Positions 1-64,000 of a stretch of DNA of 64,000 nucleotides are shown piece by piece (position 1 is the stretch's first letter; the number at the start of each line of letters is the position of its first letter). The DNA comes from a virus. The notes under the pieces were generated by a model. That model searched no databases. It saw only the letters and a list, made by a program, of their open reading frames with translations, and had not been told where the DNA came from. The stretch lies in IMG/VR virus record IMGVR_UViG_3300049719_000225, positions 1-64,000 of that record; one strand, given 5' to 3'. The position numbers and the translations under genes are program-made.

Positions 1-885
1 GGCCTCTGTAACGATGCAACAGGTAACAGGGGCATCAACTTAAAGACGGGCCTAACCAACTGTTGGAGGTGCGGAAACCCGGGTTCGCTCAAGAGCTACG
101 CCCAGAGGCTGGGCATAGAACTTGACCTCGGAGAGGAGGAGTCTGGGGCCACGTTGGATGACTTGGAAACGGCCCTGAATGAGTTCGAGAGCCCACAGAA
201 GGCAGGCACTGACATAGTCACGGAAGTGCACCTGCCGAGAGGGTTTACGCCCTTGACACTGGACGGACAGGACAGTTACCACCGACTGGCTGCGGCCATG
301 GCGAGACGGAAGAAACTCACACTGGACGACCTTGTGGACGCTGGAGCTGGCGTGGCTCCAGAGAACAGGAAGTGGGAGCCCTATGTTATATTTCCTGTAT
401 GGGAGTGGGGACGGGTGGTGTATTGGCAGGGCCGTACCATGATTGATCCCTTTGAGGGCGTGACCAAGGAGTTCCCAAGCAGGGCTGAGCTACCCCGAGG
501 CAGCCGCTACTGGGTCTACGGGATAGATGAACTGAGGGTTCGAGGAGGCATCGTCGTGCTGGTGGAGAGCATCCTGAACGTCCTCAGTCTGAGACGGGAA
601 TTGGCCCACAGGGGACTGAAAGAGTTCGTGCCCGTGTGCATCTTCAAGCACCACATCAGCCAGGAACAGCTGGCCAAGATTGGACGCTGTCGCAACATCC
701 AGGAACTCTCGTTCCTCTACGACTCGGACGCCACGGCAAATGCAGACGCCGAAGCCTCGAAATTGGTCAACCGCTTTCCGCGGGTGTCGGTGGTGGTGAT
801 GCCAGATGGTGACGCCAACGATGACGCCGCACTGGCCGTGGACCAGCTTCTCGTGCGTAGGCCGCCCGAGGTGGTGATGCTTTAG
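1..885 (+). CDS. DNA primase, CHC2 zinc finger plus Toprim (5' truncated)
   Basis: The reading frame is open from the first base, so the N-terminus lies outside the window; a TTG at 154 is only an internal codon. The visible start carries the second half of a CHC2-type zinc ribbon (CWRCG after a conserved TGLTN stretch), as in DnaG-type primases. Further on is a Toprim domain: an acidic beta strand around bases 548-575 (VVLVESI, catalytic Glu) and the DxD motif at about 718-726 (LYDSDAT). Such proteins make RNA primers at the replication fork and normally work with the DnaB-type helicase, which is encoded here at 26705-29119. I see no helicase domain in the visible part. The family is secure; the full length is unknown. 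Confidence 0.85.
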   Translation, partial: GLCNDATGNRGINLKTGLTNCWRCGNPGSLKSYAQRLGIELDLGEEESGATLDDLETALNEFESPQKAGTDIVTEVHLPRGFTPLTLDGQDSYHRLAAAMARRKKLTLDDLVDAGAGVAPENRKWEPYVIFPVWEWGRVVYWQGRTMIDPFEGVTKEFPSRAELPRGSRYWVYGIDELRVRGGIVVLVESILNVLSLRRELAHRGLKEFVPVCIFKHHISQEQLAKIGRCRNIQELSFLYDSDATANADAEASKLVNRFPRVSVVVMPDGDANDDAALAVDQLLVRRPPEVVML

Positions 886-890
886 GCCGG

Positions 891-1250
891 TTACTTTCCG
901 GACGGACGTTCGTGTAGACCCTTTTCCTTGAGCAGGGCCGCTACGTCCTCCAGGTGGAGGCAATCGCACATGCACGCCATCGTGACACTGGGATTGAGAG
1001 GAGCTAGTGAGCCGTTGCAGTAATCGTTGCCGGGGGTGGCGTCATGGAGCACGCCAAGGGACATAATGCTTCCGTTGCTCCCGAGTTGAACTACCTTGTC
1101 GCCGTTGTGCGCTTCCCTGCCGTTTCTGTAGTGCATATTTGTGGTAAGAATAGATGTTCGCATCCGCGAAATTATCTGATCCTCAATCCTGGACATCGCC
1201 TCCATGTCCTCCACATGCTTGCGTATTGAGGCCCAGGTCTCTGGAGTCAC
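891..1250 (-). CDS. Small conserved phage protein of unknown function
   Basis: A 119-residue protein. It begins at a GTG that overlaps the stop of the upstream gene (GTGA), so the two are translationally coupled. The middle holds an NGREAHNGDKVVQ stretch followed by a Gly- and Cys-containing segment. This looks like a small beta-barrel fold seen in short phage proteins with an NGREA..GD..V pattern. The C-terminal third has a CMCDC cluster that could bind a metal. I cannot give a function. An internal ATG (MEAMSR) about 15 codons downstream is an alternative start. It converges on the primase gene with a 5-bp gap. Confidence 0.6.
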   Translation of the reverse strand: MTPETWASIRKHVEDMEAMSRIEDQIISRMRTSILTTNMHYRNGREAHNGDKVVQLGSNGSIMSLGVLHDATPGNDYCNGSLAPLNPSVTMACMCDCLHLEDVAALLKEKGLHERPSGK

Positions 1251-2044
1251 GGAGTGCAGTAAAGCTCGCCGTCGTCTCCCACGTACAGGTCACATTCCCC
1301 GAAGGCCTCGGCGGCTGCAGTGAGAGCCCGGCCAGCCTCCTCTTCGTAGTCCCCATCCCAGAAGCCTGCACCGTGCCCGTTGCGAGTGAGCCAGAAATAG
1401 TGTCCTGCTTTCTCGTCAGGGGTGGACTGTGAGACAACCACGAGGTCCTCGAAGTACTGGTGATTCTGTTCCTGAAATTTCAGGCAGTCGGCCTCCATCT
1501 TGTCGAAACATTCGGAGGATATGTCACCCACGCAATAGGTCTTATCCAGGTGTTCTCCATCATCGCCCGTAGACGACCACAAGGCGCAGGTCATGTAGGC
1601 GTTCGTGAACGAGTCGATGCCGGGACTCTCCTGCCTGCGGGGAGACACCTCTTCCAAGAGGCTGGTGATGAAGCTGGACACACTTTCACCTGTCCAGCCC
1701 CAGGGGCGGCCATCCGGTCGTACATGACCTTGTAACTTCTTCTTCTTGAAGAGGCCGCTAAAGTCTATGTCAGCATACGATTTCTTGGGCTGCTGGTTTG
1801 CTCGATCCATGGCCCCGCGTTCCTTGGCCCGGATGCGCTGGCGTTCAGCGGGGATAGGCGCAGGACCAAGATCACCCACATGGCCCTCCTGTTTGGCTCC
1901 AAACTGCTGCTTCCAGATGCTGAGTTGCGTGCGTGCCATTTTCTCGTCCGTGAAAGTCTTGTACCTCTTGACAGTCTCGTCAGGCATCTCCAGAACTTGG
2001 GCGGCCCATTTTCCGCCCTCCTTAAAGACGGAGTAATGGTACAT
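1247..2044 (-). CDS. Conserved phage protein with 'WLTRNGHGAGFWD' domain
   Basis: 265 residues. The start is well supported: GGAGG lies seven bases before the ATG and the start overlaps the upstream stop (TGATG). The N-terminus (YSVFKEGGKWAAQVLEMP) looks like the small beta sheet of HicB-type or DUF1902-type modules, and a similar stretch opens the gene at 18599. The C-terminal 120 residues contain the pattern AYMTCALWSSTGDDGE ... FWLTRNGHGAGFWD ... LYVGDDGELY. I recognise this as a recurring phage domain of unknown function. No catalytic residues can be assigned. It sits at the 3' end of the minus-strand virion block, but nothing shows that it is structural. Confidence 0.65.
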   Translation of the reverse strand: MYHYSVFKEGGKWAAQVLEMPDETVKRYKTFTDEKMARTQLSIWKQQFGAKQEGHVGDLGPAPIPAERQRIRAKERGAMDRANQQPKKSYADIDFSGLFKKKKLQGHVRPDGRPWGWTGESVSSFITSLLEEVSPRRQESPGIDSFTNAYMTCALWSSTGDDGEHLDKTYCVGDISSECFDKMEADCLKFQEQNHQYFEDLVVVSQSTPDEKAGHYFWLTRNGHGAGFWDGDYEEEAGRALTAAAEAFGECDLYVGDDGELYCTP

Positions 2045-2403
2045 CAGTAGCCTCCGAGCATCGGACAGTAACCGCCGGATGGGCGATTGAAATACCGCTG
2101 AATGCCGAAGCCGAGGGTGCTGCCGCCAGAGGCCGACCCGATGCAGCGCACCTGGGTGTAGGCGCTGACCACCTGCACATTCACCTGGTATCCAGGCTGC
2201 AGGGAATTGTTCAGGGGGTTTCCAACGGTCTGGATGTCGGTCCAGTTCACGCCGTCAGGCGACTGCTGGAAGTCGTAGTTGAGCGTGTTCGTTCCGTCGT
2301 TGGACAGGATGACGTTGGCGTTCACCGTTCCCTGCTGGGGCATCGTGAAGAGCACACCAGAAGTGCTGCCCACCACCTGTTCGTCTGTCACAAAGGTTTG
2401 CAT
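2044..2403 (-). CDS. Putative virion-associated beta-rich protein
   Basis: 119 residues, rich in Thr, Ser, Asn, Gly and Val. There is no charged catalytic cluster and no membrane segment. The composition and a phrase such as NYDFQQSPDGVNWTDIQT resemble small beta-sandwich decoration or tail proteins. The ATG follows the motif TAGTTAGCTC, whose first TAG closes the tiny upstream frame at 2411-2485. The gene is coupled to the next one through TGATG. Function is unassigned; a structural role is inferred only from composition and from the tail genes around it. Confidence 0.6.
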   Translation of the reverse strand: MQTFVTDEQVVGSTSGVLFTMPQQGTVNANVILSNDGTNTLNYDFQQSPDGVNWTDIQTVGNPLNNSLQPGYQVNVQVVSAYTQVRCIGSASGGSTLGFGIQRYFNRPSGGYCPMLGGY

Positions 2404-2410
2404 GAGCTAA

Positions 2411-2485
2411 CTACAGGGCGACTGCAGGTGAGGCCCACGTAAGCTGAGCTATGATCGCCCCATCAGATTCACGGTGCCACTTCAT
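2411..2485 (-). CDS. Micro-ORF of 24 codons in the 2404-2555 gap
   Basis: The frame starts at ATG 2485, four bases after a TAGTTAG motif. It ends exactly at the TAG of the next TAGTTAG motif, which leads into the gene starting at 2403. The deduced peptide is MKWHRESDGAIIAQLTWASP plus VAL. It is either a real leader peptide or microprotein, or a chance product of two nearby leader motifs. Nothing else is visible in this 150-bp gap apart from a palindrome at 2542-2558. Confidence 0.3.
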   Translation of the reverse strand: MKWHRESDGAIIAQLTWASPAVAL

Positions 2486-2541
2486 CCACTAACTACACAA
2501 TCTATTCCAGACCTGTAGTGTTGGGTAAAATTCTACGTAAG

Positions 2542-2558
2542 TGATTGATAATCAATCA
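2542..2558. promoter_or_regulatory. 17-bp AT-rich palindrome, possible operator
   Basis: TGATTGAT, one central A, then ATCAATCA: perfect 8-bp arms. It overlaps the stop codon of the gene at 2556-3098 and lies upstream of the next minus-strand gene. There is no T tract, so an intrinsic terminator is unlikely; a protein-binding site or an mRNA-end hairpin are both possible. Confidence 0.3.
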
Positions 2559-3098
2559 GAAGGCAAGCCTATGTTGGAGAGTTGGCGTAAACGTGGAGTC
2601 CTTGGCGATGCCCGGTATCGTCCAGCGGATGAGGAGCGTCTGATCCCCGGAGTAGAGGCCGAACTCCGTCAACAAGTAGCCATTGGCATCGTTGACGCCC
2701 AACGTGAAGTAAATCTGGGCGTAGAAGGGAGATGGATAGGACACGTAGTCGATCAGCTTCGTGTTGTAATTGGCGCTGTCGGGAGCCACGAGGGGCACCT
2801 GCGTCAGCAACTGGGTGTTAGCAGTGGTCGGGGGCACCACGCCCGTGCCGCACCCGAAACGTTGAATGGCAAATTGAATGATTGGTGAGCGGGCGGTGGC
2901 CGCATAGCACAGATACTGCCTGAAATTGTCGAGCTGGAGGTTGGGGCCGAGCGGAACCTCGTCGCTGGTCAGGTCCCATCCGGGAAGTGCCTTGCCAGGC
3001 GTGATCCAGCCGTACCGTATGGCATCGGCCAATTTGACGGTGTTACCCTCGGCATCCTTGACGCCGACGACGGAACTGAACCCTCGAAAGTGCTTCAC
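2556..3098 (-). CDS. Putative tail fibre or collar-type structural protein
   Basis: 180 residues. The central pattern IQFAIQRFGCGTGVVPP, then a loop, a beta-rich segment, and GYLLTEFGLYSGDQTLLIRW matches the general layout of phage tail-collar and fibre N-terminal or base domains (...GtGt..P...D..L...; nG...E.GL......l..R). It lies two genes downstream of the baseplate spike, which supports a tail role. The start is GTG at 3098, preceded by TAGTTAGTGC. Its first 12 codons lie inside an exact 89-bp tandem duplication (3062-3244). Confidence 0.6.
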   Translation of the reverse strand: MKHFRGFSSVVGVKDAEGNTVKLADAIRYGWITPGKALPGWDLTSDEVPLGPNLQLDNFRQYLCYAATARSPIIQFAIQRFGCGTGVVPPTTANTQLLTQVPLVAPDSANYNTKLIDYVSYPSPFYAQIYFTLGVNDANGYLLTEFGLYSGDQTLLIRWTIPGIAKDSTFTPTLQHRLAF

Positions 3099-3244
3099 GC
3101 ACTAACTAGCCCCGTCCGCACCACTGCAGTATCTTCCCGAAGATTATCAGCGCCGACGACGGAACTGAACCCTCGAAAGTGCTTCACGCACTAACTAGCC
3201 CCGTCCGCACCACTGCAGTATCTTCCCGAAGATTATCAGCGCCG
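3062..3244. repeat. Exact 89-bp tandem duplication
   Basis: Bases 3062-3150 are repeated without a mismatch at 3151-3239. The 5-bp sequence CGCCG is present at the start, the junction and the end (3240-3244), as expected from slippage or recombination between short direct repeats. The unit spans the last codons of the minus-strand membrane protein, the intergenic TAGTTAG leader and the first codons of the gene ending at 2556. Confidence 0.95.
3095..3187 (-). pseudogene. Duplicated 5' gene fragment created by the 89-bp repeat
   Basis: The upstream copy of the duplication carries a second copy of the leader and the first 12 codons of the gene at 2556-3098. It then runs out of frame through the repeat junction. 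The resulting 30-codon frame starts at GTG 3187. It stops at TGA 3095-3097, overlapping the GTG start of the intact gene (GTGA). It is probably a non-functional by-product, although the arrangement would couple translation to the real gene. Confidence 0.6.
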
Positions 3245-3431
3245 CCAGGATGCTGACAATGGTCCAGACGATTGTTGCGGGCATAATTGCAAAAAGGGCG
3301 ATGAAGGCAATCCAGAGTGCAGCTATTGCTAGGGCCGTGGCCAACAGGATGACGAGGACACGGTAGAAGAAGATGAAGAGGACAGCTACTACTAGGAATA
3401 CGAGCACAGGGTCACCATACAGGATTTGCAA
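3195..3431 (-). CDS. Small membrane protein, two or three TM segments
   Basis: The frame encodes an almost wholly hydrophobic protein: VLVFLVVAVLFIFFY, then a long stretch of Leu, Ile and Ala, then TIVWTIVSILAALIIFG, ending in a basic and aromatic tail (WCGRG). The start is uncertain. A TTG at 3431 gives 78 residues just downstream of the previous stop. A longer form from a TTG at 3506 would overlap the upstream gene by 58 bases. The stop is the TAG of a TAGTTAG motif. Position between tail genes and high hydrophobicity would suit a holin-like or inner-membrane protein, but no lysis gene is adjacent, so this is only a guess. Confidence 0.5.
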   Translation of the reverse strand: MQILYGDPVLVFLVVAVLFIFFYRVLVILLATALAIAALWIAFIALFAIMPATIVWTIVSILAALIIFGKILQWCGRG

Positions 3432-3448
3432 AGAAATGTAAACAGAAA

Positions 3449-4117
3449 TCAGAGAGGACCCTTCTTGAAGTAGGCTTCGGCCATGATGGCAGCCTTGGCA
3501 GGACACGTACCTGCAGTCTGCAATATGCTAGTTGCCAGAGCCTTAGTAGCCTCTACCTCACCCACGAGACTGTTCAGTGTATCGATCACCTTGAAGACCG
3601 GACCCAGGTCCTTTTGCAGATCGGCAGCCACTGTGGAGGCTAGGGCGCTGACGGCCTGGTTGACTGCCTGAGCGGCCAGGGATTCAGCTCGATTCACCAC
3701 CTGTTGCTCCACCGCATTGACGATGTTTTTGACTACCGCTCCAATGATCTGGCTCACGATTGACTGAAACGGATCCACACCAGGAGTGCTGATAGAGAGC
3801 CCCATTGGCATCGGCACCTTCAGGGCACTCATCAGGCCTTCTACACCACTGATCAGCGACTTTACGGCAGGGATGTTGAGGGCGTTCAGAACCTTAGCCT
3901 CGGCGTTGGCGAGGCTAACGCCCGCGGCGTTCAGAACCTCGGCCCCGGCGTTGGCGAGGCTAACGCCCACTTCGGCCCCAATGCTGGTCACAGACAACCC
4001 CACGTTCAGTGTGGTGGCACACGGATCTGCAGCAACTGCAGCCGTCACAGAGGCCACGATGCCCGTGGCGCTCGTGGGTATGCCCAAGCCTGGAGTGAGT
4101 CTACCGAGTGCGCTCAT
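3449..4117 (-). CDS. Ala/Val-rich virion-region protein with 15-residue repeat
   Basis: 222 residues dominated by Ala, Val, Ser and Leu, with almost no aromatics. The layout suggests long amphipathic helices (VVKNIVNAVEQQVVNRAESL, AQAVNQAVSALASTVAADL). Two near-identical 15-residue units (VSLANAGAEVLNAAG and VSLANAEAKVLNALN) lie at about residues 52-81. The start overlaps the stop of the spike gene by four bases, so it is co-translated with the spike. That position fits a baseplate-associated or tail-tip protein. I do not recognise a family. Confidence 0.55.
   Translation of the reverse strand: MSALGRLTPGLGIPTSATGIVASVTAAVAADPCATTLNVGLSVTSIGAEVGVSLANAGAEVLNAAGVSLANAEAKVLNALNIPAVKSLISGVEGLMSALKVPMPMGLSISTPGVDPFQSIVSQIIGAVVKNIVNAVEQQVVNRAESLAAQAVNQAVSALASTVAADLQKDLGPVFKVIDTLNSLVGEVEATKALATSILQTAGTCPAKAAIMAEAYFKKGPL
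3881..3970. repeat. Two tandem 45-bp repeats inside a CDS
   Basis: Units at 3881-3925 and 3926-3970 each begin GGCGTTCAGAACCT and end in GGCGAGGCTAACGCCC-like sequence, with a few substitutions. The period is 15 codons, so the repeat preserves the reading frame of the minus-strand gene at 3449-4117. Confidence 0.85.
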
Positions 4118-5040
4118 GCAGAGAAGGTGGTTGTGCTAGCGGTGATGGGGAGCGTCACGATGGGAATGATGGGTGGCGACGTAGGGAAACCCAGGTTGCC
4201 TGTGTGCGTGTGCGTATCATAGTACGCAATCAGGAGATTCAGCACGGTGGCGAGATCACCCGCTCGAATCACTGGGCCGTTGGCCTGGCTCTCTGGACCC
4301 AGCAGCACAAGAGGTGAGTTTATCTTGTTTACAACGGCTGAGAGATTGTTGATGAGGGCGTTCAGCTCCACATTGTTGCCACTTATTGTGGCATCCCCCG
4401 TGTTCACCTTGAATGTGTTGGCGGGGTTGAACTGGTAATCCTGTCCTGTGAATTTCAGAGCCCCAACGAGACCCATCATGTTGGGTGCGTAGATGTCGAG
4501 CTGCTGAGTCGAGTCCGTGAATCGAAGCAGATAGCCGTTCGCCGTTCGCAGGGTGAGGCTGTCCTCCTGGAAATCCATCAGATGCCCATAACGGCTGAGG
4601 AAGGCGCTGGCGGGGGCCTTTGTAGACGTGTTCAGGTCGCCGCTCGCATCTTCTGTGATTGTGGGGGCTGTCGAACTAGGAGAGGCGTCTGTATAACCGC
4701 CCGGATCCCTCGACCAGCCACCAATGCCTGACACCTGTGTGGTATCTTGCCCACCCCACGTCCATACGGGTTTCTCCGGTTCACCGTCAAGAAACTGAAC
4801 GTAGACGTGATCACCAACGGTGGGAAGCCAGCCTATCATTCCGCTTTTGTTCGTTGCTCCCGCAGGAAGCCCCATAGGAAGAGCCCAGGGCAAATCATTG
4901 GTGGTGATAGCGCTTCCATCCGCCTCGTTGCCGGTAACGGTGCCGTACACAACGGGCACGCGACAGCGAAGACGACCCATTTTCAGAGGATCTCCCGTGT
5001 CTTCCACAATCCCACCGTAGAGTCCAGTCAGCTCATTCAT
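4114..5040 (-). CDS. Baseplate central spike protein (gp5 / gpV-type)
   Basis: 308 residues. Residues 1-100 match the OB-fold of phage spike proteins: GGIVEDTGDPLKMGRLRCRV, then LPWALPMGLPAG, then GWLPTVGDHVYVQFLDGEPE and PVWTWGGQ. This resembles the N-terminal domain of T4 gp5, P2 gpV and VgrG. A linker and a beta-rich stem with Asn-rich turns follow. Near the C-terminus is YDTHTHTGN, a His cluster like those that bind a metal at spike tips. No lysozyme domain is present. The start at 5040 overlaps the upstream stop (ATGA). The protein would form the trimeric needle at the baseplate centre that pierces the cell envelope. Confidence 0.85.
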   Translation of the reverse strand: MNELTGLYGGIVEDTGDPLKMGRLRCRVPVVYGTVTGNEADGSAITTNDLPWALPMGLPAGATNKSGMIGWLPTVGDHVYVQFLDGEPEKPVWTWGGQDTTQVSGIGGWSRDPGGYTDASPSSTAPTITEDASGDLNTSTKAPASAFLSRYGHLMDFQEDSLTLRTANGYLLRFTDSTQQLDIYAPNMMGLVGALKFTGQDYQFNPANTFKVNTGDATISGNNVELNALINNLSAVVNKINSPLVLLGPESQANGPVIRAGDLATVLNLLIAYYDTHTHTGNLGFPTSPPIIPIVTLPITASTTTFSA

Positions 5041-5972
5041 TGTGCGTTATTTACCTGGGCCCAGAACTGCTTTAGACTCATCATGGGATTGTCATCGGCG
5101 AAGTCTTTCGTCTCACTGGCAGGCAGGTAGACCAGGTGAACCTGATGCCCACCGCTACTGAGTTGCAGATCCTTGGTGGGTATCAGGGCAGTGACGACGC
5201 CCCCGAACTTGCCTGCCGCATAGCTTCGAGCGTAGTCTCTGTCGGTGGTGCAGTAGTCTCCGGGTCTGATGACAGAATCTGCCCGGGGAGTGCCTCGATA
5301 CACCTTTACCTTGCCGTTCCAGTCTCCCTTTGGCTGGAGGTGGTGTTTGATCTCCTCCCTATCCCACGAGTATCTTCCCTGATCGTTGTTGCTCAATTCC
5401 CGGCCGAAATCGGCCACGGTGAACGGGTTTCCCTGGTTGATGTTTGTATATCGTCCACGAGTGGCGGCGTTGTACACCGTACGCCACAGTTGGGCCACCC
5501 TGTCATCGCCGAAACGGCTGACATCACGCCCCATGTTGAAGCTGTCGCTTGAGAAGTTTTTGATGAAGGCCCGCCGTGCCTGAGGCCATTCCTTGCCTCG
5601 CAGGATTTCCTTGATGTGGGCGAGAGGGTCATCGGGGTCTGGGGCCGCCTTCTTGAACCGTTTAATGGCCTTCTGGGCTCGTGCATCATCCTCGGCATAG
5701 ATGAGCTGCTCAAGGTCACTATCCACCTTCTGCAAGCCATCCTCCTCGTCCCCGCCCAATGACCTAGCCAGGGCAAGTCGCCTGTCACTCAGTTCCTCAC
5801 TATTGCTGAGCCAGAGGCTGATTTGGTACCAGCTGTACCAGTCCCGTTGAGCCTCCTTGCGAGTCTGGTTCCTGCTCAGCTCCCTGCGGGTGTCATCCAG
5901 CAGCCCTTTTATGGATTGCTGCCACGCATCGGCTTCCTCAAAGAGGAGGTCAATGGTCTGGCGAGTGCTCAT
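5037..5972 (-). CDS. Protein with C-terminal ADP-ribosyltransferase-like domain
   Basis: 311 residues from ATG 5972, preceded by CAGTTATTGC. The N-terminal 200 residues are helical and charged (VDSDLEQLIYAEDDARAQKA and neighbours). The last 90 residues read KVYRGTPR, IRPGDYCTTDRDYARSYAAG, VVTALIPTKDL, VHLVYLP. This matches the strand order of ADP-ribosyltransferase folds (R...STS-like...E). The Arg (YRG) and the Thr-Thr-Asp are in place, but the catalytic Glu expected near VHLVY is not evident. The domain may therefore be inactive or divergent. It is sandwiched between spike and tube genes, so the protein could be packaged in or on the tail. The fold is moderately supported; activity is not. 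Confidence 0.55.
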   Translation of the reverse strand: MSTRQTIDLLFEEADAWQQSIKGLLDDTRRELSRNQTRKEAQRDWYSWYQISLWLSNSEELSDRRLALARSLGGDEEDGLQKVDSDLEQLIYAEDDARAQKAIKRFKKAAPDPDDPLAHIKEILRGKEWPQARRAFIKNFSSDSFNMGRDVSRFGDDRVAQLWRTVYNAATRGRYTNINQGNPFTVADFGRELSNNDQGRYSWDREEIKHHLQPKGDWNGKVKVYRGTPRADSVIRPGDYCTTDRDYARSYAAGKFGGVVTALIPTKDLQLSSGGHQVHLVYLPASETKDFADDNPMMSLKQFWAQVNNAQ

Positions 5973-6001
5973 GCAATAACTGGTGTGGTGACAGTTAGGA
6001 T

Positions 6002-6883
6002 GTGGGATTAGTCGTTTCACAATTCAAGAACCCCTGGGGGGCGACAGCCTCTAGCTCAACCATTGGCTCGTTCCAACCGGCTCGGCCGGATCTCTGGCAA
6101 CTCGATTTCTCGTCGCCTGCATCGACGCTGCCCGGATACTTGCAGGCTGCTTTCGGTGCTGAGCCCGGTGTGAACAACGTGCAGCTGTACCAGCAAGTGC
6201 TGGCAACCCTCACGAACAATCAAAACTATCCCACTTTTCTTGCTCGCACTGTGCAACTTCCGAAAAGACTCGTTGGTGTAGGTCCAACGGTGAGGAGGGA
6301 CAATGCACCCTTCGAGAGCCCCGGCTACCGTGCGAACGTGAGCCGGGTTGAGATCACGTTCATCCACGAACTTTCACAGACCTACGGAATGAGCTACATC
6401 TGGGCTCTCCTGACAGCTTGGCGGGCTTTTGCTCGTGCTGGAGAAGGCCCCGATTTCCCTGGCAGCCCCGATATTTTCTTCGGTCTCGTGGCAGCGGCTA
6501 ATGCGTCTGGAGGTGGCAGTGGCCTCATCAGTCCCTATCGGTATGATTTCGCAGCCACTTTGCTCATGCCCAACATGGGGCAGAGCGAGGACGCTGGAGA
6601 CGCTCACTCGATAGCCAACTCACTTACCCTGGGTCCCGGTTACATCGTGAAGAACGCATGGCCTGTCGAGTTTGGCACGGAGCCTCTGAGTTACGAGAAC
6701 GGCAAGGGCATCCTTGAAATCAAGGCGTGTTTCCAATGCGATGATGTCGTGCCAGAGACTGGCAACGGAATAGGACAGGGCTACTTCAGCAGCTTGAACA
6801 ATCTGACGCCCTACAATATAGGATTGCTCGGAGGTCGAGCAGCAGGCCAAGTACCAACCCCAGGAGGAGCCCTCTCTGGTTAG
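6002..6883 (+). CDS. Tail-tube-like / baseplate structural protein
   Basis: 293 residues from GTG 6002, which follows CAGTTAGGAT (the ATG inside that string hits a stop at once). The N-terminal half has RPDLWQLDFSSP and a later beta-rich core. This matches the RPDLFRVQLQIP opening of the tube-like protein at 6880-7524, so the two look like distant paralogues of the gp19/gp54 tube fold. It is encoded on the plus strand between minus-strand tail genes. Its stop overlaps that of its convergent neighbour by three bases. A role as a tube-initiating baseplate protein is plausible but inferred. Confidence 0.6.
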   Translation: MGLVVSQFKNPWGATASSSTIGSFQPARPDLWQLDFSSPASTLPGYLQAAFGAEPGVNNVQLYQQVLATLTNNQNYPTFLARTVQLPKRLVGVGPTVRRDNAPFESPGYRANVSRVEITFIHELSQTYGMSYIWALLTAWRAFARAGEGPDFPGSPDIFFGLVAAANASGGGSGLISPYRYDFAATLLMPNMGQSEDAGDAHSIANSLTLGPGYIVKNAWPVEFGTEPLSYENGKGILEIKACFQCDDVVPETGNGIGQGYFSSLNNLTPYNIGLLGGRAAGQVPTPGGALSG

Positions 6884-7524
6884 GTGGACGGGACGAAGCT
6901 GTTGTTGGTAGCGCCGGGCAGGAACGACAGGTCGGACGGATCGAGCGGGTACATGCGATCCATCTGGATGCTGAAGTTCACGGTGACGATCTCGTTGCCC
7001 ACGCCCATGTCGAGGTTTTCAGCCACCTTCAGGCCCTTGATCAGGACGCCTTCCAGATACCACCTGGGGCCGTCCACGAACGCATCATTCGCTGTGTCCG
7101 TGGGATCAGCCACGGCATTCATGGAAGGGATGAGGAAGTAGAGGAACCCGTTGGTCTTGATCAGCGACGTGATTGCCACGCCGCCATTCTGAGCATTGGC
7201 CGTGAGCTGGTACCAGCGTTCGAGGATCTCCACCGTGCGCCTGTTGAAGGCCCACCGAACGTTCAACTCGACCGGCTGCAGGCCCACGTCTGCACCGATG
7301 ACATAGTTCGTCTGCTGCAGCCACTTGATCGGAATCATCTCACGCTCACGAGCTGGGAATGGGAACGACTTTATGGCGAAGCTCACCTCGCTGTCCCACA
7401 GGCCCGAGCCACCGCCAAGCACCTGCTGAGGTATCTGGAGCTGAACGCGGAACAGGTCGGGGCGCAGCGGGTCAAGCTGCGAGTTCTGAGCGCCCCAGTT
7501 GTTTGTGTATTGAAGGACGGGCAT
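6880..7524 (-). CDS. Tail tube protein (gp19-like)
   Basis: 214 residues. The opening RPDLFRVQLQIP, the segment VSFAIKSFPFPAREREMIPI and the later RRTVEILERWYQL are typical of T4 gp19-type tube subunits, which stack as hexameric rings inside the contractile sheath. The sheath gene lies directly upstream with the same orientation (27-base gap), the usual sheath-tube order. The leader contains CAGTTAGG about 16 bases before the ATG. The length agrees with the family (160-220 residues). Confidence 0.75.
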   Translation of the reverse strand: MPVLQYTNNWGAQNSQLDPLRPDLFRVQLQIPQQVLGGGSGLWDSEVSFAIKSFPFPAREREMIPIKWLQQTNYVIGADVGLQPVELNVRWAFNRRTVEILERWYQLTANAQNGGVAITSLIKTNGFLYFLIPSMNAVADPTDTANDAFVDGPRWYLEGVLIKGLKVAENLDMGVGNEIVTVNFSIQMDRMYPLDPSDLSFLPGATNNSFVPST

Positions 7525-7550
7525 CGTAGAGGTGGTTTACCTAACTGTCA

Positions 7551-9710
7551 TCAACCCGTGGCTGAGACACCGTTCACTGCGTTCAGTATGGCACCCGCCT
7601 GGTTCACCGTGATGTTGAGCAGGATCTGCTCTGCCACCGTGGTGGGGATGATGGCCAGGTTGACGATCACCTGACGGGCGTTCTGAGTCTGCGGTGTGTT
7701 GTTGATCGTATCCACTTCCAGGAAGAATGCGTTCAAGCCCCTCTTGTTCTGGATGGATGTCAGCAGGTTAGTGAACTCAAGGTTCAGCTGCGAGTACAGC
7801 ACCGTGTCGTTCGGATCGAAGACGTGGGTGATGGCGATGGCCGTCATGCCCTGCACGATGTAGTTCACCAGGTGGACCGCCTGGATGTTCTGCAGGGCGC
7901 TGGAGAGACGCTGCGTCGTCCTGTTACCCCAGACGAGCACCGATCCGCTCTGGAGGATGATCGGATTCATCTGGTTCGTGCCCGAGAAGAAGGTCTGCTT
8001 CACGGACGGGCTGATGCGGGGGTAACGCACTCCGTTGATGTACTGGAGTTGACCACGGACTTGACCAGCGGCGGCGAACCACGGGGCATACTGTGCGAAC
8101 GTGGCTGAGGCAGCCGTCAGGTATCCGAGGGACGGAGGCTGGTACTCGAAGTTGCCCGTGTACGTGTTCTGGGCGTAGAGCCAGTTGAAGAAGAAGCCAC
8201 CGCGGAAGTTGTTGACGATAGGCTGGCCGGAATAGCTTCCGACTCCGTTCGTCCAGTCGAGGGCCTGCGGCGGGGGCAGGAGGTCAGGAACGTCGAGGGG
8301 AGCGAAGGCGTTGATGTCACCGCAGACACGCAGGAGTTCCTGTGCAATGGAGGGGTCTGTCTGGCCCGGGGCTGCGATGACTGCGAGCTGATAGAGCGAC
8401 GGATCATCGAACACCTTGATGCCCGTGCCCGTGCCGTCAGCATTGAACACGCCCACGTAGTCCGCGGGTTGTAGGTTGTTCGATCCATCGTTGCCCAGGG
8501 CAAACTGCCCGAGGTTCACCGAGGCGTAGGTGAGACCCCACGGCTGGATGGTGTTGGCGGGCGGCTCCGTGCCGGTGATAGACTGCAGGCCCTGCCATGT
8601 CGGGATCTGCACCAGCGTGTTGTTGCTGGGCTGTGTCGGGATGGCAAGGATGGTGCCCCAGTAGTTGGCATTGCTCGCCGTCATTGTCAGGTTGTCGTAG
8701 GTGGCAACGAGAGCACCGTTCAGGAAGACGTTAAGCTTCTTGGTGTCCTGCAGGGTGCCAGGGCTCACCTGGGCGGCCAGACCCACGGCGTTTCCGTAGG
8801 AGTTGGCTCCGTAGTTGGCCCAGCTTCCCGGGGTGCCTGCATTCAGAGTGATGGAATTTGTGTACGCACCCGTCTGCACGACCACGGTACCCGTTGTGTA
8901 GTTGTCCTGCAACAGGCAGCCCTGCTGACCCGTCAGCGTGTTCGTGGAGTTGATCAGGGTGATGATCTGGCCGCTGATCGAGGCGACCACCGCTTCACGA
9001 GTGGTCTGGAAGCCCGCCTGCGTGATCTTGATCGTGTTTCCTACGACCAGTGCCGCAGCGTTGCCCGTGGCTGTGAGGGTGAATCCGCTCTTGGTGCCAG
9101 AAACCGTGCCCAGGGTGGCGGTGAGAGGGTTGCCGTACACCGGGGAAAGGAGAATGACTTCGGCATAGTTCGCAGCGCCCGAGTAGGGGCTCACGTCGAT
9201 TTCGGCGGTGGTGTAAGTGGAGGCCAGAGGAATGCCGCCCGAGCTGACGAGGTTGATTGTGCCTGCCGACCCGAGCGTGCCTGCGCTGGTGCTCAACACC
9301 TGGGTGTTCGCCGTGGTTCCGAGCAGGCCCTGCTGAACGCGGATGTATGAGCCGGGTGCCACGGAGGTGGCTGCGCTTGTCAGAATTTGGTAGGAGCCCG
9401 CGTTTCCGCTCGCGGAACCCGTGATGATGCAGCCTGTTGGGCCGATGGTGGACGTGTACTGCCTGCCAACACGGGCGATCTGAACAGCGTTGGAATAGGG
9501 GGTCACCGCTGCCACGGTCTGGGCCACGTAGGCTCCCGTGATGGACGAACCGAACTGGCTGACGTAGCCACCCGCATCACTCACGGGGCTCGCCACGTTG
9601 AACAGGCCACGAGTCGCCGGTCCCACCAGTCCGAGTGAGAACAGGGACTCTGGCGTGTTGTTGAACGACTGGTCTGATACCGAGGTGTAGACTCCAGGAA
9701 AGGTAGGCAT
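7551..9710 (-). CDS. Contractile tail sheath protein
   Basis: 719 residues. The N-terminus MPTFPGVYTSVSDQSFNNTP is the classic sheath opening, where the PGVY extension hooks neighbouring subunits. It is followed by SLFSLGLVGPATRG and GGYVSQFG. The C-terminal domain shows the conserved sheath core (RISPSVKQTFFSGTNQMNPI, VWGNRTT, NYIVQGMTAIAITHVFDPND, LLTSIQNKRGLNAFFLEVD). A middle insertion of beta-rich repeats is probably surface-exposed. The protein forms the contractile outer tail tube. TAGTTAGGAG lies upstream of the ATG. This is the best marker that the phage is a myovirus. Confidence 0.93.
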   Translation of the reverse strand: MPTFPGVYTSVSDQSFNNTPESLFSLGLVGPATRGLFNVASPVSDAGGYVSQFGSSITGAYVAQTVAAVTPYSNAVQIARVGRQYTSTIGPTGCIITGSASGNAGSYQILTSAATSVAPGSYIRVQQGLLGTTANTQVLSTSAGTLGSAGTINLVSSGGIPLASTYTTAEIDVSPYSGAANYAEVILLSPVYGNPLTATLGTVSGTKSGFTLTATGNAAALVVGNTIKITQAGFQTTREAVVASISGQIITLINSTNTLTGQQGCLLQDNYTTGTVVVQTGAYTNSITLNAGTPGSWANYGANSYGNAVGLAAQVSPGTLQDTKKLNVFLNGALVATYDNLTMTASNANYWGTILAIPTQPSNNTLVQIPTWQGLQSITGTEPPANTIQPWGLTYASVNLGQFALGNDGSNNLQPADYVGVFNADGTGTGIKVFDDPSLYQLAVIAAPGQTDPSIAQELLRVCGDINAFAPLDVPDLLPPPQALDWTNGVGSYSGQPIVNNFRGGFFFNWLYAQNTYTGNFEYQPPSLGYLTAASATFAQYAPWFAAAGQVRGQLQYINGVRYPRISPSVKQTFFSGTNQMNPIILQSGSVLVWGNRTTQRLSSALQNIQAVHLVNYIVQGMTAIAITHVFDPNDTVLYSQLNLEFTNLLTSIQNKRGLNAFFLEVDTINNTPQTQNARQVIVNLAIIPTTVAEQILLNITVNQAGAILNAVNGVSATG

Positions 9711-9759
9711 GTTAGGATTGCTGCTCCTAACTACTGATCATAAATTTCGCTCCATCCCA

Positions 9760-10047
9760 TCAGTTAATCAGCGTGCCTGTTCCTGTGGCCCCGGCGTTGG
9801 CGATCATGTCCGCCGTGATCGTGATCGGGTTGTACGCCACCTGGATCTTCATCGGCCCTACTGTGAGCAGCTTGGCCGAGGCCTGGGTGTTGTACTTGAT
9901 GTTGCGCATCGTGGAGATCGGGATTGGCTTTCCGATGCCAATGGAGGGAGGGGTTACCTCAATCTCGTAGAAGAGCGGCGTTGCGTCGCTCGCAAAGGAT
10001 ACCAGGGTCTGATATCCGTCGGTTAGGAAGTGTCCAGTGCCTGACAT
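9760..10047 (-). CDS. Small structural-region protein, unknown
   Basis: 95 residues, beta-rich, with an EIEVTPPSIGIGKPIPISTM stretch and no charged active site. It sits between the sheath gene and the signal-peptide fibre gene. A tail or decoration protein is likely from position alone. The 49-bp gap to the sheath gene contains a 9-codon frame (start 9757-9755 region) ending at the TAG of TAGTTAGGAG; I do not consider that a gene. Confidence 0.55.
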   Translation of the reverse strand: MSGTGHFLTDGYQTLVSFASDATPLFYEIEVTPPSIGIGKPIPISTMRNIKYNTQASAKLLTVGPMKIQVAYNPITITADMIANAGATGTGTLIN

Positions 10048-10087
10048 GGTAGTTTATTTGTTGATTGTTGCTGCTCGAGAAAAGCGG

Positions 10088-11959
10088 TTACTCGTTCCAA
10101 TAGGTGCCGTCCCACGTTAGCTCCTGCGTCGCGCCGTTCGCCAGCGTGAACGAACTAACAAGGGACCCGGACGTGTTGTAAATGATCGAGGAGCCTGCCT
10201 GCACGGTCACGGTCCCGGCGGCCTGGTTCTTAATCTTGCAATGGGCGAACAGGATCGGGGATGCCGGAAGGTTCTGCGTAGTGGGCCCGGACGCCGTGAT
10301 GATGTTGAGCGCGTTGATCGCCAGCGTCCCACCGCTCGTCGAAGTCTTGAGGGTAATCCCAACGCCTGGCGACGTGACTGTGAAAGTCGAAGGCGACGTG
10401 ACCACGAAGAAGGGAGACGAGGTCGTCCCGCCGAGGCCGTTCGGGAGCGAGGAGATGTCCGAGTAAACGTTGTAAGGCCCCGTCCACTCCTCGTCCGGGA
10501 TTCGGCAGTTTGCGAGGTAGACCGTCGCGGTGTCCAGCGCGGTTCCGGCGGTCCCCTTGATGCCGTACTCGTTCGTCACTTGGTTGTGCCACGCGCAGGA
10601 GTAGAATTGCGCGACTGGAGACCGTCCGTGATTCCCGGTCTCCAGGCTGAGGACGTTGAACTCGCAGCCTATGAAGACGTTGAGGTCCATCAGCTCCGTG
10701 ACCCCGAGGTCGTTCATCACGCAGTTTCGGAAGGTCATCTGGCCCCCGTTGCCGCCGCACTGGATCGTCCAATTGTCGAAGAAGGAGTTGTCCGCGAACA
10801 GAAATGGATTGATCACCCTGACGGGTTGGAAGGAGAACGAGTTCTGGATCGTAACGTTGACGAACCCGAAGAACGCGCCGTCGAAATAGAGACCCCCGAT
10901 CCCCTCCCAGATGGGATTGTTGTTCACGTTCGCGATAGATGTCAGGGAGTGGCCGTCCGATCCCTGCCCCATCAGCACCGTGTACGGGGTCATCGCGACC
11001 GTCTCGTTGTAGAATCCCGGCCCGACTTGGATCGCGTAGGAATGGGTCGACGATAGATTCGCCTTGTCCGCGACGATCACCGCGATCGCGGGAGCGATGG
11101 ACGCGAAGGGGTTGATCACGCTCCCGTTCCCCGTCGAGTCGCTCCCCATTCTCTGATCAACGTAGAGTGTGGAACCAATGAACTGCGAACTGCCAGCGGT
11201 CGATATAACGCCGGAGCCATTGACCGTAATCGTTGAGCCATCCGGACGAACGGAACCCAGCGTGCTGTTGGTTGCCACGGGCACTGAAATCACGCCTGAG
11301 CCATTGACCGTGATTGTTGCATTGTCCGGTTTAACAATGCCTTTGGTGGAGCTGGTCGCCGTGGGCACTGATATGGTGCCGGATGAAACCGTAACAGTGC
11401 TCCCATCCGGAATGACGGCTCCGGCAGCCCCCGTAGTGGCAAGCGGCAGGTCCGCCGCTACCAGCAGTCTATACGACGGCGTCCCAGAACCCCCCAAGGT
11501 GGGTCCCGCCCAGATGTAGTTGGCAGACGTGGTGCTCAAAGAGAACGTGAGTGCCGGGGACGTTGTAGGGCTGCCTCCAAGCGCCGTGGTGAACAGACCT
11601 GTGGCGTTGCCAGAAGTGAAGCTAGTCAATCCCCCACCCCCTCCTCCGCTGGGGGCTATCCAGGACCTGGTGCCGTTGGTAAGCGACGACAGCAAGAAGC
11701 CGTTCGTGCCGGGGTTCCCCAGGGCTGGCTCCGGCGTGAAGTCGGTCAGCGCGTTGAAGTCAGAGGCGATCACGTCGTACAGCACCGTACGGACCTGCAA
11801 GGCCGTGATGCCACCGGACTGACCACTGGCTAGTTGACTGGTTACCTCGGCTGCCAAGGCAGCGCGATTCTTAGGCGTCCCCTGCGCCAAGATCGGGGAG
11901 GCGATGAGTGCCGATAGGGCAACACCGACGAGTGCGTTATAGATTTTCTTAGTGTTCAT
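10088..11959 (-). CDS. Beta-helix tail fibre-like protein with Sec signal peptide
   Basis: 623 residues; the start overlaps the upstream stop (ATGA). Residues 1-26 form a classical signal peptide: basic MNTKK, hydrophobic core, SPILA cleavage region. Next comes a fibre-base motif (NRAALAAEVTSQL, GITALQVRTVLYDVIAS). Three repeats of about 25 residues follow (VIPDGSTVTVSSGTISVP, IVKPDNATITVNGSGVISVP, SVRPDGSTITVNGSGVIST). From about residue 265 it becomes a right-handed beta-helix (LYVDQRMGSDSTGNGS, then Asn- and Cys-rich turns). The tip looks like a fibre C-terminus (LTWDGTYWNE). A Sec signal on a fibre is unusual. It may be a decoy or exported adhesin, or the signal may have been acquired by recombination. 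Confidence 0.7.
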   Translation of the reverse strand: MNTKKIYNALVGVALSALIASPILAQGTPKNRAALAAEVTSQLASGQSGGITALQVRTVLYDVIASDFNALTDFTPEPALGNPGTNGFLLSSLTNGTRSWIAPSGGGGGGLTSFTSGNATGLFTTALGGSPTTSPALTFSLSTTSANYIWAGPTLGGSGTPSYRLLVAADLPLATTGAAGAVIPDGSTVTVSSGTISVPTATSSTKGIVKPDNATITVNGSGVISVPVATNSTLGSVRPDGSTITVNGSGVISTAGSSQFIGSTLYVDQRMGSDSTGNGSVINPFASIAPAIAVIVADKANLSSTHSYAIQVGPGFYNETVAMTPYTVLMGQGSDGHSLTSIANVNNNPIWEGIGGLYFDGAFFGFVNVTIQNSFSFQPVRVINPFLFADNSFFDNWTIQCGGNGGQMTFRNCVMNDLGVTELMDLNVFIGCEFNVLSLETGNHGRSPVAQFYSCAWHNQVTNEYGIKGTAGTALDTATVYLANCRIPDEEWTGPYNVYSDISSLPNGLGGTTSSPFFVVTSPSTFTVTSPGVGITLKTSTSGGTLAINALNIITASGPTTQNLPASPILFAHCKIKNQAAGTVTVQAGSSIIYNTSGSLVSSFTLANGATQELTWDGTYWNE

Positions 11960-12909
11960 GTTGCTTTATTGAAGTCGCTGCTGAAGTCGCTGCCAAAGTC
12001 CGGCCCTGACGGCGGGGCGGAGCTGCCTGTGGGCAAGTTTGAGCGCAGGGCCAGCACTGGATTCTGCTGCGCAAGGTTCCCACTGTTCAACAGATAGAGG
12101 GTGGTGAGTTCCAGGGGGCTTGGGTTGTTCTGCGTGATTGACAGACCCATGTACCATGCTGTTGGCACGATGAAGCTTGTCCGATCAGGGTAGTAACCCT
12201 CAATCGACACCGTGAAGCTGGTGTGGTACATCACGATGTTGCCCTCAGGGGCGGACTGACTCTCCGTCAAGTTGCTCGTATCGCTGGTCTGGATGAGACG
12301 CACGTTTTGGGTGCCATGCGTGACAGGGTAGGGGACAGTCACCCATGTCTGCCTCGTGCCTGCTGAGCTTACCCGAAATGCCTGCGCGAGTTGCTCGTAG
12401 AAAATGGCCTGAGTTTCGGGCTTCTGGCACCAGAAATCCACTTGGAAATTGAACTCGGCAGCCTGCGAATATCTCACCTGCTGCACATTGCCGAGTTGGT
12501 TGATGGATGTCTTGGCAGGATTGCCCGCAGTCACCCAGGCATACGTGCGATTCACCCTGGTGCTAGCCGTGAGATCGGGCCTGTACTTGTCCCCCGTGAA
12601 AACAAAGCTGATGAGAGGGGTGACGATGTTTTGAGGCCATACTCCCAGGGCTTGTGCGTTTGTGCTTTTCAGGTAATCGAGACTGTTCGTGTCCGTCCAC
12701 AGCCTCCTGAACTCGGCGAAGGCGTCCATCGGGACGGCATACACCACGGGGATAGGGAATCCCTCACGAAGCAGGAAATTCCTATAAAACCAGCGTCTGA
12801 GGGCGAATCCGTGAAGTCTAACGGCGGAAAGGCTTACCTCTTGGAGGTTGCCTGGTATCTCAACACCGTTGAGCGCCACATCAGCTTGCAGTATTTGGGT
12901 GTAGGCCAC
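11956..12909 (-). CDS. Virion structural protein, unknown
   Basis: 317 residues from GTG 12909, which follows TAGTTAGTGG. It begins MAYTQILQADVALNGVEIPG, like tail or neck components. It has a conserved-looking FNFQVDFWCQKPETQ-IFYEQLAQAF segment and ends in a repeated DFGSDFSSDF tail. No enzymatic motif is seen. Gene order next to tail and tail-completion type genes suggests a tail-terminator, collar or baseplate component. Confidence 0.55.
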   Translation of the reverse strand: MAYTQILQADVALNGVEIPGNLQEVSLSAVRLHGFALRRWFYRNFLLREGFPIPVVYAVPMDAFAEFRRLWTDTNSLDYLKSTNAQALGVWPQNIVTPLISFVFTGDKYRPDLTASTRVNRTYAWVTAGNPAKTSINQLGNVQQVRYSQAAEFNFQVDFWCQKPETQAIFYEQLAQAFRVSSAGTRQTWVTVPYPVTHGTQNVRLIQTSDTSNLTESQSAPEGNIVMYHTSFTVSIEGYYPDRTSFIVPTAWYMGLSITQNNPSPLELTTLYLLNSGNLAQQNPVLALRSNLPTGSSAPPSGPDFGSDFSSDFNKAT

Positions 12910-12922
12910 CCACTAACTAGAC

Positions 12923-13219
12923 TTACAGAGACGGGCCGCTGGCAGGAGCAAGTAGCGTTGAAAGAATGGGAACAACCATTCCACTGGACGTACGTACGTT
13001 CAGGTACTGTTCGCCCTTGTCGCTTGGGCCGACCACTTCCACTTGCAGGCCCTCCAATGCGTAGATGGTATCCGACAGCACCGCCACCTTGTCACCGCTC
13101 TTGTACCGGCGTACGGCTTTGTCTCCATCACCTTCCAACAGGATCTGGTGAGCGGCAAGCTCTGGAGTCGGTTGGGACGAAAGGGCCTTGGAGATTAGGG
13201 CTTCAGTGATGGTTTTCAT
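12923..13219 (-). CDS. Small KOW/SH3-like protein
   Basis: 98 residues. The core from about residue 37 (VRRYKSGDKVAVLSDTIYAL, GLQVEVVGPSDKGEQYLNVR) has the alternating Gly-hydrophobic pattern of a small SH3/KOW barrel. The N-terminal 30 residues are helical. TAGTTAGGAC lies 15 bases upstream of the ATG. Function unknown; it lies in the tail/neck gene run. Confidence 0.5.
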   Translation of the reverse strand: MKTITEALISKALSSQPTPELAAHQILLEGDGDKAVRRYKSGDKVAVLSDTIYALEGLQVEVVGPSDKGEQYLNVRTSSGMVVPILSTLLAPASGPSL

Positions 13220-13245
13220 GCGGTCGCTTCGTCCTAACTACTGCG

Positions 13246-13596
13246 CTACGTTTTCAGGACAAGGGCCTGGGCTACAGCCGCAATCATGTCCACAGCGCTG
13301 TACCAGCTCGTGCCCCTGCTACAGGACAGAAGGGTGGATTCCATCGAGGGGTCCCCAGGCGAAAGTGAGAGTGTGCCGTCATCCTTCCATTTTACGGTAA
13401 GGGTGGCACACAATTTTCTGATCATGGGAAGCTCATCCGTTTCCCACCTCTTCTCATCGCCGGAGCGCACTTTTACCTGCTGTCGGATGGCCTCCACGAT
13501 GCGTTCCCTTCCCTCAGGAGACACCATCATCAGGCCCTCAAAGTCGTGGATGAAACTGTAGGTGGTGTATCCGAAGACGCTTTGGCTGTCACTCAT
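13246..13596 (-). CDS. Phage structural-region protein, unknown
   Basis: 116 residues. The C-terminal half contains LLSCSRGTSWYSAVDMIAAV. This resembles the RGTSW motif of small tail-assembly proteins of the gp25-neighbour type, but the match is weak. Its start overlaps the stop of the next upstream gene (ATGA). No catalytic residues are visible. Confidence 0.5.
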   Translation of the reverse strand: MSDSQSVFGYTTYSFIHDFEGLMMVSPEGRERIVEAIRQQVKVRSGDEKRWETDELPMIRKLCATLTVKWKDDGTLSLSPGDPSMESTLLSCSRGTSWYSAVDMIAAVAQALVLKT

Positions 13597-14231
13597 GGTG
13601 CAGTGAAGGGTCCCTGATCGTTGAACGTCGAAGGCATCGGCTGGGGTAGAACGGGTGTGAATCCAGCCGTCAATGTGGGCTTGTGAGCGCCAGTATTTCT
13701 TCCACCGCCCTGCTCACCTGGATTGATTACCGCCAGGTTTGCAGGAGGTATCGCATCACCGTAGGGAGCGAGAACGCAGGTGACGGTGAGGCTCGTCCAG
13801 ACGCCCGTCTGACCCCAATAAGCCTCAGGAGGAACGCTCACCTCGATGATCGTCAAGCGATAGCCTGTCCAGTACACCTGGTCACCTTGAACGGGAAAGT
13901 AGTTGGCAGCCTGAAGGCCAAGATTGCTGATCCAAAATGTATCGCCACGGGTGGTCACCTTATTCCACCAGAGACGAAATTTCTGGCTGTTGAACGAGTT
14001 GATGGCTGGGATGTTCAACTGACGGCTGAACTGTGTCCTGGGCGATTTGGGCGTGCTCCACATGGGATCCAGTGTGACGCCCACGCTGCGATCTACCTCG
14101 AAGAAGATGGGGGTGGGCTTCGCACTAAACTGCCTGACGTACTCGTCTGCCATCTTCAGGGCCACGGTGGTATCGCCTAATGCACCCAGGTTGGGGTCGT
14201 AGGTGAAGTACGTTCGATCCGTGAAGAGCAT
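13593..14231 (-). CDS. Virion structural protein, possibly neck/tail completion
   Basis: 212 residues. Features are FFEVDRSVGVTLDPMWSTPK, LNIPAINSFNSQKFRLWWNK, a Trp-rich beta core, and a Pro-rich C-terminus. The leader is CAGTTAAGAC and then ATG. The gene order (13.2-14.2 kb) suggests tail-completion or baseplate wedge proteins, but I cannot name the family. Confidence 0.5.
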   Translation of the reverse strand: MLFTDRTYFTYDPNLGALGDTTVALKMADEYVRQFSAKPTPIFFEVDRSVGVTLDPMWSTPKSPRTQFSRQLNIPAINSFNSQKFRLWWNKVTTRGDTFWISNLGLQAANYFPVQGDQVYWTGYRLTIIEVSVPPEAYWGQTGVWTSLTVTCVLAPYGDAIPPANLAVINPGEQGGGRNTGAHKPTLTAGFTPVLPQPMPSTFNDQGPFTAP

Positions 14232-14244
14232 GTCTTAACTGGCG

Positions 14245-14622
14245 CTAGAAGGGGTTACCTGCCTTGGCCGCGTTTTCTGCGTGGGTGAGTGCCTGGATGT
14301 TGTTGGCACTGTAGGGCAAATTGTTGTCGATTCGATCCACGGTGAGCGCCGTGCCAGAGGTGCCTTTCAGGAGATGGTACTGCGTGCGCAGGCAAAATTC
14401 TTCAAACTCAGCGAGCGTAAGTTCAAACCCCTTTTTTCTCACCCGTGCACTTGTACGAAGATTGTCGTACAGATAGTGGATTGGATGTCTTTCCCTCCAC
14501 AGGCGTTTTCTACATTTGTGGCACTGGTTCCTATGAGGGGGCTTGGATTTGCGGCAGAAGGGTGTGTCGCACAGATGCTGCGGTTTTCCCTTGGGTCTTT
14601 TGTGGGCGCTCGTCACGAACAC
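14245..14622 (-). CDS. Free-standing HNH-type homing endonuclease
   Basis: About 125 residues if translation starts at GTG 14622; longer in-frame starts would overlap the divergent hub gene. It has a Cys-rich zinc-ribbon-like part (LCDTPFC, then QCHKCRKRLW). The HNH-type core is LTVDRIDNNLPYSANNIQAL followed by HAENAAKAG. Such enzymes nick or cut DNA at related sites to spread themselves. It sits between a minus-strand structural gene and a plus-strand gene, where insertion disrupts nothing. One of four free HNH genes in the window. Confidence 0.75.
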   Translation of the reverse strand: MFVTSAHKRPKGKPQHLCDTPFCRKSKPPHRNQCHKCRKRLWRERHPIHYLYDNLRTSARVRKKGFELTLAEFEEFCLRTQYHLLKGTSGTALTVDRIDNNLPYSANNIQALTHAENAAKAGNPF

Positions 14623-14638
14623 AGTTAGAATATCACTA

Positions 14639-15892
14639 ATGATCACTCTTAATGGTATCAACGGTCGTGCGGTTGCTAGGCTGATCATTGGATCCGGCAG
14701 TAGCGCCACTGTTGCCACGACCACACCGGGACCTGTCACCTACATTACCGGAACCTATCTTAGGGATGCAGACGGGTGGAGTGTTTACAACCACGAGGTG
14801 AAATTCCTTAATGAGACGGACTACAATACGGCGATGGTTCAGCTGAGCACCCTCAGGCGCTTCAAATTTCAGACGGGGCTGGACAACGGTGGAACCATAA
14901 ATTGGTCGCCGTTGCAGACTCAGGTGCTCGTGAGCTACAAGGCCGACGCCTCAAGTGCAGGAAAATCTGGCCCTGGTTTCCTGGCGGTCATCACGGGATC
15001 TGATCTTCTGTACTCAGGAGCTATCTGGTACCGCACACGTTCCTGGCGAGGTACGGCCAACGACATTATAGGAGAAGTTGGTCAGTCATTCGGGCTCACC
15101 CCAAACATACAGCCCGCACTTACCTCGCCGCAAGTGACACTTTTGCAATGTTACGAGCCCTGCTTGGATTTCATGAGGAGGGTCATTAACAGCTATCTTC
15201 TGGGACAGAGCGCCAATGACGTGACACTTGCGGCTCATGCAGACACTCTGATGGTGGGGGCGGTAGGTTGGTCTGAGTGGCCAAGGTACTTGATCAATTA
15301 TCCAGGAGATGGTGTCTCTGGTTTGGAGCACGTTGACCATGAGAAAGACCTGAGGTACCCGGGATGCAGACAGGTCACGGGTGTGCATTACAATCCAACA
15401 ACAGGCAGCCTGAACAGTGTGACCGTTGACATATCCACCTCTGTCACAAGACTGGCCGCCTTCGATCCACCGGGAGACCCTGCGGCTATTTTCACACACG
15501 GGCGACATTCATTGCCAGTCAGTTCAGCAACTTTCTGGTCCAGGACATACGCAGAGGCCAACCTGAACCAGCTGGGGGCAGCACTGAATGTCGTGGGTCC
15601 TGACTATCTTCTAGCAGGAGCCCTCCTCACGATCAACATGGCGCTTCCCAATGACCCCTTTGCGGGCATATACCAGGTATCCCAGGTGTACACAGAGATA
15701 CGGGGTGGTGAAGCAAAGAGCCGTGTAACTCTGCGCAGAGGGTACTTCAATGCGGCACAGATAACGGCTCCGGGTTCTCCCCCTGAAGCTGAAGCTGCCT
15801 CCCCGGGCGCCACGTTCAGCACTAACACCAGCCTTGTTGGAAGCGGCGTTTCTGTTCCCATCCAATCCGCTGGCAATCCCTTCGGAACCTGA
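14639..15892 (+). CDS. Putative baseplate hub protein (gp27/gpD-like)
   Basis: 417 residues from ATG 14639, preceded by CAGTTAG. The order is an N-terminal beta domain (VTYITGTYLRDADGW), a middle segment with YRTRSWRGTANDIIGEVGQS (the usual 'apply for each segment of the tail' region of hub proteins), and a beta-barrel C-terminus (LAGALLTINMALPNDPFAGI, SQVYTEIRGGEAKSRVTLR). This resembles hub and gpD-like late-control proteins that carry the spike. It is one of two plus-strand structural genes in this minus-strand block. Its TGA stop abuts the TAA of the convergent gene with no base between them. Confidence 0.6.
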   Translation: MITLNGINGRAVARLIIGSGSSATVATTTPGPVTYITGTYLRDADGWSVYNHEVKFLNETDYNTAMVQLSTLRRFKFQTGLDNGGTINWSPLQTQVLVSYKADASSAGKSGPGFLAVITGSDLLYSGAIWYRTRSWRGTANDIIGEVGQSFGLTPNIQPALTSPQVTLLQCYEPCLDFMRRVINSYLLGQSANDVTLAAHADTLMVGAVGWSEWPRYLINYPGDGVSGLEHVDHEKDLRYPGCRQVTGVHYNPTTGSLNSVTVDISTSVTRLAAFDPPGDPAAIFTHGRHSLPVSSATFWSRTYAEANLNQLGAALNVVGPDYLLAGALLTINMALPNDPFAGIYQVSQVYTEIRGGEAKSRVTLRRGYFNAAQITAPGSPPEAEAASPGATFSTNTSLVGSGVSVPIQSAGNPFGT

Positions 15893-16408
15893 TTAGGAAC
15901 CGGCCACGATCTGCGGAGACGTGATATTGCTGAGGGATCCGAACGCTGGAGGATAGTTGCCTGCGATGAGATACTGCGGGTAGAGTACTTCCACCTTTGA
16001 GAAGCCTTCGAGTGTCCAATCCATTTGGCTGCACATCTGAGCCCTGATCTCCGTTGGCCCGCCACCGACGCAGCTCATCTCCACCCAGTGGGCCTGGGGG
16101 ATCACTGTGGAATAGGCCATGCCGCCAGCCACGAGTGTGACAGGGTTGCCAAGCTGTACGCGAGGTCCACTGGCCAAATTGTCCGTCTGGACAAGCTGCA
16201 CCGTGGCAGACACAAGACCGTCGTTGGCGTACGTGATATTGACCGATTGGTAGCCGCTGACCACCGGATTGCTAGTCGGGTACCCTGAGGTCGCAAGTGC
16301 AAGGTTGGCTTGCATGCGGGCCGTGGAATACCCGCTGACCAGCGGGATACCGCGCCAGGTGGCAACCTTTTGGATGGGTGAACCGTAAACTCCAGGATAT
16401 ACAGGCAT
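15893..16408 (-). CDS. Small virion protein with sheath-like N-terminus
   Basis: 171 residues beginning MPVYPGVYGSPIQKVATWRG, which echoes the PGVY opening of the sheath protein (MPTFPGVYTS). The remainder is a beta-rich domain (VNITYANDGLVSATVQLVQT). The shared opening hints that it docks like a sheath subunit. That makes it a candidate tail-terminator or collar protein, but this is inference from one short motif. Confidence 0.5.
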   Translation of the reverse strand: MPVYPGVYGSPIQKVATWRGIPLVSGYSTARMQANLALATSGYPTSNPVVSGYQSVNITYANDGLVSATVQLVQTDNLASGPRVQLGNPVTLVAGGMAYSTVIPQAHWVEMSCVGGGPTEIRAQMCSQMDWTLEGFSKVEVLYPQYLIAGNYPPAFGSLSNITSPQIVAGS

Positions 16409-16417
16409 GGTGGTAGA

Positions 16418-17806
16418 TTATTCCGGGTCGTCCTCGTCGTCCTCTTCGCCTTCTACGCCCTCTTCGTCTTCGGCGGCGGCGTCAACCCGCCCATCGTTGT
16501 TTGTGAGGTCCTCACCCTCATCACCCTCTGAGGGAAGCGGAAGCTCATCAATGGCATCGGGCTCTCCCTCGGCCTCGCCGCTTGTCAGATCAACTGGGGT
16601 AGCATTGTCAGGGAGCTTGAAGCCGTCCTCATCGCCACCGGCAAGCTCACTGCCACCATTGACAGCCAGCAACTCCTTGAGAAGGTCACGAATGTCACCG
16701 AGGAGCGTGATCTGGTCCTCACCCCCACCGTCCTGCCCGTCCTCGACGGGGGTCTCGGCGGGGTTGTCCAAATCGAATCCGCGTGCCTCAGCCTCCCCAG
16801 CAAGTGCTTCGGCAGCCTCCTCATATAGTTTCTTCATGTTCCTAACTACCGCCTCGAAACTCTCGGGAGTGTTTGTGCCCCTGAGCTGTCTGATAGGGCC
16901 TGGGCGGACCATGTTTCCGCGGCCGCGGTGCGCTCCGATCATCTTCGGGTTAGGCTCATCGGGTTCGGGAAGTTCGGGGGGCATTGCGTTCGGGTTGAGC
17001 ACCTGACCGCGGCGGATACGTCCCGGCCGCACCTCGTTGCCCCGCCCCGAGTGGGCTCCAATAATGTCTGGATCAGGAAGCTCTGGAGGAAGCTCGCGGC
17101 CTCTCGGCCCCTCACGGCGCTCTCTTTCCACGGACTGTTCCCGCTCCCTCTCAGCCCTCTTGGCTGCACCGAGTGCTGAAATGGCAGGTTCCACACGGCC
17201 CCTTGAGGGAAGTTTTGGAGCCTGCAACTGAGCGGGGCTGCCACGGAATGGTGCGGGCTTGGTGATGACTGGCTCATCTTCACCACCTTCGGGTGGGTTG
17301 ATGACAGAGCGATTGGTGAGTGTGACGAGCCGTCCAAGACGCTCCGGTGCCTTGAGCGTGCGAGGCATCTTGTAAACCAGGTCCCCAAGATAGTCCTTGA
17401 CGGCAATCAGGTGCTTGCAGAGGCCGGGCTGGTTGGTCGGATTGGTGATCCTGGGAGCCCGGTTGAACGCCTTGTTGTAGCTGCTGGGTCCTACTCGTGA
17501 TGCTCCCCGCTGTTTGTTGCTCCATGCAAAGCGGTACTTGAAATCGGGACAGTCACAATCCACCTCGCAGTCGATGTCCTTGAGAGGGGTGTCTGCACTC
17601 TTCGGCTTCAGGAAACGAACGTAGCCCACATGTCGTTGTCCTGTGGTGGACGGATAGCTCCTGAAGTTGAAGTGGTAGTAGTTCGAGTCGTCGCCCGTCT
17701 CCAACTTCAGGGACGGACCACGTACGTTCCGCGCCCGCTGTTTACGCTTCGGCTCGGAATAGGCCAGGAGTTGGCGAAAACTCAGCTTCTCGCATAGATA
17801 GGCCAT
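16418..17806 (-). CDS. SWIM-like zinc-binding protein with acidic C-terminal tail
   Basis: 462 residues. Residues 80-145 contain CEVDCDCPDFKYRFAWSN, a long insert, and PGLCKHLIAVKDYL: a CxC...CxH pattern like SWIM zinc fingers. A Pro/Arg-rich linker holds two copies of IGAH(S/R)GRGN(E/M)VRPG(R/P)IR at about residues 260-310. The last 140 residues are acidic, ending in Glu/Asp runs. An in-frame ATG at 16837, preceded by TAGTTAGGAAC, could start a second product of 139 residues made of this acidic part. The role is unknown; SWIM domains bind nucleic acid or protein. Confidence 0.6.
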   Translation of the reverse strand: MAYLCEKLSFRQLLAYSEPKRKQRARNVRGPSLKLETGDDSNYYHFNFRSYPSTTGQRHVGYVRFLKPKSADTPLKDIDCEVDCDCPDFKYRFAWSNKQRGASRVGPSSYNKAFNRAPRITNPTNQPGLCKHLIAVKDYLGDLVYKMPRTLKAPERLGRLVTLTNRSVINPPEGGEDEPVITKPAPFRGSPAQLQAPKLPSRGRVEPAISALGAAKRAEREREQSVERERREGPRGRELPPELPDPDIIGAHSGRGNEVRPGRIRRGQVLNPNAMPPELPEPDEPNPKMIGAHRGRGNMVRPGPIRQLRGTNTPESFEAVVRNMKKLYEEAAEALAGEAEARGFDLDNPAETPVEDGQDGGGEDQITLLGDIRDLLKELLAVNGGSELAGGDEDGFKLPDNATPVDLTSGEAEGEPDAIDELPLPSEGDEGEDLTNNDGRVDAAAEDEEGVEGEEDDEDDPE

Positions 17807-18579
17807 CAGTGGTGGAGTCTCTTTTCCCTCTCTGCACGCCCCAGAAGCGCACAGAGATCCTCACCCGTGAAAGGTCCATCCTGGCTAGCGCTCCAGCCTA
17901 CGAAAACGTGGAGATTGTCAGGTATCTCGAAGAAGAGTTTCAGTTGTGCAACGAGACTATTCTCTGCGTCATCGAGGGTTCCCTTATCCCGGCAAATAAC
18001 CTGCTTCAGTTTGTAGTCTGAGTCACCAGCGAAAAGAATGCCGCCGTAGTCGAGATACTGGTCAAGGGCCGCGGTTCCCTTGCCCTTTCCCTTCTGGAGA
18101 CAGTGGTCCATGGCGTCATCGAAATTGCTGCCAGAGCCCACGACGTTGCGCCCATTTTCATCGGCAAGCATGACAATGGCAGGCCCTTTCAGGGAGTAGT
18201 CGTTGTCCAGGGTTCCGACCAGGTCCTGGTAGTCCTTGCGCCCGCTGACCCACTGAGTGTAGGAATCTTTGGTGCCCTTCTTGAGGCCTGGATCCGTGCG
18301 AGGAAGATTCGGCGTACCCTGCTGACGTTTTGACTGCTGTGCGTAGGGTGACGAGTACACCTTCACCTTCTGGCCCCCGACATCCAAGTCCCGCACGCCG
18401 CTTCTGGCACGGAGGTGGGAATACCTCTGACTCGGAGCCTCGAAGAGCCGGTCGATCAGACGACGGGTGACGCTCTCCTTCACGTTCTCGGGTTCTTTCC
18501 GGGCATCAATGCGCGGCCTGCGGCGGCGGATAAAACCACCCAACACGGGCATCACGTTCGCACAGGGATCAACGCTCAT
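17806..18579 (-). CDS. Hypothetical phage protein
   Basis: 257 residues; the stop overlaps the start of the SWIM-like gene by one base (coupled). It has a basic N-terminus (IRRRRPRIDARKEPENVKES), then a mixed alpha/beta domain with Gly-rich turns (GPAIVMLADENGRNVVGSGS) and an ICRDKGTLDDAENSLVAQLK stretch. No motif identifies the family. It is divergent from the gene at 18599, with only 19 bp between starts. Confidence 0.5.
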   Translation of the reverse strand: MSVDPCANVMPVLGGFIRRRRPRIDARKEPENVKESVTRRLIDRLFEAPSQRYSHLRARSGVRDLDVGGQKVKVYSSPYAQQSKRQQGTPNLPRTDPGLKKGTKDSYTQWVSGRKDYQDLVGTLDNDYSLKGPAIVMLADENGRNVVGSGSNFDDAMDHCLQKGKGKGTAALDQYLDYGGILFAGDSDYKLKQVICRDKGTLDDAENSLVAQLKLFFEIPDNLHVFVGWSASQDGPFTGEDLCALLGRAEREKRLHH

Positions 18580-18598
18580 CTTCTATAAGTACCAACCC

Positions 18599-19042
18599 AT
18601 GACATCCCCAAGTCTCACCGATCTCTCTTTCAATGTCTGGTACGAACAGGGCACTCGGGAATGGTGTGCCAGGGTGAAGGAGCTGCCCATGAAGCTGGTA
18701 GCCAAGGCCGCCAGCCCTGCTGAGGCCCTGGTCGCCCTGAACCACCATGTAAACGAATTGCTGGCTCACTTAGACCCCAGGCAGCCTGAGTTTTCCACGA
18801 TCACGGGCCTCGACTGGGAGGTGGCGATGCAACGGGCGAAGGTGACTCCGAATGAGATTCATGAATCTATAAGGAACAGGAGTCTGTCTGCCTTGAAAGA
18901 TGATGGGGAATCTGTAGCCAAGAGGGTTCTCGAAAAGATGGAGGATACGGGTAATGTGTTTACATCCACACCGGGGGAGCGAGCATGGTTCGTTCTTGGT
19001 TTCCAGAAGGGTGTAGAAGTATCCCTGGGGACTGACCTTTGA
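18599..19042 (+). CDS. Hypothetical protein with HicB-like N-terminus
   Basis: 147 residues from ATG 18599. Residues 8-55 (FNVWYEQGTREWCARVKELP, SPAEALVALNHHVNELL) fit the beta-beta-beta-alpha outline of HicB or DUF1902-type folds. The rest is helical. It is coupled to the SbcC-type gene by a 4-base overlap (TTGA). Whether it regulates anything is unknown. Confidence 0.5.
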   Translation: MTSPSLTDLSFNVWYEQGTREWCARVKELPMKLVAKAASPAEALVALNHHVNELLAHLDPRQPEFSTITGLDWEVAMQRAKVTPNEIHESIRNRSLSALKDDGESVAKRVLEKMEDTGNVFTSTPGERAWFVLGFQKGVEVSLGTDL

Positions 19043-20949
19043 TCCAAATCCAACAGGTTGAGCTGAGGAACTGGCGCAGGGTGAAAAGCGCCAGCGTGGT
19101 GTTCCCCAAAGTGGGCACGATAGCCATGATGGGCTCGAACGGCGTGAGTGGGAAGAGCGTGGGTGCTGGTAAGACCTCATTGGGTGAGGCCGTGTCCAAG
19201 GCCGTATTCGGCGTCCCCACGAAGGCGCTAGGAAAGATGAGCTTCAGGAGAAAGGGTGACACCTATGTGAAGGTGGAGGGTTCCCTCGATGGGAAACCGT
19301 TTACAATTGAGGCGGGTTACAAGTGCAAGGAACTCGGGGGCACCGGCGAAGGCCTTCGTTTCACGGTGAACGGTGTCACCGTGCAGAGGGCCGACTGCAA
19401 GGACACGAGAAATGAGCTGAACAGCGTGCTTGGGATCAGTTCGGAACTGGCTGCTTGGACTGTGTTCATGAACGGTGATAAGTTGGACTTCAGTGAACTC
19501 ACCCAGGTGGCTCAGGTGGAGTTGCTGATGCAGGCGCTGCAACAGCCGCCCTGGCCCAGCTATTCTCAGGGAGCTAGGAAGGCACTGGAGAAGAAGGTGT
19601 CCCTTGAAGTGTCTGCCCGGAGTGATTTGGACGCCGTGAACAGGTCGCTTATTTCCAGTGAAAATGCAGTGGCTCTATCCCAGGAAGAGGTGGCCACGGA
19701 AGAAAAGAGGTACGCAGCCATTTCTGAACAGTACACCAAGGTGCAGGCGGTCTTCGAGGCTAAGATGAAGGAGTTGGAGACCGCCTATCAGAAGGCTGCG
19801 GCAGTCCAGAAAATTGCAAGGCAGGAGCTTTCCAGTGTGATGGAATCGGCAGAGCAACAGGCCGAGGCAGAGTTCAAGACGGCGAAGGACAAGGCACAGA
19901 AGGACTACGGCGATAGCCAGGTGGTCGCTCGAAAGGCCGCCACGAAGAGGGCCACGGACAACGCTGAGTGGCAGCGCCTGAGGCGAGAATATGAGAAGTT
20001 CGCCAAGAGGCCCAAGACATGCCCCACCTGTGGACAGAAATGGCCAGATGATGAACATCTGGAGGCTGAAAAACAGAAGGCCCAGACGGCTTTGGCCAAG
20101 GCCGAGGATGCGTTCCAGGCCTCAGAGGCTGCCTTGGAAAAGGCTGAAAGTCGTGAAAGCGAACTGGACAATGCCCTGCATGCCATTCTCAACCGGATGG
20201 CAACCCGCCAGAAGGAACTCACGAGGGCCGCATCCGACAAGGTGGTGGCTGTTGACGCCCTCGCTGACCGAGCTGCGCGATCTGCCGATGCGTGGGAGAG
20301 CACCACCCCGCAGAAACCAAACGCAGACGCCTTGAATGCTGCCCGTGCCCAACTGGACGCTGAGAGACGAATGGTCACCAGGCTCAAGGAACAGGTGGTA
20401 GAGGCAGGAGCAGCACTGGCCCGTGCTGAGAGACAGGTGATGCTTCACAAGTACTGGGTGGAGGCCCTGGGTCCTACTGGCATCCCCAACCTCATCATCA
20501 ACCAGGCTCTGCCTCCATTGAACTCAGCAGCACAGGCGGCCAGTTTGTCACTGACAGGTGGCGAGATCGATGTCACTTTTGGCACCACGAGGGAGCTAGC
20601 AACGGGTGAGGAGCGCAACAAGCTCACCGTCTATGTGGACAATCCCAAAGGGGCTGACGAGTTGGGCGAGTTCAGCAAGGGCGAGGGGGGACTCACCAAC
20701 CTGATCATCTCGGAAAGCCTGTCTCTGATAGGCCAGATGCCCAGGCGTTGCTCATGGCGTTGGCTGGATGAGGTGATCAACAATCAGGATAGACGGCACG
20801 TTTACAGCTATTACAAGCGGCTGGCGCATGCCAACAATATGGCCATCTTCATCGTGGATCACCACCCTGATGCGCTATCCCTTGCCGATCACGTCCTTGT
20901 GGCCACGAAAGACGAGCAGGGGTTCACGTCTTATGCCTGGGAGAGATAG
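19039..20949 (+). CDS. SbcC/Rad50/gp46-type ATPase subunit of recombination nuclease
   Basis: 636 residues from TTG 19039. The N-terminal P-loop region is MGSNGVSGKSVGAGKTSL; it contains two overlapping GxxxxGK-type strings. Long heptad-type coiled coils flank a zinc hook CPTC (C328, C331). The C-terminal ABC part has a signature-like EFSKGEGGLTNL and Walker B WRWLDEVINNQD, then VDHH. Family members form a DNA-gripping ATPase with an SbcD/gp47 nuclease to process ends during replication and recombination. No nuclease partner is visible in this window. The length fits phage gp46-type proteins. Confidence 0.88.
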   Translation: MIQIQQVELRNWRRVKSASVVFPKVGTIAMMGSNGVSGKSVGAGKTSLGEAVSKAVFGVPTKALGKMSFRRKGDTYVKVEGSLDGKPFTIEAGYKCKELGGTGEGLRFTVNGVTVQRADCKDTRNELNSVLGISSELAAWTVFMNGDKLDFSELTQVAQVELLMQALQQPPWPSYSQGARKALEKKVSLEVSARSDLDAVNRSLISSENAVALSQEEVATEEKRYAAISEQYTKVQAVFEAKMKELETAYQKAAAVQKIARQELSSVMESAEQQAEAEFKTAKDKAQKDYGDSQVVARKAATKRATDNAEWQRLRREYEKFAKRPKTCPTCGQKWPDDEHLEAEKQKAQTALAKAEDAFQASEAALEKAESRESELDNALHAILNRMATRQKELTRAASDKVVAVDALADRAARSADAWESTTPQKPNADALNAARAQLDAERRMVTRLKEQVVEAGAALARAERQVMLHKYWVEALGPTGIPNLIINQALPPLNSAAQAASLSLTGGEIDVTFGTTRELATGEERNKLTVYVDNPKGADELGEFSKGEGGLTNLIISESLSLIGQMPRRCSWRWLDEVINNQDRRHVYSYYKRLAHANNMAIFIVDHHPDALSLADHVLVATKDEQGFTSYAWER

Positions 20950-21163
20950 AGAACTTTTCCCCGTAGTGCGTGAAACTCTTGGCTAGCCCGATGGTGGCGT
21001 GCCTTCGACCGGGGAACTGCACCGCCACATAGACTGATTGATCCTTCGGTTGCATGTCGGGGAACACGGCCAGCACGAGCGGGTCATCCCAGGCGAGCAC
21101 CGTCACCAGCGTACCTGCGGGGTAGAGCTTTCCGCAGATCACGATGTCATGCTTCGTGGTCAC
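20924..21163 (-). CDS. Small hypothetical protein
   Basis: 79 residues. It resembles a small beta-barrel (IVICGKLYPAGTLVTVLAWD, SVYVAVQFPGRRHATIG). Its 3' end overlaps the end of the convergent SbcC-type gene by 26 bases. Its start overlaps the stop of the next minus-strand gene by four bases. Function unknown. Confidence 0.5.
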   Translation of the reverse strand: MTTKHDIVICGKLYPAGTLVTVLAWDDPLVLAVFPDMQPKDQSVYVAVQFPGRRHATIGLAKSFTHYGEKFSISPRHKT

Positions 21164-21678
21164 GATTCGTACTGTCCAATCCGAGGATCTCGGGGGTCGT
21201 CGCTGTACTCGAACTCAGGAGCGGATGGAGTGAGCGCTGGAACTACCCGCAGGTGGTGGGGTTGCCATGCGCCGGGACCGCGATCGCGTTGACGGGAGGC
21301 CTGCGCCTTTTCCTCCGTTGGGTGCACCGTCGCTATGGGATTTCCGCTTTCGTCCTCATCATCGACCAGGTCCACCCAGCCGTATGCGCCAGGGTGCTGA
21401 AGTTTGAAGCCGCTCTCACCAAGCAGGGCCTCCACGGCTTCCTTGCAACTCGGCATGTCGGGATACCTGGAGCACACCTTCGAGCGTACGGCTTTCTTTT
21501 CCTCCGGTGAGCCGTTTCCAGACACGCGACTGAGAGCATTGGCGGCGTGTTCCCTGTCCTCTATGGGATATTTCTCCTTGTCAGGGATGGCGAAGTTCTG
21601 CCGGGACAGGTTATGCCGAGCAGTGGTGCTCAGCACTCTCTCACCCAGTAGCAGCCTCACCCGATAGGAAGACTTCAT
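21160..21678 (-). CDS. Conserved phage protein of unknown function
   Basis: 172 residues. The pattern LSRQNFAIPDKEKYPIED-REHAANALSRVSGNGSPEEK followed by VRSKVCSRYPD is one I recognise from many phage and mobile-element proteins. It is usually near prohead or structural genes and is of unknown function (similar to DUF6582-type entries; name not verified). The C-terminal half is charged. The leader is TAATTAGATC and then ATG. Confidence 0.6.
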   Translation of the reverse strand: MKSSYRVRLLLGERVLSTTARHNLSRQNFAIPDKEKYPIEDREHAANALSRVSGNGSPEEKKAVRSKVCSRYPDMPSCKEAVEALLGESGFKLQHPGAYGWVDLVDDEDESGNPIATVHPTEEKAQASRQRDRGPGAWQPHHLRVVPALTPSAPEFEYSDDPRDPRIGQYES

Positions 21679-21752
21679 GATCTAATTACCACCTGCACGC
21701 TCGGTGTTCTATTCGGGGATAGTTAGTTCTCCTAAGACTTCCAAAACACATC

Positions 21753-22214
21753 ATGAAAACTCGTATCCTGTCAGCTCTCCTCGGCGTCGTGGCGCTTGCG
21801 TTCACCGCCTGCCAACTCAACCAGGCGGAAGCATCCGCCGTGTACATTGCCGCTGAGACGGGCACTGCGGCCCTCATCGCGAAGAATCCCCAGATAGTGC
21901 CCACGCTCAATCTCCTGGTCGCCGATTGGACGAAGTTCGAGAACGGCACCATCGTCCCGGGCGATGAGGTCGCATTGCTTCAGAGCATCGTCACAGTGAC
22001 CAAGGCCAAGCTGACCACCACGGAGGCTGCGGCCCTCGACGGCGCTGTTCAGCAGGTACTTGCAAACCAGAACTCCACAGCACCCACACCTCTCCAGGGT
22101 GCTGCAGGGGCGATCATCACCACCCTTATCAACGGCGTGGCACGGGCAATCGTCATCTCGACGCCTGTGACACCTGTCGGTCCCGCTCCCACTGCTGCGG
22201 CGGTGACGAAATAA
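21753..22214 (+). CDS. Phage-encoded lipoprotein
   Basis: 153 residues. MKTRILSALLGVVALAFTACQ is a textbook lipoprotein signal: basic start, hydrophobic core, lipobox FTAC with the acylated Cys at residue 20. The mature part is Ala/Thr/Val-rich and helical, with no further motif. It would sit in the host inner or outer membrane. Phage lipoproteins of this size are often superinfection-exclusion factors or o-spanin-like proteins, but no partner is visible. It starts after the A-rich leader CCAAAACACAT. TAGTTAG lies further upstream at 21720. Confidence 0.7.
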   Translation: MKTRILSALLGVVALAFTACQLNQAEASAVYIAAETGTAALIAKNPQIVPTLNLLVADWTKFENGTIVPGDEVALLQSIVTVTKAKLTTTEAAALDGAVQQVLANQNSTAPTPLQGAAGAIITTLINGVARAIVISTPVTPVGPAPTAAAVTK

Positions 22215-22259
22215 CTCCTTACGGGGTAGCCTACCTACCAGGCGTAGGCACAGTTCACG

Positions 22260-22284
22260 AGGCCGTCACATCTTGTGACGGCCT
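22260..22284. terminator. GC-rich perfect hairpin after lipoprotein gene
   Basis: Stem AGGCCGTCACA / TGTGACGGCCT (11 bp) with a 3-base loop, 45 bases after the lipoprotein stop and 17 bases before the lipase start. There is no T tract, so it may be a Rho-assisted or mRNA-stabilising hairpin rather than a strong intrinsic terminator. Confidence 0.55.
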
Positions 22285-22300
22285 TAGCTGTTGTTAGGGG

Positions 22301-23026
22301 ATGAACCTTGCTGATTTCTTCCCCGATGCAGAGTTGATGGCTGACACGTATGGCTTGATCGGTTTGGGCCTGACGCCCTCGCTGTCCTCCGACTTTTTCC
22401 GTCTCCCCGACTACGGGTTCGTGGACTACCTCAATGTGAAGGACGAGGTGCTGTGGTGGGACGACATCGCCTTCATGGGTATTGTGGCAGAAACTCCTGA
22501 GGAAGCCGTAATCGTTTACGTTGGAACACACACCAACCTTCAGTGGATAAAAGACATACAGGCCAGACCACGGTCTTGGACGACACTGGACGGGGTATCC
22601 GGCCAGGTGGAGCACGGATTTTCGGACGTATACGAGGCCACCACGCTCAACAAGTCCGCCATCACCCTGCGTCAGTACATCGGCCAACTGAATCAGAAAA
22701 AGAAGCCTCTGCATGTTATCGGCCACAGTCTGGGAGCTGCTGCGGGGGGCATTGCTGCTGCGGACTCGTTCTCGCCCCGTTTTTCCCTTTTTGCGATGCC
22801 CAAATGGGGCGACGTAGGCCTTTCCCGGCACCTCAACAGCAAGGCAAGACCCGGTTCCTCCGTCATCAGGAACGTGCAGGATGTTGTGCCCATGGCACCA
22901 CCCTTCCCAGTGTATCAGTCTGTCCTGCCCGAACTGTGGTTCAACAGTGATATGCTGGGGATCTCCGGTGGAGATGCAGCTCGTCATTCCATGCAGGACT
23001 GTTACCTCGCGGCTTGCCGTGGGTGA
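22301..23026 (+). CDS. Class 3 lipase-like alpha/beta hydrolase
   Basis: 241 residues. There is a GxSxG nucleophile elbow (VIGHSLGAAAG, Ser143) after an early oxyanion-type strand (VIVYVGTHTNLQWIKDI). Asp194 lies in VIRNVQDVVPMAPPFPVYQ and His229 in ARHSMQDCYL, the order of a Ser-Asp-His triad of Lipase_3 family enzymes. There is no signal peptide. It lies between a phage lipoprotein and a tail fibre and could attack host membrane lipids on entry or exit; the substrate is not known. TTGTTAGGGG precedes the ATG. Confidence 0.8.
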   Translation: MNLADFFPDAELMADTYGLIGLGLTPSLSSDFFRLPDYGFVDYLNVKDEVLWWDDIAFMGIVAETPEEAVIVYVGTHTNLQWIKDIQARPRSWTTLDGVSGQVEHGFSDVYEATTLNKSAITLRQYIGQLNQKKKPLHVIGHSLGAAAGGIAAADSFSPRFSLFAMPKWGDVGLSRHLNSKARPGSSVIRNVQDVVPMAPPFPVYQSVLPELWFNSDMLGISGGDAARHSMQDCYLAACRG

Positions 23027-23038
23027 CAGTTAAGCTGT

Positions 23039-25516
23039 ATGGACATCAGTAGCACCATCGACCTGATCAACGTCTGGCAGGGCGGCACCGGGGCTGTAAC
23101 GGCCCTGCAGGGCTTTAACAACCTGTCGCCGATGACAACACAGGGGGACCTGATTGTCGGGGGCGTCAGCGGCAGTGCTTTGAGGTTCCCGATAGGCCCG
23201 GCTGGCACGGTGCTCAGTTCAAATGGTAGCACTTTGTACTGGGGAACGGGCGGAACGGGCGAGGTAACGGTAACAGGCACACCCTCGGTGGGTCAGCTGG
23301 CCGGTTGGTCTGGGGTGTCTTCCATCCAGGGGATCACGGTGGGAACGGGGCTCACACTGACGGGTACCCTGCTCACAGCCACTGGAACTGGTGGGGTGAC
23401 AAACTTTTCGGCAGGCGCTTTGAGCCCACTGTTTACAACCAGTGTTGCGACGGCCACGAGCACCCCGGCGCTCTCGTTCGCGTTGGTGAGCCAGTCTCAG
23501 AATCTGGTATACGCCAGCCCAGCATCGGGTTCAGGAAACCCCGCATTCAGGTCCTTGGTGGTGGCAGATCTCCCTGGAGGGGCGTGGGCGGTAGCCTCAG
23601 TGACGGGCACGTCCAATCAGATCACAGCATCGCCTACCACGGGTGCGGTGGTCGTGAGCCTGCCGAGCGCAGTGACGATGCCCGGCAGCCTGGCGGTGAC
23701 AACCACGAGCATCTTGCAGGCGGTCACGATCAATGGCGCAGCCACCTTCAACTCGACCCTTACCGTCAGCGGCAGCGGAGCGGTGAACTTGGGCAGCGGG
23801 ACGACGACGGTAGGGGGTCAACTTGCCGTCACCGGAACAGGGTTTTCTTTGGTTACTATTGGAGGCCCGTTTGCAGGTAGAAATGAAACCACGTTCACAA
23901 ATACGAACGCCGTCGGGTATAGTGAAATGAATTGGACGACAGACCAAGGCGCGAGGGTAGCTTTTATTGATGTGAACGGAGGGGCGGCCAGCAACGGTAC
24001 TATACAATTAGGTGCTCTATTGGCTGGTGCCGGAATCCAGTATTACGCCTCCGGTTCGAGTATAGGGTATATGACCTCGACTGGCTTGAACGGCATGGCC
24101 ATCGGCCAAACGACCCCGGCGGCAGGCAGCTTCACGACGCTGAGTGCGACGACCAGCATCACGCTCTCAAACGCGAGCAACCCACTGCTGTCTGTATCGG
24201 ACACAACGGCCACCACGGGTCCGGCTGTGTTCCTGCAAGCCGCCCACACCATCGGATCGGGTGAAGGGCTTGTAGGAACCACGAGCAATCATCCGTTAGG
24301 AGTGTACGTGAGCGCTGTTAAGGTCGCTACGTTTTCCTCCACCGGTCTCTCCGTCATCGGCACCTCGACGCTGACGGGGAACGTGACGTTCGGCGGAAGC
24401 CTTCTTTCTGCTGGTTCTTTGGTGTTAGGCACCAACGGCTCTACAACCGCCCTCACGCTCGACACCTCGCAGAACGCGACGTTTGCGGGGAACGTGGGAA
24501 TCGCAGGCACCCTCTCCGTCACGGGCACCTCGACGCTCAACGGAACCACGACTATTGGAAACGGCACAGCAACAGGCTTGCTATATGTTAATGGCGGGGC
24601 AGTGGGTAGCTACGCCGCATACATCGGTTTTGAGGCTGCGGGTACAAACTATTGGGCAATAGGGCGCGGACCCGCAGACGCATCGGCCAATTTTCAAATC
24701 TACGATTTAGAGGGCACGCCGGGGGTGCGTCTCTCGCTGGCGAGCGGAACCGGAGCTTTCTATATTCAGGGCACCTCGACGCTGACGGGGAATGTGACGG
24801 TGGGATCGGGCAGTGGTAATGCCTTGACGTATATCAACGGTGGGGCGGCCTCCACAACGGCGTTAATTTTCGATCAAGCAGGCACTGAGGTCGGGCGCGT
24901 TTCATTTGGAGCCACGCAAAATATGACCCTCTGCACGGGGGCGAACGTCACTGCCCTCACGCTCGACACGAGCCAGAGCGCCACGTTCGCGGGGAACGTG
25001 GGAATCGCAGGCACCCTCGGAGTCACCGGCACCTCGACGCTCACGGGCAACGTCACGGTGCAATCAACAGCAGGAATTAAATTCACAGGAAATGTTTCCA
25101 TGACAGGGGCCATCAATGCAAACCTCTCAAGTAATGGGCGTGAACTGGCATTAAACTTTTCGAACTCAAGTTCTGGTGCCTCCGCAACGACAGAGTGTTT
25201 ATTTGGAAACAACACACAGGCTCTAATCTTTTTTGTTCTTGGAACAGGCAACTCGACAAACCCTCTCTCTGGGGGCCCGGCAACGGCGGGAGCTACGGGC
25301 ATCTATACTTACGGGAACTCCCCATTCACGCTAGGCACCAATTCAATAGCCGCCCTCACGCTCGACACGAGCCAGGGCGCCAAGTTCGCGGGGCACGTGG
25401 GAATCGGTGCAGTAACGAGCACGAGCCCGCTTCATATATCAGGACTTCCCACCTCCTCATCGGGCCTAGCCACGGGAGATATTTGGAATAACGGCGGCGT
25501 CCTGACGGTTAAATAA
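23039..25516 (+). CDS. Long repetitive tail fibre protein
   Basis: 825 residues. It has an N-terminal fibre-type region (MTTQGDLIVGGVSGSALRFP, GPAGTVLSSNGSTLYWG) and many short beta repeats (TSTLTGNVT, ALTLDTSQ-ATFAGNVGI). It ends in PTSSSGLATGDIWNNGGVLT, a common fibre tip. Repeats occur at the DNA level too (24449-25406). Asn, Thr, Ser and Gly dominate. It probably forms a trimeric fibre that contacts the host surface. CAGTTAAG lies upstream of the start. No chaperone domain is recognised at its end. Confidence 0.8.
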   Translation: MDISSTIDLINVWQGGTGAVTALQGFNNLSPMTTQGDLIVGGVSGSALRFPIGPAGTVLSSNGSTLYWGTGGTGEVTVTGTPSVGQLAGWSGVSSIQGITVGTGLTLTGTLLTATGTGGVTNFSAGALSPLFTTSVATATSTPALSFALVSQSQNLVYASPASGSGNPAFRSLVVADLPGGAWAVASVTGTSNQITASPTTGAVVVSLPSAVTMPGSLAVTTTSILQAVTINGAATFNSTLTVSGSGAVNLGSGTTTVGGQLAVTGTGFSLVTIGGPFAGRNETTFTNTNAVGYSEMNWTTDQGARVAFIDVNGGAASNGTIQLGALLAGAGIQYYASGSSIGYMTSTGLNGMAIGQTTPAAGSFTTLSATTSITLSNASNPLLSVSDTTATTGPAVFLQAAHTIGSGEGLVGTTSNHPLGVYVSAVKVATFSSTGLSVIGTSTLTGNVTFGGSLLSAGSLVLGTNGSTTALTLDTSQNATFAGNVGIAGTLSVTGTSTLNGTTTIGNGTATGLLYVNGGAVGSYAAYIGFEAAGTNYWAIGRGPADASANFQIYDLEGTPGVRLSLASGTGAFYIQGTSTLTGNVTVGSGSGNALTYINGGAASTTALIFDQAGTEVGRVSFGATQNMTLCTGANVTALTLDTSQSATFAGNVGIAGTLGVTGTSTLTGNVTVQSTAGIKFTGNVSMTGAINANLSSNGRELALNFSNSSSGASATTECLFGNNTQALIFFVLGTGNSTNPLSGGPATAGATGIYTYGNSPFTLGTNSIAALTLDTSQGAKFAGHVGIGAVTSTSPLHISGLPTSSSGLATGDIWNNGGVLTVK
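24449..25406. repeat. Three dispersed direct repeats inside the tail-fibre gene
   Basis: Copies start at GCCCTCACGCTCGACAC at 24449-24540, 24953-25044 and 25352-25406 (the last shorter). Each encodes a TLDTSQ...FAGNVGI unit. The intervening DNA differs, so the copies could serve as recombination sites for swapping fibre modules. Confidence 0.8.
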
Positions 25517-25517
25517 G

Positions 25518-25655
25518 ATGCACCCCGACCACACCACCCTCCACCGCCAGCGCGACTCCAAGCTCGTCCCCGTTCTCGTAGCCGAGCTAAAGCAGCTAAG
25601 GGCGAGGGTGGCCTCGCTCGAAAAGCTGGTGAAAAATTTTGTCGATAAAACATAA
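25518..25655 (+). CDS. 45-residue coiled-coil protein after tail fibre
   Basis: ATG 25518 follows the fibre stop by one base. The peptide has a heptad-like C-terminal half (LVAELKQLRARVASLEKLVK), consistent with a short coiled coil. It overlaps the next frame by TAATG. Tail-fibre genes are often followed by a small helper of this type; the role is unproven. Confidence 0.5.
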   Translation: MHPDHTTLHRQRDSKLVPVLVAELKQLRARVASLEKLVKNFVDKT

Positions 25656-25859
25656 TGCCCTCCCCCGTTTCATTTAGCCTCTCCGTTAGCCCGTTCCCGG
25701 TGAACTACGACGCCAGTCCGGCGCACGGGAAACCTGGTGACTCTTTACGGGATTGGTGGGAACACGATAAATGGAGCCGCCTCGTACAACCTCACCACAC
25801 AGTATCAGCGTGTCACCGTGGAGTGCGACAACCAGAATTGGATCATCAAAAGTACCTGA
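25655..25859 (+). pseudogene. Frameshifted tail-fibre C-terminal module
   Basis: An ATG at 25655 opens a frame (MPSPVSFSLSVSPFPVNYDA) that loses homology after about 28 codons. From about 25735 the next frame reads GNLVTLYGIGGNTINGAASY, NLTTQYQRVTV, NWIIKST and then TGA at 25857. That is a typical C-terminal end of phage fibre proteins. The two halves lie in different frames, so either a +/-1 frameshift has broken a small fibre-tip gene or programmed frameshifting joins them. Confidence 0.5.
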
Positions 25860-25872
25860 GTTCTATCTGTGC

Positions 25873-26394
25873 ATGAATCGACCGCCCCCTATTGACGCCA
25901 AGGCAGTTTTCAACGCTGTCAAGGAGGTCAAGAAAACCATCAATCGCAGGGGTGCTCGCCCAGGTAACCTGGTGCTCATCCTGGATCCTGTAAACGATGA
26001 TGTGGTAATCGGCACCACAGACGACATGACGCTTGATGACACTGTGGCGCTTCTTCGTGTCGGCCTGCGCGGGGGAGTTGAGGACAGTTCCGACGCCCTG
26101 CGTCACGAGATAATCTGCCAACTTACAGCGGCAAAACTGCCAGATCACTTTGCCGTACTCTCCCTGGACAAACACACGGGGAAGCACCTGTTCATCACCC
26201 GCGAGGTTAATTTGGCCCCCGTAGTGGGTGAAGCCATGTTCCAGGTGGGCAGGTTACTCGGCAGGATGGATGCCAAGGCGGCGGTTCAGCGTCTGGCAGC
26301 CGGGCAAACGAATCCTAACCCCGCGATCAAGCTTGAGGCGAAACCTGCTGTCTCCAAGTGGCAGCGTGTGCGCAATTGGGTTTTACTACGATGA
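25873..26394 (+). CDS. Hypothetical protein
   Basis: 173 residues from ATG 25873. Basic and helical at the N-terminus (AVFNAVKEVKKTINRRG), then an alpha/beta part with VLILDPVNDDVVIGTTDDM and a helical C-terminus. No family recognised. It ends in a 4-base overlap (ATGA) with the next small gene. Confidence 0.5.
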   Translation: MNRPPPIDAKAVFNAVKEVKKTINRRGARPGNLVLILDPVNDDVVIGTTDDMTLDDTVALLRVGLRGGVEDSSDALRHEIICQLTAAKLPDHFAVLSLDKHTGKHLFITREVNLAPVVGEAMFQVGRLLGRMDAKAAVQRLAAGQTNPNPAIKLEAKPAVSKWQRVRNWVLLR

Positions 26395-26552
26395 GCACCA
26401 CACGAAAGCAGCGCGCGCAGGTGAGTCGAAAATCTCCGAGCCACCGGAAGGGTGGCTTTGGCCTGAGTGCCGGTCAGAAACGCCACCGCTTCGACGCCAA
26501 CCGTGTTCATCAGCCCCTGTCTCCACTCAAGTTGACGCCTGTTGCTGTGTAG
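26391..26552 (+). CDS. 53-residue highly basic protein
   Basis: The start ATG 26391 overlaps the upstream stop. About a quarter of residues are Lys, Arg or His (STTRKQRAQVSRKSPSHRKG), followed by a Gly/Pro-rich tail. This suggests a nucleic-acid-binding or packaged basic peptide. It overlaps the 3' end of the convergent zinc-finger gene by 26 bases. Confidence 0.45.
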   Translation: MSTTRKQRAQVSRKSPSHRKGGFGLSAGQKRHRFDANRVHQPLSPLKLTPVAV

Positions 26553-26718
26553 GGTGGGCGGCGAGGTAGGCCGAGAGATCGCAGTACTTGCAGAATGATA
26601 CTCTGGCTGGTGGCGGCAGTGGCAGCAGTAGGGTGGACGCATCGCATCGGCATTGAAGTACACGTCCTGTCGGCGTGTTCAGAACTTTGCGCCCAAAAGG
26701 AATGTCACGTTCTTCCAT
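26527..26718 (-). CDS. Small CxC...CxxC zinc-finger protein
   Basis: 63 residues from ATG 26718, which overlaps the last codons of the helicase gene (14 bases). It contains CRCD and, 15 residues later, CKYC: a four-Cys zinc-binding arrangement. It lies downstream of the helicase in the same operon; a replication-accessory role is possible but unsupported. Confidence 0.5.
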   Translation of the reverse strand: MEERDIPFGRKVLNTPTGRVLQCRCDASTLLLPLPPPARVSFCKYCDLSAYLAAHPTQQQAST

Positions 26719-29119
26719 CTTGTTCACCCTCTATAAGCCGAATTGGAACCTTTTTGGCGCTCTTTTTTCCTCTGGTTTTTTCTGATGGTGTTGGCGGTGG
26801 TTTCAAGCCCAGAAGTTCGATGCGGTACTTCGAGGGATACACCTTGGCGTCGATGTGCTGAAAGGCGGGACCGTGGCGGTTCAGGAAGACAAATACGCGA
26901 AAGTCGTCGTTTTGTATCTCTTTGTCCGTGGCGCACAGCCCCAGGGCAACGTCCACGATGCCCGCCTTCTCAAATGCTCCCTGGAATGACCCCATATCGG
27001 GTACGTCCTTGTCCACGGTCTCCTTGTTGCAGCGGTCAGGCATCACAACCACGACCCCCAATTCCTGTGCCAGTGCCCGTGCGTCCGTGTAGATGTTGGC
27101 CTGTTGCCTGTAATCCTTTTCCCCATCTCCACGGGTGGTCGGTCTGATCGTCTCAGCATAGTCAATCACGATCATCTTTGGACGTATTCCCATTTGCCGT
27201 ATGGCCATCTTGGCGTGTGCCCGAAGATCATTTATCGTGGTGCTTTTGCTGGAGAAACTCTTGAACAGAAGCTTCCCGGCCACGCCCCTTTTTTCATCCT
27301 GCATAGCATTCCACACCGCATCCTTGTAGTCTCCCGGGCAGTCGTAGGCTATATCCGTATCGATATTGGAGAGGTTGGCCATCGCCCGCATCATCGCCAG
27401 CTCCTGTGAAATTTCACAGGCGTAATAGATGACATCGTACTTCAGGTTAGGTGCCACCATGTTGAGTGCCAAGTTGAGCGCGAAATTGGTGTTGTGAGTG
27501 ACAGTGAAGTCATCTAGGAGAAACCTCTCGTTTCCATCCAAGGTGAACCCGAACCACTCCCCATCCCTAATCGGGGTTAACTTCAATTTGCAGCGGAGGT
27601 CACATTTTTTAGAATCCTTTGCCTGCTTCCTAGGAAGCCTGGTGGGGATACGCGACAACTTTCCTGATATGAACACTTTATGAGTAAGTCCCGCATAACC
27701 GATGCTCTTGATGCTGGTTTTCTCTGTTCGAGCATAGGCCCGCATACCAACACTTCGAGCCAGCCAGAGAACATCCTGGATAAGTCTCGGGTCCGAGTTG
27801 CAGAAGATGAAACCCTTGTTGAAGGCTAGGTAGCCATCACTATCAAGGAGTCCAGCCAACAACTCTAGGCGAGACGCAGTGTCATTGAACTTGTAGAGGG
27901 CCGGTACATGCTTGTTATTGAAAACGTTGAGTTGGCGCAGGGACTCCGTGATGTGGTTTATGCGATTAGTTGCTTTGGGTTTTTTGGCGAACCGCAGGAT
28001 GTCACACCCTCTACCGTGCGTCACCCCAAGCCTGAGTCCTAGTCTATTGGCATAGGAATGAAGATAGTCAGCTATTTCACCATCTTTGAACCCAACTGTA
28101 ACACCGGGTACATCCTTGGTGCCATCTCCCAGCCAGATACCCAAGAAATAGGGTTCTAGGGGCACCTCTTGGTGAGGAAATTCCACGCCCACTTTGTACG
28201 CTTGCCACTCCTTGCCAAAGTTCTTGTGGGACAGTTTTTCGCACAACTCTCTGGCAGGAATCTCCTTAATACGTTTCTCATCCTCCGACATGACGCACAT
28301 TACATGGGCGTCGTTGCATACGAAGTTGTTCCCATTTCTCTGTTCGACGTGGTACAGAGGACCAAACCCATTTCCGCAGGTTAGTACCCGCCTAGGAGTC
28401 CCATCGTCGCCCATCAGCAGGTCTCCTTCTCGTATCGTCTCCGCGAGTTTAGAGGACCCATCATGCAGCATGACGGGAGTGCCCTTTCCGAGGCACTTGT
28501 GACGCTTGGGCGGTGCGAGTGGCACGATGAGCCAGCCCGGCTTCCACCCCATCTTCCAGATGTCATCAAGGACCTTGTAACCAGTGCTTATGCCGTATTG
28601 CTCATTGGTAACCTTGTCTATGACTTTCTCATAGTCCTCGTGCAGCACGAGGCCCAGATCATCCAGATTTGTGCCCACGGAACGGGCCTGGTCGAACATC
28701 GGTCCCCACCCTTCTGGAGGCTCTTTGTTTTCCTTCAGGAGATCGATGGACTTCCGAATGGCTGCGAGAAGCGCCTGCTCCCTTGCGAACTCAACGAGCG
28801 TCTCCGAGACGTGCTCCCAGTCTGAAGTGTCTAACTCCTCCAGTCGCTTGACGTAGGAGGACACGGAGTCGTCCCCCTTCCCCTCTACATCGAGGGATCG
28901 GTTAGCGTCAGAAACGAGCTGTGCCAGGACGGGAAATGTAGGGAACTTCCCCCACTTCTCGTAGTACGCAACGGCCTCCTTCGCAGTGAGGGTTGCCTCC
29001 ACCCCACCGAAGTAGCTTGGCTTCAGACAGGGGATCACCCACCCGAGGTGGTCCGCGTGACGAATCATGCTCGCCAGAGCCAAGTCCTGATAGTCAGTGT
29101 TGAATCTGAAGCCCGCCAC
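26705..29119 (-). CDS. DnaB-type replicative helicase with an intein
   Basis: 804 residues from GTG 29119; a GTG at 29182 would overlap the upstream gene by 61 bases. The extein is about 470 residues: an N-terminal DnaB-like helical domain, then the RecA-type core (ISTGYKVLDDIWKMGWKPGW). The intein at 27491-28495 splits the P-loop region (APPKRHK|T). Walker B is MIVIDYAETIRP, followed by RQQANIYTDARALAQ and MPDRCNKE. The P-loop reads A-P-P-K-R-H-K-T, lacking both glycines of GxxxxGKT, which is odd. After splicing the enzyme would unwind DNA ahead of the phage polymerase and interact with the primase at 1-885. Confidence 0.85.
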   Translation of the reverse strand: MAGFRFNTDYQDLALASMIRHADHLGWVIPCLKPSYFGGVEATLTAKEAVAYYEKWGKFPTFPVLAQLVSDANRSLDVEGKGDDSVSSYVKRLEELDTSDWEHVSETLVEFAREQALLAAIRKSIDLLKENKEPPEGWGPMFDQARSVGTNLDDLGLVLHEDYEKVIDKVTNEQYGISTGYKVLDDIWKMGWKPGWLIVPLAPPKRHKCLGKGTPVMLHDGSSKLAETIREGDLLMGDDGTPRRVLTCGNGFGPLYHVEQRNGNNFVCNDAHVMCVMSEDEKRIKEIPARELCEKLSHKNFGKEWQAYKVGVEFPHQEVPLEPYFLGIWLGDGTKDVPGVTVGFKDGEIADYLHSYANRLGLRLGVTHGRGCDILRFAKKPKATNRINHITESLRQLNVFNNKHVPALYKFNDTASRLELLAGLLDSDGYLAFNKGFIFCNSDPRLIQDVLWLARSVGMRAYARTEKTSIKSIGYAGLTHKVFISGKLSRIPTRLPRKQAKDSKKCDLRCKLKLTPIRDGEWFGFTLDGNERFLLDDFTVTHNTNFALNLALNMVAPNLKYDVIYYACEISQELAMMRAMANLSNIDTDIAYDCPGDYKDAVWNAMQDEKRGVAGKLLFKSFSSKSTTINDLRAHAKMAIRQMGIRPKMIVIDYAETIRPTTRGDGEKDYRQQANIYTDARALAQELGVVVVMPDRCNKETVDKDVPDMGSFQGAFEKAGIVDVALGLCATDKEIQNDDFRVFVFLNRHGPAFQHIDAKVYPSKYRIELLGLKPPPTPSEKTRGKKSAKKVPIRLIEGEQDGRT
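27491..28495 (-). mobile_element. Intein with LAGLIDADG homing endonuclease in helicase
   Basis: 335 residues inserted after Lys of the P-loop. The first residue is Cys (CLGKGTPVML); the end is FLLDDFTVTHN with +1 Thr, the standard Class 1 layout. Block B is VCNDAHVMCV (N-x-x-H rather than T-x-x-H). Two LAGLIDADG helices are visible: FLGIWLGDGTKD and LLAGLLDSDGYL. The DNA is more AT-rich than the extein, in line with separate origin. The endonuclease would home into intein-free helicase genes. Confidence 0.9.
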
Positions 29120-29121
29120 GT

Positions 29122-29997
29122 TCAGATAGAAGCAGACGCCACGGCCCGCCAGAGCTTGCTCGGTTCCGTATACACCGGGCACACTTTGGTGTCTCTGAGA
29201 GACAGGCCTATCTTCATGGCCTGTCGGTGAGCAATTTCCATGGTGAGTGAATTGCGAATCTGAAGGACAACCTGGATGAGGGGACTCACTGAAGCTCGCT
29301 TTACGCGATCGCGGTGGGTTTTTATGGCCCGCAAGTTTTGCAGCATTGTTTTATAGGACGATTCACTGCTGGCGTTCGATAGATCCTCCTCGTCTTCTTC
29401 GGAGAGACGCTCAAAGAGCCCGTGATAGGTGGGCTCCGTGGCAAGCCACCAGGGGTCCAGTGAACTTTCCCTCTGCAGGTACAGGCTGTAGAGGCGCTCC
29501 TTGTCAGACCCCTTCTTGTCCACCTGAAACACGCTGACAGCCCATGCACAGGCCAGTTCCTCACTGTCCCACAGTCTCTTGTGGATGTTGTGCTGGCGGG
29601 GCAACGAAGCCGTATCCGACAGAAGACTCAAGTCGAACTGACCATAGCGGGTGACGCACTCCTCCCGGTACATTTCCAGGTAGCGCATGGCATTGTCTCC
29701 GAGTAACATTCTCGGGTAGAAGGGCCTGTCGATTCCGCCCTTCTGATGGGCGAGGAGGCAGGAGATGATGATTTGACTGGGTTCTACACTACACGCCTGA
29801 GCGTTGGCAGTGAGGGTGTTGGATTCCTCGATGCTGAGTGAGTTCCTGGCTCTCCTCCTGAGGATTGTGCGGTGATAAAGCTGGTACTCGTTATCCGCCA
29901 GGTTCACCCCCTTCACGCCTGGGAAGCAGAGGGGCTGCAGCTTCATCTTCGAGTCCTTGAGAGGTACGAGGCTGGGGTTGGAGACGGGTTCTAACAC
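29122..29997 (-). CDS. Hypothetical replication-region protein
   Basis: 291 residues from GTG 29997 (ATG 29946 is an alternative). Helical and charged, with LLAHQKGGIDRPFYPRMLLG, RLWDSEELACAWAVSVFQVD and an acidic run (LSEEDEEDLSNASSESS). No family recognised. It ends two bases before the helicase start. It is divergent from the DNA polymerase gene with an 11-bp gap, so it is probably part of the replication set. Confidence 0.55.
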   Translation of the reverse strand: MLEPVSNPSLVPLKDSKMKLQPLCFPGVKGVNLADNEYQLYHRTILRRRARNSLSIEESNTLTANAQACSVEPSQIIISCLLAHQKGGIDRPFYPRMLLGDNAMRYLEMYREECVTRYGQFDLSLLSDTASLPRQHNIHKRLWDSEELACAWAVSVFQVDKKGSDKERLYSLYLQRESSLDPWWLATEPTYHGLFERLSEEDEEDLSNASSESSYKTMLQNLRAIKTHRDRVKRASVSPLIQVVLQIRNSLTMEIAHRQAMKIGLSLRDTKVCPVYTEPSKLWRAVASASI

Positions 29998-30008
29998 GGA
30001 GCAAAAGA

Positions 30009-33000
30009 ATGGCTAAAAAATCGAAACAACCACCCAAGCTTTGGCGAGACGTGGCTGCTCACAAGGAAGCCCACCAGGGGAAATTTGTGCCCGACGAGGA
30101 CAACCCCTATTGTCTGAAATGCGGGCTGTGTGCGCTGGGGTCGAAGCGCTTCCTTGGGCCGCAGGGGTCTGATGACCCCTGGGTGACAGTGGTGGTGGAC
30201 GGCGTGGGCTGGAGGGAGGACGACGCAGGGGAGGTGGCCGTAGAGGATAGCGCCAATGGAACGGTGAGGAAAAATCTGGAAGAGATGGCGGAAAGCATCA
30301 ACTTCCCGCTCGACCGTATTCGTTGGCTTCCGATGACTCGCTGTGCCAATCGAAGCAAGACCCAGGTGGATTACAAGGTGAAGGGTAATTGGTGCCGTGC
30401 GTTCGCTGTGGATGACCTGACACAGCACCCACCCAGGCTGGTCCTCGCCATTGGAAGCACGGCTCTGGGACTGCTCAGTCACAAGAGCAACGCCTTCGAC
30501 TGGGCGGGAAAGGTGCTAACCTGGAGAGGCTGGCCCGATGATTGGCTGACAAGCGCCCAATACGATGAGGGTCATCCGGCGCTGCCCCGGCCGCCCGTGA
30601 CTGAAATACCCCTCTATGCAACGCAGTCCTCTCGAATCATCTTTGCATTGCAGAACTCCCGTGAGACGGCCAGGTGGAAGGGTCAGTTGAAGGAGGCTCT
30701 GGAGTACGCCGCTGAGGGAGCTGAAATACCAGACTACGATAGGCCCTATTTCAGTTTTCTGGAGGATCCGGACGCAGTGATCGAGGCACTCAAGGCAATA
30801 CCGGACGACGCTCTTGTCACGTACGACTCGGAAACAAAGGGTCTGCTTCAGTGGGCGCAAAATGCCGCCATCGTTGCCATGATGTTTCGTTACGACGGGC
30901 CAGACGGGCCGGTCTGTTTCGGGTTTCCCTGGGACTTTGAGGAGAGCGCCCTGAAAAGTCACCTGCCCAGGATTATTCCTGTGCTGTTGGACACCTTCTA
31001 TCGTGTTCGATTGCAGGGCCACAATCTGACGTTCGACATCCTGTACGCTTACGCCACGCTGCCTGGGGCTGACCTGAGAAGGCTGACAGACGCCATGGGG
31101 TTCGACACCCGCCATCTCATTTACACGCTGCACCAGACCAAGGAAAGTCTAGGGTTGGAACTGGTAGCCTACCGTTGGTGCCCGGAAATGTCGGGGTACG
31201 AGGAGGAGTTCACACTCATCAAGGATCACACGGGTCTGAGTGACTACCTTGATCCTGGGATGGAAGCGGGCGGCCACTATTCGCGGGCACTTCTCCTGGG
31301 TGACGACGTGCGGAAGGCGTACATCACCTACATCATGGGAGACGTGGAGGTTTGCCACGTCTCGGGTGACGCAATACGGGAGAAGCTCGACAATGCACGC
31401 ATCTACCCGTTCCCGATAGCTGACCCCAACCGTCTCGGCGAGTTCAGGATGTTCTCCCCGCCTCCCCGTCGGTTCGTGTACGACAAGATCATGCTGCCGT
31501 CCAACCGCATGCTCACCCGTCTTATGGGCAGGGGCATGCACGTTGATGTGGCCGAGCTGGCGCACCAGGAAAACATCTTCCCCAAGATGATCAAGGCTGC
31601 TCGGGCTCAGTTGAGGAAAATGGACGACCGTGTGGCTCAGTGGTGTGAGGAACAGGAGGCCACTGTGGTGCTCAAGAATGGGCAACCATGGATCCTGGAT
31701 TTGGAAAGCCGAGAGCAGCTGAAGCACATCCTCTTCAATGTCATGGCGCTTCCTGTGAAGCGGCTCACAAAGACCGGCCTCAAGAAATACAAGGACACGG
31801 AACTGGCCGACATGACCGTGGAGGAACGTCTGGAGTACGCCGCCGTGGACAAGTACACCATCAACGCCCTGGCCGCTGAACACAAGGGACTGGTGGCACC
31901 CCTGCAGGAGTACAGGAAGCTCTACAAGGCCTACACGGCGTTCGTGCGCAGCATGCGCAACATTACCACGGAGGGTGTGGACAAACACGACCGGAAGCAG
32001 CCGCCCTACCTGCAGTCGGATGGGCGTGTGCACGCGAGCTTTAATCTTTGCGGAACTCGTTCTGGTAGATTGGGTTGCAGCCGACCAAACCTAGCCCAGC
32101 TTCCCTCATCTCAGAAGGTGATTGTTAAGCGAATCTACAATTCCCGGTACGGGGATGAAGGTTGCATCTATCAGGGTGACCTTTCTCAGATTGAGCTACG
32201 TCTGCTGGCCGCTGCCTCGGGAGACCCCCTCATGGTGGACGCCTACCGTAGAAACATCGACCTCCACTCACTCACTGCCAGCCATATTTTCGAGATCCCG
32301 TACGAGCATCTGCACAAGGATTACTTCGCGTGGCTTCAGAAAAATGGTCGGGAAAAGGAGGCCAAGGAACTGGAGCGGAAGCGTTCCATTGCGAAGTGCG
32401 TTGATCCATTAACGTTAGTGTCTGTTGATGGAAAAATTATACGGATAGGTTCCATTCACCCCGGCAGAGACATCGACAAGTACTACCCTATCACAGGTAA
32501 AGTCGTTCAAGTTGGTCCTCATGGTGGGAGCGGAGAAATACGACATTTCTACTCTGGAGGTGTTAAAAAGAAAGTGTTAATCTGTGCCAGAAAGGGGCTC
32601 CTTGCCTGCACCCCAAACCATAAATTTCTTCTTCATGACGGTACTCAAGTGGAGGCTGCTGATCTCAAGAAGGGTATGCAGTTGGCTGATGTTGTGCCCT
32701 TAAATCACGCTTGTGACGAGGGGAAAACGATAAGCTTACCAATAAATATATTCGGCAAGGGGATGAACAATGAAAACCTAAATTACTCCTGCCGTGTAGA
32801 CGGCGATATGAGTTACCTTCTAGGTGTCTTGTACGGGGATGGAAACGTGAACGAGAATTATTCAGCCATTTCAACAGGAGGTGATGAGAGATTTTTTAAG
32901 TGGCAGGATATAATAGCTGAGTGTGCAACTAAGTTAGGAATAGACGCTAAGATAATACGAACAGAGTTTAGCGGCACTAAAGTTTCGGAGAAGTTGGGGC

Positions 33001-34238
33001 CAATTACGGGTTCCTATGGGAAAGTGGTTTTGGGGAGCAGGCGGGTATTAGACCTTTTTGAACAACTTGGGGCAGTTGAACGCACTGAGAACAAACTGAG
33101 TAAAACACTCAAAATACCTGTTTGGCTGCTCAACGCCCCAAAGCACCTCAAATTGTCTTTTTTTGCGGGCCTGATAGATACGGACGGCTGCGTTAAGACT
33201 TCAGATGCTTCAATATCATTCTGCACAAAGTCTTGGAGATTGGCTCAGGATGTGATCGTTATGCTTAGATCAGTGGGCATTGAATCAACTCTGTACCCGT
33301 CCTGGAACTCTACTTACGAGAAGTATTACTTTGTAGTGAATGTGCCTGTAAGCTACGCTTGCCAGCTTCGAGGTTATTTACGTCACCCGGATAAAGCGTC
33401 GAAGCTGAGGGAACCAAAATGCACTTCAGGTCGAGTCAAAACAGAAAATTTAGTAACAGCCACCCTGGAAATTCCAGACGGAGAGGTAGTTGACATATCG
33501 CTAGACGACCCACATCTATATGTTCCAGAAGGACTTACCACCCACCAGACCACGAACTTCCTCACGGGATACGGTGGCGGGGCGTTCGGTCTGCAGACAA
33601 CGTTGGCCGAGGAACAGGTGTATCTCGACCAGGAGGAGTGTGAAAACATCATCGATGCGATGTTCGACACCTACCCCGTGTTGAGGAAGTACATCGGTAT
33701 CTACAAGCAGTTCATCCTGGAGCACGGGTGCGCTGTGAGTATCTTCGGACGTGTGCGTCCGTTGCCAGAGGTGGAATCCGAGGACCAGCAACTTGTGAAT
33801 AAGGCCCTGCGTGCGGGGTTCAACCACCTCATTCAGTCCACGGCCTCGGACATGATGTTACTAGCCATGGACGTGATCGACAGGACGCTTTTCGATGAGG
33901 GTCTCGAAAGCTGCCTCGTCAGCACCGTCCACGACAGCTTGGTCATCGACGCTCGCATCAGCGAACTGCCCAAGGTCCATGACATTGTGGACTGCGTGAT
34001 CAACAACCTCCCCGACATTCTGGACTCCCTGTTAGGCCCGGATTACAACAGCGACTGGTGCCGCGTGCTGCCCCTGACAGGTGACTGCGAGGTGGGACGC
34101 AACTACCACGACCAGTCGAAGATGGACAGCTTCAAGGACTCTTCGGGGGTTGTGGACTGGGAGAAGGCGCGCGAGTTCCTGCACGCCACTCCTGCTGCAT
34201 CCGACCAGTCCACTCCAGACGCCGATCTATCTCACTAG
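30009..34238 (+). CDS. Family A DNA polymerase with UDG-like N-terminus and intein
   Basis: 1409 residues (1025 after splicing); GGAG lies nine bases before the ATG. Residues 30-200: uracil-DNA-glycosylase-like module with Cys-rich start (YCLKCGLCALGSKRFLG) and LVLAIGSTALGLL, as in some phage polymerases. Residues 268-460: 3'-5' exonuclease with YDSETKG, GHNLTFDI and YIMGDVEVC. Polymerase motif A is QGDLSQIELR (D724), motif B is RSIAK|TTNFLTGYG split by the intein (K, F and Y conserved), motif C is VHDSLV (His1308, Asp1309, Ser1310 instead of Glu). It replicates the phage genome. Confidence 0.93.
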   Translation: MAKKSKQPPKLWRDVAAHKEAHQGKFVPDEDNPYCLKCGLCALGSKRFLGPQGSDDPWVTVVVDGVGWREDDAGEVAVEDSANGTVRKNLEEMAESINFPLDRIRWLPMTRCANRSKTQVDYKVKGNWCRAFAVDDLTQHPPRLVLAIGSTALGLLSHKSNAFDWAGKVLTWRGWPDDWLTSAQYDEGHPALPRPPVTEIPLYATQSSRIIFALQNSRETARWKGQLKEALEYAAEGAEIPDYDRPYFSFLEDPDAVIEALKAIPDDALVTYDSETKGLLQWAQNAAIVAMMFRYDGPDGPVCFGFPWDFEESALKSHLPRIIPVLLDTFYRVRLQGHNLTFDILYAYATLPGADLRRLTDAMGFDTRHLIYTLHQTKESLGLELVAYRWCPEMSGYEEEFTLIKDHTGLSDYLDPGMEAGGHYSRALLLGDDVRKAYITYIMGDVEVCHVSGDAIREKLDNARIYPFPIADPNRLGEFRMFSPPPRRFVYDKIMLPSNRMLTRLMGRGMHVDVAELAHQENIFPKMIKAARAQLRKMDDRVAQWCEEQEATVVLKNGQPWILDLESREQLKHILFNVMALPVKRLTKTGLKKYKDTELADMTVEERLEYAAVDKYTINALAAEHKGLVAPLQEYRKLYKAYTAFVRSMRNITTEGVDKHDRKQPPYLQSDGRVHASFNLCGTRSGRLGCSRPNLAQLPSSQKVIVKRIYNSRYGDEGCIYQGDLSQIELRLLAAASGDPLMVDAYRRNIDLHSLTASHIFEIPYEHLHKDYFAWLQKNGREKEAKELERKRSIAKCVDPLTLVSVDGKIIRIGSIHPGRDIDKYYPITGKVVQVGPHGGSGEIRHFYSGGVKKKVLICARKGLLACTPNHKFLLHDGTQVEAADLKKGMQLADVVPLNHACDEGKTISLPINIFGKGMNNENLNYSCRVDGDMSYLLGVLYGDGNVNENYSAISTGGDERFFKWQDIIAECATKLGIDAKIIRTEFSGTKVSEKLGPITGSYGKVVLGSRRVLDLFEQLGAVERTENKLSKTLKIPVWLLNAPKHLKLSFFAGLIDTDGCVKTSDASISFCTKSWRLAQDVIVMLRSVGIESTLYPSWNSTYEKYYFVVNVPVSYACQLRGYLRHPDKASKLREPKCTSGRVKTENLVTATLEIPDGEVVDISLDDPHLYVPEGLTTHQTTNFLTGYGGGAFGLQTTLAEEQVYLDQEECENIIDAMFDTYPVLRKYIGIYKQFILEHGCAVSIFGRVRPLPEVESEDQQLVNKALRAGFNHLIQSTASDMMLLAMDVIDRTLFDEGLESCLVSTVHDSLVIDARISELPKVHDIVDCVINNLPDILDSLLGPDYNSDWCRVLPLTGDCEVGRNYHDQSKMDSFKDSSGVVDWEKAREFLHATPAASDQSTPDADLSH
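32397..33548 (+). mobile_element. Intein in DNA polymerase motif B, C-terminal Gln
   Basis: 384 residues between Lys796 and a +1 Thr. The first residue is Cys (CVDPLTLVSVDG). Block B is LLACTPNHKFLL. The endonuclease motifs are YLLGVLYGDGNVNE and FFAGLIDTDGCV. The last residues are LYVPEGLTTHQ, so the C-terminal residue is Gln, not the usual Asn. Gln-ending inteins are known but uncommon. The intein DNA is visibly AT-rich beside the GC-rich extein, a sign of recent acquisition. Confidence 0.9.
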
Positions 34239-34359
34239 GCGTCTCCATGTGATCAATCACCCATCTGGGCCTCTGGATGTATGCCATGTACTCCTGCCAG
34301 TTCACGTACCCCGTACGCACTGTGAGTTCGATCTCGTGCAGAGACTCGCTACGGGACAT
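34132..34359 (-). CDS. Small hypothetical protein antisense to polymerase end
   Basis: 75 residues from ATG 34359, which overlaps the upstream gene's stop region by 11 bases. The sequence is compact and charged (LHEIELTVRTGYVNWQEYMA, WVIDHMETPSEIDRRLEW) with a Pro/Ser-rich tail. The last 107 bases run antisense to the polymerase 3' end, so the C-terminal tail could be spurious. Confidence 0.45.
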   Translation of the reverse strand: MSRSESLHEIELTVRTGYVNWQEYMAYIQRPRWVIDHMETPSEIDRRLEWTGRMQQEWRAGTRAPSPSPQPPKSP

Positions 34360-34630
34360 ACTCAGTGACGCCAGCGGCAATCTGACCGCCAGGCAGATAG
34401 GTTAGGAAGAGAGCGAGTGCCTCACCCTCGCCTGGTTTGGCGAGTTTCTTTCTGTCAACCACCTCAGTGCGAACAGGGACGCCTTTCAGGCCAATCTTTC
34501 CCTCAGCACTGGCTACAGCCACGAGGGCGTCCTTTTCGGCGACGAGACAGGTAGGGGCCACGCCGTTGTGGTACTGCTTGAATAGGTCCACGGCCTCTGC
34601 GACCATGGCAATGGTGGGTTTCTTCTTCAT
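34349..34630 (-). CDS. Small hypothetical protein
   Basis: 93 residues (MKKKPTIAMVAEAVDLFKQY, CLVAEKDALVAVASAEGKIG). It has a helix-then-beta layout with no recognised motif. It lies in the convergent/divergent zone between the polymerase and an HNH gene. The 125-bp stretch upstream (34631-34755) is AT-rich and contains TATAAT at 34646-34651 and possible minus-strand promoter boxes, but no convincing promoter. Confidence 0.5.
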   Translation of the reverse strand: MKKKPTIAMVAEAVDLFKQYHNGVAPTCLVAEKDALVAVASAEGKIGLKGVPVRTEVVDRKKLAKPGEGEALALFLTYLPGGQIAAGVTEYVP

Positions 34631-34755
34631 TTATCGTCTTAACAGTATAATCCGATGTTATTCTCTTTAATAGATAATTTCAGGGTGTTTTCGCGGTATT
34701 TTACTGCTAAGGCATACCTGGAAGGTGACCTCCATATCGTATGTGTAGTTAGAGC

Positions 34756-35487
34756 GTGACACTCGAAGAAGTTCAAGCCAAACGCAAACTTAGACACCTA
34801 GAGAATAGGGAACACAACCTTGCAGTGATGCGAGCCTATGGGAAAAGAAACAGGTCGGCTCTAACCAAAAAATCACGCGAAAGGTATAAAACTGATCCAT
34901 TGTTTAGGGCAGATATAAGGCGACGTTCCAAGAAATGGCTAGCTAAACCTGAGAGCAGAGAAAAACGTTTGGCATCTAGCAGACGGCAAACTGCCAAGAT
35001 AAAGAGCGATCCTATTAAATACCGTGAGGCTCTTGATAGGCATCTGGTTTACATGAAAGAACATGTAAGGACGCCTGAGTACAAAGAGAAGAGGAGAGCC
35101 TGGTACCAGAGGTACCATAAAAATCCCAAAAATGCGATGGTACGCAGACTAAGGTCCAGAGTAAGATTCGCTCTAAAAGCGCGTGGATTCAGTTATTCAG
35201 CGGTGACACTTCTCGGGTGTACAAAAGATGAATTTTTACGCTACATTGAATCCTTATTTGTATCTGGCATGACTTGGGAAAATAGGTGGGCTTGGCATCT
35301 CGATCATAGGAAGCCCATCGCCTCATTTGATTTCAACGATCCTGAGCAGGTGCGGGCCTGTTTTCACTGGTCAAATTATCAGCCCCTCTGGGCTCACGAT
35401 AACATCGTCAAGGGGTGTTCGGTGGTCCCAGATACTTCTTCACCGAGTCTGGCAGAGACACCCACTCCTCCATTGTCCAGTTTCTAA
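34756..35487 (+). CDS. Free-standing HNH endonuclease
   Basis: 243 residues from GTG 34756 (TAGTTAGAGC just upstream). The long N-terminal part is very basic, probably DNA-binding (KRNRSALTKKSRERYKTDP). The C-terminal HNH core is RWAWHLDHRKPIASF with HWSNYQPLWAHDNIVKG, like phage HNH homing nucleases. AT-rich compared with its neighbours. Its last 80 bases run antisense to the glycosyltransferase 3' end. It lies next to two intein-bearing genes. Confidence 0.85.
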   Translation: MTLEEVQAKRKLRHLENREHNLAVMRAYGKRNRSALTKKSRERYKTDPLFRADIRRRSKKWLAKPESREKRLASSRRQTAKIKSDPIKYREALDRHLVYMKEHVRTPEYKEKRRAWYQRYHKNPKNAMVRRLRSRVRFALKARGFSYSAVTLLGCTKDEFLRYIESLFVSGMTWENRWAWHLDHRKPIASFDFNDPEQVRACFHWSNYQPLWAHDNIVKGCSVVPDTSSPSLAETPTPPLSSF

Positions 35488-37882
35488 TCAATGGCCATAC
35501 GTTAGGCCCTTGAACGTACATGTGTGCGTTACGGTAACCCGGAACCAATTTTCCTTTCATAAGAACCCCGTCCACCCACTCCTGCATCCTGTAATTTTTA
35601 TCATCGGCGTGGCCACTGCCGAGATGCTTGCCTGCAATCTCGTCCAGCGTCTTTCTAGTGGCGCTAAAGTGGTAGATGTCATACCCGAATAGCTCGTGGC
35701 GATAACCGTAGGTTCCTCGGCAGTGCTCGAAGGTGGCATCCGTGCGGGCATAGATGGTGGCCTTGTCGAGAGCGCCCTCTATCGGATAGCCAGGCAAGCC
35801 CGCCACGGGCACCATGCCTGTGAAGACGCTCATGGGCCAGCGCTCCCGCACCATCTCGTTCATTCGGGCCAGCATCCCAGGACGCCATAGTTCATCGCCG
35901 TCCATGATGATGGTGTGTTGGAACCCCCGTGCTCCGCAGAAGCGTTGGTACCAGTTGCGGCAGTCGGTCTCTACCTTGATGCGCTCCTGTCTCACGTTCG
36001 CCACCTTCGCCACCTCGAAAGGAATGAACTCGACACCGTATGGGTGGGGGTAGTCCGGGTGGTTCTCCCTCAGCCACTTATTCAACCAGATGTTCAACCG
36101 ATCTGCAATCTTGGAAACCTCTTGGCGTTCATCCTCGTTAGCAGGAGCACCATCCCATCGCATGCTCGGGGCGAACAGGAACACGTTTTCGATTCGGTCC
36201 TGAAGCTCAGTGGTTTTGGAGAGCTTGATGCCCTCTTCAAGGATCCGCTGGCACACCTCGAACAAACACAGGTCGTCTCGGATGGCTTGCACGACTACCG
36301 CATATCGCACGGGCACCGCAGCGTACTCGGCAGACCTAGGTCCGTCATCCAGCGGAAAGCCCAGGTTCTTGCGGAAATTGAACAGTGTCTCGCCGAAGTT
36401 CCAGCGCTCCATGCTGGCGTGTTTCAAGTCCACCTCATCGCGAGGCCTCTTGCCACAGTCTGGGTGCATGTGCTCGAAGAGGAGGTGGCGGGCATCCACA
36501 ATGACGCGATCCTGCGAGGCCACGTAAGTGAACTCGGTGTCACTGTTGTGACTCAAGTAACCGTCTGCCACGTAATTCTTGGTTTCTGTAGAGAGGCAAT
36601 AAACGTCGGTTGTATTGTCGTCGTCGTTGAGCCCCCAGTAAGTGGGCTCGATAGAAACAATCTCATCAGGCGAACCGTAGCGTGAGGTGAACATCCTCTT
36701 GGACACCTGTTTTTTGAAAGTACGTACAGGTCGAGTCCACGCTAAAAACTTTAGGTATTCTTCACGGCCACCCGTGAGCGTGAAAACCTGTTGAGTGACG
36801 GGGGCACCCCGGTATTTTCCGTATGAACGGTCTGTAGAGAATTGGAAACCCAGACGACGAAGAACGCGACCAATCTCGGCGCACACTTCTGGGTTCTTAT
36901 CCAGCGACTGGGAGATGCACGGGAAGCTGCCCTCGCCATCATACATTCCAGCTAACCAACCCAAATCTCGTACGGACTCTGGATCGGTAGGGGCAGGCGG
37001 GGGAGTTTCCAGCACCCTAAGAAGTTTGCGCCCTATTTTAGGCTCTCCCCACCTAATCTGTCCAAACCCCCTTTGCCTAGCGTACCCAGCCGTTGTACGC
37101 AGAATTTTTCCCTTCTCATTTCTCAGATATTGACGGGTATCGCCGTAGTAGGCCCACACATGGTCGGGGGTGCATAGGAGAGTTTTTCCCGATTTCAGAG
37201 TGAGTTTTACAACTCGATCTCGTTTCTTGTGCACCTCAAGAACCTTTGATGGCTGCAAGAAATCACGAGGCTGCACCCCTCGACCAGGCCGTCTTGATGA
37301 TCCGACAACCATATCACCTGGTACGATGTCCCTAATGGCTTTGAACGTCTGGTTCGCCATGTAAATGGGAGTATCAGGCGGAAGGCAGAAGAGACTCTGG
37401 TATCCTGGGTAGAAGACGTAGCCGAACCGCTCGTAGCGTCTGCGGGTAAGGATGGCCAAGGTCAGCAGGTCGGGGTTGTAGCCATCCTTCACCCACATCA
37501 CGATCTCGTTCTTCCACCAACCCCAGGGGATGGTTTCGATGATGCCCTTATCCCAATGGACGGGTACGTCAAAGTCATCGGCCACGCAGATGATGATGTC
37601 ACCCGCGGCGCGACTGGCAGCCGTGTTCCAGCCTGAGACGCAATTCTTGGGGCCGGTGTTGGGAACGCCGCGGATACTGCGGTGCTTCAGGGAGGCATCG
37701 GCCACTAGCTGGATGATGTTGTTGCACACCGCTGTGTCACCTTCATCGTAGCAGATGATGAACTCGACGTTCGACGGATCGTTGGCTCGTTCAAGCCAAC
37801 GTCGCACTGTCAATTCCACCGCTCCTGGTCGTACTGTTGTATAACAGAGGGAGAATATGGGAGCGGGTGCGGGTGTACTCAC
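35408..37882 (-). CDS. Two-domain glycosyltransferase with an intein
   Basis: 824 residues (543 after splicing). The N-terminal half is a GT-A type domain: VEFIICYDEGDT, a GPKNCVSGWNTAASRAAGD phrase and IICVADDFDVP (DxD-like metal site). The C-terminal half has a second GT-like fold with HTIIMDGDELW and FEHCRGTYGYRHELFGYD. The intein at 36545-37387 splits the first domain (YPGYQSLF|SDTEFT). It could glycosylate phage DNA, virion proteins or host surface polymers; the target cannot be told. The start overlaps the preceding small gene by four bases (ATGA). Confidence 0.7.
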   Translation of the reverse strand: MSTPAPAPIFSLCYTTVRPGAVELTVRRWLERANDPSNVEFIICYDEGDTAVCNNIIQLVADASLKHRSIRGVPNTGPKNCVSGWNTAASRAAGDIIICVADDFDVPVHWDKGIIETIPWGWWKNEIVMWVKDGYNPDLLTLAILTRRRYERFGYVFYPGYQSLFCLPPDTPIYMANQTFKAIRDIVPGDMVVGSSRRPGRGVQPRDFLQPSKVLEVHKKRDRVVKLTLKSGKTLLCTPDHVWAYYGDTRQYLRNEKGKILRTTAGYARQRGFGQIRWGEPKIGRKLLRVLETPPPAPTDPESVRDLGWLAGMYDGEGSFPCISQSLDKNPEVCAEIGRVLRRLGFQFSTDRSYGKYRGAPVTQQVFTLTGGREEYLKFLAWTRPVRTFKKQVSKRMFTSRYGSPDEIVSIEPTYWGLNDDDNTTDVYCLSTETKNYVADGYLSHNSDTEFTYVASQDRVIVDARHLLFEHMHPDCGKRPRDEVDLKHASMERWNFGETLFNFRKNLGFPLDDGPRSAEYAAVPVRYAVVVQAIRDDLCLFEVCQRILEEGIKLSKTTELQDRIENVFLFAPSMRWDGAPANEDERQEVSKIADRLNIWLNKWLRENHPDYPHPYGVEFIPFEVAKVANVRQERIKVETDCRNWYQRFCGARGFQHTIIMDGDELWRPGMLARMNEMVRERWPMSVFTGMVPVAGLPGYPIEGALDKATIYARTDATFEHCRGTYGYRHELFGYDIYHFSATRKTLDEIAGKHLGSGHADDKNYRMQEWVDGVLMKGKLVPGYRNAHMYVQGPNVWPLIRNWTMEEWVSLPDSVKKYLGPPNTP
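36545..37387 (-). mobile_element. Intein in glycosyltransferase, single LAGLIDADG motif visible
   Basis: 281 residues: starts CLPPDTPIYM, block B LLCTPDHVWAYY, endonuclease motif LGWLAGMYDGEGSF, end YVADGYLSHN with +1 Ser. A clear second LAGLIDADG helix is not visible, so the endonuclease may be compact, dimeric or degenerate. The splice junction residues look intact. Confidence 0.85.
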
Positions 37883-38091
37883 GAGGGTATAGAATCGTCC
37901 TCCTTAACTGCGCTCACCAAGCCCAACTCTATGAGTGCTGGAGCGAAGGCCTCCGCGATCATGTTGCGGATGGAAACACGGGCGGCTTCGTTCAGGTTCA
38001 GTTTCAAAGCAACGTTATCGCTGGCGACGGTAAGAGCGTCATTAAGTTTTCCAACGGCCAGTTTTCTTTCATTTTCTGGTATTTTCTCCAT
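37879..38091 (-). CDS. Small helical protein upstream of glycosyltransferase
   Basis: 70 residues from ATG 38091 (MEKIPENERKLAVGKLNDAL, LNEAARVSIRNMIAEAFAPA). All-helical prediction by eye; no motif. The stop overlaps the glycosyltransferase start (ATGA), so it is translated with it. Confidence 0.55.
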   Translation of the reverse strand: MEKIPENERKLAVGKLNDALTVASDNVALKLNLNEAARVSIRNMIAEAFAPALIELGLVSAVKEDDSIPS

Positions 38092-38130
38092 CTGAGAATG
38101 TCTCCTAAGTGGTTGATTGACAATTTTTAA

Positions 38131-38147
38131 TGGTTCATAGAGAACCA
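38131..38147. promoter_or_regulatory. Inverted repeat, candidate operator next to promoter
   Basis: TGGTTC, 5-base spacer, GAACCA. It lies 16 bases upstream of the -35 box of the plus-strand operon and in the divergent region between that operon and the minus-strand glycosyltransferase operon. No binding protein can be named. Confidence 0.3.
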
Positions 38148-38162
38148 AAAGTTGTTTTAGTG

Positions 38163-38190
38163 TTTACAAAATCATCACCCGCCCTATTAT
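38163..38190 (+). promoter_or_regulatory. Sigma70-like promoter for the Ycf46/Ycf35-like operon
   Basis: -35 box TTTACA (38163-38168), 16-base spacer, -10 box TATTAT (38185-38190), about 43 bases before the ATG at 38233. The 16-mer TTTTAGTGTTTACAAA is repeated exactly at the second promoter (42583-42610), with the same spacer length. Two independent copies make chance unlikely. Confidence 0.65.
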
Positions 38191-38232
38191 CAGTGGTAAG
38201 AGATCAACCCCAACACAACCACCACAAATACT

Positions 38233-38916
38233 ATGGGCCTCAAACCACTAAAGCTAGAAGTCGCCGCCGCTCCCTCTGCTAAGAAGAGCGACGTTCCCGC
38301 CCGCACCCTTGCGGGCGTTGCCATTGCCGAGTTCATTCGCCTGAAGGCCGAGGTCGAGGACCGCGCGGCCCGCATGAAGACCCTTGAAGAGGAGATCAAG
38401 CTGGCGGGCTGCACTGAGGTGATCAGCATCAACTGTGAGAACGCCACGAATCCCGTGTCCTCAGTCAGGCTGCAGGACGACGAGGGTGCCAAGGCCACCG
38501 TCTCCTTCACCTCCAAGTACAGCGACATCGACGCCGATGCGTTCAGCGCCGTCTTCGCCGAGATCAACGCCCGCAGGAAGGCCGCTCGCCTGCCTGCCGT
38601 CAGCGAGGCTGAGTACGCTCAGTTCGTCATCGCTGCCAAGCTGAACGATGTCGCCTTCTACGACAAGGACGGCAACTTTCAGGAGGCCGTCTACGCTGAG
38701 GTCCGCAAGGCCCTCGATGCCGTAGCCGCCAAGCTGGTGGCCGCAGGCAAGGTCGCCGCTGGCACCCCGCTCTACACCGAGGCTCAGAAGGCCCGTGTCA
38801 AGCCGACCTTCCACGCCAAGCGGTGGGAGTTGGGCGTCGAGGACAACACCTCCCTGCTCGGCACCGTCCGCAACACCGTCACGCTCAAGCCCGTTGCTGG
38901 CACCGTCGCCGCCTGA
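38233..38916 (+). CDS. First protein of the Ycf46/Ycf35-like operon, unknown
   Basis: 227 residues. Helical start (AEFIRLKAEVEDRAARMKTL, EEEIKLAG) and then a beta segment (SVRLQDDEGAKATVSFTSKY). It has strong codon bias toward C- and G-ending codons, like all genes of this operon and the capsid gene, suggesting high expression. The leader has no Shine-Dalgarno site. No family recognised. Position ahead of the ATPase suggests a partner or substrate of the system. Confidence 0.6.
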   Translation: MGLKPLKLEVAAAPSAKKSDVPARTLAGVAIAEFIRLKAEVEDRAARMKTLEEEIKLAGCTEVISINCENATNPVSSVRLQDDEGAKATVSFTSKYSDIDADAFSAVFAEINARRKAARLPAVSEAEYAQFVIAAKLNDVAFYDKDGNFQEAVYAEVRKALDAVAAKLVAAGKVAAGTPLYTEAQKARVKPTFHAKRWELGVEDNTSLLGTVRNTVTLKPVAGTVAA

Positions 38917-38920
38917 TCCC

Positions 38921-39220
38921 GTGAACGTCGCCTCTCAAACCCTCTACTACCTCCCCCTGACGGGGGCCGATCTCACCTACCTGCTGGATACCTTGCAGGG
39001 CCGTGCCTCCCTCCCGCTGCCCAATGAGCGCGACCTGGCCCGTTCCCTTCGCAGCATCGAGCAGGTGCTGCCCGAGTCCCAAGTCGAGCAGGTTCAAGAG
39101 ACCGTGAAGGCAGGGTTTGAGCAGGCCCGTTCGCAGGCAGCGGATCTCAAGGACCACGCCGTGGCCCTTTGCAAACTCATCAACGAAGCACAGAAACGCC
39201 CGTCAGAATTTTCACTCTAA
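38921..39220 (+). CDS. Small helical protein in the same operon
   Basis: 99 residues from GTG 38921, four bases after the previous stop. Leu-, Glu- and Gln-rich (YYLPLTGADLTYLLDTLQGR, VEQVQETVKAGFEQARSQAA). Probably all helical. No motif recognised; clearly part of the same transcript. Confidence 0.55.
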   Translation: MNVASQTLYYLPLTGADLTYLLDTLQGRASLPLPNERDLARSLRSIEQVLPESQVEQVQETVKAGFEQARSQAADLKDHAVALCKLINEAQKRPSEFSL

Positions 39221-39224
39221 TCCA

Positions 39225-40349
39225 ATGACCGCATCCCCCCAAGGAGTCGAAGTCCTCCGCAACGCCACCCTGTTCAGCTTGACCCGCTCCTCGTGGAGCA
39301 ACTACCGCAAGGCCGACCGCAGCAAGGTCAGCATTCAGGGTTACTCCACCGATCTGGATGGTGCCACCACCTCCGTCAGTGACGCCGCCACCAAGCGGGT
39401 GAACGTCACCAAGAAGCTGGTCGAGTCCGAGCAGTTGGACAACGTCCGCAAGTACATGAACGAGGTGTACGACTGGTGCCTCAAGCACTGCATGCCGTCC
39501 ACGGCCATCCGCAAGGGCATCTACTTCGTGAAGAACAACCAGGTGCCCGTCTTCGAGGAGAAGCTGACGCACGCTCTCGATGAACTGCGCAGCACGATCC
39601 TGCCCTCCTTCCTTGAGCCCAACCCCAATGCGGTCCTTGAGGACGGCTCGCCCGATGTGGCCCGCCGGACTTTCTCTCCGTACGAGCTGGCCAAGGAAGC
39701 GGCCAAGAAGCCCACGGTCGAGGGTGGCCTGGGCGAACTGTACGACGAGGACGACTACCCCACCGTGGAAGAGCTTCGGAAGGCTTTCAACCTGCGTTGG
39801 TCGTGGCTCCAGTTGAGCGTGCCCGACGAGTTGCCCGAGGAGGTTCGGGTGCGTGAGGTCAGCAAGCTCAAGGCCAGCTTCCTTGAGGCTCAGGAGGAGA
39901 TCAAACTGGCTCTCCGTGCGGGCTTCAAGGACCTTGTTTCACACGCCATCGAGCGCCTGACCCCCGGTCCTGACGGGAAGCGTAAGGTGTTCTGCGAGAG
40001 CACCTTCACCAAGTTCAACGAGTTCTTCGAGACCTTCAACGCTCGTAACCTCATGGAGGACGCTGAGTTAGAGGCCGTCGTGGAACAGGCAAAGGAGATC
40101 ATGAAGGGCCTCCCGAGCGTGGATGACCTCCGCAGCGCCGAGAGCCGTCGCCTCGCCTCACTCATCAAGCAGAACGAGAAGAAGGGTAACATGGTCAAGG
40201 TGGCTGAGTTACAGAAGCAGCTTGTCGAGCAGGAGAAGGCCGACGCTCAGGTTCTTGAGTCCACGGTGGCCCAGTTCGCCAAGGTGGACGAAGTGCTCGC
40301 CCCGCTCGTTCTCACCCCCACCCGCCGCTTCAACTTCGAGGAGGAGTAA
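39225..40349 (+). CDS. Coiled-coil partner protein of the phage ATPase (DUF3150-like in context)
   Basis: 374 residues from ATG 39225. Helical and charged throughout, with a long coiled coil near the end (RRLASLIKQNEKKGNMVKVA, ELQKQLVEQEKADAQVLEST). Proteins of this size and style often precede MoxR-type or Ycf46-type AAA+ ATPases in phages; DUF3150-type partners are an example, but the match here is contextual. A 5-bp hairpin (AGCAC/GTGCT) at 40355-40367 follows the stop. Confidence 0.55.
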   Translation: MTASPQGVEVLRNATLFSLTRSSWSNYRKADRSKVSIQGYSTDLDGATTSVSDAATKRVNVTKKLVESEQLDNVRKYMNEVYDWCLKHCMPSTAIRKGIYFVKNNQVPVFEEKLTHALDELRSTILPSFLEPNPNAVLEDGSPDVARRTFSPYELAKEAAKKPTVEGGLGELYDEDDYPTVEELRKAFNLRWSWLQLSVPDELPEEVRVREVSKLKASFLEAQEEIKLALRAGFKDLVSHAIERLTPGPDGKRKVFCESTFTKFNEFFETFNARNLMEDAELEAVVEQAKEIMKGLPSVDDLRSAESRRLASLIKQNEKKGNMVKVAELQKQLVEQEKADAQVLESTVAQFAKVDEVLAPLVLTPTRRFNFEEE

Positions 40350-40402
40350 AAAACAGCACTTTGTGCTCGACATTCACGCTCCAAAACACATAATAGACTT
40401 CA

Positions 40403-42058
40403 ATGAAAGCCCCCACCGCAAAGAAACACCCGATCATCGCCGTCAGGCGCGCAGGCGTTCCGCTCATCGCATTCGAGACGAGCGATCCCGCTCAGACCAT
40501 CGTGCAGGTCAACAAGGCCCTCAATGGTAGCTCCTCCAACGTTCCGCTCCTGCGGTGGGACATCGTGAGGGGACTCGTTGGCCTGAACCCTCTCGGTCAG
40601 CAGCGTGTCCAGTCCATCCTCAGCAAGTGGCTCAAACAGGAGGGGGCCGGTGAATCCAAGGAGGAGCAGGCCGAGCGCCAGGCGGCCACCTGTGACCCGT
40701 CCTTCACGCTGAACCTCCTGCGCAAGGTGGCCGAGGACTTCACGCCCGCCAAGCCGAGCCTCATCGACAGCGGCCTCATCTTCTTCATGAACGCCCACCT
40801 GTTCTTCAAGTCTGAGGTGGTGCTGCAGGCCATGTGGAACCTCCGTGACGCCCTGAAGCCCACGGCTGCCACGCTGGTCGTCCTCTGCCCCGCCATGAAG
40901 CTGCCCGAGGAACTGACGCACGATGTCGTGGTCATCACTGAGCCGCTGCCGAACGCCGAGGAAGTCGGCGTCATCGTGGACAGCATCGCCAAGGACGCCA
41001 AGTGCGACATCGATCCCGCCGACAAGCCGAAGGTGATCGACACCGTTCTTGGCGTCAGCGCCTTCGCCGCCGAGCAGGCCCTTGCTATGAGCATCGGCCC
41101 TGTGGACGGCAAGGTGGTCCTAGACCGTGACGAACTGTGGGAGCGCAAGCGCAAGATGGTCGAGAACACCGAGGGCCTGACGATCCACCGTGGCAAGGAG
41201 TCCTTCAACGACGTGGGCGGGCTCTCCAACGTGAAGGCCTTCCTCACGAAAATCCTCCAGAGCGGCAACAACCCCGTCCGCTGCATCGGCTTCATCGATG
41301 AGATCGAGAAGATGTTCAGCGCTGCCTCCACGGGCGGCGACATGAGCGGCGTGTCGCAGGACCAGCTCAAGGTGCTTCTCACCGAGATGCAGGACAACGA
41401 CATCCCCGGCATCATCTTCGTTGGGCCTCCTGGCACGGGCAAGAGCGCCGTCGCCAAGGGCGCGGGTTCGCTCGCCGAGGCCGAGGTGATCAGCATCGAC
41501 ACGGGTGCCATGACGGGCAGCCTCGTTGGCCAGTCGCAGGCCAAGATCAGGAGCGCCTTCGCCACGTTCAAGGCGGTGTCGCAGGGCAAGGGCCTGTTCA
41601 TCGCCACCTGCAACAAAATCGCTGCCCTGCCGCCCGAACTGCGCAGGCGCTTCACGCTCGGCACGTTCTACATCGACCTGCCGAACGCCGAGGAGCGTGC
41701 CGCCATCTGGCCGCTCTGGCTCAAGAAGTACGCCGCCATGGAGGGCAGCAAGCTGACGCTCAAGAGCGAGCAGCCCGACGACGAGGGTTGGACGGGTGCC
41801 GAGATCAAGGCCTGCTGCGATGTCGCCTATCGGGCGAACATCTCCCTCAAGGAGGCTGCGTCCTACATCGTCCCCGTCAGCAAGTCGTCCGCTGACCAGA
41901 TCAAGGCCCTGCGCCAGATGGCCTCTGGAAAGTTCATCTCGGCCAGCAAGGCGGGCATCTACCAGTACGTTGAGAACGAGGCCGACGCTGCGGCTGCGGC
42001 CTCCCTTGACGGCACGAAGCGCCAGACCCGCAGGTTCGGCAGCGAGGAGAAGGCTTAA
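40403..42058 (+). CDS. Ycf46-like AAA+ ATPase with permuted motif order
   Basis: 551 residues. The N-terminal 250 residues match the extra domain of Ycf46-type ATPases: RRAGVPLIAFETSDPAQTIV, LLRWDIVRGLVG, LIFFMNAHLFF, MKLPEELTHDVVVITEPLP. The AAA+ part starts FNDVGGLSNVKAFL, but Walker B comes next (IGFIDEIEKMF, Asp299-Glu300). Only then comes Walker A (VGPPGTGKS, 341-348), followed by GSLVGQSQAKIRSAF, sensor 1 ATCN (401-404) and arginine residues RRRF (414-417). Normal AAA+ order is Walker A before Walker B. The gene leads into two Ycf35-like genes, one starting two bases after its stop. It probably remodels a protein or complex with those partners; substrate unknown. Confidence 0.85.
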   Translation: MKAPTAKKHPIIAVRRAGVPLIAFETSDPAQTIVQVNKALNGSSSNVPLLRWDIVRGLVGLNPLGQQRVQSILSKWLKQEGAGESKEEQAERQAATCDPSFTLNLLRKVAEDFTPAKPSLIDSGLIFFMNAHLFFKSEVVLQAMWNLRDALKPTAATLVVLCPAMKLPEELTHDVVVITEPLPNAEEVGVIVDSIAKDAKCDIDPADKPKVIDTVLGVSAFAAEQALAMSIGPVDGKVVLDRDELWERKRKMVENTEGLTIHRGKESFNDVGGLSNVKAFLTKILQSGNNPVRCIGFIDEIEKMFSAASTGGDMSGVSQDQLKVLLTEMQDNDIPGIIFVGPPGTGKSAVAKGAGSLAEAEVISIDTGAMTGSLVGQSQAKIRSAFATFKAVSQGKGLFIATCNKIAALPPELRRRFTLGTFYIDLPNAEERAAIWPLWLKKYAAMEGSKLTLKSEQPDDEGWTGAEIKACCDVAYRANISLKEAASYIVPVSKSSADQIKALRQMASGKFISASKAGIYQYVENEADAAAAASLDGTKRQTRRFGSEEKA

Positions 42059-42059
42059 C

Positions 42060-42563
42060 ATGAGCCACGTCGAAACCTGCAAAGTGGCCTTCAAGGACCT
42101 TGCGGCGGTGAAAGCCGCCTGCAAGGCCCTGGGGGTCACCTTCGTGGAGGGCAAGACCCACTTCAACTGGTACGGCCAGCATGTCGGCGACTACCCGATC
42201 ACGAAGGAAATGTCTGACGCTGGCATCACGAAGGAAAACATCGGCCAGTGCGCCCACGTCATCCAAGTCCCAGGCACCACCTGGGAGGTTGGCCTGTGGC
42301 CCATGAAGAACCAGCCCGGCTCCTTCCTGCCCGTCTACGACTTCTACGGCGGGCAGGGCGCTGTGCTCCAGAAGGCCCTTTGCAAGGGTCCTGGCTGGCC
42401 CCAGACGCCGAAGAACTACAGCGGGTACAGCGTTGGGCTGGAGAAGCTGGCTGACCACTACTCCCTCGAAGTGCTCAAGGCCAAGGCCCGTGCGAAGGGC
42501 TACCAGTTCAAGGAAACGCAGGTTAATGGCAAGATAAAGCTGGTCGTTTCCCTCGGAAACTGA
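42060..42563 (+). CDS. DUF1257 / Ycf35-like protein, first copy
   Basis: 167 residues beginning MSHVETCKVAFKDLAAVKAA, with CKALGVTF and a C-terminus YSLEVLKAKARAKGYQFK, then GKIKLVVSLGN. This is the layout of the DUF1257/Ycf35 family (MSH..., LG, Y...V...A..GY, G.i.l). Ycf35 is a small conserved protein of cyanobacteria and plastids with no settled biochemical role. It starts two bases after the ATPase stop. A second copy lies at 42617-43078; this copy has a longer middle (KNQPGSFLPVYDFYG, PGWPQTPKNYSGYSVG). Confidence 0.8.
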   Translation: MSHVETCKVAFKDLAAVKAACKALGVTFVEGKTHFNWYGQHVGDYPITKEMSDAGITKENIGQCAHVIQVPGTTWEVGLWPMKNQPGSFLPVYDFYGGQGAVLQKALCKGPGWPQTPKNYSGYSVGLEKLADHYSLEVLKAKARAKGYQFKETQVNGKIKLVVSLGN

Positions 42564-42582
42564 AAAAACCCTGTTTTTAGTG

Positions 42583-42610
42583 TTTACAAAGTGCCCCCAA
42601 CCCTTAGTAT
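42583..42610 (+). promoter_or_regulatory. Internal promoter before the second DUF1257 gene
   Basis: -35 TTTACA (42583-42588), 16-base spacer, -10 TAGTAT (42605-42610). It shares the exact 16-mer TTTTAGTGTTTACAAA and the spacing with the promoter at 38163. With a normal start distance, transcription would begin at or within a base or two of the ATG at 42617, so the mRNA may be leaderless. Confidence 0.6.
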
Positions 42611-42616
42611 GAAATC

Positions 42617-43078
42617 ATGAGCCATATTGAAAAATGCTCGGTGGTCATCACCGACCTAAAAGCGCTGAAGGCGGCGTGCGAGACCCTCGGTCTCACACTG
42701 TCAGAGGGACAGAAAAAGTTCGTTGGCTACTACGGTGCCAAGAACCCATGCCAGCACGCCATCAAGGTGCCTGGCGTGTCGTGGGAGGTTGGCCTGCTCT
42801 CGGCTGACACGGAGGGCAACAAGGTGAAGGGCTGGACAACGGCCTTCGATCCGTTTGGCACGCAGGGCCAGACCATCGCCTCCAAGCTGTGCAAGAAGCA
42901 CGGCGAGCAGTACGGCCAGCCCGTGTACAAGCACAAGGACGGCACGCACCACTGCGAGACGCTGATGAACCAGTACTCGCTGGAGGTTCTGAAGGCGAAG
43001 GCCCGTGCGAAGGGCTACCAGTTCAAGCAGACCACCGTGGACGGCAAGATCAAGCTGCAGGTGACCCTCGGCAACTAA
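42617..43078 (+). CDS. DUF1257 / Ycf35-like protein, second copy
   Basis: 153 residues (MSHIEKCSVVITDLKALKAA, LGLTLSEGQKKF, YSLEVLKAKARAKGYQFK). It is a paralogue of the preceding gene, with near-identical C-terminal 35 residues and a 30-base identical stretch near the end. The middle differs (GYYGAKNPCQHAIKVPG, VYKHKDGTHHCETL), with His and Cys residues that might bind a metal. It is probably transcribed both from the operon promoter and from its own. Confidence 0.8.
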   Translation: MSHIEKCSVVITDLKALKAACETLGLTLSEGQKKFVGYYGAKNPCQHAIKVPGVSWEVGLLSADTEGNKVKGWTTAFDPFGTQGQTIASKLCKKHGEQYGQPVYKHKDGTHHCETLMNQYSLEVLKAKARAKGYQFKQTTVDGKIKLQVTLGN

Positions 43079-43106
43079 CCCCCAACCTCTCAAATCCAAA
43101 AAACAC

Positions 43107-43319
43107 ATGACAACCTTCGGCACACCCAAAAAGACCATCACCTTCACCATCGAAGACGGGGAGGTCACCTCTGAGGCCCACGGCTTCACGGGCAAGGCCT
43201 GCGAGGCCGCGACCAAGTTCTTCACCGATGCTCTCGGCGGCAAGACCACCAAGAAGACGTTCAAGCCCGAGTACTACAAGACCGAGAAGTCCTTCGCTTC
43301 TCAGACGGCGGGGAACTGA
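43107..43319 (+). CDS. DUF2997-like small protein
   Basis: 70 residues: KKTITFTIEDGEVTSEAHGF, TGKACEAATKFF, ALGGKTTKKTFKPEYYKT. This is the DUF2997 layout (short beta hairpin with dG.v..e..Gf.G..C, then lG... and K.EYY). DUF2997 genes travel with DUF1257 and ATPase genes in other genomes. It starts after the A-rich leader CCAAAAAACACAT without a Shine-Dalgarno site. The role is unknown. Confidence 0.8.
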   Translation: MTTFGTPKKTITFTIEDGEVTSEAHGFTGKACEAATKFFTDALGGKTTKKTFKPEYYKTEKSFASQTAGN

Positions 43320-43322
43320 ACC

Positions 43323-43589
43323 ATGAGCCGCATCGCCGTATTCTCCATCGAAGACGGGGAGGTCACCGCACTGGCTGGTGGCCCCCTGTCACTGGCCGAC
43401 ATGGGCCAACGCTCCACCGAGCGGGCTTCCCACCTTGAGTTCAATGCCGACCTTGGCGTTGGAGGCGAGTGGGAGGTCACCGACCACAAGACGGGAGTCC
43501 TCCTGTTCACCCACGCCGACTACGACGTGGCCCTGCAGTGGGAGGCCGACCACTACAACCAGTTGCTTCTGGAAGGAGGTGCGTCATGA
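43323..43589 (+). CDS. Small protein sharing DUF2997-type N-terminus
   Basis: 88 residues. The first 20 (MSRIAVFSIEDGEVTALAGG) parallel the DUF2997 protein just upstream, and 23 bases (43147-43169 and 43345-43367) are identical between the genes, so a partial duplication seems likely. The rest (WEVTDHKTGVLLFTHADYDV) is unrelated to DUF2997. It is coupled to the SWIM gene by ATGA. Confidence 0.6.
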   Translation: MSRIAVFSIEDGEVTALAGGPLSLADMGQRSTERASHLEFNADLGVGGEWEVTDHKTGVLLFTHADYDVALQWEADHYNQLLLEGGAS

Positions 43590-43939
43590 GTCTCGCTGGC
43601 CACCTTTCCTCCGACGAACTGGTCATCAAGCCCGGCGGCGTCTATCAGGGCAAGACGATTGCCTGGACGTGGCCGTTCAATTCGCAGACCAACCCCGACA
43701 GGAGCTACAGGTGCCTCCTCTTCGAGGACGGTTCCCTGACGTGCAACTGCCCAGGCTGGGCCAAGCGGGTGGTGAACGGCGTGCGTGAGTGCAAGCACAC
43801 GCAGTTCGTCGCCTCGTCGCTTGAGATGGTCCAGAACGGAGGCGCATTCGTTGAGAGCATGGCCCCCGCTCAGAAGGCGATGTTTGTAACCGCCAAGGAC
43901 AACTGGAGCCGCAGCCGTCGCAGGTTCAACTTCGACTAG
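43586..43939 (+). CDS. SWIM zinc-finger protein
   Basis: 117 residues from ATG 43586. The centre reads SYRCLLFEDGSLTCNCPGWA and, after a short insert, ECKHTQFV: CxC...CxH, the SWIM zinc-binding signature, on a beta hairpin. The C-terminus is basic (NWSRSRRRFNFD). It is the last gene of the operon, just before a strong terminator. SWIM domains mediate nucleic-acid or protein binding; a recruiter for the ATPase complex is a reasonable but untested idea. Confidence 0.75.
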   Translation: MSLAGHLSSDELVIKPGGVYQGKTIAWTWPFNSQTNPDRSYRCLLFEDGSLTCNCPGWAKRVVNGVRECKHTQFVASSLEMVQNGGAFVESMAPAQKAMFVTAKDNWSRSRRRFNFD

Positions 43940-44021
43940 ACTTTGGGATGGTATGGTGCGCAGGGAGATCCTGCGACAGGGGGTTTGGACCAGTGTTTTC
44001 CCCCACATGAAATCCCTCCCG

Positions 44022-44057
44022 AGCGCCCCGCCGATAATCGGCGGGGCGCTTTCTTTT
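44022..44057 (+). terminator. Strong intrinsic terminator of the Ycf46/Ycf35-like operon
   Basis: AGCGCCCCGCCGA / TCGGCGGGGCGCT, a 13-bp perfect stem with loop TAA, followed by TTCTTTT. It ends at the stop codon of the convergent structural gene. The 110 bases before it (43940-44055) hold no gene. Confidence 0.92.
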
Positions 44058-46650
44058 ACTGGATCGACACTGAGAGCACGTTCACCATCGTGCCTGCAGC
44101 GGCAGTGACGACTGGCAGTATCTGGCTCATCGTGCTGGACGTGGCAAACACCTGAGTCTGCGTCAACGTGTAGGTGACGACGCCTCCCGGCACTGTGGTG
44201 GTCATCAGGTTCACAGTCACCGTGTAGGTGTTGTTCGCGAGCAGGTTGTTCATCCACACCGTGAGCGTGATGAACTGAATGTTGTAGCCGCCTCCAGGCC
44301 CCGTGTTCAGGAGGTTGTACGACGTGAAGGCCCCTGCCTGTTGAGGCAGGTTCACTATCGATCCAGTGCCCACTGAGGATCCAGTGCTGGTAAGATTCGT
44401 GATGCTGACGCCGCCTGTCGCAGGGTTCGTGACCGTGAACGTGAAGTTCGGCGAGATGAGCGCTGCCCCTGTCTGTTGCGCAGCCGCACGGGTGACTGTT
44501 GGCCAGAAATCTGGACCAGCTACGAGACAGCCGAAGTCAATCATCCATGGCTGACACACCCGCAACGCCGGTGTCAGGAGCGGCGTGGCATAGGTGGCAA
44601 GGATCGTGCCCGTGCCATCCGAGGTAGGTACGAGACCCGCAGGCACGAGTGCAGGACGACCGAGGTCTCCCGGTCCTGCGGCTTGGAAGGCTTGGAACAG
44701 GCGCACCTCGGCCAACGAAATGGCGTTTAGCCAGCGTTGATTGGCGTTGCTGTCCCACACATAGCCGTAGGTTGGGTCTGGGGTGCGAATCTCTGAAACG
44801 GCATTGTTCACCTGCGACCAGGAGTTTTTAACCGAGTCGAGTGCCAGTGAGAGAAGGGACCGCTTGTGCCGCTCGTAAAGGTAGGCGTTTTGGATCGGCG
44901 TGGTGCCCTGGTAGGCGCGGATGTCGAAGCCATAGATGTAAAGGCAGATCCCCTGGGAGCCGAACCAGTTCAGCGTGAGGGCGGGCACGATCTGTTGCGC
45001 TGTGTTGTAGACATCGAGCCAGACGCAATCCATCCGCTCAGGAATGCCTGCAAACTGCGAGGTGAAACTGTTCACGGGTCCGAGGGCTGCCCCGATGCTG
45101 TAGTTCACCGGCGTGTTGACCGGCAACACCGTCGTCACTTGCAGCTCCTCAATGGTAAGTTGAGCCCCAGCGTTGCCGTACCACGTCACCGTCACCGTGC
45201 CCGGCTGGCCTGAGGTGGACAGCTGAACAGGGGGCGTCATCACCGCCGTTCCCGGCACCTGTCCGAACGACCATGCACCGGAGTACACCACGTTGGCGTT
45301 GTAGCTCACCTGAACCTGAAACGACGTGGTCGGGTTCACGAGGTCCGTGATGCTGAAGGATAGGAGAATGCCTCCAGAAGGGGCGGCGAATGACCAGCTG
45401 ATGCTGCCTGCGGCGGTGAGGGTGGCCGACGTGGGGAAGAGCACCGAGGGACAGGTGATGCCTGCTGTATTCTGATAGCCGAAGATGTTCAGAATGCGGC
45501 TCGGCTTGACGAGGAAGCCTATCCGTATCGGGCCGGGTGGGATCACACAGGGCACGGAAAACTGGAGCGTTCCGGGCGTGGTGATGAGCGCTGAATTGGG
45601 CTGCCACAGGCCACCAGCCGTGATGTTGTTTTCAGGGGCGATGGTGTTGTAGATGAGGTTGTCCCTCCAGTTGCGCACGACAAGACGCGCGCTTTTCTGG
45701 CGGTAAAACGCAGAGTCCGACGCACTCGGCACCTGATACTGGAGCTGCACGATTCCCCCATCCGGCGTCACGAATGTGGGCGTAACAGGCACACCTGTCG
45801 TTGACGGCCCCACCATCTCATCCTGCCAAGTGATGCTGCCCTGAGGCGGGTTGTAAATGATCTGTCCTGCAGTGCCCTGAAGCAGGGGCCACGACGCCCA
45901 AACCCGTTGCGACGGCGTGGAACTTACGAGTTGGTACACCTCAGGTTCCGATACGTTTGTATCCGGGCTCACAGTGAGCACAAGCAGACGACTGGCGAAA
46001 CTCCAGACTCGGTCGATGTTGTAGCGGATGTTTGCCACGTATGCCGCGAGCGTGTTATCCCTATCCGCTAGCGCCTGGTCCGGCGTCTTGAAGAGCGCCA
46101 CGTTCAGGGGATAGCCCTGACTCACGGTCTGAGTGGAGAAGTTACCCGCGGCGAGAGACCACGCCTCATTTATCGAGGTGGGAAGAAGGGGAGGAGGGGA
46201 AAGGATGCCTGTGGCAAACTGTTTCGTGGCCAGATAGAGCCAAGTGTAGATCAGGAGATCCCGAGCGTAGAGCATCTCATCTGCCGTGACGGCATCCGAT
46301 CCAGGGGAGCCCGCGGGAACGCTCTGGTTGTCCACATGCGTGACGTTTCCAGGGCTTGAGTAGGCTGCCCCAAGTAGGTCAACGGAGAGGTCCTGCAACG
46401 TTCCCACAGGATCACCTGCAACACGCGGATAGGGCACGGAGATGCCCCAGATGTCGCCGCAGGCACTGGCCACCTCTGCAATGGTCACTGCGAGGATCAG
46501 GTCTCGATAGGATAGGTTTCCATCTCTCTGAGCAAAGGGTAGAGTTGAGAAATCGGCAGCCGGATTGACGTACGGCAGCGTCGAGCCTGGTTGCTGCGCA
46601 TTGAACCACCAGAGGTAGTTGTACTTCGGCAATGGGAACGCGGAATACAT
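44056..46650 (-). CDS. Large virion structural protein
   Basis: 864 residues from ATG 46650, which overlaps the upstream stop (TGATG). An upstream GTG at 46668 is possible. Rich in Thr, Ser, Asn, Pro, Gly and Tyr, with long beta stretches (FQVQVSYNANVVYSGAWSFG, GTVTVTWYGNAGAQLTIEEL). No enzyme motif is visible. Size and composition fit a baseplate, tail-tip or decoration protein. It belongs to a minus-strand operon with small paralogous proteins and a gp53-like baseplate gene, supporting a baseplate location. Confidence 0.6.
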   Translation of the reverse strand: MYSAFPLPKYNYLWWFNAQQPGSTLPYVNPAADFSTLPFAQRDGNLSYRDLILAVTIAEVASACGDIWGISVPYPRVAGDPVGTLQDLSVDLLGAAYSSPGNVTHVDNQSVPAGSPGSDAVTADEMLYARDLLIYTWLYLATKQFATGILSPPPLLPTSINEAWSLAAGNFSTQTVSQGYPLNVALFKTPDQALADRDNTLAAYVANIRYNIDRVWSFASRLLVLTVSPDTNVSEPEVYQLVSSTPSQRVWASWPLLQGTAGQIIYNPPQGSITWQDEMVGPSTTGVPVTPTFVTPDGGIVQLQYQVPSASDSAFYRQKSARLVVRNWRDNLIYNTIAPENNITAGGLWQPNSALITTPGTLQFSVPCVIPPGPIRIGFLVKPSRILNIFGYQNTAGITCPSVLFPTSATLTAAGSISWSFAAPSGGILLSFSITDLVNPTTSFQVQVSYNANVVYSGAWSFGQVPGTAVMTPPVQLSTSGQPGTVTVTWYGNAGAQLTIEELQVTTVLPVNTPVNYSIGAALGPVNSFTSQFAGIPERMDCVWLDVYNTAQQIVPALTLNWFGSQGICLYIYGFDIRAYQGTTPIQNAYLYERHKRSLLSLALDSVKNSWSQVNNAVSEIRTPDPTYGYVWDSNANQRWLNAISLAEVRLFQAFQAAGPGDLGRPALVPAGLVPTSDGTGTILATYATPLLTPALRVCQPWMIDFGCLVAGPDFWPTVTRAAAQQTGAALISPNFTFTVTNPATGGVSITNLTSTGSSVGTGSIVNLPQQAGAFTSYNLLNTGPGGGYNIQFITLTVWMNNLLANNTYTVTVNLMTTTVPGGVVTYTLTQTQVFATSSTMSQILPVVTAAAGTMVNVLSVSIQ

Positions 46651-47093
46651 CAGAGATGGATGAGCCACGCTCCTGATACGCTCACGTAAACAGGAGGATT
46701 GTTCAGGTTGTTGACCACGAATACGCCGTAGGTGTCGGGCTGATCAAGGGGCCACACCTGGGCTGGAGGGAACACGCCCACCGTACCTGGGATGTCCACG
46801 CCCACGTACGCCAGTGGCTCTCCCGGAGGTCCAGCTAGGAGATCAGCTCTGCTTCCGTACAAGCCCGCATACACCGAGTTGTAGGTCGGGTTGTTTTTCA
46901 TGGGTGGGGCCGATAGCACCAACATGCGGATGAGGTGCACACTGAGCCAGGAGAGCGTGGCCCTCTGACCCTGTGCCAGCTGAAGCATGGTCACAGTCTG
47001 CTCAACACCTGGTTCGAGCATTGTCTCTGGCAGATTGAAGGGCACCCACAGGTATCGCCCGAGATCGTCCTCGGTTATGAATTGGGAAGACAT
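46650..47093 (-). CDS. Virion-region protein, paralogue of 47596-48114 product
   Basis: 147 residues from ATG 47093 (MSSQFITEDDLGRYLWVPFN). It shares its layout with the 172-residue protein upstream: LP-E-x(2)-EP near the start, a Leu-rich strand (RATLSWLSVHLIRMLVLS versus FTLTWLQMNLLSFL), then a YVG(L/V) segment. The two are probably duplicates separated by the HNH gene. A baseplate or decoration role is likely from context. Confidence 0.55.
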   Translation of the reverse strand: MSSQFITEDDLGRYLWVPFNLPETMLEPGVEQTVTMLQLAQGQRATLSWLSVHLIRMLVLSAPPMKNNPTYNSVYAGLYGSRADLLAGPPGEPLAYVGVDIPGTVGVFPPAQVWPLDQPDTYGVFVVNNLNNPPVYVSVSGAWLIHL

Positions 47094-47599
47094 GGTTGTT
47101 TCTGTTGCAACATGCGCCGATACGTCCTGATGCTGTGACAGTTTGCACATACTAAGTCACATTTCGCTATCTCCTCTTCTATCCTTTTGATACTATGGCT
47201 TTTTGCACGACTTTCTGATAGCTCAAAACTCTTGTCCCTCTTATGGTCAAAGTGCATCACGTAAAACGGATAGCGGGTGTTACAGTCTGTACAGGGTTTG
47301 TCTTTCTGAGATCGTATGAAATCTCGCTTCTTTTCCTGACATCGTTTGACGGCTAGTCGTTTTACCTGCGGGTTTCTGGCAGTGCTAAGTCTTCCACGAA
47401 CCCGACCAAATTCCTTGCAGGCTTCACAGCGACACCGATGTCTAAGATATTCATTTTCAGTCCCATGCTTTGGAGGAGAACGCCTGACGCCTTTCTCAGG
47501 GCCACTCTTCAAAAAAGGCACGGATTCTCCAGCGATACGACGCCTGTAACGCTTCATCGTCTCTCTCTGTGCTACGTGCAGGGAATCAGAAAAGATCAT
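47075..47599 (-). CDS. Free-standing HNH endonuclease
   Basis: 174 residues from ATG 47599, overlapping the upstream stop (ATGA). It has a basic N-terminus with a zinc-binding HRCRCEACKEFGRVRG. The HNH core is PCTDCNTRYPFYVMHFDHKR, then EEEIAKCDLVCANCHSIRTY: the C..C...DH...C..CH pattern of phage HNH nucleases. It lies between two structural paralogues, with an 18-base overlap at its 3' end. AT-rich against its neighbours. Confidence 0.88.
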   Translation of the reverse strand: MIFSDSLHVAQRETMKRYRRRIAGESVPFLKSGPEKGVRRSPPKHGTENEYLRHRCRCEACKEFGRVRGRLSTARNPQVKRLAVKRCQEKKRDFIRSQKDKPCTDCNTRYPFYVMHFDHKRDKSFELSESRAKSHSIKRIEEEIAKCDLVCANCHSIRTYRRMLQQKQPCLPNS

Positions 47600-48114
47600 G
47601 CGGGACCCAGGCTCATCACGATCTGTCCAGTCACCGTAAGGCGCAGCGACCAGGTGGTGGTGTTGTTGCAGATCACGAAGCTGTACGGGCCAGCAGCCGA
47701 GTAGGTGGCTGGTGTCGTAGACCTGGCGGCGTAGAGTGGCGGCGTATTGGTCGTGGCTGAGCCGATGATGAGCGGATTTTCCTGAGCCGCCTGGGTATTT
47801 GGGGACACCAGTGCGTTGAAATTGTAGTAGAGACCCACGTAGGCCAGCCCATAACCTGGAGTGACGAGTGTGGCATCGCTTGTAGGGAATACGCACACGC
47901 CGTCCACAGGAGAAATGCTGGCTGTATCAGCTGTGGTAGAGTTGTCGAGAAAGCTCAGCAGGTTCATTTGGAGCCACGTAAGTGTGAACGACTGGGCTGA
48001 CGAAAGGACGGTGGAACTTACCACAAGCCACTGTTCTGGCTCTATTTCCGTGAGAGGCAGGCTTACGGGAAGTGGGATCAGGCTCTCGTATTGAGTGCTG
48101 GTGACGTAGCTCAT
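47596..48114 (-). CDS. Virion-region protein, paralogue of 46650-47093 product
   Basis: 172 residues (YESLIPLPVSLPLTEIEPEQ, FTLTWLQMNLLSFLDNS, then a Thr/Asn-rich beta part ending MSLGPA). No enzymatic motif. See the 46650-47093 entry for the shared pattern. It lies between a baseplate wedge-like gene and an HNH insertion. Confidence 0.55.
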   Translation of the reverse strand: MSYVTSTQYESLIPLPVSLPLTEIEPEQWLVVSSTVLSSAQSFTLTWLQMNLLSFLDNSTTADTASISPVDGVCVFPTSDATLVTPGYGLAYVGLYYNFNALVSPNTQAAQENPLIIGSATTNTPPLYAARSTTPATYSAAGPYSFVICNNTTTWSLRLTVTGQIVMSLGPA

Positions 48115-48118
48115 GAAA

Positions 48119-48481
48119 TTATCGGTTTAGGCCTGTGGGTGAGAAACGGACCTGTACGCCCGTCTGGAAATCCAACAGGGGATCCAGGAATTGGGAAAGG
48201 TCAGCGAGCAGCCACCAAAGAGCGGGATCACCCTGGTAGAAATTGCTGATCGTGTCGGGACGATTGGACGTGGCCATCGTGACATTGACCAGGCGGTCGC
48301 TGTTTTGGGCCACGGCCTGAATCCTGAGCCCGAAGACCAGGTTTCCGTCCGATGGGTTGGTGTAGATGGGCGTGAGCTGATAGGCCGAGTCGTTGGCCAG
48401 CGTCACCGTGCTCGTGGATGGCGTTGCTACGGCCTGCAGGGTGGTGCTGCTGTTGACGGTTGAACTGCTGCTAGTGGCCAT
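48119..48481 (-). CDS. Baseplate wedge protein gp53-like
   Basis: 120 residues. The second half reads VTMATSNRPDTISNFYQGDP, ALWWLLADLSQFLDPL, TGVQVRFSP. This fits the LysM-like pattern of T4 gp53-type wedge proteins (rpD.ia..yGdp..wW.ia..N.i.dp...l..G..l.iP). The first 50 residues are Ser/Thr-rich. GGAGG lies about 20 bases upstream of the ATG. Divergent from the gene at 48621. Confidence 0.65.
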   Translation of the reverse strand: MATSSSSTVNSSTTLQAVATPSTSTVTLANDSAYQLTPIYTNPSDGNLVFGLRIQAVAQNSDRLVNVTMATSNRPDTISNFYQGDPALWWLLADLSQFLDPLLDFQTGVQVRFSPTGLNR

Positions 48482-48620
48482 AACATAAGTACGGTCGAGG
48501 CCCTCCTGCGAAATTCTTCCATTTTTTGGTTTACAGAAGTTATCATCGTGTTCTCTTCAACGTTCAGAGAATCTGCCGGGGAGAGGCAGTGGTACGTTGC
48601 CCGGCCGCAGTGTCACCCCC

Positions 48621-49727
48621 ATGTCCATCTTCATTCCGCCTGCTCGTATTCGTCACGAAGACGAACTCTTCATCAACTCGCTCGCGCTCCAGTATCGCGA
48701 CTCCTTCTGGGATCACGAGACGCTTCGCAGCATCTCCGCCGACGCCCTCCGCATGATTCGGCACCTCGCTTCGAGGTACTCCGACCCTACCTGCATGGAG
48801 CTGAACGCCGAGGAGCTGGAGGCCGAGGGCAGGCGGAAATTCATCGAGCAGGTCACCGTCGTAAAAGTATTGACGGGTCTGCCCCAACGGTTACACATTG
48901 GTGATCTCGTGGTCTCCTTCAACGGTGCTCCCGTGTCGGATACGTCACAGTTGGCTAGAGAGATAGGCAGGTGCGCACCGAGGTCCGAGGCCGTAATCGA
49001 GTATTTGCGTTGGCCCAAAACCAGAAAAAACGAGGAAGAGGACAAGGAAGACAACAAGCCGAAAATGATGAAGGCTGGGGCCATAAAGTTCACGCTGGGC
49101 GACGAGGATGGGAAAGCTACCGTCTCCGGTGTCACGTTCAAGGAGATGGATGATGACACACGCTGGACAGGCCTGTCCGTCGAGAATTTCAACCCCTATG
49201 CCGCCGTTGTGGACGATGTGGATTCAGACGATTCACTGGTTTGTGGACGTGCTCCGAGGCCGCCCACGAGGGTCGAACTCTTCAGCTGGTTGAAGTGTTG
49301 CGCCAACAACCACATTCGGGGCATCGTCCATCGTTGTCGGTTCACTGTGAGGCGCACGGGACGCCGGGTGCCGTCCAAGGACAGCAATGTGGACTGGAAC
49401 AGATCGTTCAAGCCTGAGGTGAGTCTGGAGGCGGCCTCGGAGGACGAGTTCATGAACAGGGCCGTGGAACGGGCGGCCAGCGTGTGGGACTCCCATGCGG
49501 TGCAGGAGTTCGATGAGGATATGGGGGCGTCGAGGTACGCCTACCGCAGTTTCTCCCATCCTTCCAATTCCAATCTTACTATCAAACTCATCAGTTTACA
49601 TCTGCGTCTTCTACCAAATGATCTCGTCTCTATCGACAACTGCGCCTACCTCAACCTCCTCGCCGACCATTACCGTGAAAACGGATGCTCGGTCAGGTAC
49701 ACTTACACGCCACAGGCATCCGCATAG
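48621..49727 (+). CDS. PDZ-like domain protein, function unknown
   Basis: 368 residues from ATG 48621. A helical opening (FINSLALQYRDSFWDHETLR) is followed at about residues 80-130 by a PDZ-like stretch (VLTGLPQRLHIGDLVVSFNG, then VSDTSQLAREIGR). There is an acidic linker and a C-terminal part with ELFSWLKCCANNHIRGIVHR, then FTVRRTGRR, which could be a nucleic-acid-binding or sigma-like helical region (very weak). A small hairpin CTGCC/GGCAG lies at 48573-48589 upstream. A protease domain is not present. Confidence 0.55.
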   Translation: MSIFIPPARIRHEDELFINSLALQYRDSFWDHETLRSISADALRMIRHLASRYSDPTCMELNAEELEAEGRRKFIEQVTVVKVLTGLPQRLHIGDLVVSFNGAPVSDTSQLAREIGRCAPRSEAVIEYLRWPKTRKNEEEDKEDNKPKMMKAGAIKFTLGDEDGKATVSGVTFKEMDDDTRWTGLSVENFNPYAAVVDDVDSDDSLVCGRAPRPPTRVELFSWLKCCANNHIRGIVHRCRFTVRRTGRRVPSKDSNVDWNRSFKPEVSLEAASEDEFMNRAVERAASVWDSHAVQEFDEDMGASRYAYRSFSHPSNSNLTIKLISLHLRLLPNDLVSIDNCAYLNLLADHYRENGCSVRYTYTPQASA

Positions 49728-50958
49728 CGAGTCTCCGGAAGCAGTCCTGGCGGATTTGGAGTTCTTGGTCTACCATCAACTCACGAACCCAAACCCGCAG
49801 GCATGCACGCTTGCGGAGATCGACAGTTTTCGCGGGAGAAAATCCAAGGGTCCCATCAAGGTGGACATCACTGAGGACAATCTCGCGGATGGCCTGGGGA
49901 TGCCCCGTGAACTTTTTCACCAGGTGCGCTCAGGCATAAAGGAGAAAATCGCCCACCACATGACACTCCAACCACACGAACAGGCCCACCACACAGCAGT
50001 AATGGCCCTTGAAAGGCTCTTCGAGGTGCACGTACCCAGGCTCATCGAGCCCATTGTCGTCCGTCGCATCTTCACGATGAAGGCCCGTGCCGACTACAAG
50101 AAGATCATCAACGGATGGACGGACCCAGGTACTGGCGTTCATTTGTCGTTCGAGCAGATCTCGGACCTGTTGCGGACGGTGGGGGCCAAGCCCCCGGTCA
50201 TGGACGCCAATCAGACCACGCTCGCTTGTTTCGGTATTCTTTGGGAGGCGAACAACAATGCCTGCCGCAACTGTGACCTCTTTGCATCCTGCAACGCCGA
50301 GGCAGCCACACTCGGGCTGGCCATCCCCATGACATCGACCACTGCTAGCGTACTAGACAAGGGCGGATTCAACCTGTCACCGAAGCTGTTGCCCGCCGTA
50401 GCCAAGGTGCGCACCGCCCACAAGACAGACGAGAGCGCCCGGCCCCAGCTCTCAACCAAGACCGACAAGCCCGTAACCTCTTCCCTCGCCGAGGAGGAGA
50501 TGGTGAACTACCTGGAGAAGAATTTCTGGGGGTTCAACTGCTTCATCTACAAGTACTACACGCACAGAGGCGACACGAGCATGAACAAGGGTACCAGCTA
50601 CCTGTTCTGGCTTGGCCGCCTTCTGGACGGAAAACGCACGAAGCGCACCGAGGACGGTGGTCAGCTCAGGCTCGCATTCATTCCGCCCAACAAACCGGAG
50701 GTGAAGGAGCCGCAGGAGGGCGAGTCGCTGCCCCCACCCCCACCCTATCCGCCCGCCTGGTGGCTGGAAATGCGTTCCAAACTGGAGAAAATAGGCGGCA
50801 GCTACTATCTTCCCTTGAACTGCGAGTACAGCACACTGGTGGAGCTGTGCGAGAAACAGGCTCAATGCAGGCCTTCCCACGTTGAGTCCAGGCCTCCCCG
50901 GCCCAAGAAACCGAAGAAGGCCAAGTCCCTATGCCCGAAACCTCCGTCCTCGACCTGA
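49675..50958 (+). CDS. Cys-cluster protein, unknown function
   Basis: About 427 residues from GTG 49675 (53-base overlap with the upstream gene; the start is uncertain). It contains NNACRNCDLFASCNAEAATL, a C-x2-C-x5-C cluster that could hold an Fe-S or zinc site. Near the end is NFWGFNCFIYKYYTHRGDTS, then KGTSYLFWLGRLLDG. Pro-rich tail. I do not recognise the family. Confidence 0.55.
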   Translation: MKTDARSGTLTRHRHPHSESPEAVLADLEFLVYHQLTNPNPQACTLAEIDSFRGRKSKGPIKVDITEDNLADGLGMPRELFHQVRSGIKEKIAHHMTLQPHEQAHHTAVMALERLFEVHVPRLIEPIVVRRIFTMKARADYKKIINGWTDPGTGVHLSFEQISDLLRTVGAKPPVMDANQTTLACFGILWEANNNACRNCDLFASCNAEAATLGLAIPMTSTTASVLDKGGFNLSPKLLPAVAKVRTAHKTDESARPQLSTKTDKPVTSSLAEEEMVNYLEKNFWGFNCFIYKYYTHRGDTSMNKGTSYLFWLGRLLDGKRTKRTEDGGQLRLAFIPPNKPEVKEPQEGESLPPPPPYPPAWWLEMRSKLEKIGGSYYLPLNCEYSTLVELCEKQAQCRPSHVESRPPRPKKPKKAKSLCPKPPSST

Positions 50959-51278
50959 CCGACAGCGAACTCCTAGACAAGGACATCATTCGTCTGAGAG
51001 ACGTGGTGCCCAGCCAGTTTTGGGTGCTTGCCGTCCTGGGTACAATCATGCTGGTGGGAGCGGCCTACCAAATCACGCCTCGCGTTGGCTGGGAGGTGGC
51101 GGCCCTGGCAGCCGGATCCGCCTTCTGCTTTTTCTGCGCGGGCCTGGTGGCCACGGTGAAGGTGCTATTCATGCTGAGCAGGAGCCAGCTTGAGGTGCGC
51201 ATCCTTGCCACGCAGCTTCCCCGTGAGGCCGCCTCACTTGTTGTGTCCCACATGAGCCCGTCAGGTCTCGGAAGGTAG
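50931..51278 (+). CDS. Small membrane protein with two TM segments
   Basis: 115 residues from ATG 50931, overlapping the upstream gene by 28 bases. Two clear hydrophobic stretches (FWVLAVLGTIMLVGAAYQIT; ALAAGSAFCFFCAGLVATVK) lie between an acidic N-terminus and a basic, helical C-terminus. It could be an inner-membrane protein or a holin-like factor; no adjacent lysin supports lysis. Its last 110 bases are antisense to the HNH gene. Confidence 0.6.
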   Translation: MPETSVLDLTDSELLDKDIIRLRDVVPSQFWVLAVLGTIMLVGAAYQITPRVGWEVAALAAGSAFCFFCAGLVATVKVLFMLSRSQLEVRILATQLPREAASLVVSHMSPSGLGR

Positions 51279-51870
51279 GGAAAATGTTGTGGTAGACCTG
51301 GTATATCCAGGTCTCGAACTGTTTCACGGTCATGTTGTGTTTTGCGATATTGCAGACAGTGCAGCAGGGCACGCAGTTTTCTTTCGTGTAACCGAGAGTT
51401 GAGTCCAGTCTGTCCAATCCATTGCAGAGCGTTGTTTCGTTAAAGAGCCGCCTCAGATTTTTTCTTCCAGGATTGTATCCAAGCTTTGCGGGTTCCCCAC
51501 AGTAGTGACAACTCTGAGACGAGATTCTGTCAAACTCTTCATGGGTAAGTGCGAAAGGAAATCCTCTCTTCCTGGCGTTTCTCCTGTAAAATGAAACTCT
51601 GAAATGAAGATAGGCCTCGCCCGGTTTCTTGCGACCTATTGGACGGCTAGACATCTCCTTTCTTCTCAGACATCCACAGTTTGTGGTGCCACCGGATACT
51701 AAATCATGCCGTCTCGTGCCGGTGGTAAGTCTTCCACATGCACATTTGCAGAGATAGCGACGAGTGACGGCCATCTGTCCCACACTCTTTCCCGTTTTGA
51801 TCGGTCTACGATGCGGTTCTAACTCCTCGATCACTGTTAAGTTCCCGAAGGTTTTTCCAATTATGTCCAT
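51169..51870 (-). CDS. Free-standing HNH endonuclease with N-terminal zinc domain
   Basis: 233 residues. The N-terminus is the GNLTVIEE...RRYLCKCACGRLTTG...GGTTNCGCLRR zinc-ribbon domain common in phage HNH homing nucleases. The HNH core is CHYCGEPAKL, NGLDRLDSTLGYTKENCVPC, TVCNIAKHNM. The end beyond about residue 210 is antisense to the membrane protein. It sits next to, and divergent from, an intein-bearing glycosyltransferase gene. Confidence 0.9.
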   Translation of the reverse strand: MDIIGKTFGNLTVIEELEPHRRPIKTGKSVGQMAVTRRYLCKCACGRLTTGTRRHDLVSGGTTNCGCLRRKEMSSRPIGRKKPGEAYLHFRVSFYRRNARKRGFPFALTHEEFDRISSQSCHYCGEPAKLGYNPGRKNLRRLFNETTLCNGLDRLDSTLGYTKENCVPCCTVCNIAKHNMTVKQFETWIYQVYHNIFPTFRDLTGSCGTQQVRRPHGEAAWQGCAPQAGSCSA

Positions 51871-51882
51871 ACTCTACATACC

Positions 51883-53787
51883 ATGATAAGTTCTATTGCC
51901 GTGATCACTTACCGCCGTTTGGGTCCTCTGCGGGCTTTCCTGCAGTCCATTGAGTCGGTCTGTCCACAATATCCGCTAGCGGTGTTTGAGGACTGTGCCA
52001 CCTATGACGGCACGGCGGCCTTCCTGATGAAGGACGCCACCCCTCTGGGCTACGATAGTGAGTTTGACTCTGACGGCTACGAACACACCAGCCCTTCGGG
52101 AAGAAAATGGACGGCTTGGCTGTCCAAGAGGAACGAGGGTGTGGTCGGTGGTTCCAACAAGGCGTTGAGATGGATGGAACGCAACAAGTTTGACCACCTG
52201 TGCCTCTGCAATGATGACCTGTTGGCCAAGGGAGACTTCCCCAGCGTCTATCTGGCAGCACATCAGAAGCTAAGCGTGGGGCTGTTCACATTCTGTGACC
52301 TGAAAAACACGGCTCGGGCCACGTACGAAGGCCCCACTGTTCCTGTGAAAGGGCTCCGGGTGAAGATACTGCCCCGCATGGTTGGGATGATGATGAGCGT
52401 CACCTCCAAGCTTGTCTACGACTCTCCAGAAGCCATCGGTTATTTTGACGCCACCTTCGGACGGTTTGGAAACGAGCATTGCCTGTCATTTGATACTCCC
52501 TTAATAACTAGAAATGAGGGACTTATTAAATTAGGGGATGCGGATGGTAAGTGGGTTGAAGTGTGGAATGGTGATTCATGGACAGCTCTGAAACCCCGCA
52601 AAACGGGTTCGGGAAGAAAACTCTATCGCGTGACACTGAGTGACGGCTCCTATCTTGATTGCACGAGTGAACATCGCTGGTCGGTAACCCGCAGAAACAA
52701 GCCTAATCGATGGGCTCCGAGCCGCACTGATGAACTTACTAACGCATATCGTTGTGAACCCACGCAGCTCGATGGAAATTTTGGAAAGAAGAGGTACCCG
52801 CACGCTTACACACTCGGGTTTGCTGTTGGAGACGGATTTGTCGATAATACCACTGGAAAAGTGATCGTGCCGTTGAATGGAAACAAGGACATCCAATGCC
52901 CTGTGGCAGGAACCAGGTTCAAATACACCAGGAAGGGGATATGTAAGGGGGCTATGGTTGATAGTTCCAGATTTGTGAAAGCGAGGTTGGTGCAAACTTT
53001 GAAGTTGGATGCCGATGCGTTGCTGCCCCTGTTTTTTTGGAATCGTCATAGCATTTTGAGTTTCATCGCCGGTCTTGCAGACGCAGACGGCACACACGGA
53101 GGCTCGAAATACGGCATCCGGATTTCCATCAGTCGGGAGGACAGGGTGAGGCGACTGCAGCTCTTGCTCACTCGTGTTGGTATAAAATCGTCCATATTTT
53201 TATGCGGTAAAAAAGGTTCTTTGACCAATTTTGGACCTAGGGGAGAAGATCTCTGGGGGTTACAAATCACTGATTGTAGGAACATACCCTGTCATAGATT
53301 GGATACGACCAGGGGACGGCAGCCCATAAAAAAGGGCAAATACCAGGTAGTTAGATCAGTGACAGAACTCCCAGGTCTCCACGATACTTACTGTTTGACT
53401 GAGCCCAAAAATCACAAGGCTCTGTTTGGAAATGTGCTCACGCATCAATGCGACTACAACAACAGAGCCCGTCTCATGGGATTCATCAACCTGAGCAACC
53501 AGGCCCAGCTTGCCCTGGACGTGGAGACAGTCACACTTTCCAGCCAAATGAGTGAGTCAGGGCCTATTCCAAGTGCTATCTTGGCCTTTGAGCGGGGGCC
53601 TTTGGATGCGCGGGCTAATGCGGATGCTGCACGGGCCTCTCGCCTTTACACGTACGAGCACCTCTATCGACCCTATCGACTACCCTACCCCGTCTATGCC
53701 GATGCCTTTGGAATGCCCAACCAAGGCATACCCACCCATGAACTGGAACGACTGGGGTACGAGATGGTGATGGATCGCGTAACGTAG
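51883..53787 (+). CDS. Glycosyltransferase (GT-A type) with an intein
   Basis: 634 residues (311 after splicing). It opens SSIAVITYRRLGPLRAFLQS, then VGGSNKALRWME and HLCLCNDDLL, an NDD metal/sugar-nucleotide motif as in GT2-like enzymes, then MVGMMMSVTSKLVYDS. The intein at 52480-53448 lies after GRFGNEH. The C-terminus includes NNRARLMGFINLS. The acceptor is unknown: DNA base, virion protein or host glycan. Together with the enzyme at 35408-37882 it makes two intein-bearing glycosyltransferases in one phage. Confidence 0.75.
   Translation: MISSIAVITYRRLGPLRAFLQSIESVCPQYPLAVFEDCATYDGTAAFLMKDATPLGYDSEFDSDGYEHTSPSGRKWTAWLSKRNEGVVGGSNKALRWMERNKFDHLCLCNDDLLAKGDFPSVYLAAHQKLSVGLFTFCDLKNTARATYEGPTVPVKGLRVKILPRMVGMMMSVTSKLVYDSPEAIGYFDATFGRFGNEHCLSFDTPLITRNEGLIKLGDADGKWVEVWNGDSWTALKPRKTGSGRKLYRVTLSDGSYLDCTSEHRWSVTRRNKPNRWAPSRTDELTNAYRCEPTQLDGNFGKKRYPHAYTLGFAVGDGFVDNTTGKVIVPLNGNKDIQCPVAGTRFKYTRKGICKGAMVDSSRFVKARLVQTLKLDADALLPLFFWNRHSILSFIAGLADADGTHGGSKYGIRISISREDRVRRLQLLLTRVGIKSSIFLCGKKGSLTNFGPRGEDLWGLQITDCRNIPCHRLDTTRGRQPIKKGKYQVVRSVTELPGLHDTYCLTEPKNHKALFGNVLTHQCDYNNRARLMGFINLSNQAQLALDVETVTLSSQMSESGPIPSAILAFERGPLDARANADAARASRLYTYEHLYRPYRLPYPVYADAFGMPNQGIPTHELERLGYEMVMDRVT
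52480..53448 (+). mobile_element. Intein in glycosyltransferase, C-terminal Gln, +1 Cys
   Basis: 323 residues. It begins CLSFDTPLITRNEG; block B is YLDCTSEHRWSVTR; endonuclease motifs are LGFAVGDGFVDN and FIAGLADADGTH; the end is HKALFGNVLTHQ with +1 Cys. Like the polymerase intein it ends in Gln. The DNA is AT-richer than the flanking extein. Confidence 0.88.
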
Positions 53788-53794
53788 ATAGGGT

Positions 53795-53971
53795 ATGCCG
53801 ATCAGCATCAACGTACGCAGGCTCCTGGGGGAGACCACCACCACGGCAGGTGTGGGTAGCATGGGGGCTATGCCGCCCCTGGGCATCCCGATAAACTCTG
53901 CCCCCAAGGAAAGGCGCATCCGCAAACGGCGAGGAGCCATTCCGGAGCCCGCTCCGAAAGCAATCCCCTAA
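53795..53971 (+). CDS. 58-residue basic protein
   Basis: ATG 53795, seven bases after the glycosyltransferase stop. Gly/Met/Pro-rich middle and a basic, proline-rich tail (PKERRIRKRRGAIPEPAPKA). Short; no motif. Probably real because it fits exactly between neighbours (3-base gap to the next start). Confidence 0.45.
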   Translation: MPISINVRRLLGETTTTAGVGSMGAMPPLGIPINSAPKERRIRKRRGAIPEPAPKAIP

Positions 53972-53974
53972 ACC

Positions 53975-54247
53975 ATGGCTTGGAGAGATTTCTATCAACC
54001 GGCACAGCAGGAAAACGCGCCACTGCCCCAACTCACAGAGTCACAGGTGAAGGAGTCGGTCGCTACTGTGGTTCCAGTCATTGTACCACCAGTGGAGGAG
54101 CTTCTCACACCCCAGGTCGAGACTCCCGCCACAGAGCTTCAAACAGAGAGTGGCGTAGCGTGTCGAATTGAGGGCAATTCGATGCCTCTGCCCAGGCGCT
54201 CTGATGGCTCTCGACTCTGTGCCAACGTGCACAGGTTCCTTGGATGA
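53975..54247 (+). CDS. Hypothetical protein
   Basis: 90 residues (MAWRDFYQPAQQENAPLPQL, then a Val/Pro/Glu-rich part). No motif. It overlaps the next gene by four bases (ATGA). Confidence 0.45.
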   Translation: MAWRDFYQPAQQENAPLPQLTESQVKESVATVVPVIVPPVEELLTPQVETPATELQTESGVACRIEGNSMPLPRRSDGSRLCANVHRFLG

Positions 54248-54621
54248 TACTGCCCATACCTGGTGGTCCTACTGAGAGGACCCAGTTCGAGGAAGACTTC
54301 GTCCTAGCAACGGGTAAGCAAGCTCCGGAGCCTCCTCGGCACCCACGCCCTGGATCTGCGCCTGCTGCGGAAAAGGTACTGCGCATAGACATCTCTCACG
54401 AGTATTTCTCAGGGGACTACCTGGTCATCTCCTGGGAGGGACAATCCGAAGAACACACACATGCAGAGACACTTGAATGGCTGAAGCAGCACGGTGCCAA
54501 GGATGAGGAGAAAATGAACGAGGCCATCAACTGCGCCCTGAATTTTGGTCGGTCGGTATTTACCATTCGGGACCCCAAGAGGCCAACGTACAAGACGGAC
54601 CCGATAGACCCCAAGATATAG
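54244..54621 (+). CDS. Hypothetical protein
   Basis: 125 residues. A Pro-rich N-terminus is followed by a small alpha/beta part (LRIDISHEYFSGDYLVISWE, HAETLEWLKQHGAKDEEKMN, FTIRDPKRPTYKTDP). No motif recognised. It precedes the prohead protease gene by about 97 bases. Confidence 0.5.
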   Translation: MILPIPGGPTERTQFEEDFVLATGKQAPEPPRHPRPGSAPAAEKVLRIDISHEYFSGDYLVISWEGQSEEHTHAETLEWLKQHGAKDEEKMNEAINCALNFGRSVFTIRDPKRPTYKTDPIDPKI

Positions 54622-54718
54622 GTTTATAGCCTGGCAAAATCTACGACTGGGTAAGCGTCTTACAACTAGGCAGGCCTGGATGTTAGGTGTTTCCAGTTTA
54701 CACCAGGCTGGTTAGTTC
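54622..54718 (+). other. Structured intergenic leader before the prohead gene
   Basis: A 7-bp inverted repeat AGCCTGG (54628-54634) / CCAGGCT (54703-54709) encloses two smaller possible stems (GAC/GTC; GGTGT/ACACC). It looks a little like a cloverleaf but lacks an anticodon stem, so it is not called a tRNA. GGTTAG lies just before the ATG. Confidence 0.3.
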
Positions 54719-56512
54719 ATGTCCAAGATACTCCTCCTGGAGGACGTACATCAGTTTATCCCCAAGCCTGCTGCGGTCCAAGAGATCAAGGAAAGCATGG
54801 CTCGCGGTCAGCTGAAGTTCCCAGTGGAGATAACGGGACGCCTCTCCGTCATCGGTATCAGGAACGAGAACAACAGGCGCTACAAGAAATCGGTGTGGGA
54901 GAAGCAGCTGCAGGAAAACTCGCAGCTTCGCTCTTTGATCAAGGCCCGCAGGTCTGTGGGCCTTCTCGAACATCCCGAGGATGGTCAGGTTTCCCTGAGG
55001 TCTCCGATCACCCACATCCTAATGGATGTCTGGATGGAGGGCGACGAAGTTTTCGGGAAGCTTGGATTCATCAACACTCCCGAGGGCCACAAGATGCTGG
55101 CCCTGATCGAGGCGGGCTACAACCCCCTCGTTTCCAGTCGAGGCTATGGAAGCGTCGTACGGGGATCCGATGGCGTGGACGACGTTCAGGAAGACTACGT
55201 CTGCGAAGGCTGGGACTCCGTGTGGAATCCCTCCTTCAAGACCGCTGAACTCGACGGTTCCCAGCTTCGTACCAGGTCCGAAGCCAAGACCGAGTCCACC
55301 GAACCCGCCAAGCCTGCCCTCACGTCCGAAAGCCCCGAAGTCAACCTCTACGAGTCAAAAACAGAACAGAGCACCAACAACATGAACGACCAGCTAAAGT
55401 CCATCAGGGAGTCAATTGCTCCCCTTGCGACGGCTGATGTGGCCAGCATGCCGCCTCAGCAAGTCGCATCCACGCTCGCCCGCTGTGGCGAGTTGCACCG
55501 CCGGGCCGCTCAAGTGGCAGATCCCGCCTCTTCCTGGGACGTTCATGAGATTCACCAGGAAATCACCGCAGTGGAAAACCGCCTCACCGAGGCGATGTCC
55601 GCACCGGCGAAGAAGGTGGCTGCCCTGAACGAGCAGAGCACGAAGACGCTGAAGACCCTGAAGATCGTCGCCGAGACGGCGCTGAAGTTCAAGGGTGCAG
55701 CGACCAAGTACCTCAAGGAGGCGCAGTCCAAGTCGGCCAAGCTCAAGGAGACCATCGAGCGCGGACAGGGCTGGGTCAAGCGTGCCCGCATTGCCGAGGC
55801 CCGCCTCAAGAAGGTGGAGGCCAAGTACCAGTTCGCCTGCGAGTCGGTCGATGAGATCAAGGCTCGCTACGAGGCCGACACGACCGAGCTGGGACGCCGG
55901 ATGCTCCAGCTGGAGTTCAAGGAGAAGTTCACGGACGCCGATCTGCTGAAGCAGCTCAACGAAGCGTCTTCGCTCAAGGACCTCATCGCCATTCGCGAGA
56001 AGTTCAAGGAGCCGGATGGCGGCGTCGTCAAGGTATCGGGCGGCAAGGCCGGTCCCGGTGAGGTCGTGGGCAAGGAGGGTGCCACCAAGGATGCCGCGAA
56101 GGCCCCGGGTGTCAGCCAGACCCTGAAGACCACGCCCGTCAAGGACGAGGAACAGGTGGGCGTCGATAGCGAAGGCAAGAAGCTCGGCGGCTCCCTGAAG
56201 GGCAACGCTGGATCCAGGGGCGTTGCTGAGGATGTCTCATCCGAGGCCGGTCCCGGGGAAGTCGAAGGCAAGGAGAAGCCCACCAAGGACGCCGCCAAGG
56301 ATCCCGGCAAGTCCGAAACACTCGCCGACAAGAAGGACGACAAGGACGAAGAGGGCAAGAAGGGCGCAGACGACACTGGCAAGAAGGAGTCTGTCAGCCC
56401 CGGTGCTCGCACGACGACGCTCGTTGAGGCTGTCCTCATGAGCCCCGACCGTGAGTTCAACGTCTCGGAACTCTCAGGCAGCATTCGCCGCCTTTCGGAA
56501 TCTCGCAAGTAA
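54719..56512 (+). CDS. Prohead protease fused to a scaffold protein
   Basis: 597 residues. Residues 1-200 are a T4 gp21-type prohead protease: NENNRRYKKSVWEKQL, VGLLEHPEDG (His85), ITHILMDVWMEGDEVFGKLG, NPLVSSRGYGS (Ser139/140), VCEGWDSVWNPSF. The remainder is a helical scaffold with a long coiled coil (LKETIERGQGWVKRARIAEA) and a flexible Gly/Pro/Lys-rich part, ending NVSELSGSIRRLSES. An in-frame ATG at 55382 could start a scaffold-only product, like lambda C/Nu3, but no good ribosome site is visible. It matures the head shell encoded by the next gene. Confidence 0.9.
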   Translation: MSKILLLEDVHQFIPKPAAVQEIKESMARGQLKFPVEITGRLSVIGIRNENNRRYKKSVWEKQLQENSQLRSLIKARRSVGLLEHPEDGQVSLRSPITHILMDVWMEGDEVFGKLGFINTPEGHKMLALIEAGYNPLVSSRGYGSVVRGSDGVDDVQEDYVCEGWDSVWNPSFKTAELDGSQLRTRSEAKTESTEPAKPALTSESPEVNLYESKTEQSTNNMNDQLKSIRESIAPLATADVASMPPQQVASTLARCGELHRRAAQVADPASSWDVHEIHQEITAVENRLTEAMSAPAKKVAALNEQSTKTLKTLKIVAETALKFKGAATKYLKEAQSKSAKLKETIERGQGWVKRARIAEARLKKVEAKYQFACESVDEIKARYEADTTELGRRMLQLEFKEKFTDADLLKQLNEASSLKDLIAIREKFKEPDGGVVKVSGGKAGPGEVVGKEGATKDAAKAPGVSQTLKTTPVKDEEQVGVDSEGKKLGGSLKGNAGSRGVAEDVSSEAGPGEVEGKEKPTKDAAKDPGKSETLADKKDDKDEEGKKGADDTGKKESVSPGARTTTLVEAVLMSPDREFNVSELSGSIRRLSESRK

Positions 56513-56557
56513 CGGCCTAAAGCCAATTCAGAAACTAAACAACAAGGACAAACCACT

Positions 56558-58045
56558 ATGTCAGTCGTAGCACAAAATGGTAGGCCGATGCTCGTCACAG
56601 ACGGCGGCCAGCCCGCAAAGTTCGCGGAAATTTTGGAGTGGGGTTACCACCTCGCCAAGACGCCGCTCGGAATCCCCTCTGGGGGCAATCACAAGGCCAT
56701 CTGGGAGGCCAAGGGATGGAAGGAGTTTGTAGAGGGCATGCCCGAATACAAGCAGGCCACCACCGCCATCATGTTGGAGAACTGCCGCAAGACCTTCGGT
56801 CGCCTCGATGAGGTGACGCGCACACAGGCCCTCGGCTCCTTCGACAAGTGGATCTTCCCGGTCATCGCCAACATGGCGGAGAATGACGTGATCGACCAGA
56901 TCGTGGCGCTCCAGCCCATGTCCGGGCCGACCTCACAGGTCGTCTACATGGACATCGTGACGGAGACCTCGAAGGGCCAGATCCCGGGTGGCACGCCGTT
57001 CTGGCGCGCAATCCAGGGAGCGGCTGACCGCTTCGGTGACTCCGACGAGCTGGTCCAGAACGAGACGTACACGACGGACGGTTCGGGCAACCTGGGCAAC
57101 TCGCCCACGGTCAACCTCGCGTGGCTGCCCGTAAGGGCTGGCACCGTGCAGGTCACCCTCAACGGTGTGACGACCATGGACGACGGCAACGGCGTCATCT
57201 TGGCGCTTGGCGGCACGTTCCAGACAGCGGGTACGATCAACTACCTGACGGGTGCCATCGTGGTCAACGGCAGCGCTGGTGGAGCTAACAGCACCATCAC
57301 GATCACGTATGCGTTCAACTCGGAAGCCAACCAGACCATTCAGGGTTACGAAATGAGGCTCAGCGCCGTGCCTGTGACGGCGAAGGTCCTCAAGCTCCGC
57401 ACCCTGTGGTCAGAGGAAGCCGACCAGAACCTCCAGGCGATGTTCAACATCAAGATGGAGAGCACGATGATCAACGCTCTCACGGCGGGTCTGCAGTACC
57501 AGAAGCACCGCTCCGTGATCGCCGACATCCGCGCCAGGGCTCAGGCAGGCACAGTGTCATGGGATGCTACGCCCCCGACCTCGGTGAACTACCAGACGCA
57601 CAAGTTCAGCTTCATCGACGCCATCGTCACGGGGTCCAACCTGATCCTCGGAGCGACGAACATGGTGTCTGGCAACTGGATCATCCTCGGCCTTCAGGCG
57701 GCTACCGTCGTACAGACGCTGCCCCAGTTCCAGGCCAAGGGCAACCTCCAGGAGACGCAGGGCATCTCCTACATCGGCGATATGGCCGGGTTCAAGTGTT
57801 TCCGCGACCCGCACTACCCGCAGTCCGAGTTCCTGATTGGTTACAAGGGTGACCAGTTCGTGCGCACGGGCTACGTGTTGGCCGAGTGGCAGAAGCTCTA
57901 CACCACCCCGGACGTGGTGCTGACGGACTTCGTCCATCGTCGTGGCTTTGCGACCTCGTTCGCCAAGCACTGCATCAACGCCGGAATGTATTGCCGTGGT
58001 TCTGTGCTTAATGCCCCGGTAGCATTTGGTCAGGTGTTTGGTTAA
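56558..58045 (+). CDS. Major capsid protein (T4 gp23-like)
   Basis: 495 residues. A long N-terminal arm contains KTFGRLDEVTRTQALGSFDK, then VIANMAENDVIDQIVALQPM. A beta-rich insert with GTVQVTLNGVTTMDDGNGVI is probably surface-exposed. The core has FNIKMESTMINALTAGLQYQ, GMYCRG and similar HK97-fold features as in gp23-type proteins. It follows the protease/scaffold gene directly, as expected, and shows strong codon bias for high expression. The leader is A-rich without a strong Shine-Dalgarno site. Confidence 0.9.
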   Translation: MSVVAQNGRPMLVTDGGQPAKFAEILEWGYHLAKTPLGIPSGGNHKAIWEAKGWKEFVEGMPEYKQATTAIMLENCRKTFGRLDEVTRTQALGSFDKWIFPVIANMAENDVIDQIVALQPMSGPTSQVVYMDIVTETSKGQIPGGTPFWRAIQGAADRFGDSDELVQNETYTTDGSGNLGNSPTVNLAWLPVRAGTVQVTLNGVTTMDDGNGVILALGGTFQTAGTINYLTGAIVVNGSAGGANSTITITYAFNSEANQTIQGYEMRLSAVPVTAKVLKLRTLWSEEADQNLQAMFNIKMESTMINALTAGLQYQKHRSVIADIRARAQAGTVSWDATPPTSVNYQTHKFSFIDAIVTGSNLILGATNMVSGNWIILGLQAATVVQTLPQFQAKGNLQETQGISYIGDMAGFKCFRDPHYPQSEFLIGYKGDQFVRTGYVLAEWQKLYTTPDVVLTDFVHRRGFATSFAKHCINAGMYCRGSVLNAPVAFGQVFG

Positions 58046-58072
58046 TAGTAACTTACACCAGTTTTTCACTCG

Positions 58073-58106
58073 AAAAACCCTCTGGAAACAGGGGGTTTTT
58101 CTTTTG
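58073..58106 (+). terminator. Intrinsic terminator after the capsid gene
   Basis: AAAAACCCTCTG / CAGGGGGTTTTT with loop GAAA (one G-U pair), then CTTTT. It lies 28 bases after the capsid stop. The remainder of the 58046-58199 gap contains no gene; a TTTACA at 58161 has no matching -10 box at 16 bases. Confidence 0.9.
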
Positions 58107-58199
58107 TCTGGATCAGTGTTAAACGCCCCTGTACCACTCTCATGTGAAGTAATTTAATACTTTACACCTTTGGCACGTTGTGCACTGTTCTATCAGAGC

Positions 58200-59180
58200 A
58201 TGAGTTCCAAATACACAGAGGAGTCTATCCTAGTCGATGCGTTACGGTTTATCATCAAACGCGACTGGAAACAGCAGTCCTACCGTTTCTACAAACAGGC
58301 CCGCGAGAGAGGCCCTGAGTTTTATGCCCGTTGCATGGCTCACATGCGCAAAGGACGCCCACCGGTCGGGCCTACCAAGGGTAAGTTCAAGTTCAGCGAT
58401 GCTGAGATAGAGGCTGGCGCAAAACTCTACACCGAGCGGGGAAGGTTCAAGAACGGACCCCATGGACGGCTCTACGAGGCTGGGCGCAGGCGTCACGGCA
58501 TCTACTCAGACTTCTGGAAGCGCATCACGGCCCACATGGAGGCTCCTAGGAATCCCTACGGCGGTGACATTTATGCCTACGTGGTGGCTTTCGAGGACAT
58601 GCACGCCTACGTGGGTATTTCCTGCCGTGCGGAGGGCGTGCGCATGGACGATCCCGCCGATGGTCACCTAGTGAAAGGGCCTGTGTTCCGACACCTGCAA
58701 AAGCATCCCGGCATCAAATATGAGTTCCATGTGATTGAGCCAAGTGTTGCCTATGCCGACAAGAGGGATCGGGAAGGTTACTGGCAGGCCCATTTCATTT
58801 CAGAGGGCTGGACACCCCTTTGGAACCCCAAGACGATACCTGGAAGTCTCGGGAGGATACCCACGGTTACGAAGGAGCAGTGCGCGGCCTGTGCGCGACT
58901 CTGCAAGGAGCGCACAGAGTTCCTGCGGCGGTATCAAAGCCGATACAAGATCGCCAAGAAACGAGGCTGGTATGATGAGATCACCACGCACATGCGTTCC
59001 AACGATGATGCCCGACGGGAACTGTGCAGGAAGCTGGCGGCTAGGCCAGTCTCTCAGGTCACGAGGGACAGGCAGTCTGCTGCCAAACTGGGCCGTAAAC
59101 TTTCACCTGAACATAGAGACAAGCTTGCTGCCCATAACAGGGCGCGGGCACAGAAAATTTATGAATACACTACCGTTTGA
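58200..59180 (+). CDS. GIY-YIG-type endonuclease
   Basis: 326 residues from ATG 58200 (a TTG upstream at 58170 is possible). The middle carries a GIY-YIG fold: DIYAYVVAFEDMHAYVGISC, a conserved Arg in GPVFRHLQKHPG and a Glu in DKRDREGYWQAHFISEGWTP. Basic repeats of a Y..A..RG...C..HM type flank it and probably bind DNA. Such genes are usually homing endonucleases; it sits right after the capsid terminator. It overlaps the next gene by 20 bases. Confidence 0.8.
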   Translation: MSSKYTEESILVDALRFIIKRDWKQQSYRFYKQARERGPEFYARCMAHMRKGRPPVGPTKGKFKFSDAEIEAGAKLYTERGRFKNGPHGRLYEAGRRRHGIYSDFWKRITAHMEAPRNPYGGDIYAYVVAFEDMHAYVGISCRAEGVRMDDPADGHLVKGPVFRHLQKHPGIKYEFHVIEPSVAYADKRDREGYWQAHFISEGWTPLWNPKTIPGSLGRIPTVTKEQCAACARLCKERTEFLRRYQSRYKIAKKRGWYDEITTHMRSNDDARRELCRKLAARPVSQVTRDRQSAAKLGRKLSPEHRDKLAAHNRARAQKIYEYTTV

Positions 59181-59586
59181 CGAGGGAATGGAGAAGTTAG
59201 AAGCGGAGGTCACTGGCCTCCTAATAAGCCGTGGGTTCGCAGAGCCCAAACTGAGCTATTGCATGTACGAATCAACTGGTTGGTCCGAGGAGAAGATGGA
59301 GATCGGCAAGTCGTACCCAGCAGACCACCCTATTTTTGATTCTTCCAAGGTCGTGATGACCTACCCAGACTTATCGGCCCGATTCGCTGAGGGACAGGTA
59401 CGTTTCGTGAGCCACGGATGGGCTGGAGAAACTGTGTACACTAACCCAACCTGCACTGATCTAATAGTGGAGGCTGAGAAGTGCATCCGCGATCTAGGTG
59501 AAATTGACCACATTTTCTTGGAGGAGTGCGTCAGGATACGCAGCCACAAAGGCGTCCAACGCTACTCAATGTTTTTCGGTAGCTAA
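59161..59586 (+). CDS. Hypothetical protein
   Basis: 141 residues from ATG 59161 (MNTLPFDEGMEKLEAEVTGL, LSYCMYESTGWSEEKMEIGK). Acidic alpha/beta protein; no motif recognised. It overlaps the convergent gene at its 3' end by 21 bases. Confidence 0.5.
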   Translation: MNTLPFDEGMEKLEAEVTGLLISRGFAEPKLSYCMYESTGWSEEKMEIGKSYPADHPIFDSSKVVMTYPDLSARFAEGQVRFVSHGWAGETVYTNPTCTDLIVEAEKCIRDLGEIDHIFLEECVRIRSHKGVQRYSMFFGS

Positions 59587-59859
59587 AGTTGTAGGCAGCT
59601 TGTGCATCTCGAACAGCCTGTTCCACACCTCAACCAACCGAGCCTCTGTGCGCTCACTAGGCGCTCCCAGAAGCCAGTGGAACTCCTCCTGGGAACAGGC
59701 CAGCCACTCGGCCGACCAAGAGCCTATTTTGTGCCCCTGCAGATGGCAGAGGTAGGGCCACTCGCCTGTTACATCGGGTCGTGTGATGAAAAGAAACGGC
59801 CTTTTCGCCGGTTCGATGAACAGTGTTGTGGTTATCCACTTGTCTGTAGTGAAGCTCAT
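59566..59859 (-). CDS. Hypothetical protein
   Basis: 97 residues (MSFTTDKWITTTLFIEPAKR, WPYLCHLQGHKIGSWSAEWL). Trp-, His- and Cys-containing, with no recognised motif. It is a lone minus-strand gene, convergent with 59161-59586 and divergent from the NADAR gene. Confidence 0.5.
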   Translation of the reverse strand: MSFTTDKWITTTLFIEPAKRPFLFITRPDVTGEWPYLCHLQGHKIGSWSAEWLACSQEEFHWLLGAPSERTEARLVEVWNRLFEMHKLPTTLATEKH

Positions 59860-59876
59860 GTTCTCATCATAGAACG

Positions 59877-60344
59877 ATGCCTCCCTCAGCCAAACTCCAA
59901 TGGTTCCAGTCGCAGGGTCTTCAGAAGCACAACGAGTCCGAAATTTGTGGCTTCTTCGAGGACTACAGGTGGCTGTCCAATTTCCACATCTGTACTGTCA
60001 GCTATGAAGGCCTGAGCTATCCGTCGTCCGAGAATGCCTACCAGGCTGCCAAATATCCACCTGAAGAGCGCCCCCAGTTTACGGTGTGCACGCCGTCAGT
60101 TTCCAAGAAATTGGGCAGATTGGCCGCCATCAATCCCGCTGCCTCAAAGGAGGAGGTGATGCTGGACTGCCTGAGGGACAAGTTCACCAACCCCGACCTG
60201 AGGCAGAAGCTGCTCGACACGGGCGAACGCCATCTGGAGGAGACCAACTGGTGGGGCGACACCTTCTGGGGTGTGTGCGACGGCGTGGGCAAGAACATGT
60301 TGGGCAAGCTCCTGATGCTGGTGAGGGACGAGTTGCGCCCCTAG
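59877..60344 (+). CDS. NADAR / YbiA-like protein
   Basis: 155 residues with the NADAR layout: FFEDYRWLSNF near the start, YPSSENAYQAAKYP, then DCLRDKFTNPDLRQKLLDTG, HLEETNWWGDTFWGVCDGVG, GKNMLGKLLMLVRDEL. NADAR proteins act on N-glycosidic bonds linked to ADP-ribose metabolism; some members remove ADP-ribose from nucleic acid. Here it may counter host ADP-ribosylating or NAD-depleting defence, or act with the ADP-ribosyltransferase-like protein at 5037-5972. The stop is the TAG of TAGTTAGGGG before the next gene. Confidence 0.85.
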   Translation: MPPSAKLQWFQSQGLQKHNESEICGFFEDYRWLSNFHICTVSYEGLSYPSSENAYQAAKYPPEERPQFTVCTPSVSKKLGRLAAINPAASKEEVMLDCLRDKFTNPDLRQKLLDTGERHLEETNWWGDTFWGVCDGVGKNMLGKLLMLVRDELRP

Positions 60345-60351
60345 TTAGGGG

Positions 60352-61794
60352 GTGACCGCCCGCACCCGCATAGACCGCCTGTTTGAAGAGGGCCTGAAGC
60401 TTTTCGTTCAGGTGGTATATGCCAGCGGCGATGAGGAGGTGTTCCCGGCGCTGGTTTCCCGTGAGACTCGCCCTGATTGCCGCAGAGGTCGAAGGGGAGG
60501 CAAGTGGAGATTGACGATGTTCAAGGAAGTCGAAGTCGAGGACGACAAAGGGTTTAACCAGGAATATAGCACCGAGGGTGTTGTTCACATCAACTTCAAT
60601 CTTAAGAACCTGTCGTTCAGGGATGTCTGCAATGTCCCCAACATTAGGGCAGAGTTGGCAGATGCGTATGATCAGTGGGCTGGCAGGGCGGATGATCCCG
60701 TGCGAGAGGTAAAGCTGGGAACGGGCGAGCTTGAAAAAAGCGCGTGGAGTCCCCGTAGGATGTTTGAGACGAACGGAGATGAATCCGGGTGGGGCGATAC
60801 CAGTGATCCAGATTGGTTGGGAGCCTTCTGGATGGCACCTGACGGAACTCTGTACGCTACAGAGGGCATGCCTCATGAGGCCTGGGCGGCAGATCATCTC
60901 GGCATGGAGTGGGACGAAAGGTTTGTCTCGGAAGGCCCTGCCGCATGGATCCTCTATGGAAAAGGTTGGAGGCGCATCATTGTATCTGCAGGGCTGCCCC
61001 GTACAATTTGGGTGTCAGGAGGAAACGTGAACGGGCCACAGAAAGACATCCTTCTCGCTCAGGCCATTGAGCGAGAGTGCATCGTGGGGGCCAGGAAGAA
61101 CCCGGCTGAAGAAAGCGGGTGGCGGGGGCCGGAGAAAATTATCTACACCCCACCTGTATCTGAGGGATCCGTTGAGGAGGGCCGACTCAAGAGCATAGCG
61201 GCAGCAGGCTTAATGGGTTTGGCTTCCATACGAGGTGCCCAAGCGCATCACGCAGGTGACCCAGAAACCAAGGTAAACCCAGCAGACCCCGTGTCGAGTG
61301 AGGTGATAAACAAGGCACCTGATGACGGCTACGGAGATTGGGATCAGTCGTTCGATGTCAAGGTGTCAACTAACAGTGACTCGATGGGCGAGCCTTGGAT
61401 GGGACGAACGTTCAAACTAAGGCGCGTGGGCAATGGTGCAGGGCAGGTTCCATTCCAGGACATCCTAGCGATGGTCAAGGCGGGCAAACACCCGGTAGTG
61501 CAGAGGAAAAATACGATATACGGGGAGGAACGAAACCACTGGGGACAGGGTGCCTATGACTACATCATACACCGTGTCGTCAGGATAGACCACTGGGGAA
61601 GGATGATCACCAAGGGTGACAACAACGACAAGGAGGACCCCGGATTCCTCACGCCTGCAAATACGCACGGGGTGGTGGTGTCAGTAGACAACCCCGAGAA
61701 GGGTGCCACCTACGACACTCCACACCCCACCAAGGCCCCTGCAGGCGGTGCAGCCCATGCTAGCGAGTCAGTTCGGCGGCTTCTGGCCCGCTAG
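60352..61794 (+). CDS. Protein with ER-type signal-peptidase-like C-terminal domain
   Basis: 480 residues from GTG 60352. The N-terminal 300 residues are of unknown type (FWMAPDGTLYATEGMPHEAW in the middle). Residues 340-445 carry a signal peptidase pattern: SDSMGEPWMGR (Ser344), HPVVQRKNTIYGEE, YIIHRVVRIDHWGRMITKGD (His407), then NNDKED and HGVVVSV. Ser plus His in box D (IHRV) is the arrangement of the ER/archaeal S26B type, whereas bacterial LepB enzymes use Lys. No clear TM anchor is seen. It could process exported or structural phage proteins, but activity is unproven. Confidence 0.65.
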   Translation: MTARTRIDRLFEEGLKLFVQVVYASGDEEVFPALVSRETRPDCRRGRRGGKWRLTMFKEVEVEDDKGFNQEYSTEGVVHINFNLKNLSFRDVCNVPNIRAELADAYDQWAGRADDPVREVKLGTGELEKSAWSPRRMFETNGDESGWGDTSDPDWLGAFWMAPDGTLYATEGMPHEAWAADHLGMEWDERFVSEGPAAWILYGKGWRRIIVSAGLPRTIWVSGGNVNGPQKDILLAQAIERECIVGARKNPAEESGWRGPEKIIYTPPVSEGSVEEGRLKSIAAAGLMGLASIRGAQAHHAGDPETKVNPADPVSSEVINKAPDDGYGDWDQSFDVKVSTNSDSMGEPWMGRTFKLRRVGNGAGQVPFQDILAMVKAGKHPVVQRKNTIYGEERNHWGQGAYDYIIHRVVRIDHWGRMITKGDNNDKEDPGFLTPANTHGVVVSVDNPEKGATYDTPHPTKAPAGGAAHASESVRRLLAR

Positions 61795-62163
61795 GACGCT
61801 TCTCTTGTCATTCTGGAGCCGCTGCAGAGCCTGCTCACAACGTTTAAGCTGTCTTTCTGCTCTCCTTAACAGTTCAGGAGTTGTTTTTCTCATCCGCACC
61901 TCCTTGTGCAGTTCGGCGAAGCGTTCGCGCTTATAGGCGAGGTCTCTCCTTATCTCTGCCAGTTCCTGGGCTCGTAGCCGCGGAAGCAGTTTCTGGCTGA
62001 TGGTGTAGTGTCCGTCAGGATCCCGTCCTGTGCGGAGCACGGTGCGCCACGCATCTGCGGGATGCCTCAGGGGCTTTTCGTCGCCCCGTGCGCTGATGCG
62101 CACGTAGCGGTCATTCGGGTCATCAAAGCGGCTGGGGTCCCAGCCAACGGGTGGTGTGATCAT
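61768..62163 (-). CDS. Hypothetical coiled-coil protein
   Basis: 131 residues. The N-terminal half is acidic/aromatic (MITPPVGWDPSRFDDPNDRY). The C-terminal half is a basic coiled coil (LRRAERQLKRCEQALQRLQN). The 3' end overlaps the convergent gene by 27 bases. Its leader contains the large inverted repeat at 62166-62238. Confidence 0.5.
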   Translation of the reverse strand: MITPPVGWDPSRFDDPNDRYVRISARGDEKPLRHPADAWRTVLRTGRDPDGHYTISQKLLPRLRAQELAEIRRDLAYKRERFAELHKEVRMRKTTPELLRRAERQLKRCEQALQRLQNDKRSVLAGQKPPN

Positions 62164-62165
62164 GT

Positions 62166-62238
62166 GTGTTGACTAACGTGCTAACCCAAGGCCCGTCTCA
62201 ATAACGGGTTACTTGTGATAGCCAGTATTAGTCAACAC
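62166..62238. repeat. 73-bp inverted repeat with 11-bp perfect arms
   Basis: GTGTTGACTAA (62166-62176) and TTAGTCAACAC (62228-62238) are exact reverse complements. Inside are TAACCC/GGGTTA (62182-62187, 62206-62211) and CCCGT/ACGGG pairs that cannot all form at once. It lies in the 90-bp gap 62164-62253, directly upstream of the minus-strand gene at 61768-62163. No T tract follows, so a plain terminator is unlikely; a leader switch, protein site or replication element are options. Confidence 0.75.
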
Positions 62239-62253
62239 CCCTACCCCGAAGCC

Positions 62254-62463
62254 TTATCCCTCCCAGTTGAGATTGTCCCACCCGGGCATGAAGCGGTTGA
62301 GAATTTCCACGACGCACGGGTTGTCTGCTGCAGTGCTGAGGAGTACTTCACGAACGAGTTCACGGTCGGGGAGCTTTGACACGCGCTCCTCCTCTGCAAG
62401 CACAAAAGCGAGCCTTTCGATGGCCATCATTTGCTGCTCGGGGAGTGCTCGTGACATCACCAT
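62254..62463 (-). CDS. Small hypothetical protein
   Basis: 69 residues from ATG 62463 (ATG 62457 is two codons later). Leu-, Glu- and Val-rich helical protein (PEQQMMAIERLAFVLAEEER, VREVLLSTAADNPCVVEILN). TAGTTATTCTATC lies before the ATG. Divergent from the 5'-3' exonuclease gene, 30-bp gap. Confidence 0.5.
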   Translation of the reverse strand: MVMSRALPEQQMMAIERLAFVLAEEERVSKLPDRELVREVLLSTAADNPCVVEILNRFMPGWDNLNWEG

Positions 62464-62493
62464 GATAGAATAACTACAGTTCTTGGAAAGAAC

Positions 62494-63375
62494 ATGATCC
62501 CTGCGCTCATCATTGACGGCAGATGCCTCTTCGACCGAGCCTGGTGGGCAGCCAGAAACTCCGAGGAGTTGGGTGAGTATCCGAGTCACATTGTGTCCGC
62601 AGGGGCCGCTATTGCCAGTCTTGCCTGCCTCCTGGGACCTGGTGGAAGACTACCGTATGAGCCCACGCACCTGCTTGTGAGCTGGGATGGGCCAGAGGCG
62701 AAGACGATCAAGCCGCGTCCAGAGAAAGCCGCCGATCACGGTCCTGATCTGGCCTTCTTCAAGAGTCTCCTGCCACTGCTTGTGGGGGGAGCCCATTACG
62801 AGGTGCCCACAGGAGTGTTTGGCGAGAGTGACGATGTCGTGGCCACCGCAGTGGAGTTGTACAAGGACAGGTACAAGCTCACCATCCTCAGCTCGGACAA
62901 GGACCTGCAGCAACTCGTGCGTGAGGCCAGCTACTTCAATCTGCAGACGCAACAGGAGGTGACAGAGGAGGACGTTCAGGTGCGTTGGCATGTGGGTAGA
63001 CCCAGTCACCTGGCGCTGTACCTTGCACTAGAAGGCGACCCCAAGGATGGTGTGGATGGCACCGACAAGATCGGGGCAAAGGGGGCGAAGCGGCTGCTGG
63101 AAGGCATGGGCGACGTTCCTGTCACCGAAGCCCTCGCTCTTCTCCTGCCCCAATTGAACCCCCTGCAGCGGGATCAACTTTACAGCTCGTTGGAACTCAC
63201 CCTCCTGCGCAGGGACCTTCCAGGTGTGCCAGAGCCAGCTCCAATCAATTTGGCAGGCTTCGACATGCTTGATGAGGCAGGCATTCAGGGGTCCGCTAGA
63301 AACGTCTGGGGCCAGCTTCTTGGCAGGTCTAAGGCTCACACCGTGCTGCCTGATCTCACCGAGTACGAAAGGTGA
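62494..63375 (+). CDS. 5'-3' exonuclease / flap endonuclease
   Basis: 293 residues with the acidic residues of the Pol I-type 5' nuclease family: Asp8 (LIIDG), Asp65 (VSWDGPEAK), Glu111/Asp113/Asp114 (FGESDDVVATA), Asp135/Asp137 (ILSSDKDLQQLV). A helix-hairpin-helix region follows (GDPKDGVDGTDKIGAKGAKR). Such enzymes remove RNA primers and flaps. Its presence as a separate gene fits the polymerase at 30009, which has no 5' nuclease domain. Confidence 0.9.
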   Translation: MIPALIIDGRCLFDRAWWAARNSEELGEYPSHIVSAGAAIASLACLLGPGGRLPYEPTHLLVSWDGPEAKTIKPRPEKAADHGPDLAFFKSLLPLLVGGAHYEVPTGVFGESDDVVATAVELYKDRYKLTILSSDKDLQQLVREASYFNLQTQQEVTEEDVQVRWHVGRPSHLALYLALEGDPKDGVDGTDKIGAKGAKRLLEGMGDVPVTEALALLLPQLNPLQRDQLYSSLELTLLRRDLPGVPEPAPINLAGFDMLDEAGIQGSARNVWGQLLGRSKAHTVLPDLTEYER

Positions 63376-63402
63376 GTTCTTCTTCGGGAACAGTTACATA
63401 CA

Positions 63403-64000
63403 ATGGCTATCAACACCAACCTCAAGGATCTCACCCCCGCTTCCCAACGGTTCAAGCAGGAGATCATCCTCCCGTCCGGCGGCTTCAGCAACCCCACAGC
63501 CTTCCCACAGGGTAAGCTCACCGTGTACCCCTGGGACATGGGCACCAGTGAGTGGATGGTGTCTGCGCCAAGGACCAACGAACTCCTCTACATGACCCAG
63601 CTTGTGGGGCGTCTCACACATCTCCCCACAGACACGGTGAAGACGTTGGTGGCGAGCGAGCTTCCTCTCATCGTCATGGTGGCCCGGGCGCTGACATTCG
63701 AGGACAACCGTGTGGAGTACACAGCCGTCTGCCCGCACTGTCGCACGGCGCAGACAAAGGTATCGCTCCAGATTCCCAATTCTCTGGAGAAGGTGGCTGT
63801 GAAGGCCGCAGACTACACGCACGACACCATCGTTCTGCCAGTGAGCAAGGATGAGGTGTCCATCAAGCCCGCCACAGTGAACGAGCAGGAAGCGGCACGC
63901 AACCGTCCTGAGAGATACCAGAAGGTGCTGAGCAACGTCGAGGCCTCGGCCCTGGCCGCTGTTCGTGGCATCGGTGGTGGCACTCCTGACCATCAGGATC
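63403..64000 (+). CDS. Baseplate/tail-assembly type protein with CPHC motif (3' truncated)
   Basis: At least 199 residues; the frame runs off the window. It begins MAINTNLKDLTPASQRFKQE, then IILPSGG and LTVYPWDMGTSEWM. A YTAVCPHCRTAQTK stretch (CPHC; a second Cys pair is not seen in the visible part) follows. The layout 'lpSgg...Y...i.i.p....' with a zinc-ribbon core resembles T4 gp26-type baseplate hub assembly proteins. The call is tentative. CAGTTAC lies nine bases before the ATG. Confidence 0.5.
   Translation, partial: MAINTNLKDLTPASQRFKQEIILPSGGFSNPTAFPQGKLTVYPWDMGTSEWMVSAPRTNELLYMTQLVGRLTHLPTDTVKTLVASELPLIVMVARALTFEDNRVEYTAVCPHCRTAQTKVSLQIPNSLEKVAVKAADYTHDTIVLPVSKDEVSIKPATVNEQEAARNRPERYQKVLSNVEASALAAVRGIGGGTPDHQD

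Follow-up and report, generated by a model that had tools for sequence, protein, structure and literature searches.

A lipoprotein gene next to a class 3 lipase gene in a tailed phage suggests a little-noticed way to break the bacterial outer membrane

A class 3 lipase gene in a contractile-tailed phage

The window analyzed here, a stretch of 64,000 nucleotides, is part of a 98,115-base IMG/VR virus record, and matches to tail sheath, baseplate and tape-measure proteins indicate that the phage is contractile-tailed. On one strand, a lipoprotein gene, a GC-rich hairpin, a lipase gene and a gene for a repetitive, tail-fibre-like protein follow one another (Table 1). The lipase ORF begins with ATG and encodes 241 amino acids. 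It matches Pfam Lipase_3 (PF01764) with an E value of 9.2e-13 and 48.7 bits against a cut-off of 22, and PHROG 21992, annotated 'esterase/lipase', at 2.4e-6; in the PDB, fungal lipases were found by sequence and phospholipase A1 by profile. Because the score exceeds the cut-off and the GxSxG motif, the Asp, the His, the oxyanion Thr and a class 3 fold are all present, we assign the product to Lipase_3, which bears out the class named in the original prediction. An ORF of 250 amino acids runs antisense at 22235-22987; it has no Pfam match, and we therefore take the sense frame to be the real gene.

Table 1. Positions of genes, residues and other features in the window and, where a locus label is given, in related contigs
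Feature	Position	Strand	Basis
Lipoprotein, 153 aa, lipobox FTAC, cysteine 20, immediately upstream of lipase	21753..22214	+	Lipobox scan
GC-rich hairpin between lipoprotein and lipase, 12 pairs, weak T tail	22259..22285	+	Terminator scan
Class 3 lipase gene, single domain, no signal peptide	22301..23026	+	Pfam, PDB, AF2, Foldseek
Thr76 codon, oxyanion-hole position of GT(H/N) motif	22526..22528	+	Conservation in relatives
Helix 81-87, putatively at the fungal-lipase lid position	22541..22561	+	AF2 helix H81-87, alignment to fungal lipases
Ser143 codon, nucleophile in GHSLG	22727..22729	+	67/67 phage lipases
Asp194 codon, catalytic acid	22880..22882	+	67/67 phage lipases
His229 codon, catalytic base	22985..22987	+	67/67 phage lipases
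Repetitive tail-fibre-like protein, 825 aa, 12 bases after lipase	23039..25516	+	Repeats, translation
Large signal-peptide-like protein, window	10088-11959	-	
Large signal-peptide-like proteins, L001	317-2050, 4044-6416		
Large signal-peptide-like protein, L008	8043-11441		
Large signal-peptide-like protein, L205	3299-5254		

The Ser143-Asp194-His229 triad had been predicted to be intact and the protein to lack a signal peptide. All three residues were found at these positions, and none of the 67 phage lipases departs from the Ser-Asp-His triad; a signal-peptide-like hydrophobic N terminus is absent from the window lipase and, equally, from all 67. Across 31 aligned phage and cellular relatives Ser143 and Asp194 are invariant and position 76 is Thr or Ser, with Thr in 66 of the phage lipases and Ser in 1.

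AlphaFold2 (AF2) run with 2 sequences only gave an unusable model (pLDDT 42), and with the 31-sequence alignment a model with a pLDDT of 81.6 and a pTM of 0.83. A Foldseek search with the latter retrieved plant phospholipase A1 and fungal lipases with E values of about 1e-11 to 1e-7, the TM score against phospholipase A1 being 0.6-0.67 by query; the model also resembles class 3 lipases encoded by giant viruses and a few uncultured tailed phages. The window lipase thus shares with class 3 lipases (PF01764; PDB 7x0c, 7x0d, 2yij, 3tgl) the fold, the GHSLG motif, the Asp and His, the GT motif and a helix at the lid position, for which the pLDDT is about 70. It differs from the fungal and plant class 3 lipases and from phospholipase A1 in being shorter, in carrying VEHGF instead of VHxGF and in having no signal peptide, and its identity to the aligned cellular class 3 relatives is at most 25%. 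The gene product is a putative lipid esterase, probably of the phospholipase A1 or the acylglycerol type.

Neighbourhood of the lipase gene

Of the 98 genes called on the 98-kb contig, solely the lipoprotein gene that precedes the lipase gave a lipobox match. The 86-nt spacer between the two genes folds at z -4.6 and has no Rfam match; its hairpin, one of two strong intergenic hairpins within the window, is a candidate terminator or attenuator. The large protein encoded after the lipase has no match in Pfam or among the PHROGs, and its label as a tail fibre rests on repeats and composition; its gene is probably co-transcribed with that of the lipase. The predicted position of the lipase between a lipoprotein and a tail fibre was thereby confirmed, the upstream flank by its lipobox and the downstream flank by its repeats and composition.

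Among the genes scanned near the pair with Pfam and PHROGs, no endolysin, holin or spanin was recognized, and in a search of the + strand from 21 to 27 kb for an inner-membrane spanin partner, the lipoprotein itself was the sole strongly hydrophobic ORF. No integrase was found among the genes examined of this phage. PADLOC matched neither the lipase nor the lipoprotein, and a defence role of either was set aside for this reason.

Further features were observed in this and related contigs. Large proteins, several of them with tail or fibre matches, have signal-peptide-like starts in three lipase-bearing phages (Table 1), which is unusual for virion proteins. Homing-endonuclease insertions of the LAGLIDADG type (intein-like) lie in a DnaB-like helicase and a family A DNA polymerase (26705-29182, - strand; 30009-34238, + strand), and a 155-aa protein encoded at 59877-60344 (+) is NADAR-domain-like by eye. 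Beyond the window, at 64001-98115 of the contig (L003 and L004), 34 predicted tRNA genes are scattered among HNH-like ORFs, of which tRNAs the window has none; the same part encodes a TROVE/Ro60-type RNA-binding protein (L003:7010-8434) with 45% identity to versions in crAss-like phages.

The closest lipase relative

The sole close relative found in IMG/VR is a lipase at L001, on the 70-kb virus contig G001, with 51% identity over the full length and the same triad. At the sequence level, comparison of the two genes shows purifying selection on that of the window: pN is 0.33 and pS 0.76, the latter saturated, and variation is greatest at third codon positions. The L001 lipase gene and a gene for a 63-aa lipoprotein overlap by 4 bases, and two membrane-protein genes come after the lipase. 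At E values below 0.1, the window phage and G001 share one further gene, for an FkbM-type methyltransferase; since they otherwise have just this gene in common, the lipase gene has probably moved between unrelated phages. In a tree, the window and L001 lipases form a fully supported pair on a long branch, set against class 3 lipases of Verrucomicrobiota and Planctomycetota.

Other searches for members of this lineage gave little. In named phages, tblastn with the window lipase found no homologues, nor did the L001 lipase as query, even at E 10; a peptide-pattern search of genome contigs for the window lipase was negative, and the window DnaB as a probe brought up no related phage contigs. The G001 portal gene retrieved 22 fragments, none with a lipase, the fragments being too short to count. 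A lipase profile found one distant lipase in each of the Verrucomicrobiota and Planctomycetota samples and none in the group to which the Chloroflexi-named genome G032 belongs. A possible link of the host to Verrucomicrobia, hinted at by a PEP-CTERM-like protein of the relative, lacked NCBIfam support; the protein concerned (L007:12317-12865) is secreted, with a PEP-CTERM-like C terminus and no NCBIfam match. The relative also carries a papain-family (C1) peptidase gene (L001:8159-8899), 1.1 kb upstream of its lipase.

Lipoprotein-lipase pairs in other phages

A search that started from a bacterial class 3 lipase found a few named phages, and gp42 of Burkholderia phage BgManors32 led to more, amounting to a handful of 50,697 records. 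An IMG/VR scan with the lipases of BgManors32 and of Shewanella phage vB_Sb_QDWS (QDWS) yielded 63 contigs. The original statement that lipases are rare in phages thus holds for the named phages and fails for virome and prophage contigs, where one subfamily alone accounts for these 63.

A lipobox scan of four phages (those of the window and of L001, vB_Sb_QDWS and BgManors32) gave a single match in each gene set (1/98, 1/104, 1/69 and 1/64), and in every case this was the gene directly before the lipase. The chance of such adjacency is about 1e-6 when the window and L001 phages are counted as one lineage, with base rates that are approximate, as the genes of the two IMG/VR phages were predicted by a simple gene caller and those of QDWS and BgManors32 were taken from the record annotation (64 of 87 genes for the latter). 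In about 60 of the 63 contigs with QDWS-type lipases, the lipase gene comes straight after a lipoprotein gene, mostly with an overlap of 1-4 bases: a script identified 58, including two in which the genes lie 128 and 247 bases apart, and L266 and L273 were recognized on inspection. In L244 the lipoprotein sits one gene further up, and in L262 and L263 a tail-type gene takes its place. These contigs hold 46 distinct lipases at 90% and 32 distinct directly adjacent lipoproteins at 80%.

The place of the pair also recurs. In BgManors32, tail genes are followed by genes for a membrane protein, a GH19 endolysin, an HNH protein, a second membrane protein, the lipoprotein and the lipase; QDWS has a similar late-gene end, in which the order varies, and in both phages the lipase is the last late gene and overlaps the lipoprotein gene by 4 bases. 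Relatives of the GH19 endolysin are encoded within 4 kb upstream in 21 of the 63 contigs and a small membrane protein in 36. In contig L271, genes that we call holin-like, endolysin-like, Rz-like and Rz1-like from topology and inspection only precede the lipase. A different context was found in cyanophages Cr-LKS4 and CrV-01T, where the class 3 lipase adjoins a dCTP deaminase.

The pair of the window resembles those formed by QDWS gp14, with gp15 as its lipoprotein, and by BgManors32 gp42 (PHROG 21992) in that a Lipase_3 protein without a signal peptide is encoded directly after a lipoprotein gene on the same strand. It differs from them in its distant lipase sequence, an N-terminal extension and a lipoprotein for which homology to those of the other phages, BgManors32 and QDWS among them, went undetected, a profile of the 32 lipoproteins scoring it no better than shuffles. 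The arrangement differs as well, the window having an 86-nt gap with a hairpin where the genes overlap in QDWS and BgManors32, and by 4 bases in L001. Two side observations concern the QDWS group. Its lipoproteins (L212-L274) have two common cysteines in the mature part, one in CxxV[NQ] and one later, which possibly form a disulphide. The records OP650936.1 (Hujiaoplasma phage zrk29-1) and OK094664.1 (QDWS) are both 47,902 long and encode an identical lipase, so that one host label may be wrong.

Possible functions of the pair

Action on the outer membrane during lysis is favoured because the recurrent partner of the phage lipases is a lipoprotein and their recurrent place is the late-gene end beside lysis genes. 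Our best explanation, held with not quite even confidence, is that the pair of the window helps to break the outer membrane at lysis. With no export signal, the lipase, like many endolysins, would remain cytoplasmic up to the permeabilization of the inner membrane; the exported, envelope-anchored lipoprotein could serve to place, activate or restrain it. After the peptidoglycan has been cut, the lipase would hydrolyze envelope lipids and remove the last barrier, doing in a Gram-negative host what LysB does in mycobacteria, either instead of spanins or alongside them. We infer the Gram-negative host as well as the activity, substrate and timing of the lipase and the interaction of the two proteins. 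In L271 the lipase would not be a simple spanin substitute, because spanin-like genes are also present there.

The window lipoprotein is probably part of the lipase system, and the pair would then work like those of the relatives. This is an extrapolation, because the lipoprotein is not detectably homologous to those of the QDWS family, the two genes do not overlap and are parted by a terminator-like hairpin, no endolysin, holin or spanin was recognized nearby, and a tail-fibre-like gene comes after; the same points, together with the cyanophage lipases beside dCTP deaminase, speak against the lysis role. Of the two roles originally proposed, that of a lysis aid gains from the late-gene and lysis-gene neighbourhood of the relatives, and that of a virion part keeps some plausibility from the tail-fibre-like gene 12 bases away.

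The main rival, which we consider unlikely, is that the lipase is a virion-associated entry enzyme near the tail fibre, which during adsorption opens lipids of the outer membrane or surface material rich in lipid. It owes its rank to the short distance to the tail-fibre-like gene and to the fact that neither an endolysin nor a holin was recognized nearby. The hairpin parts the lipase from the lipoprotein, so that lipase and fibre may be one transcription unit, and fibre genes lie near the L001 lipase too. There are parallels in the GDSL lipase of Peru-2, which is encoded beside the tailspike and abundant in purified virions (PMC13320782), and in Cellulophaga phage lipases predicted to be virion-associated (PMC5380687). 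However, the window lipase is a single catalytic domain with no recognized fibre- or carbohydrate-binding module, and the constant neighbour in relatives is the lipoprotein rather than a fibre; proximity is weak evidence in any case, since fibre and lysis genes adjoin in many phages.

It is quite improbable that the two genes form a lipase-immunity or lysogenic-conversion pair, in which, inside the envelope, the lipoprotein would inhibit the lipase and the two together would protect the lysogen, exclude superinfecting phage or harm competitors. T6SS lipase effectors come paired with envelope immunity proteins, the two-gene layout with overlapping genes would fit, and the QDWS pair adjoins an integrase at the late-gene end, a usual place of morons; yet none of the 67 phage lipases has an export signal, PADLOC gave no match and the genes examined of the window's phage include no integrase. 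A lipase released by lysis and acting outside the cell, on membrane debris, decoy vesicles or a lipid-containing matrix, appears very improbable: it would have a precedent in PghP of phage PhiNIT1, which a passage in PMC12173070 cites as freed on lysis and clearing extracellular polymer, but would leave the conserved adjacent lipoprotein unexplained. We give least credence to a cytoplasmic metabolic or takeover enzyme that acts on host lipids during infection and has no part in lysis or entry. The missing export signal and the dCTP deaminase beside the cyanophage enzymes are consistent with such a role, but most relatives lie in a late-gene and lysis-gene neighbourhood.

Relation to known lysis and lipase systems

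The breach of the outer membrane by phages of Gram-negative hosts is understood mainly through spanins, which act non-enzymatically. Because dozens of phage lipases directly follow a lipoprotein gene, often beside lysis genes, our data suggest a little-noticed phage way to break this membrane. If true, the conserved pair at the late-gene end would represent an enzymatic outer-membrane route that could be tested in cultured phages. It would also supply enzymes active on the outer membrane and offer a testable function both for a PHROG annotated just 'esterase/lipase' and for many phage lipoproteins that lack a name. In its broadest form the proposal is tentative and rather doubtful: in many phages of Gram-negative hosts the pair would break the outer membrane enzymatically at lysis, as a non-mycobacterial counterpart of LysB that can work beside spanins or replace them, with the window phage and its relative as a second, independently derived lineage.

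What such pairs have in common with the Rz/Rz1 spanins is a lipoprotein of the outer membrane whose gene lies where the lysis genes end; the spanins, however, are non-enzymes, and no Rz-like partner was seen beside the window lipoprotein. We know of no lipoprotein partner of LysB. LysB is a lipid esterase proposed as a third lysis function that acts on the outer envelope layer (PMC5707550, PMC6116005), and the window lipase would likewise be a lipid esterase, but LysB is a mycolylarabinogalactan esterase whereas the window protein points to Lipase_3 in both Pfam and the PDB. Lipases as such are already known from phages, including LysB (PMC5707550), GDSL types (PMC12173070, PMC13320782) and the predicted Cellulophaga enzymes (PMC5380687), and a few phages have an annotated class 3 lipase; in the open-access literature we found no description of a phage lipoprotein-lipase pair. 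The lysis cassette of a Pseudomonas phage (Psa siphovirus) has a GDSL lipase gene upstream of its holin and endolysin genes (PMC12173070). Such GDSL lipases, including that of Peru-2 (PMC13320782), are thus encoded beside lysis or tailspike genes as the lipases described here are, but belong to an annotated class separate from Lipase_3.
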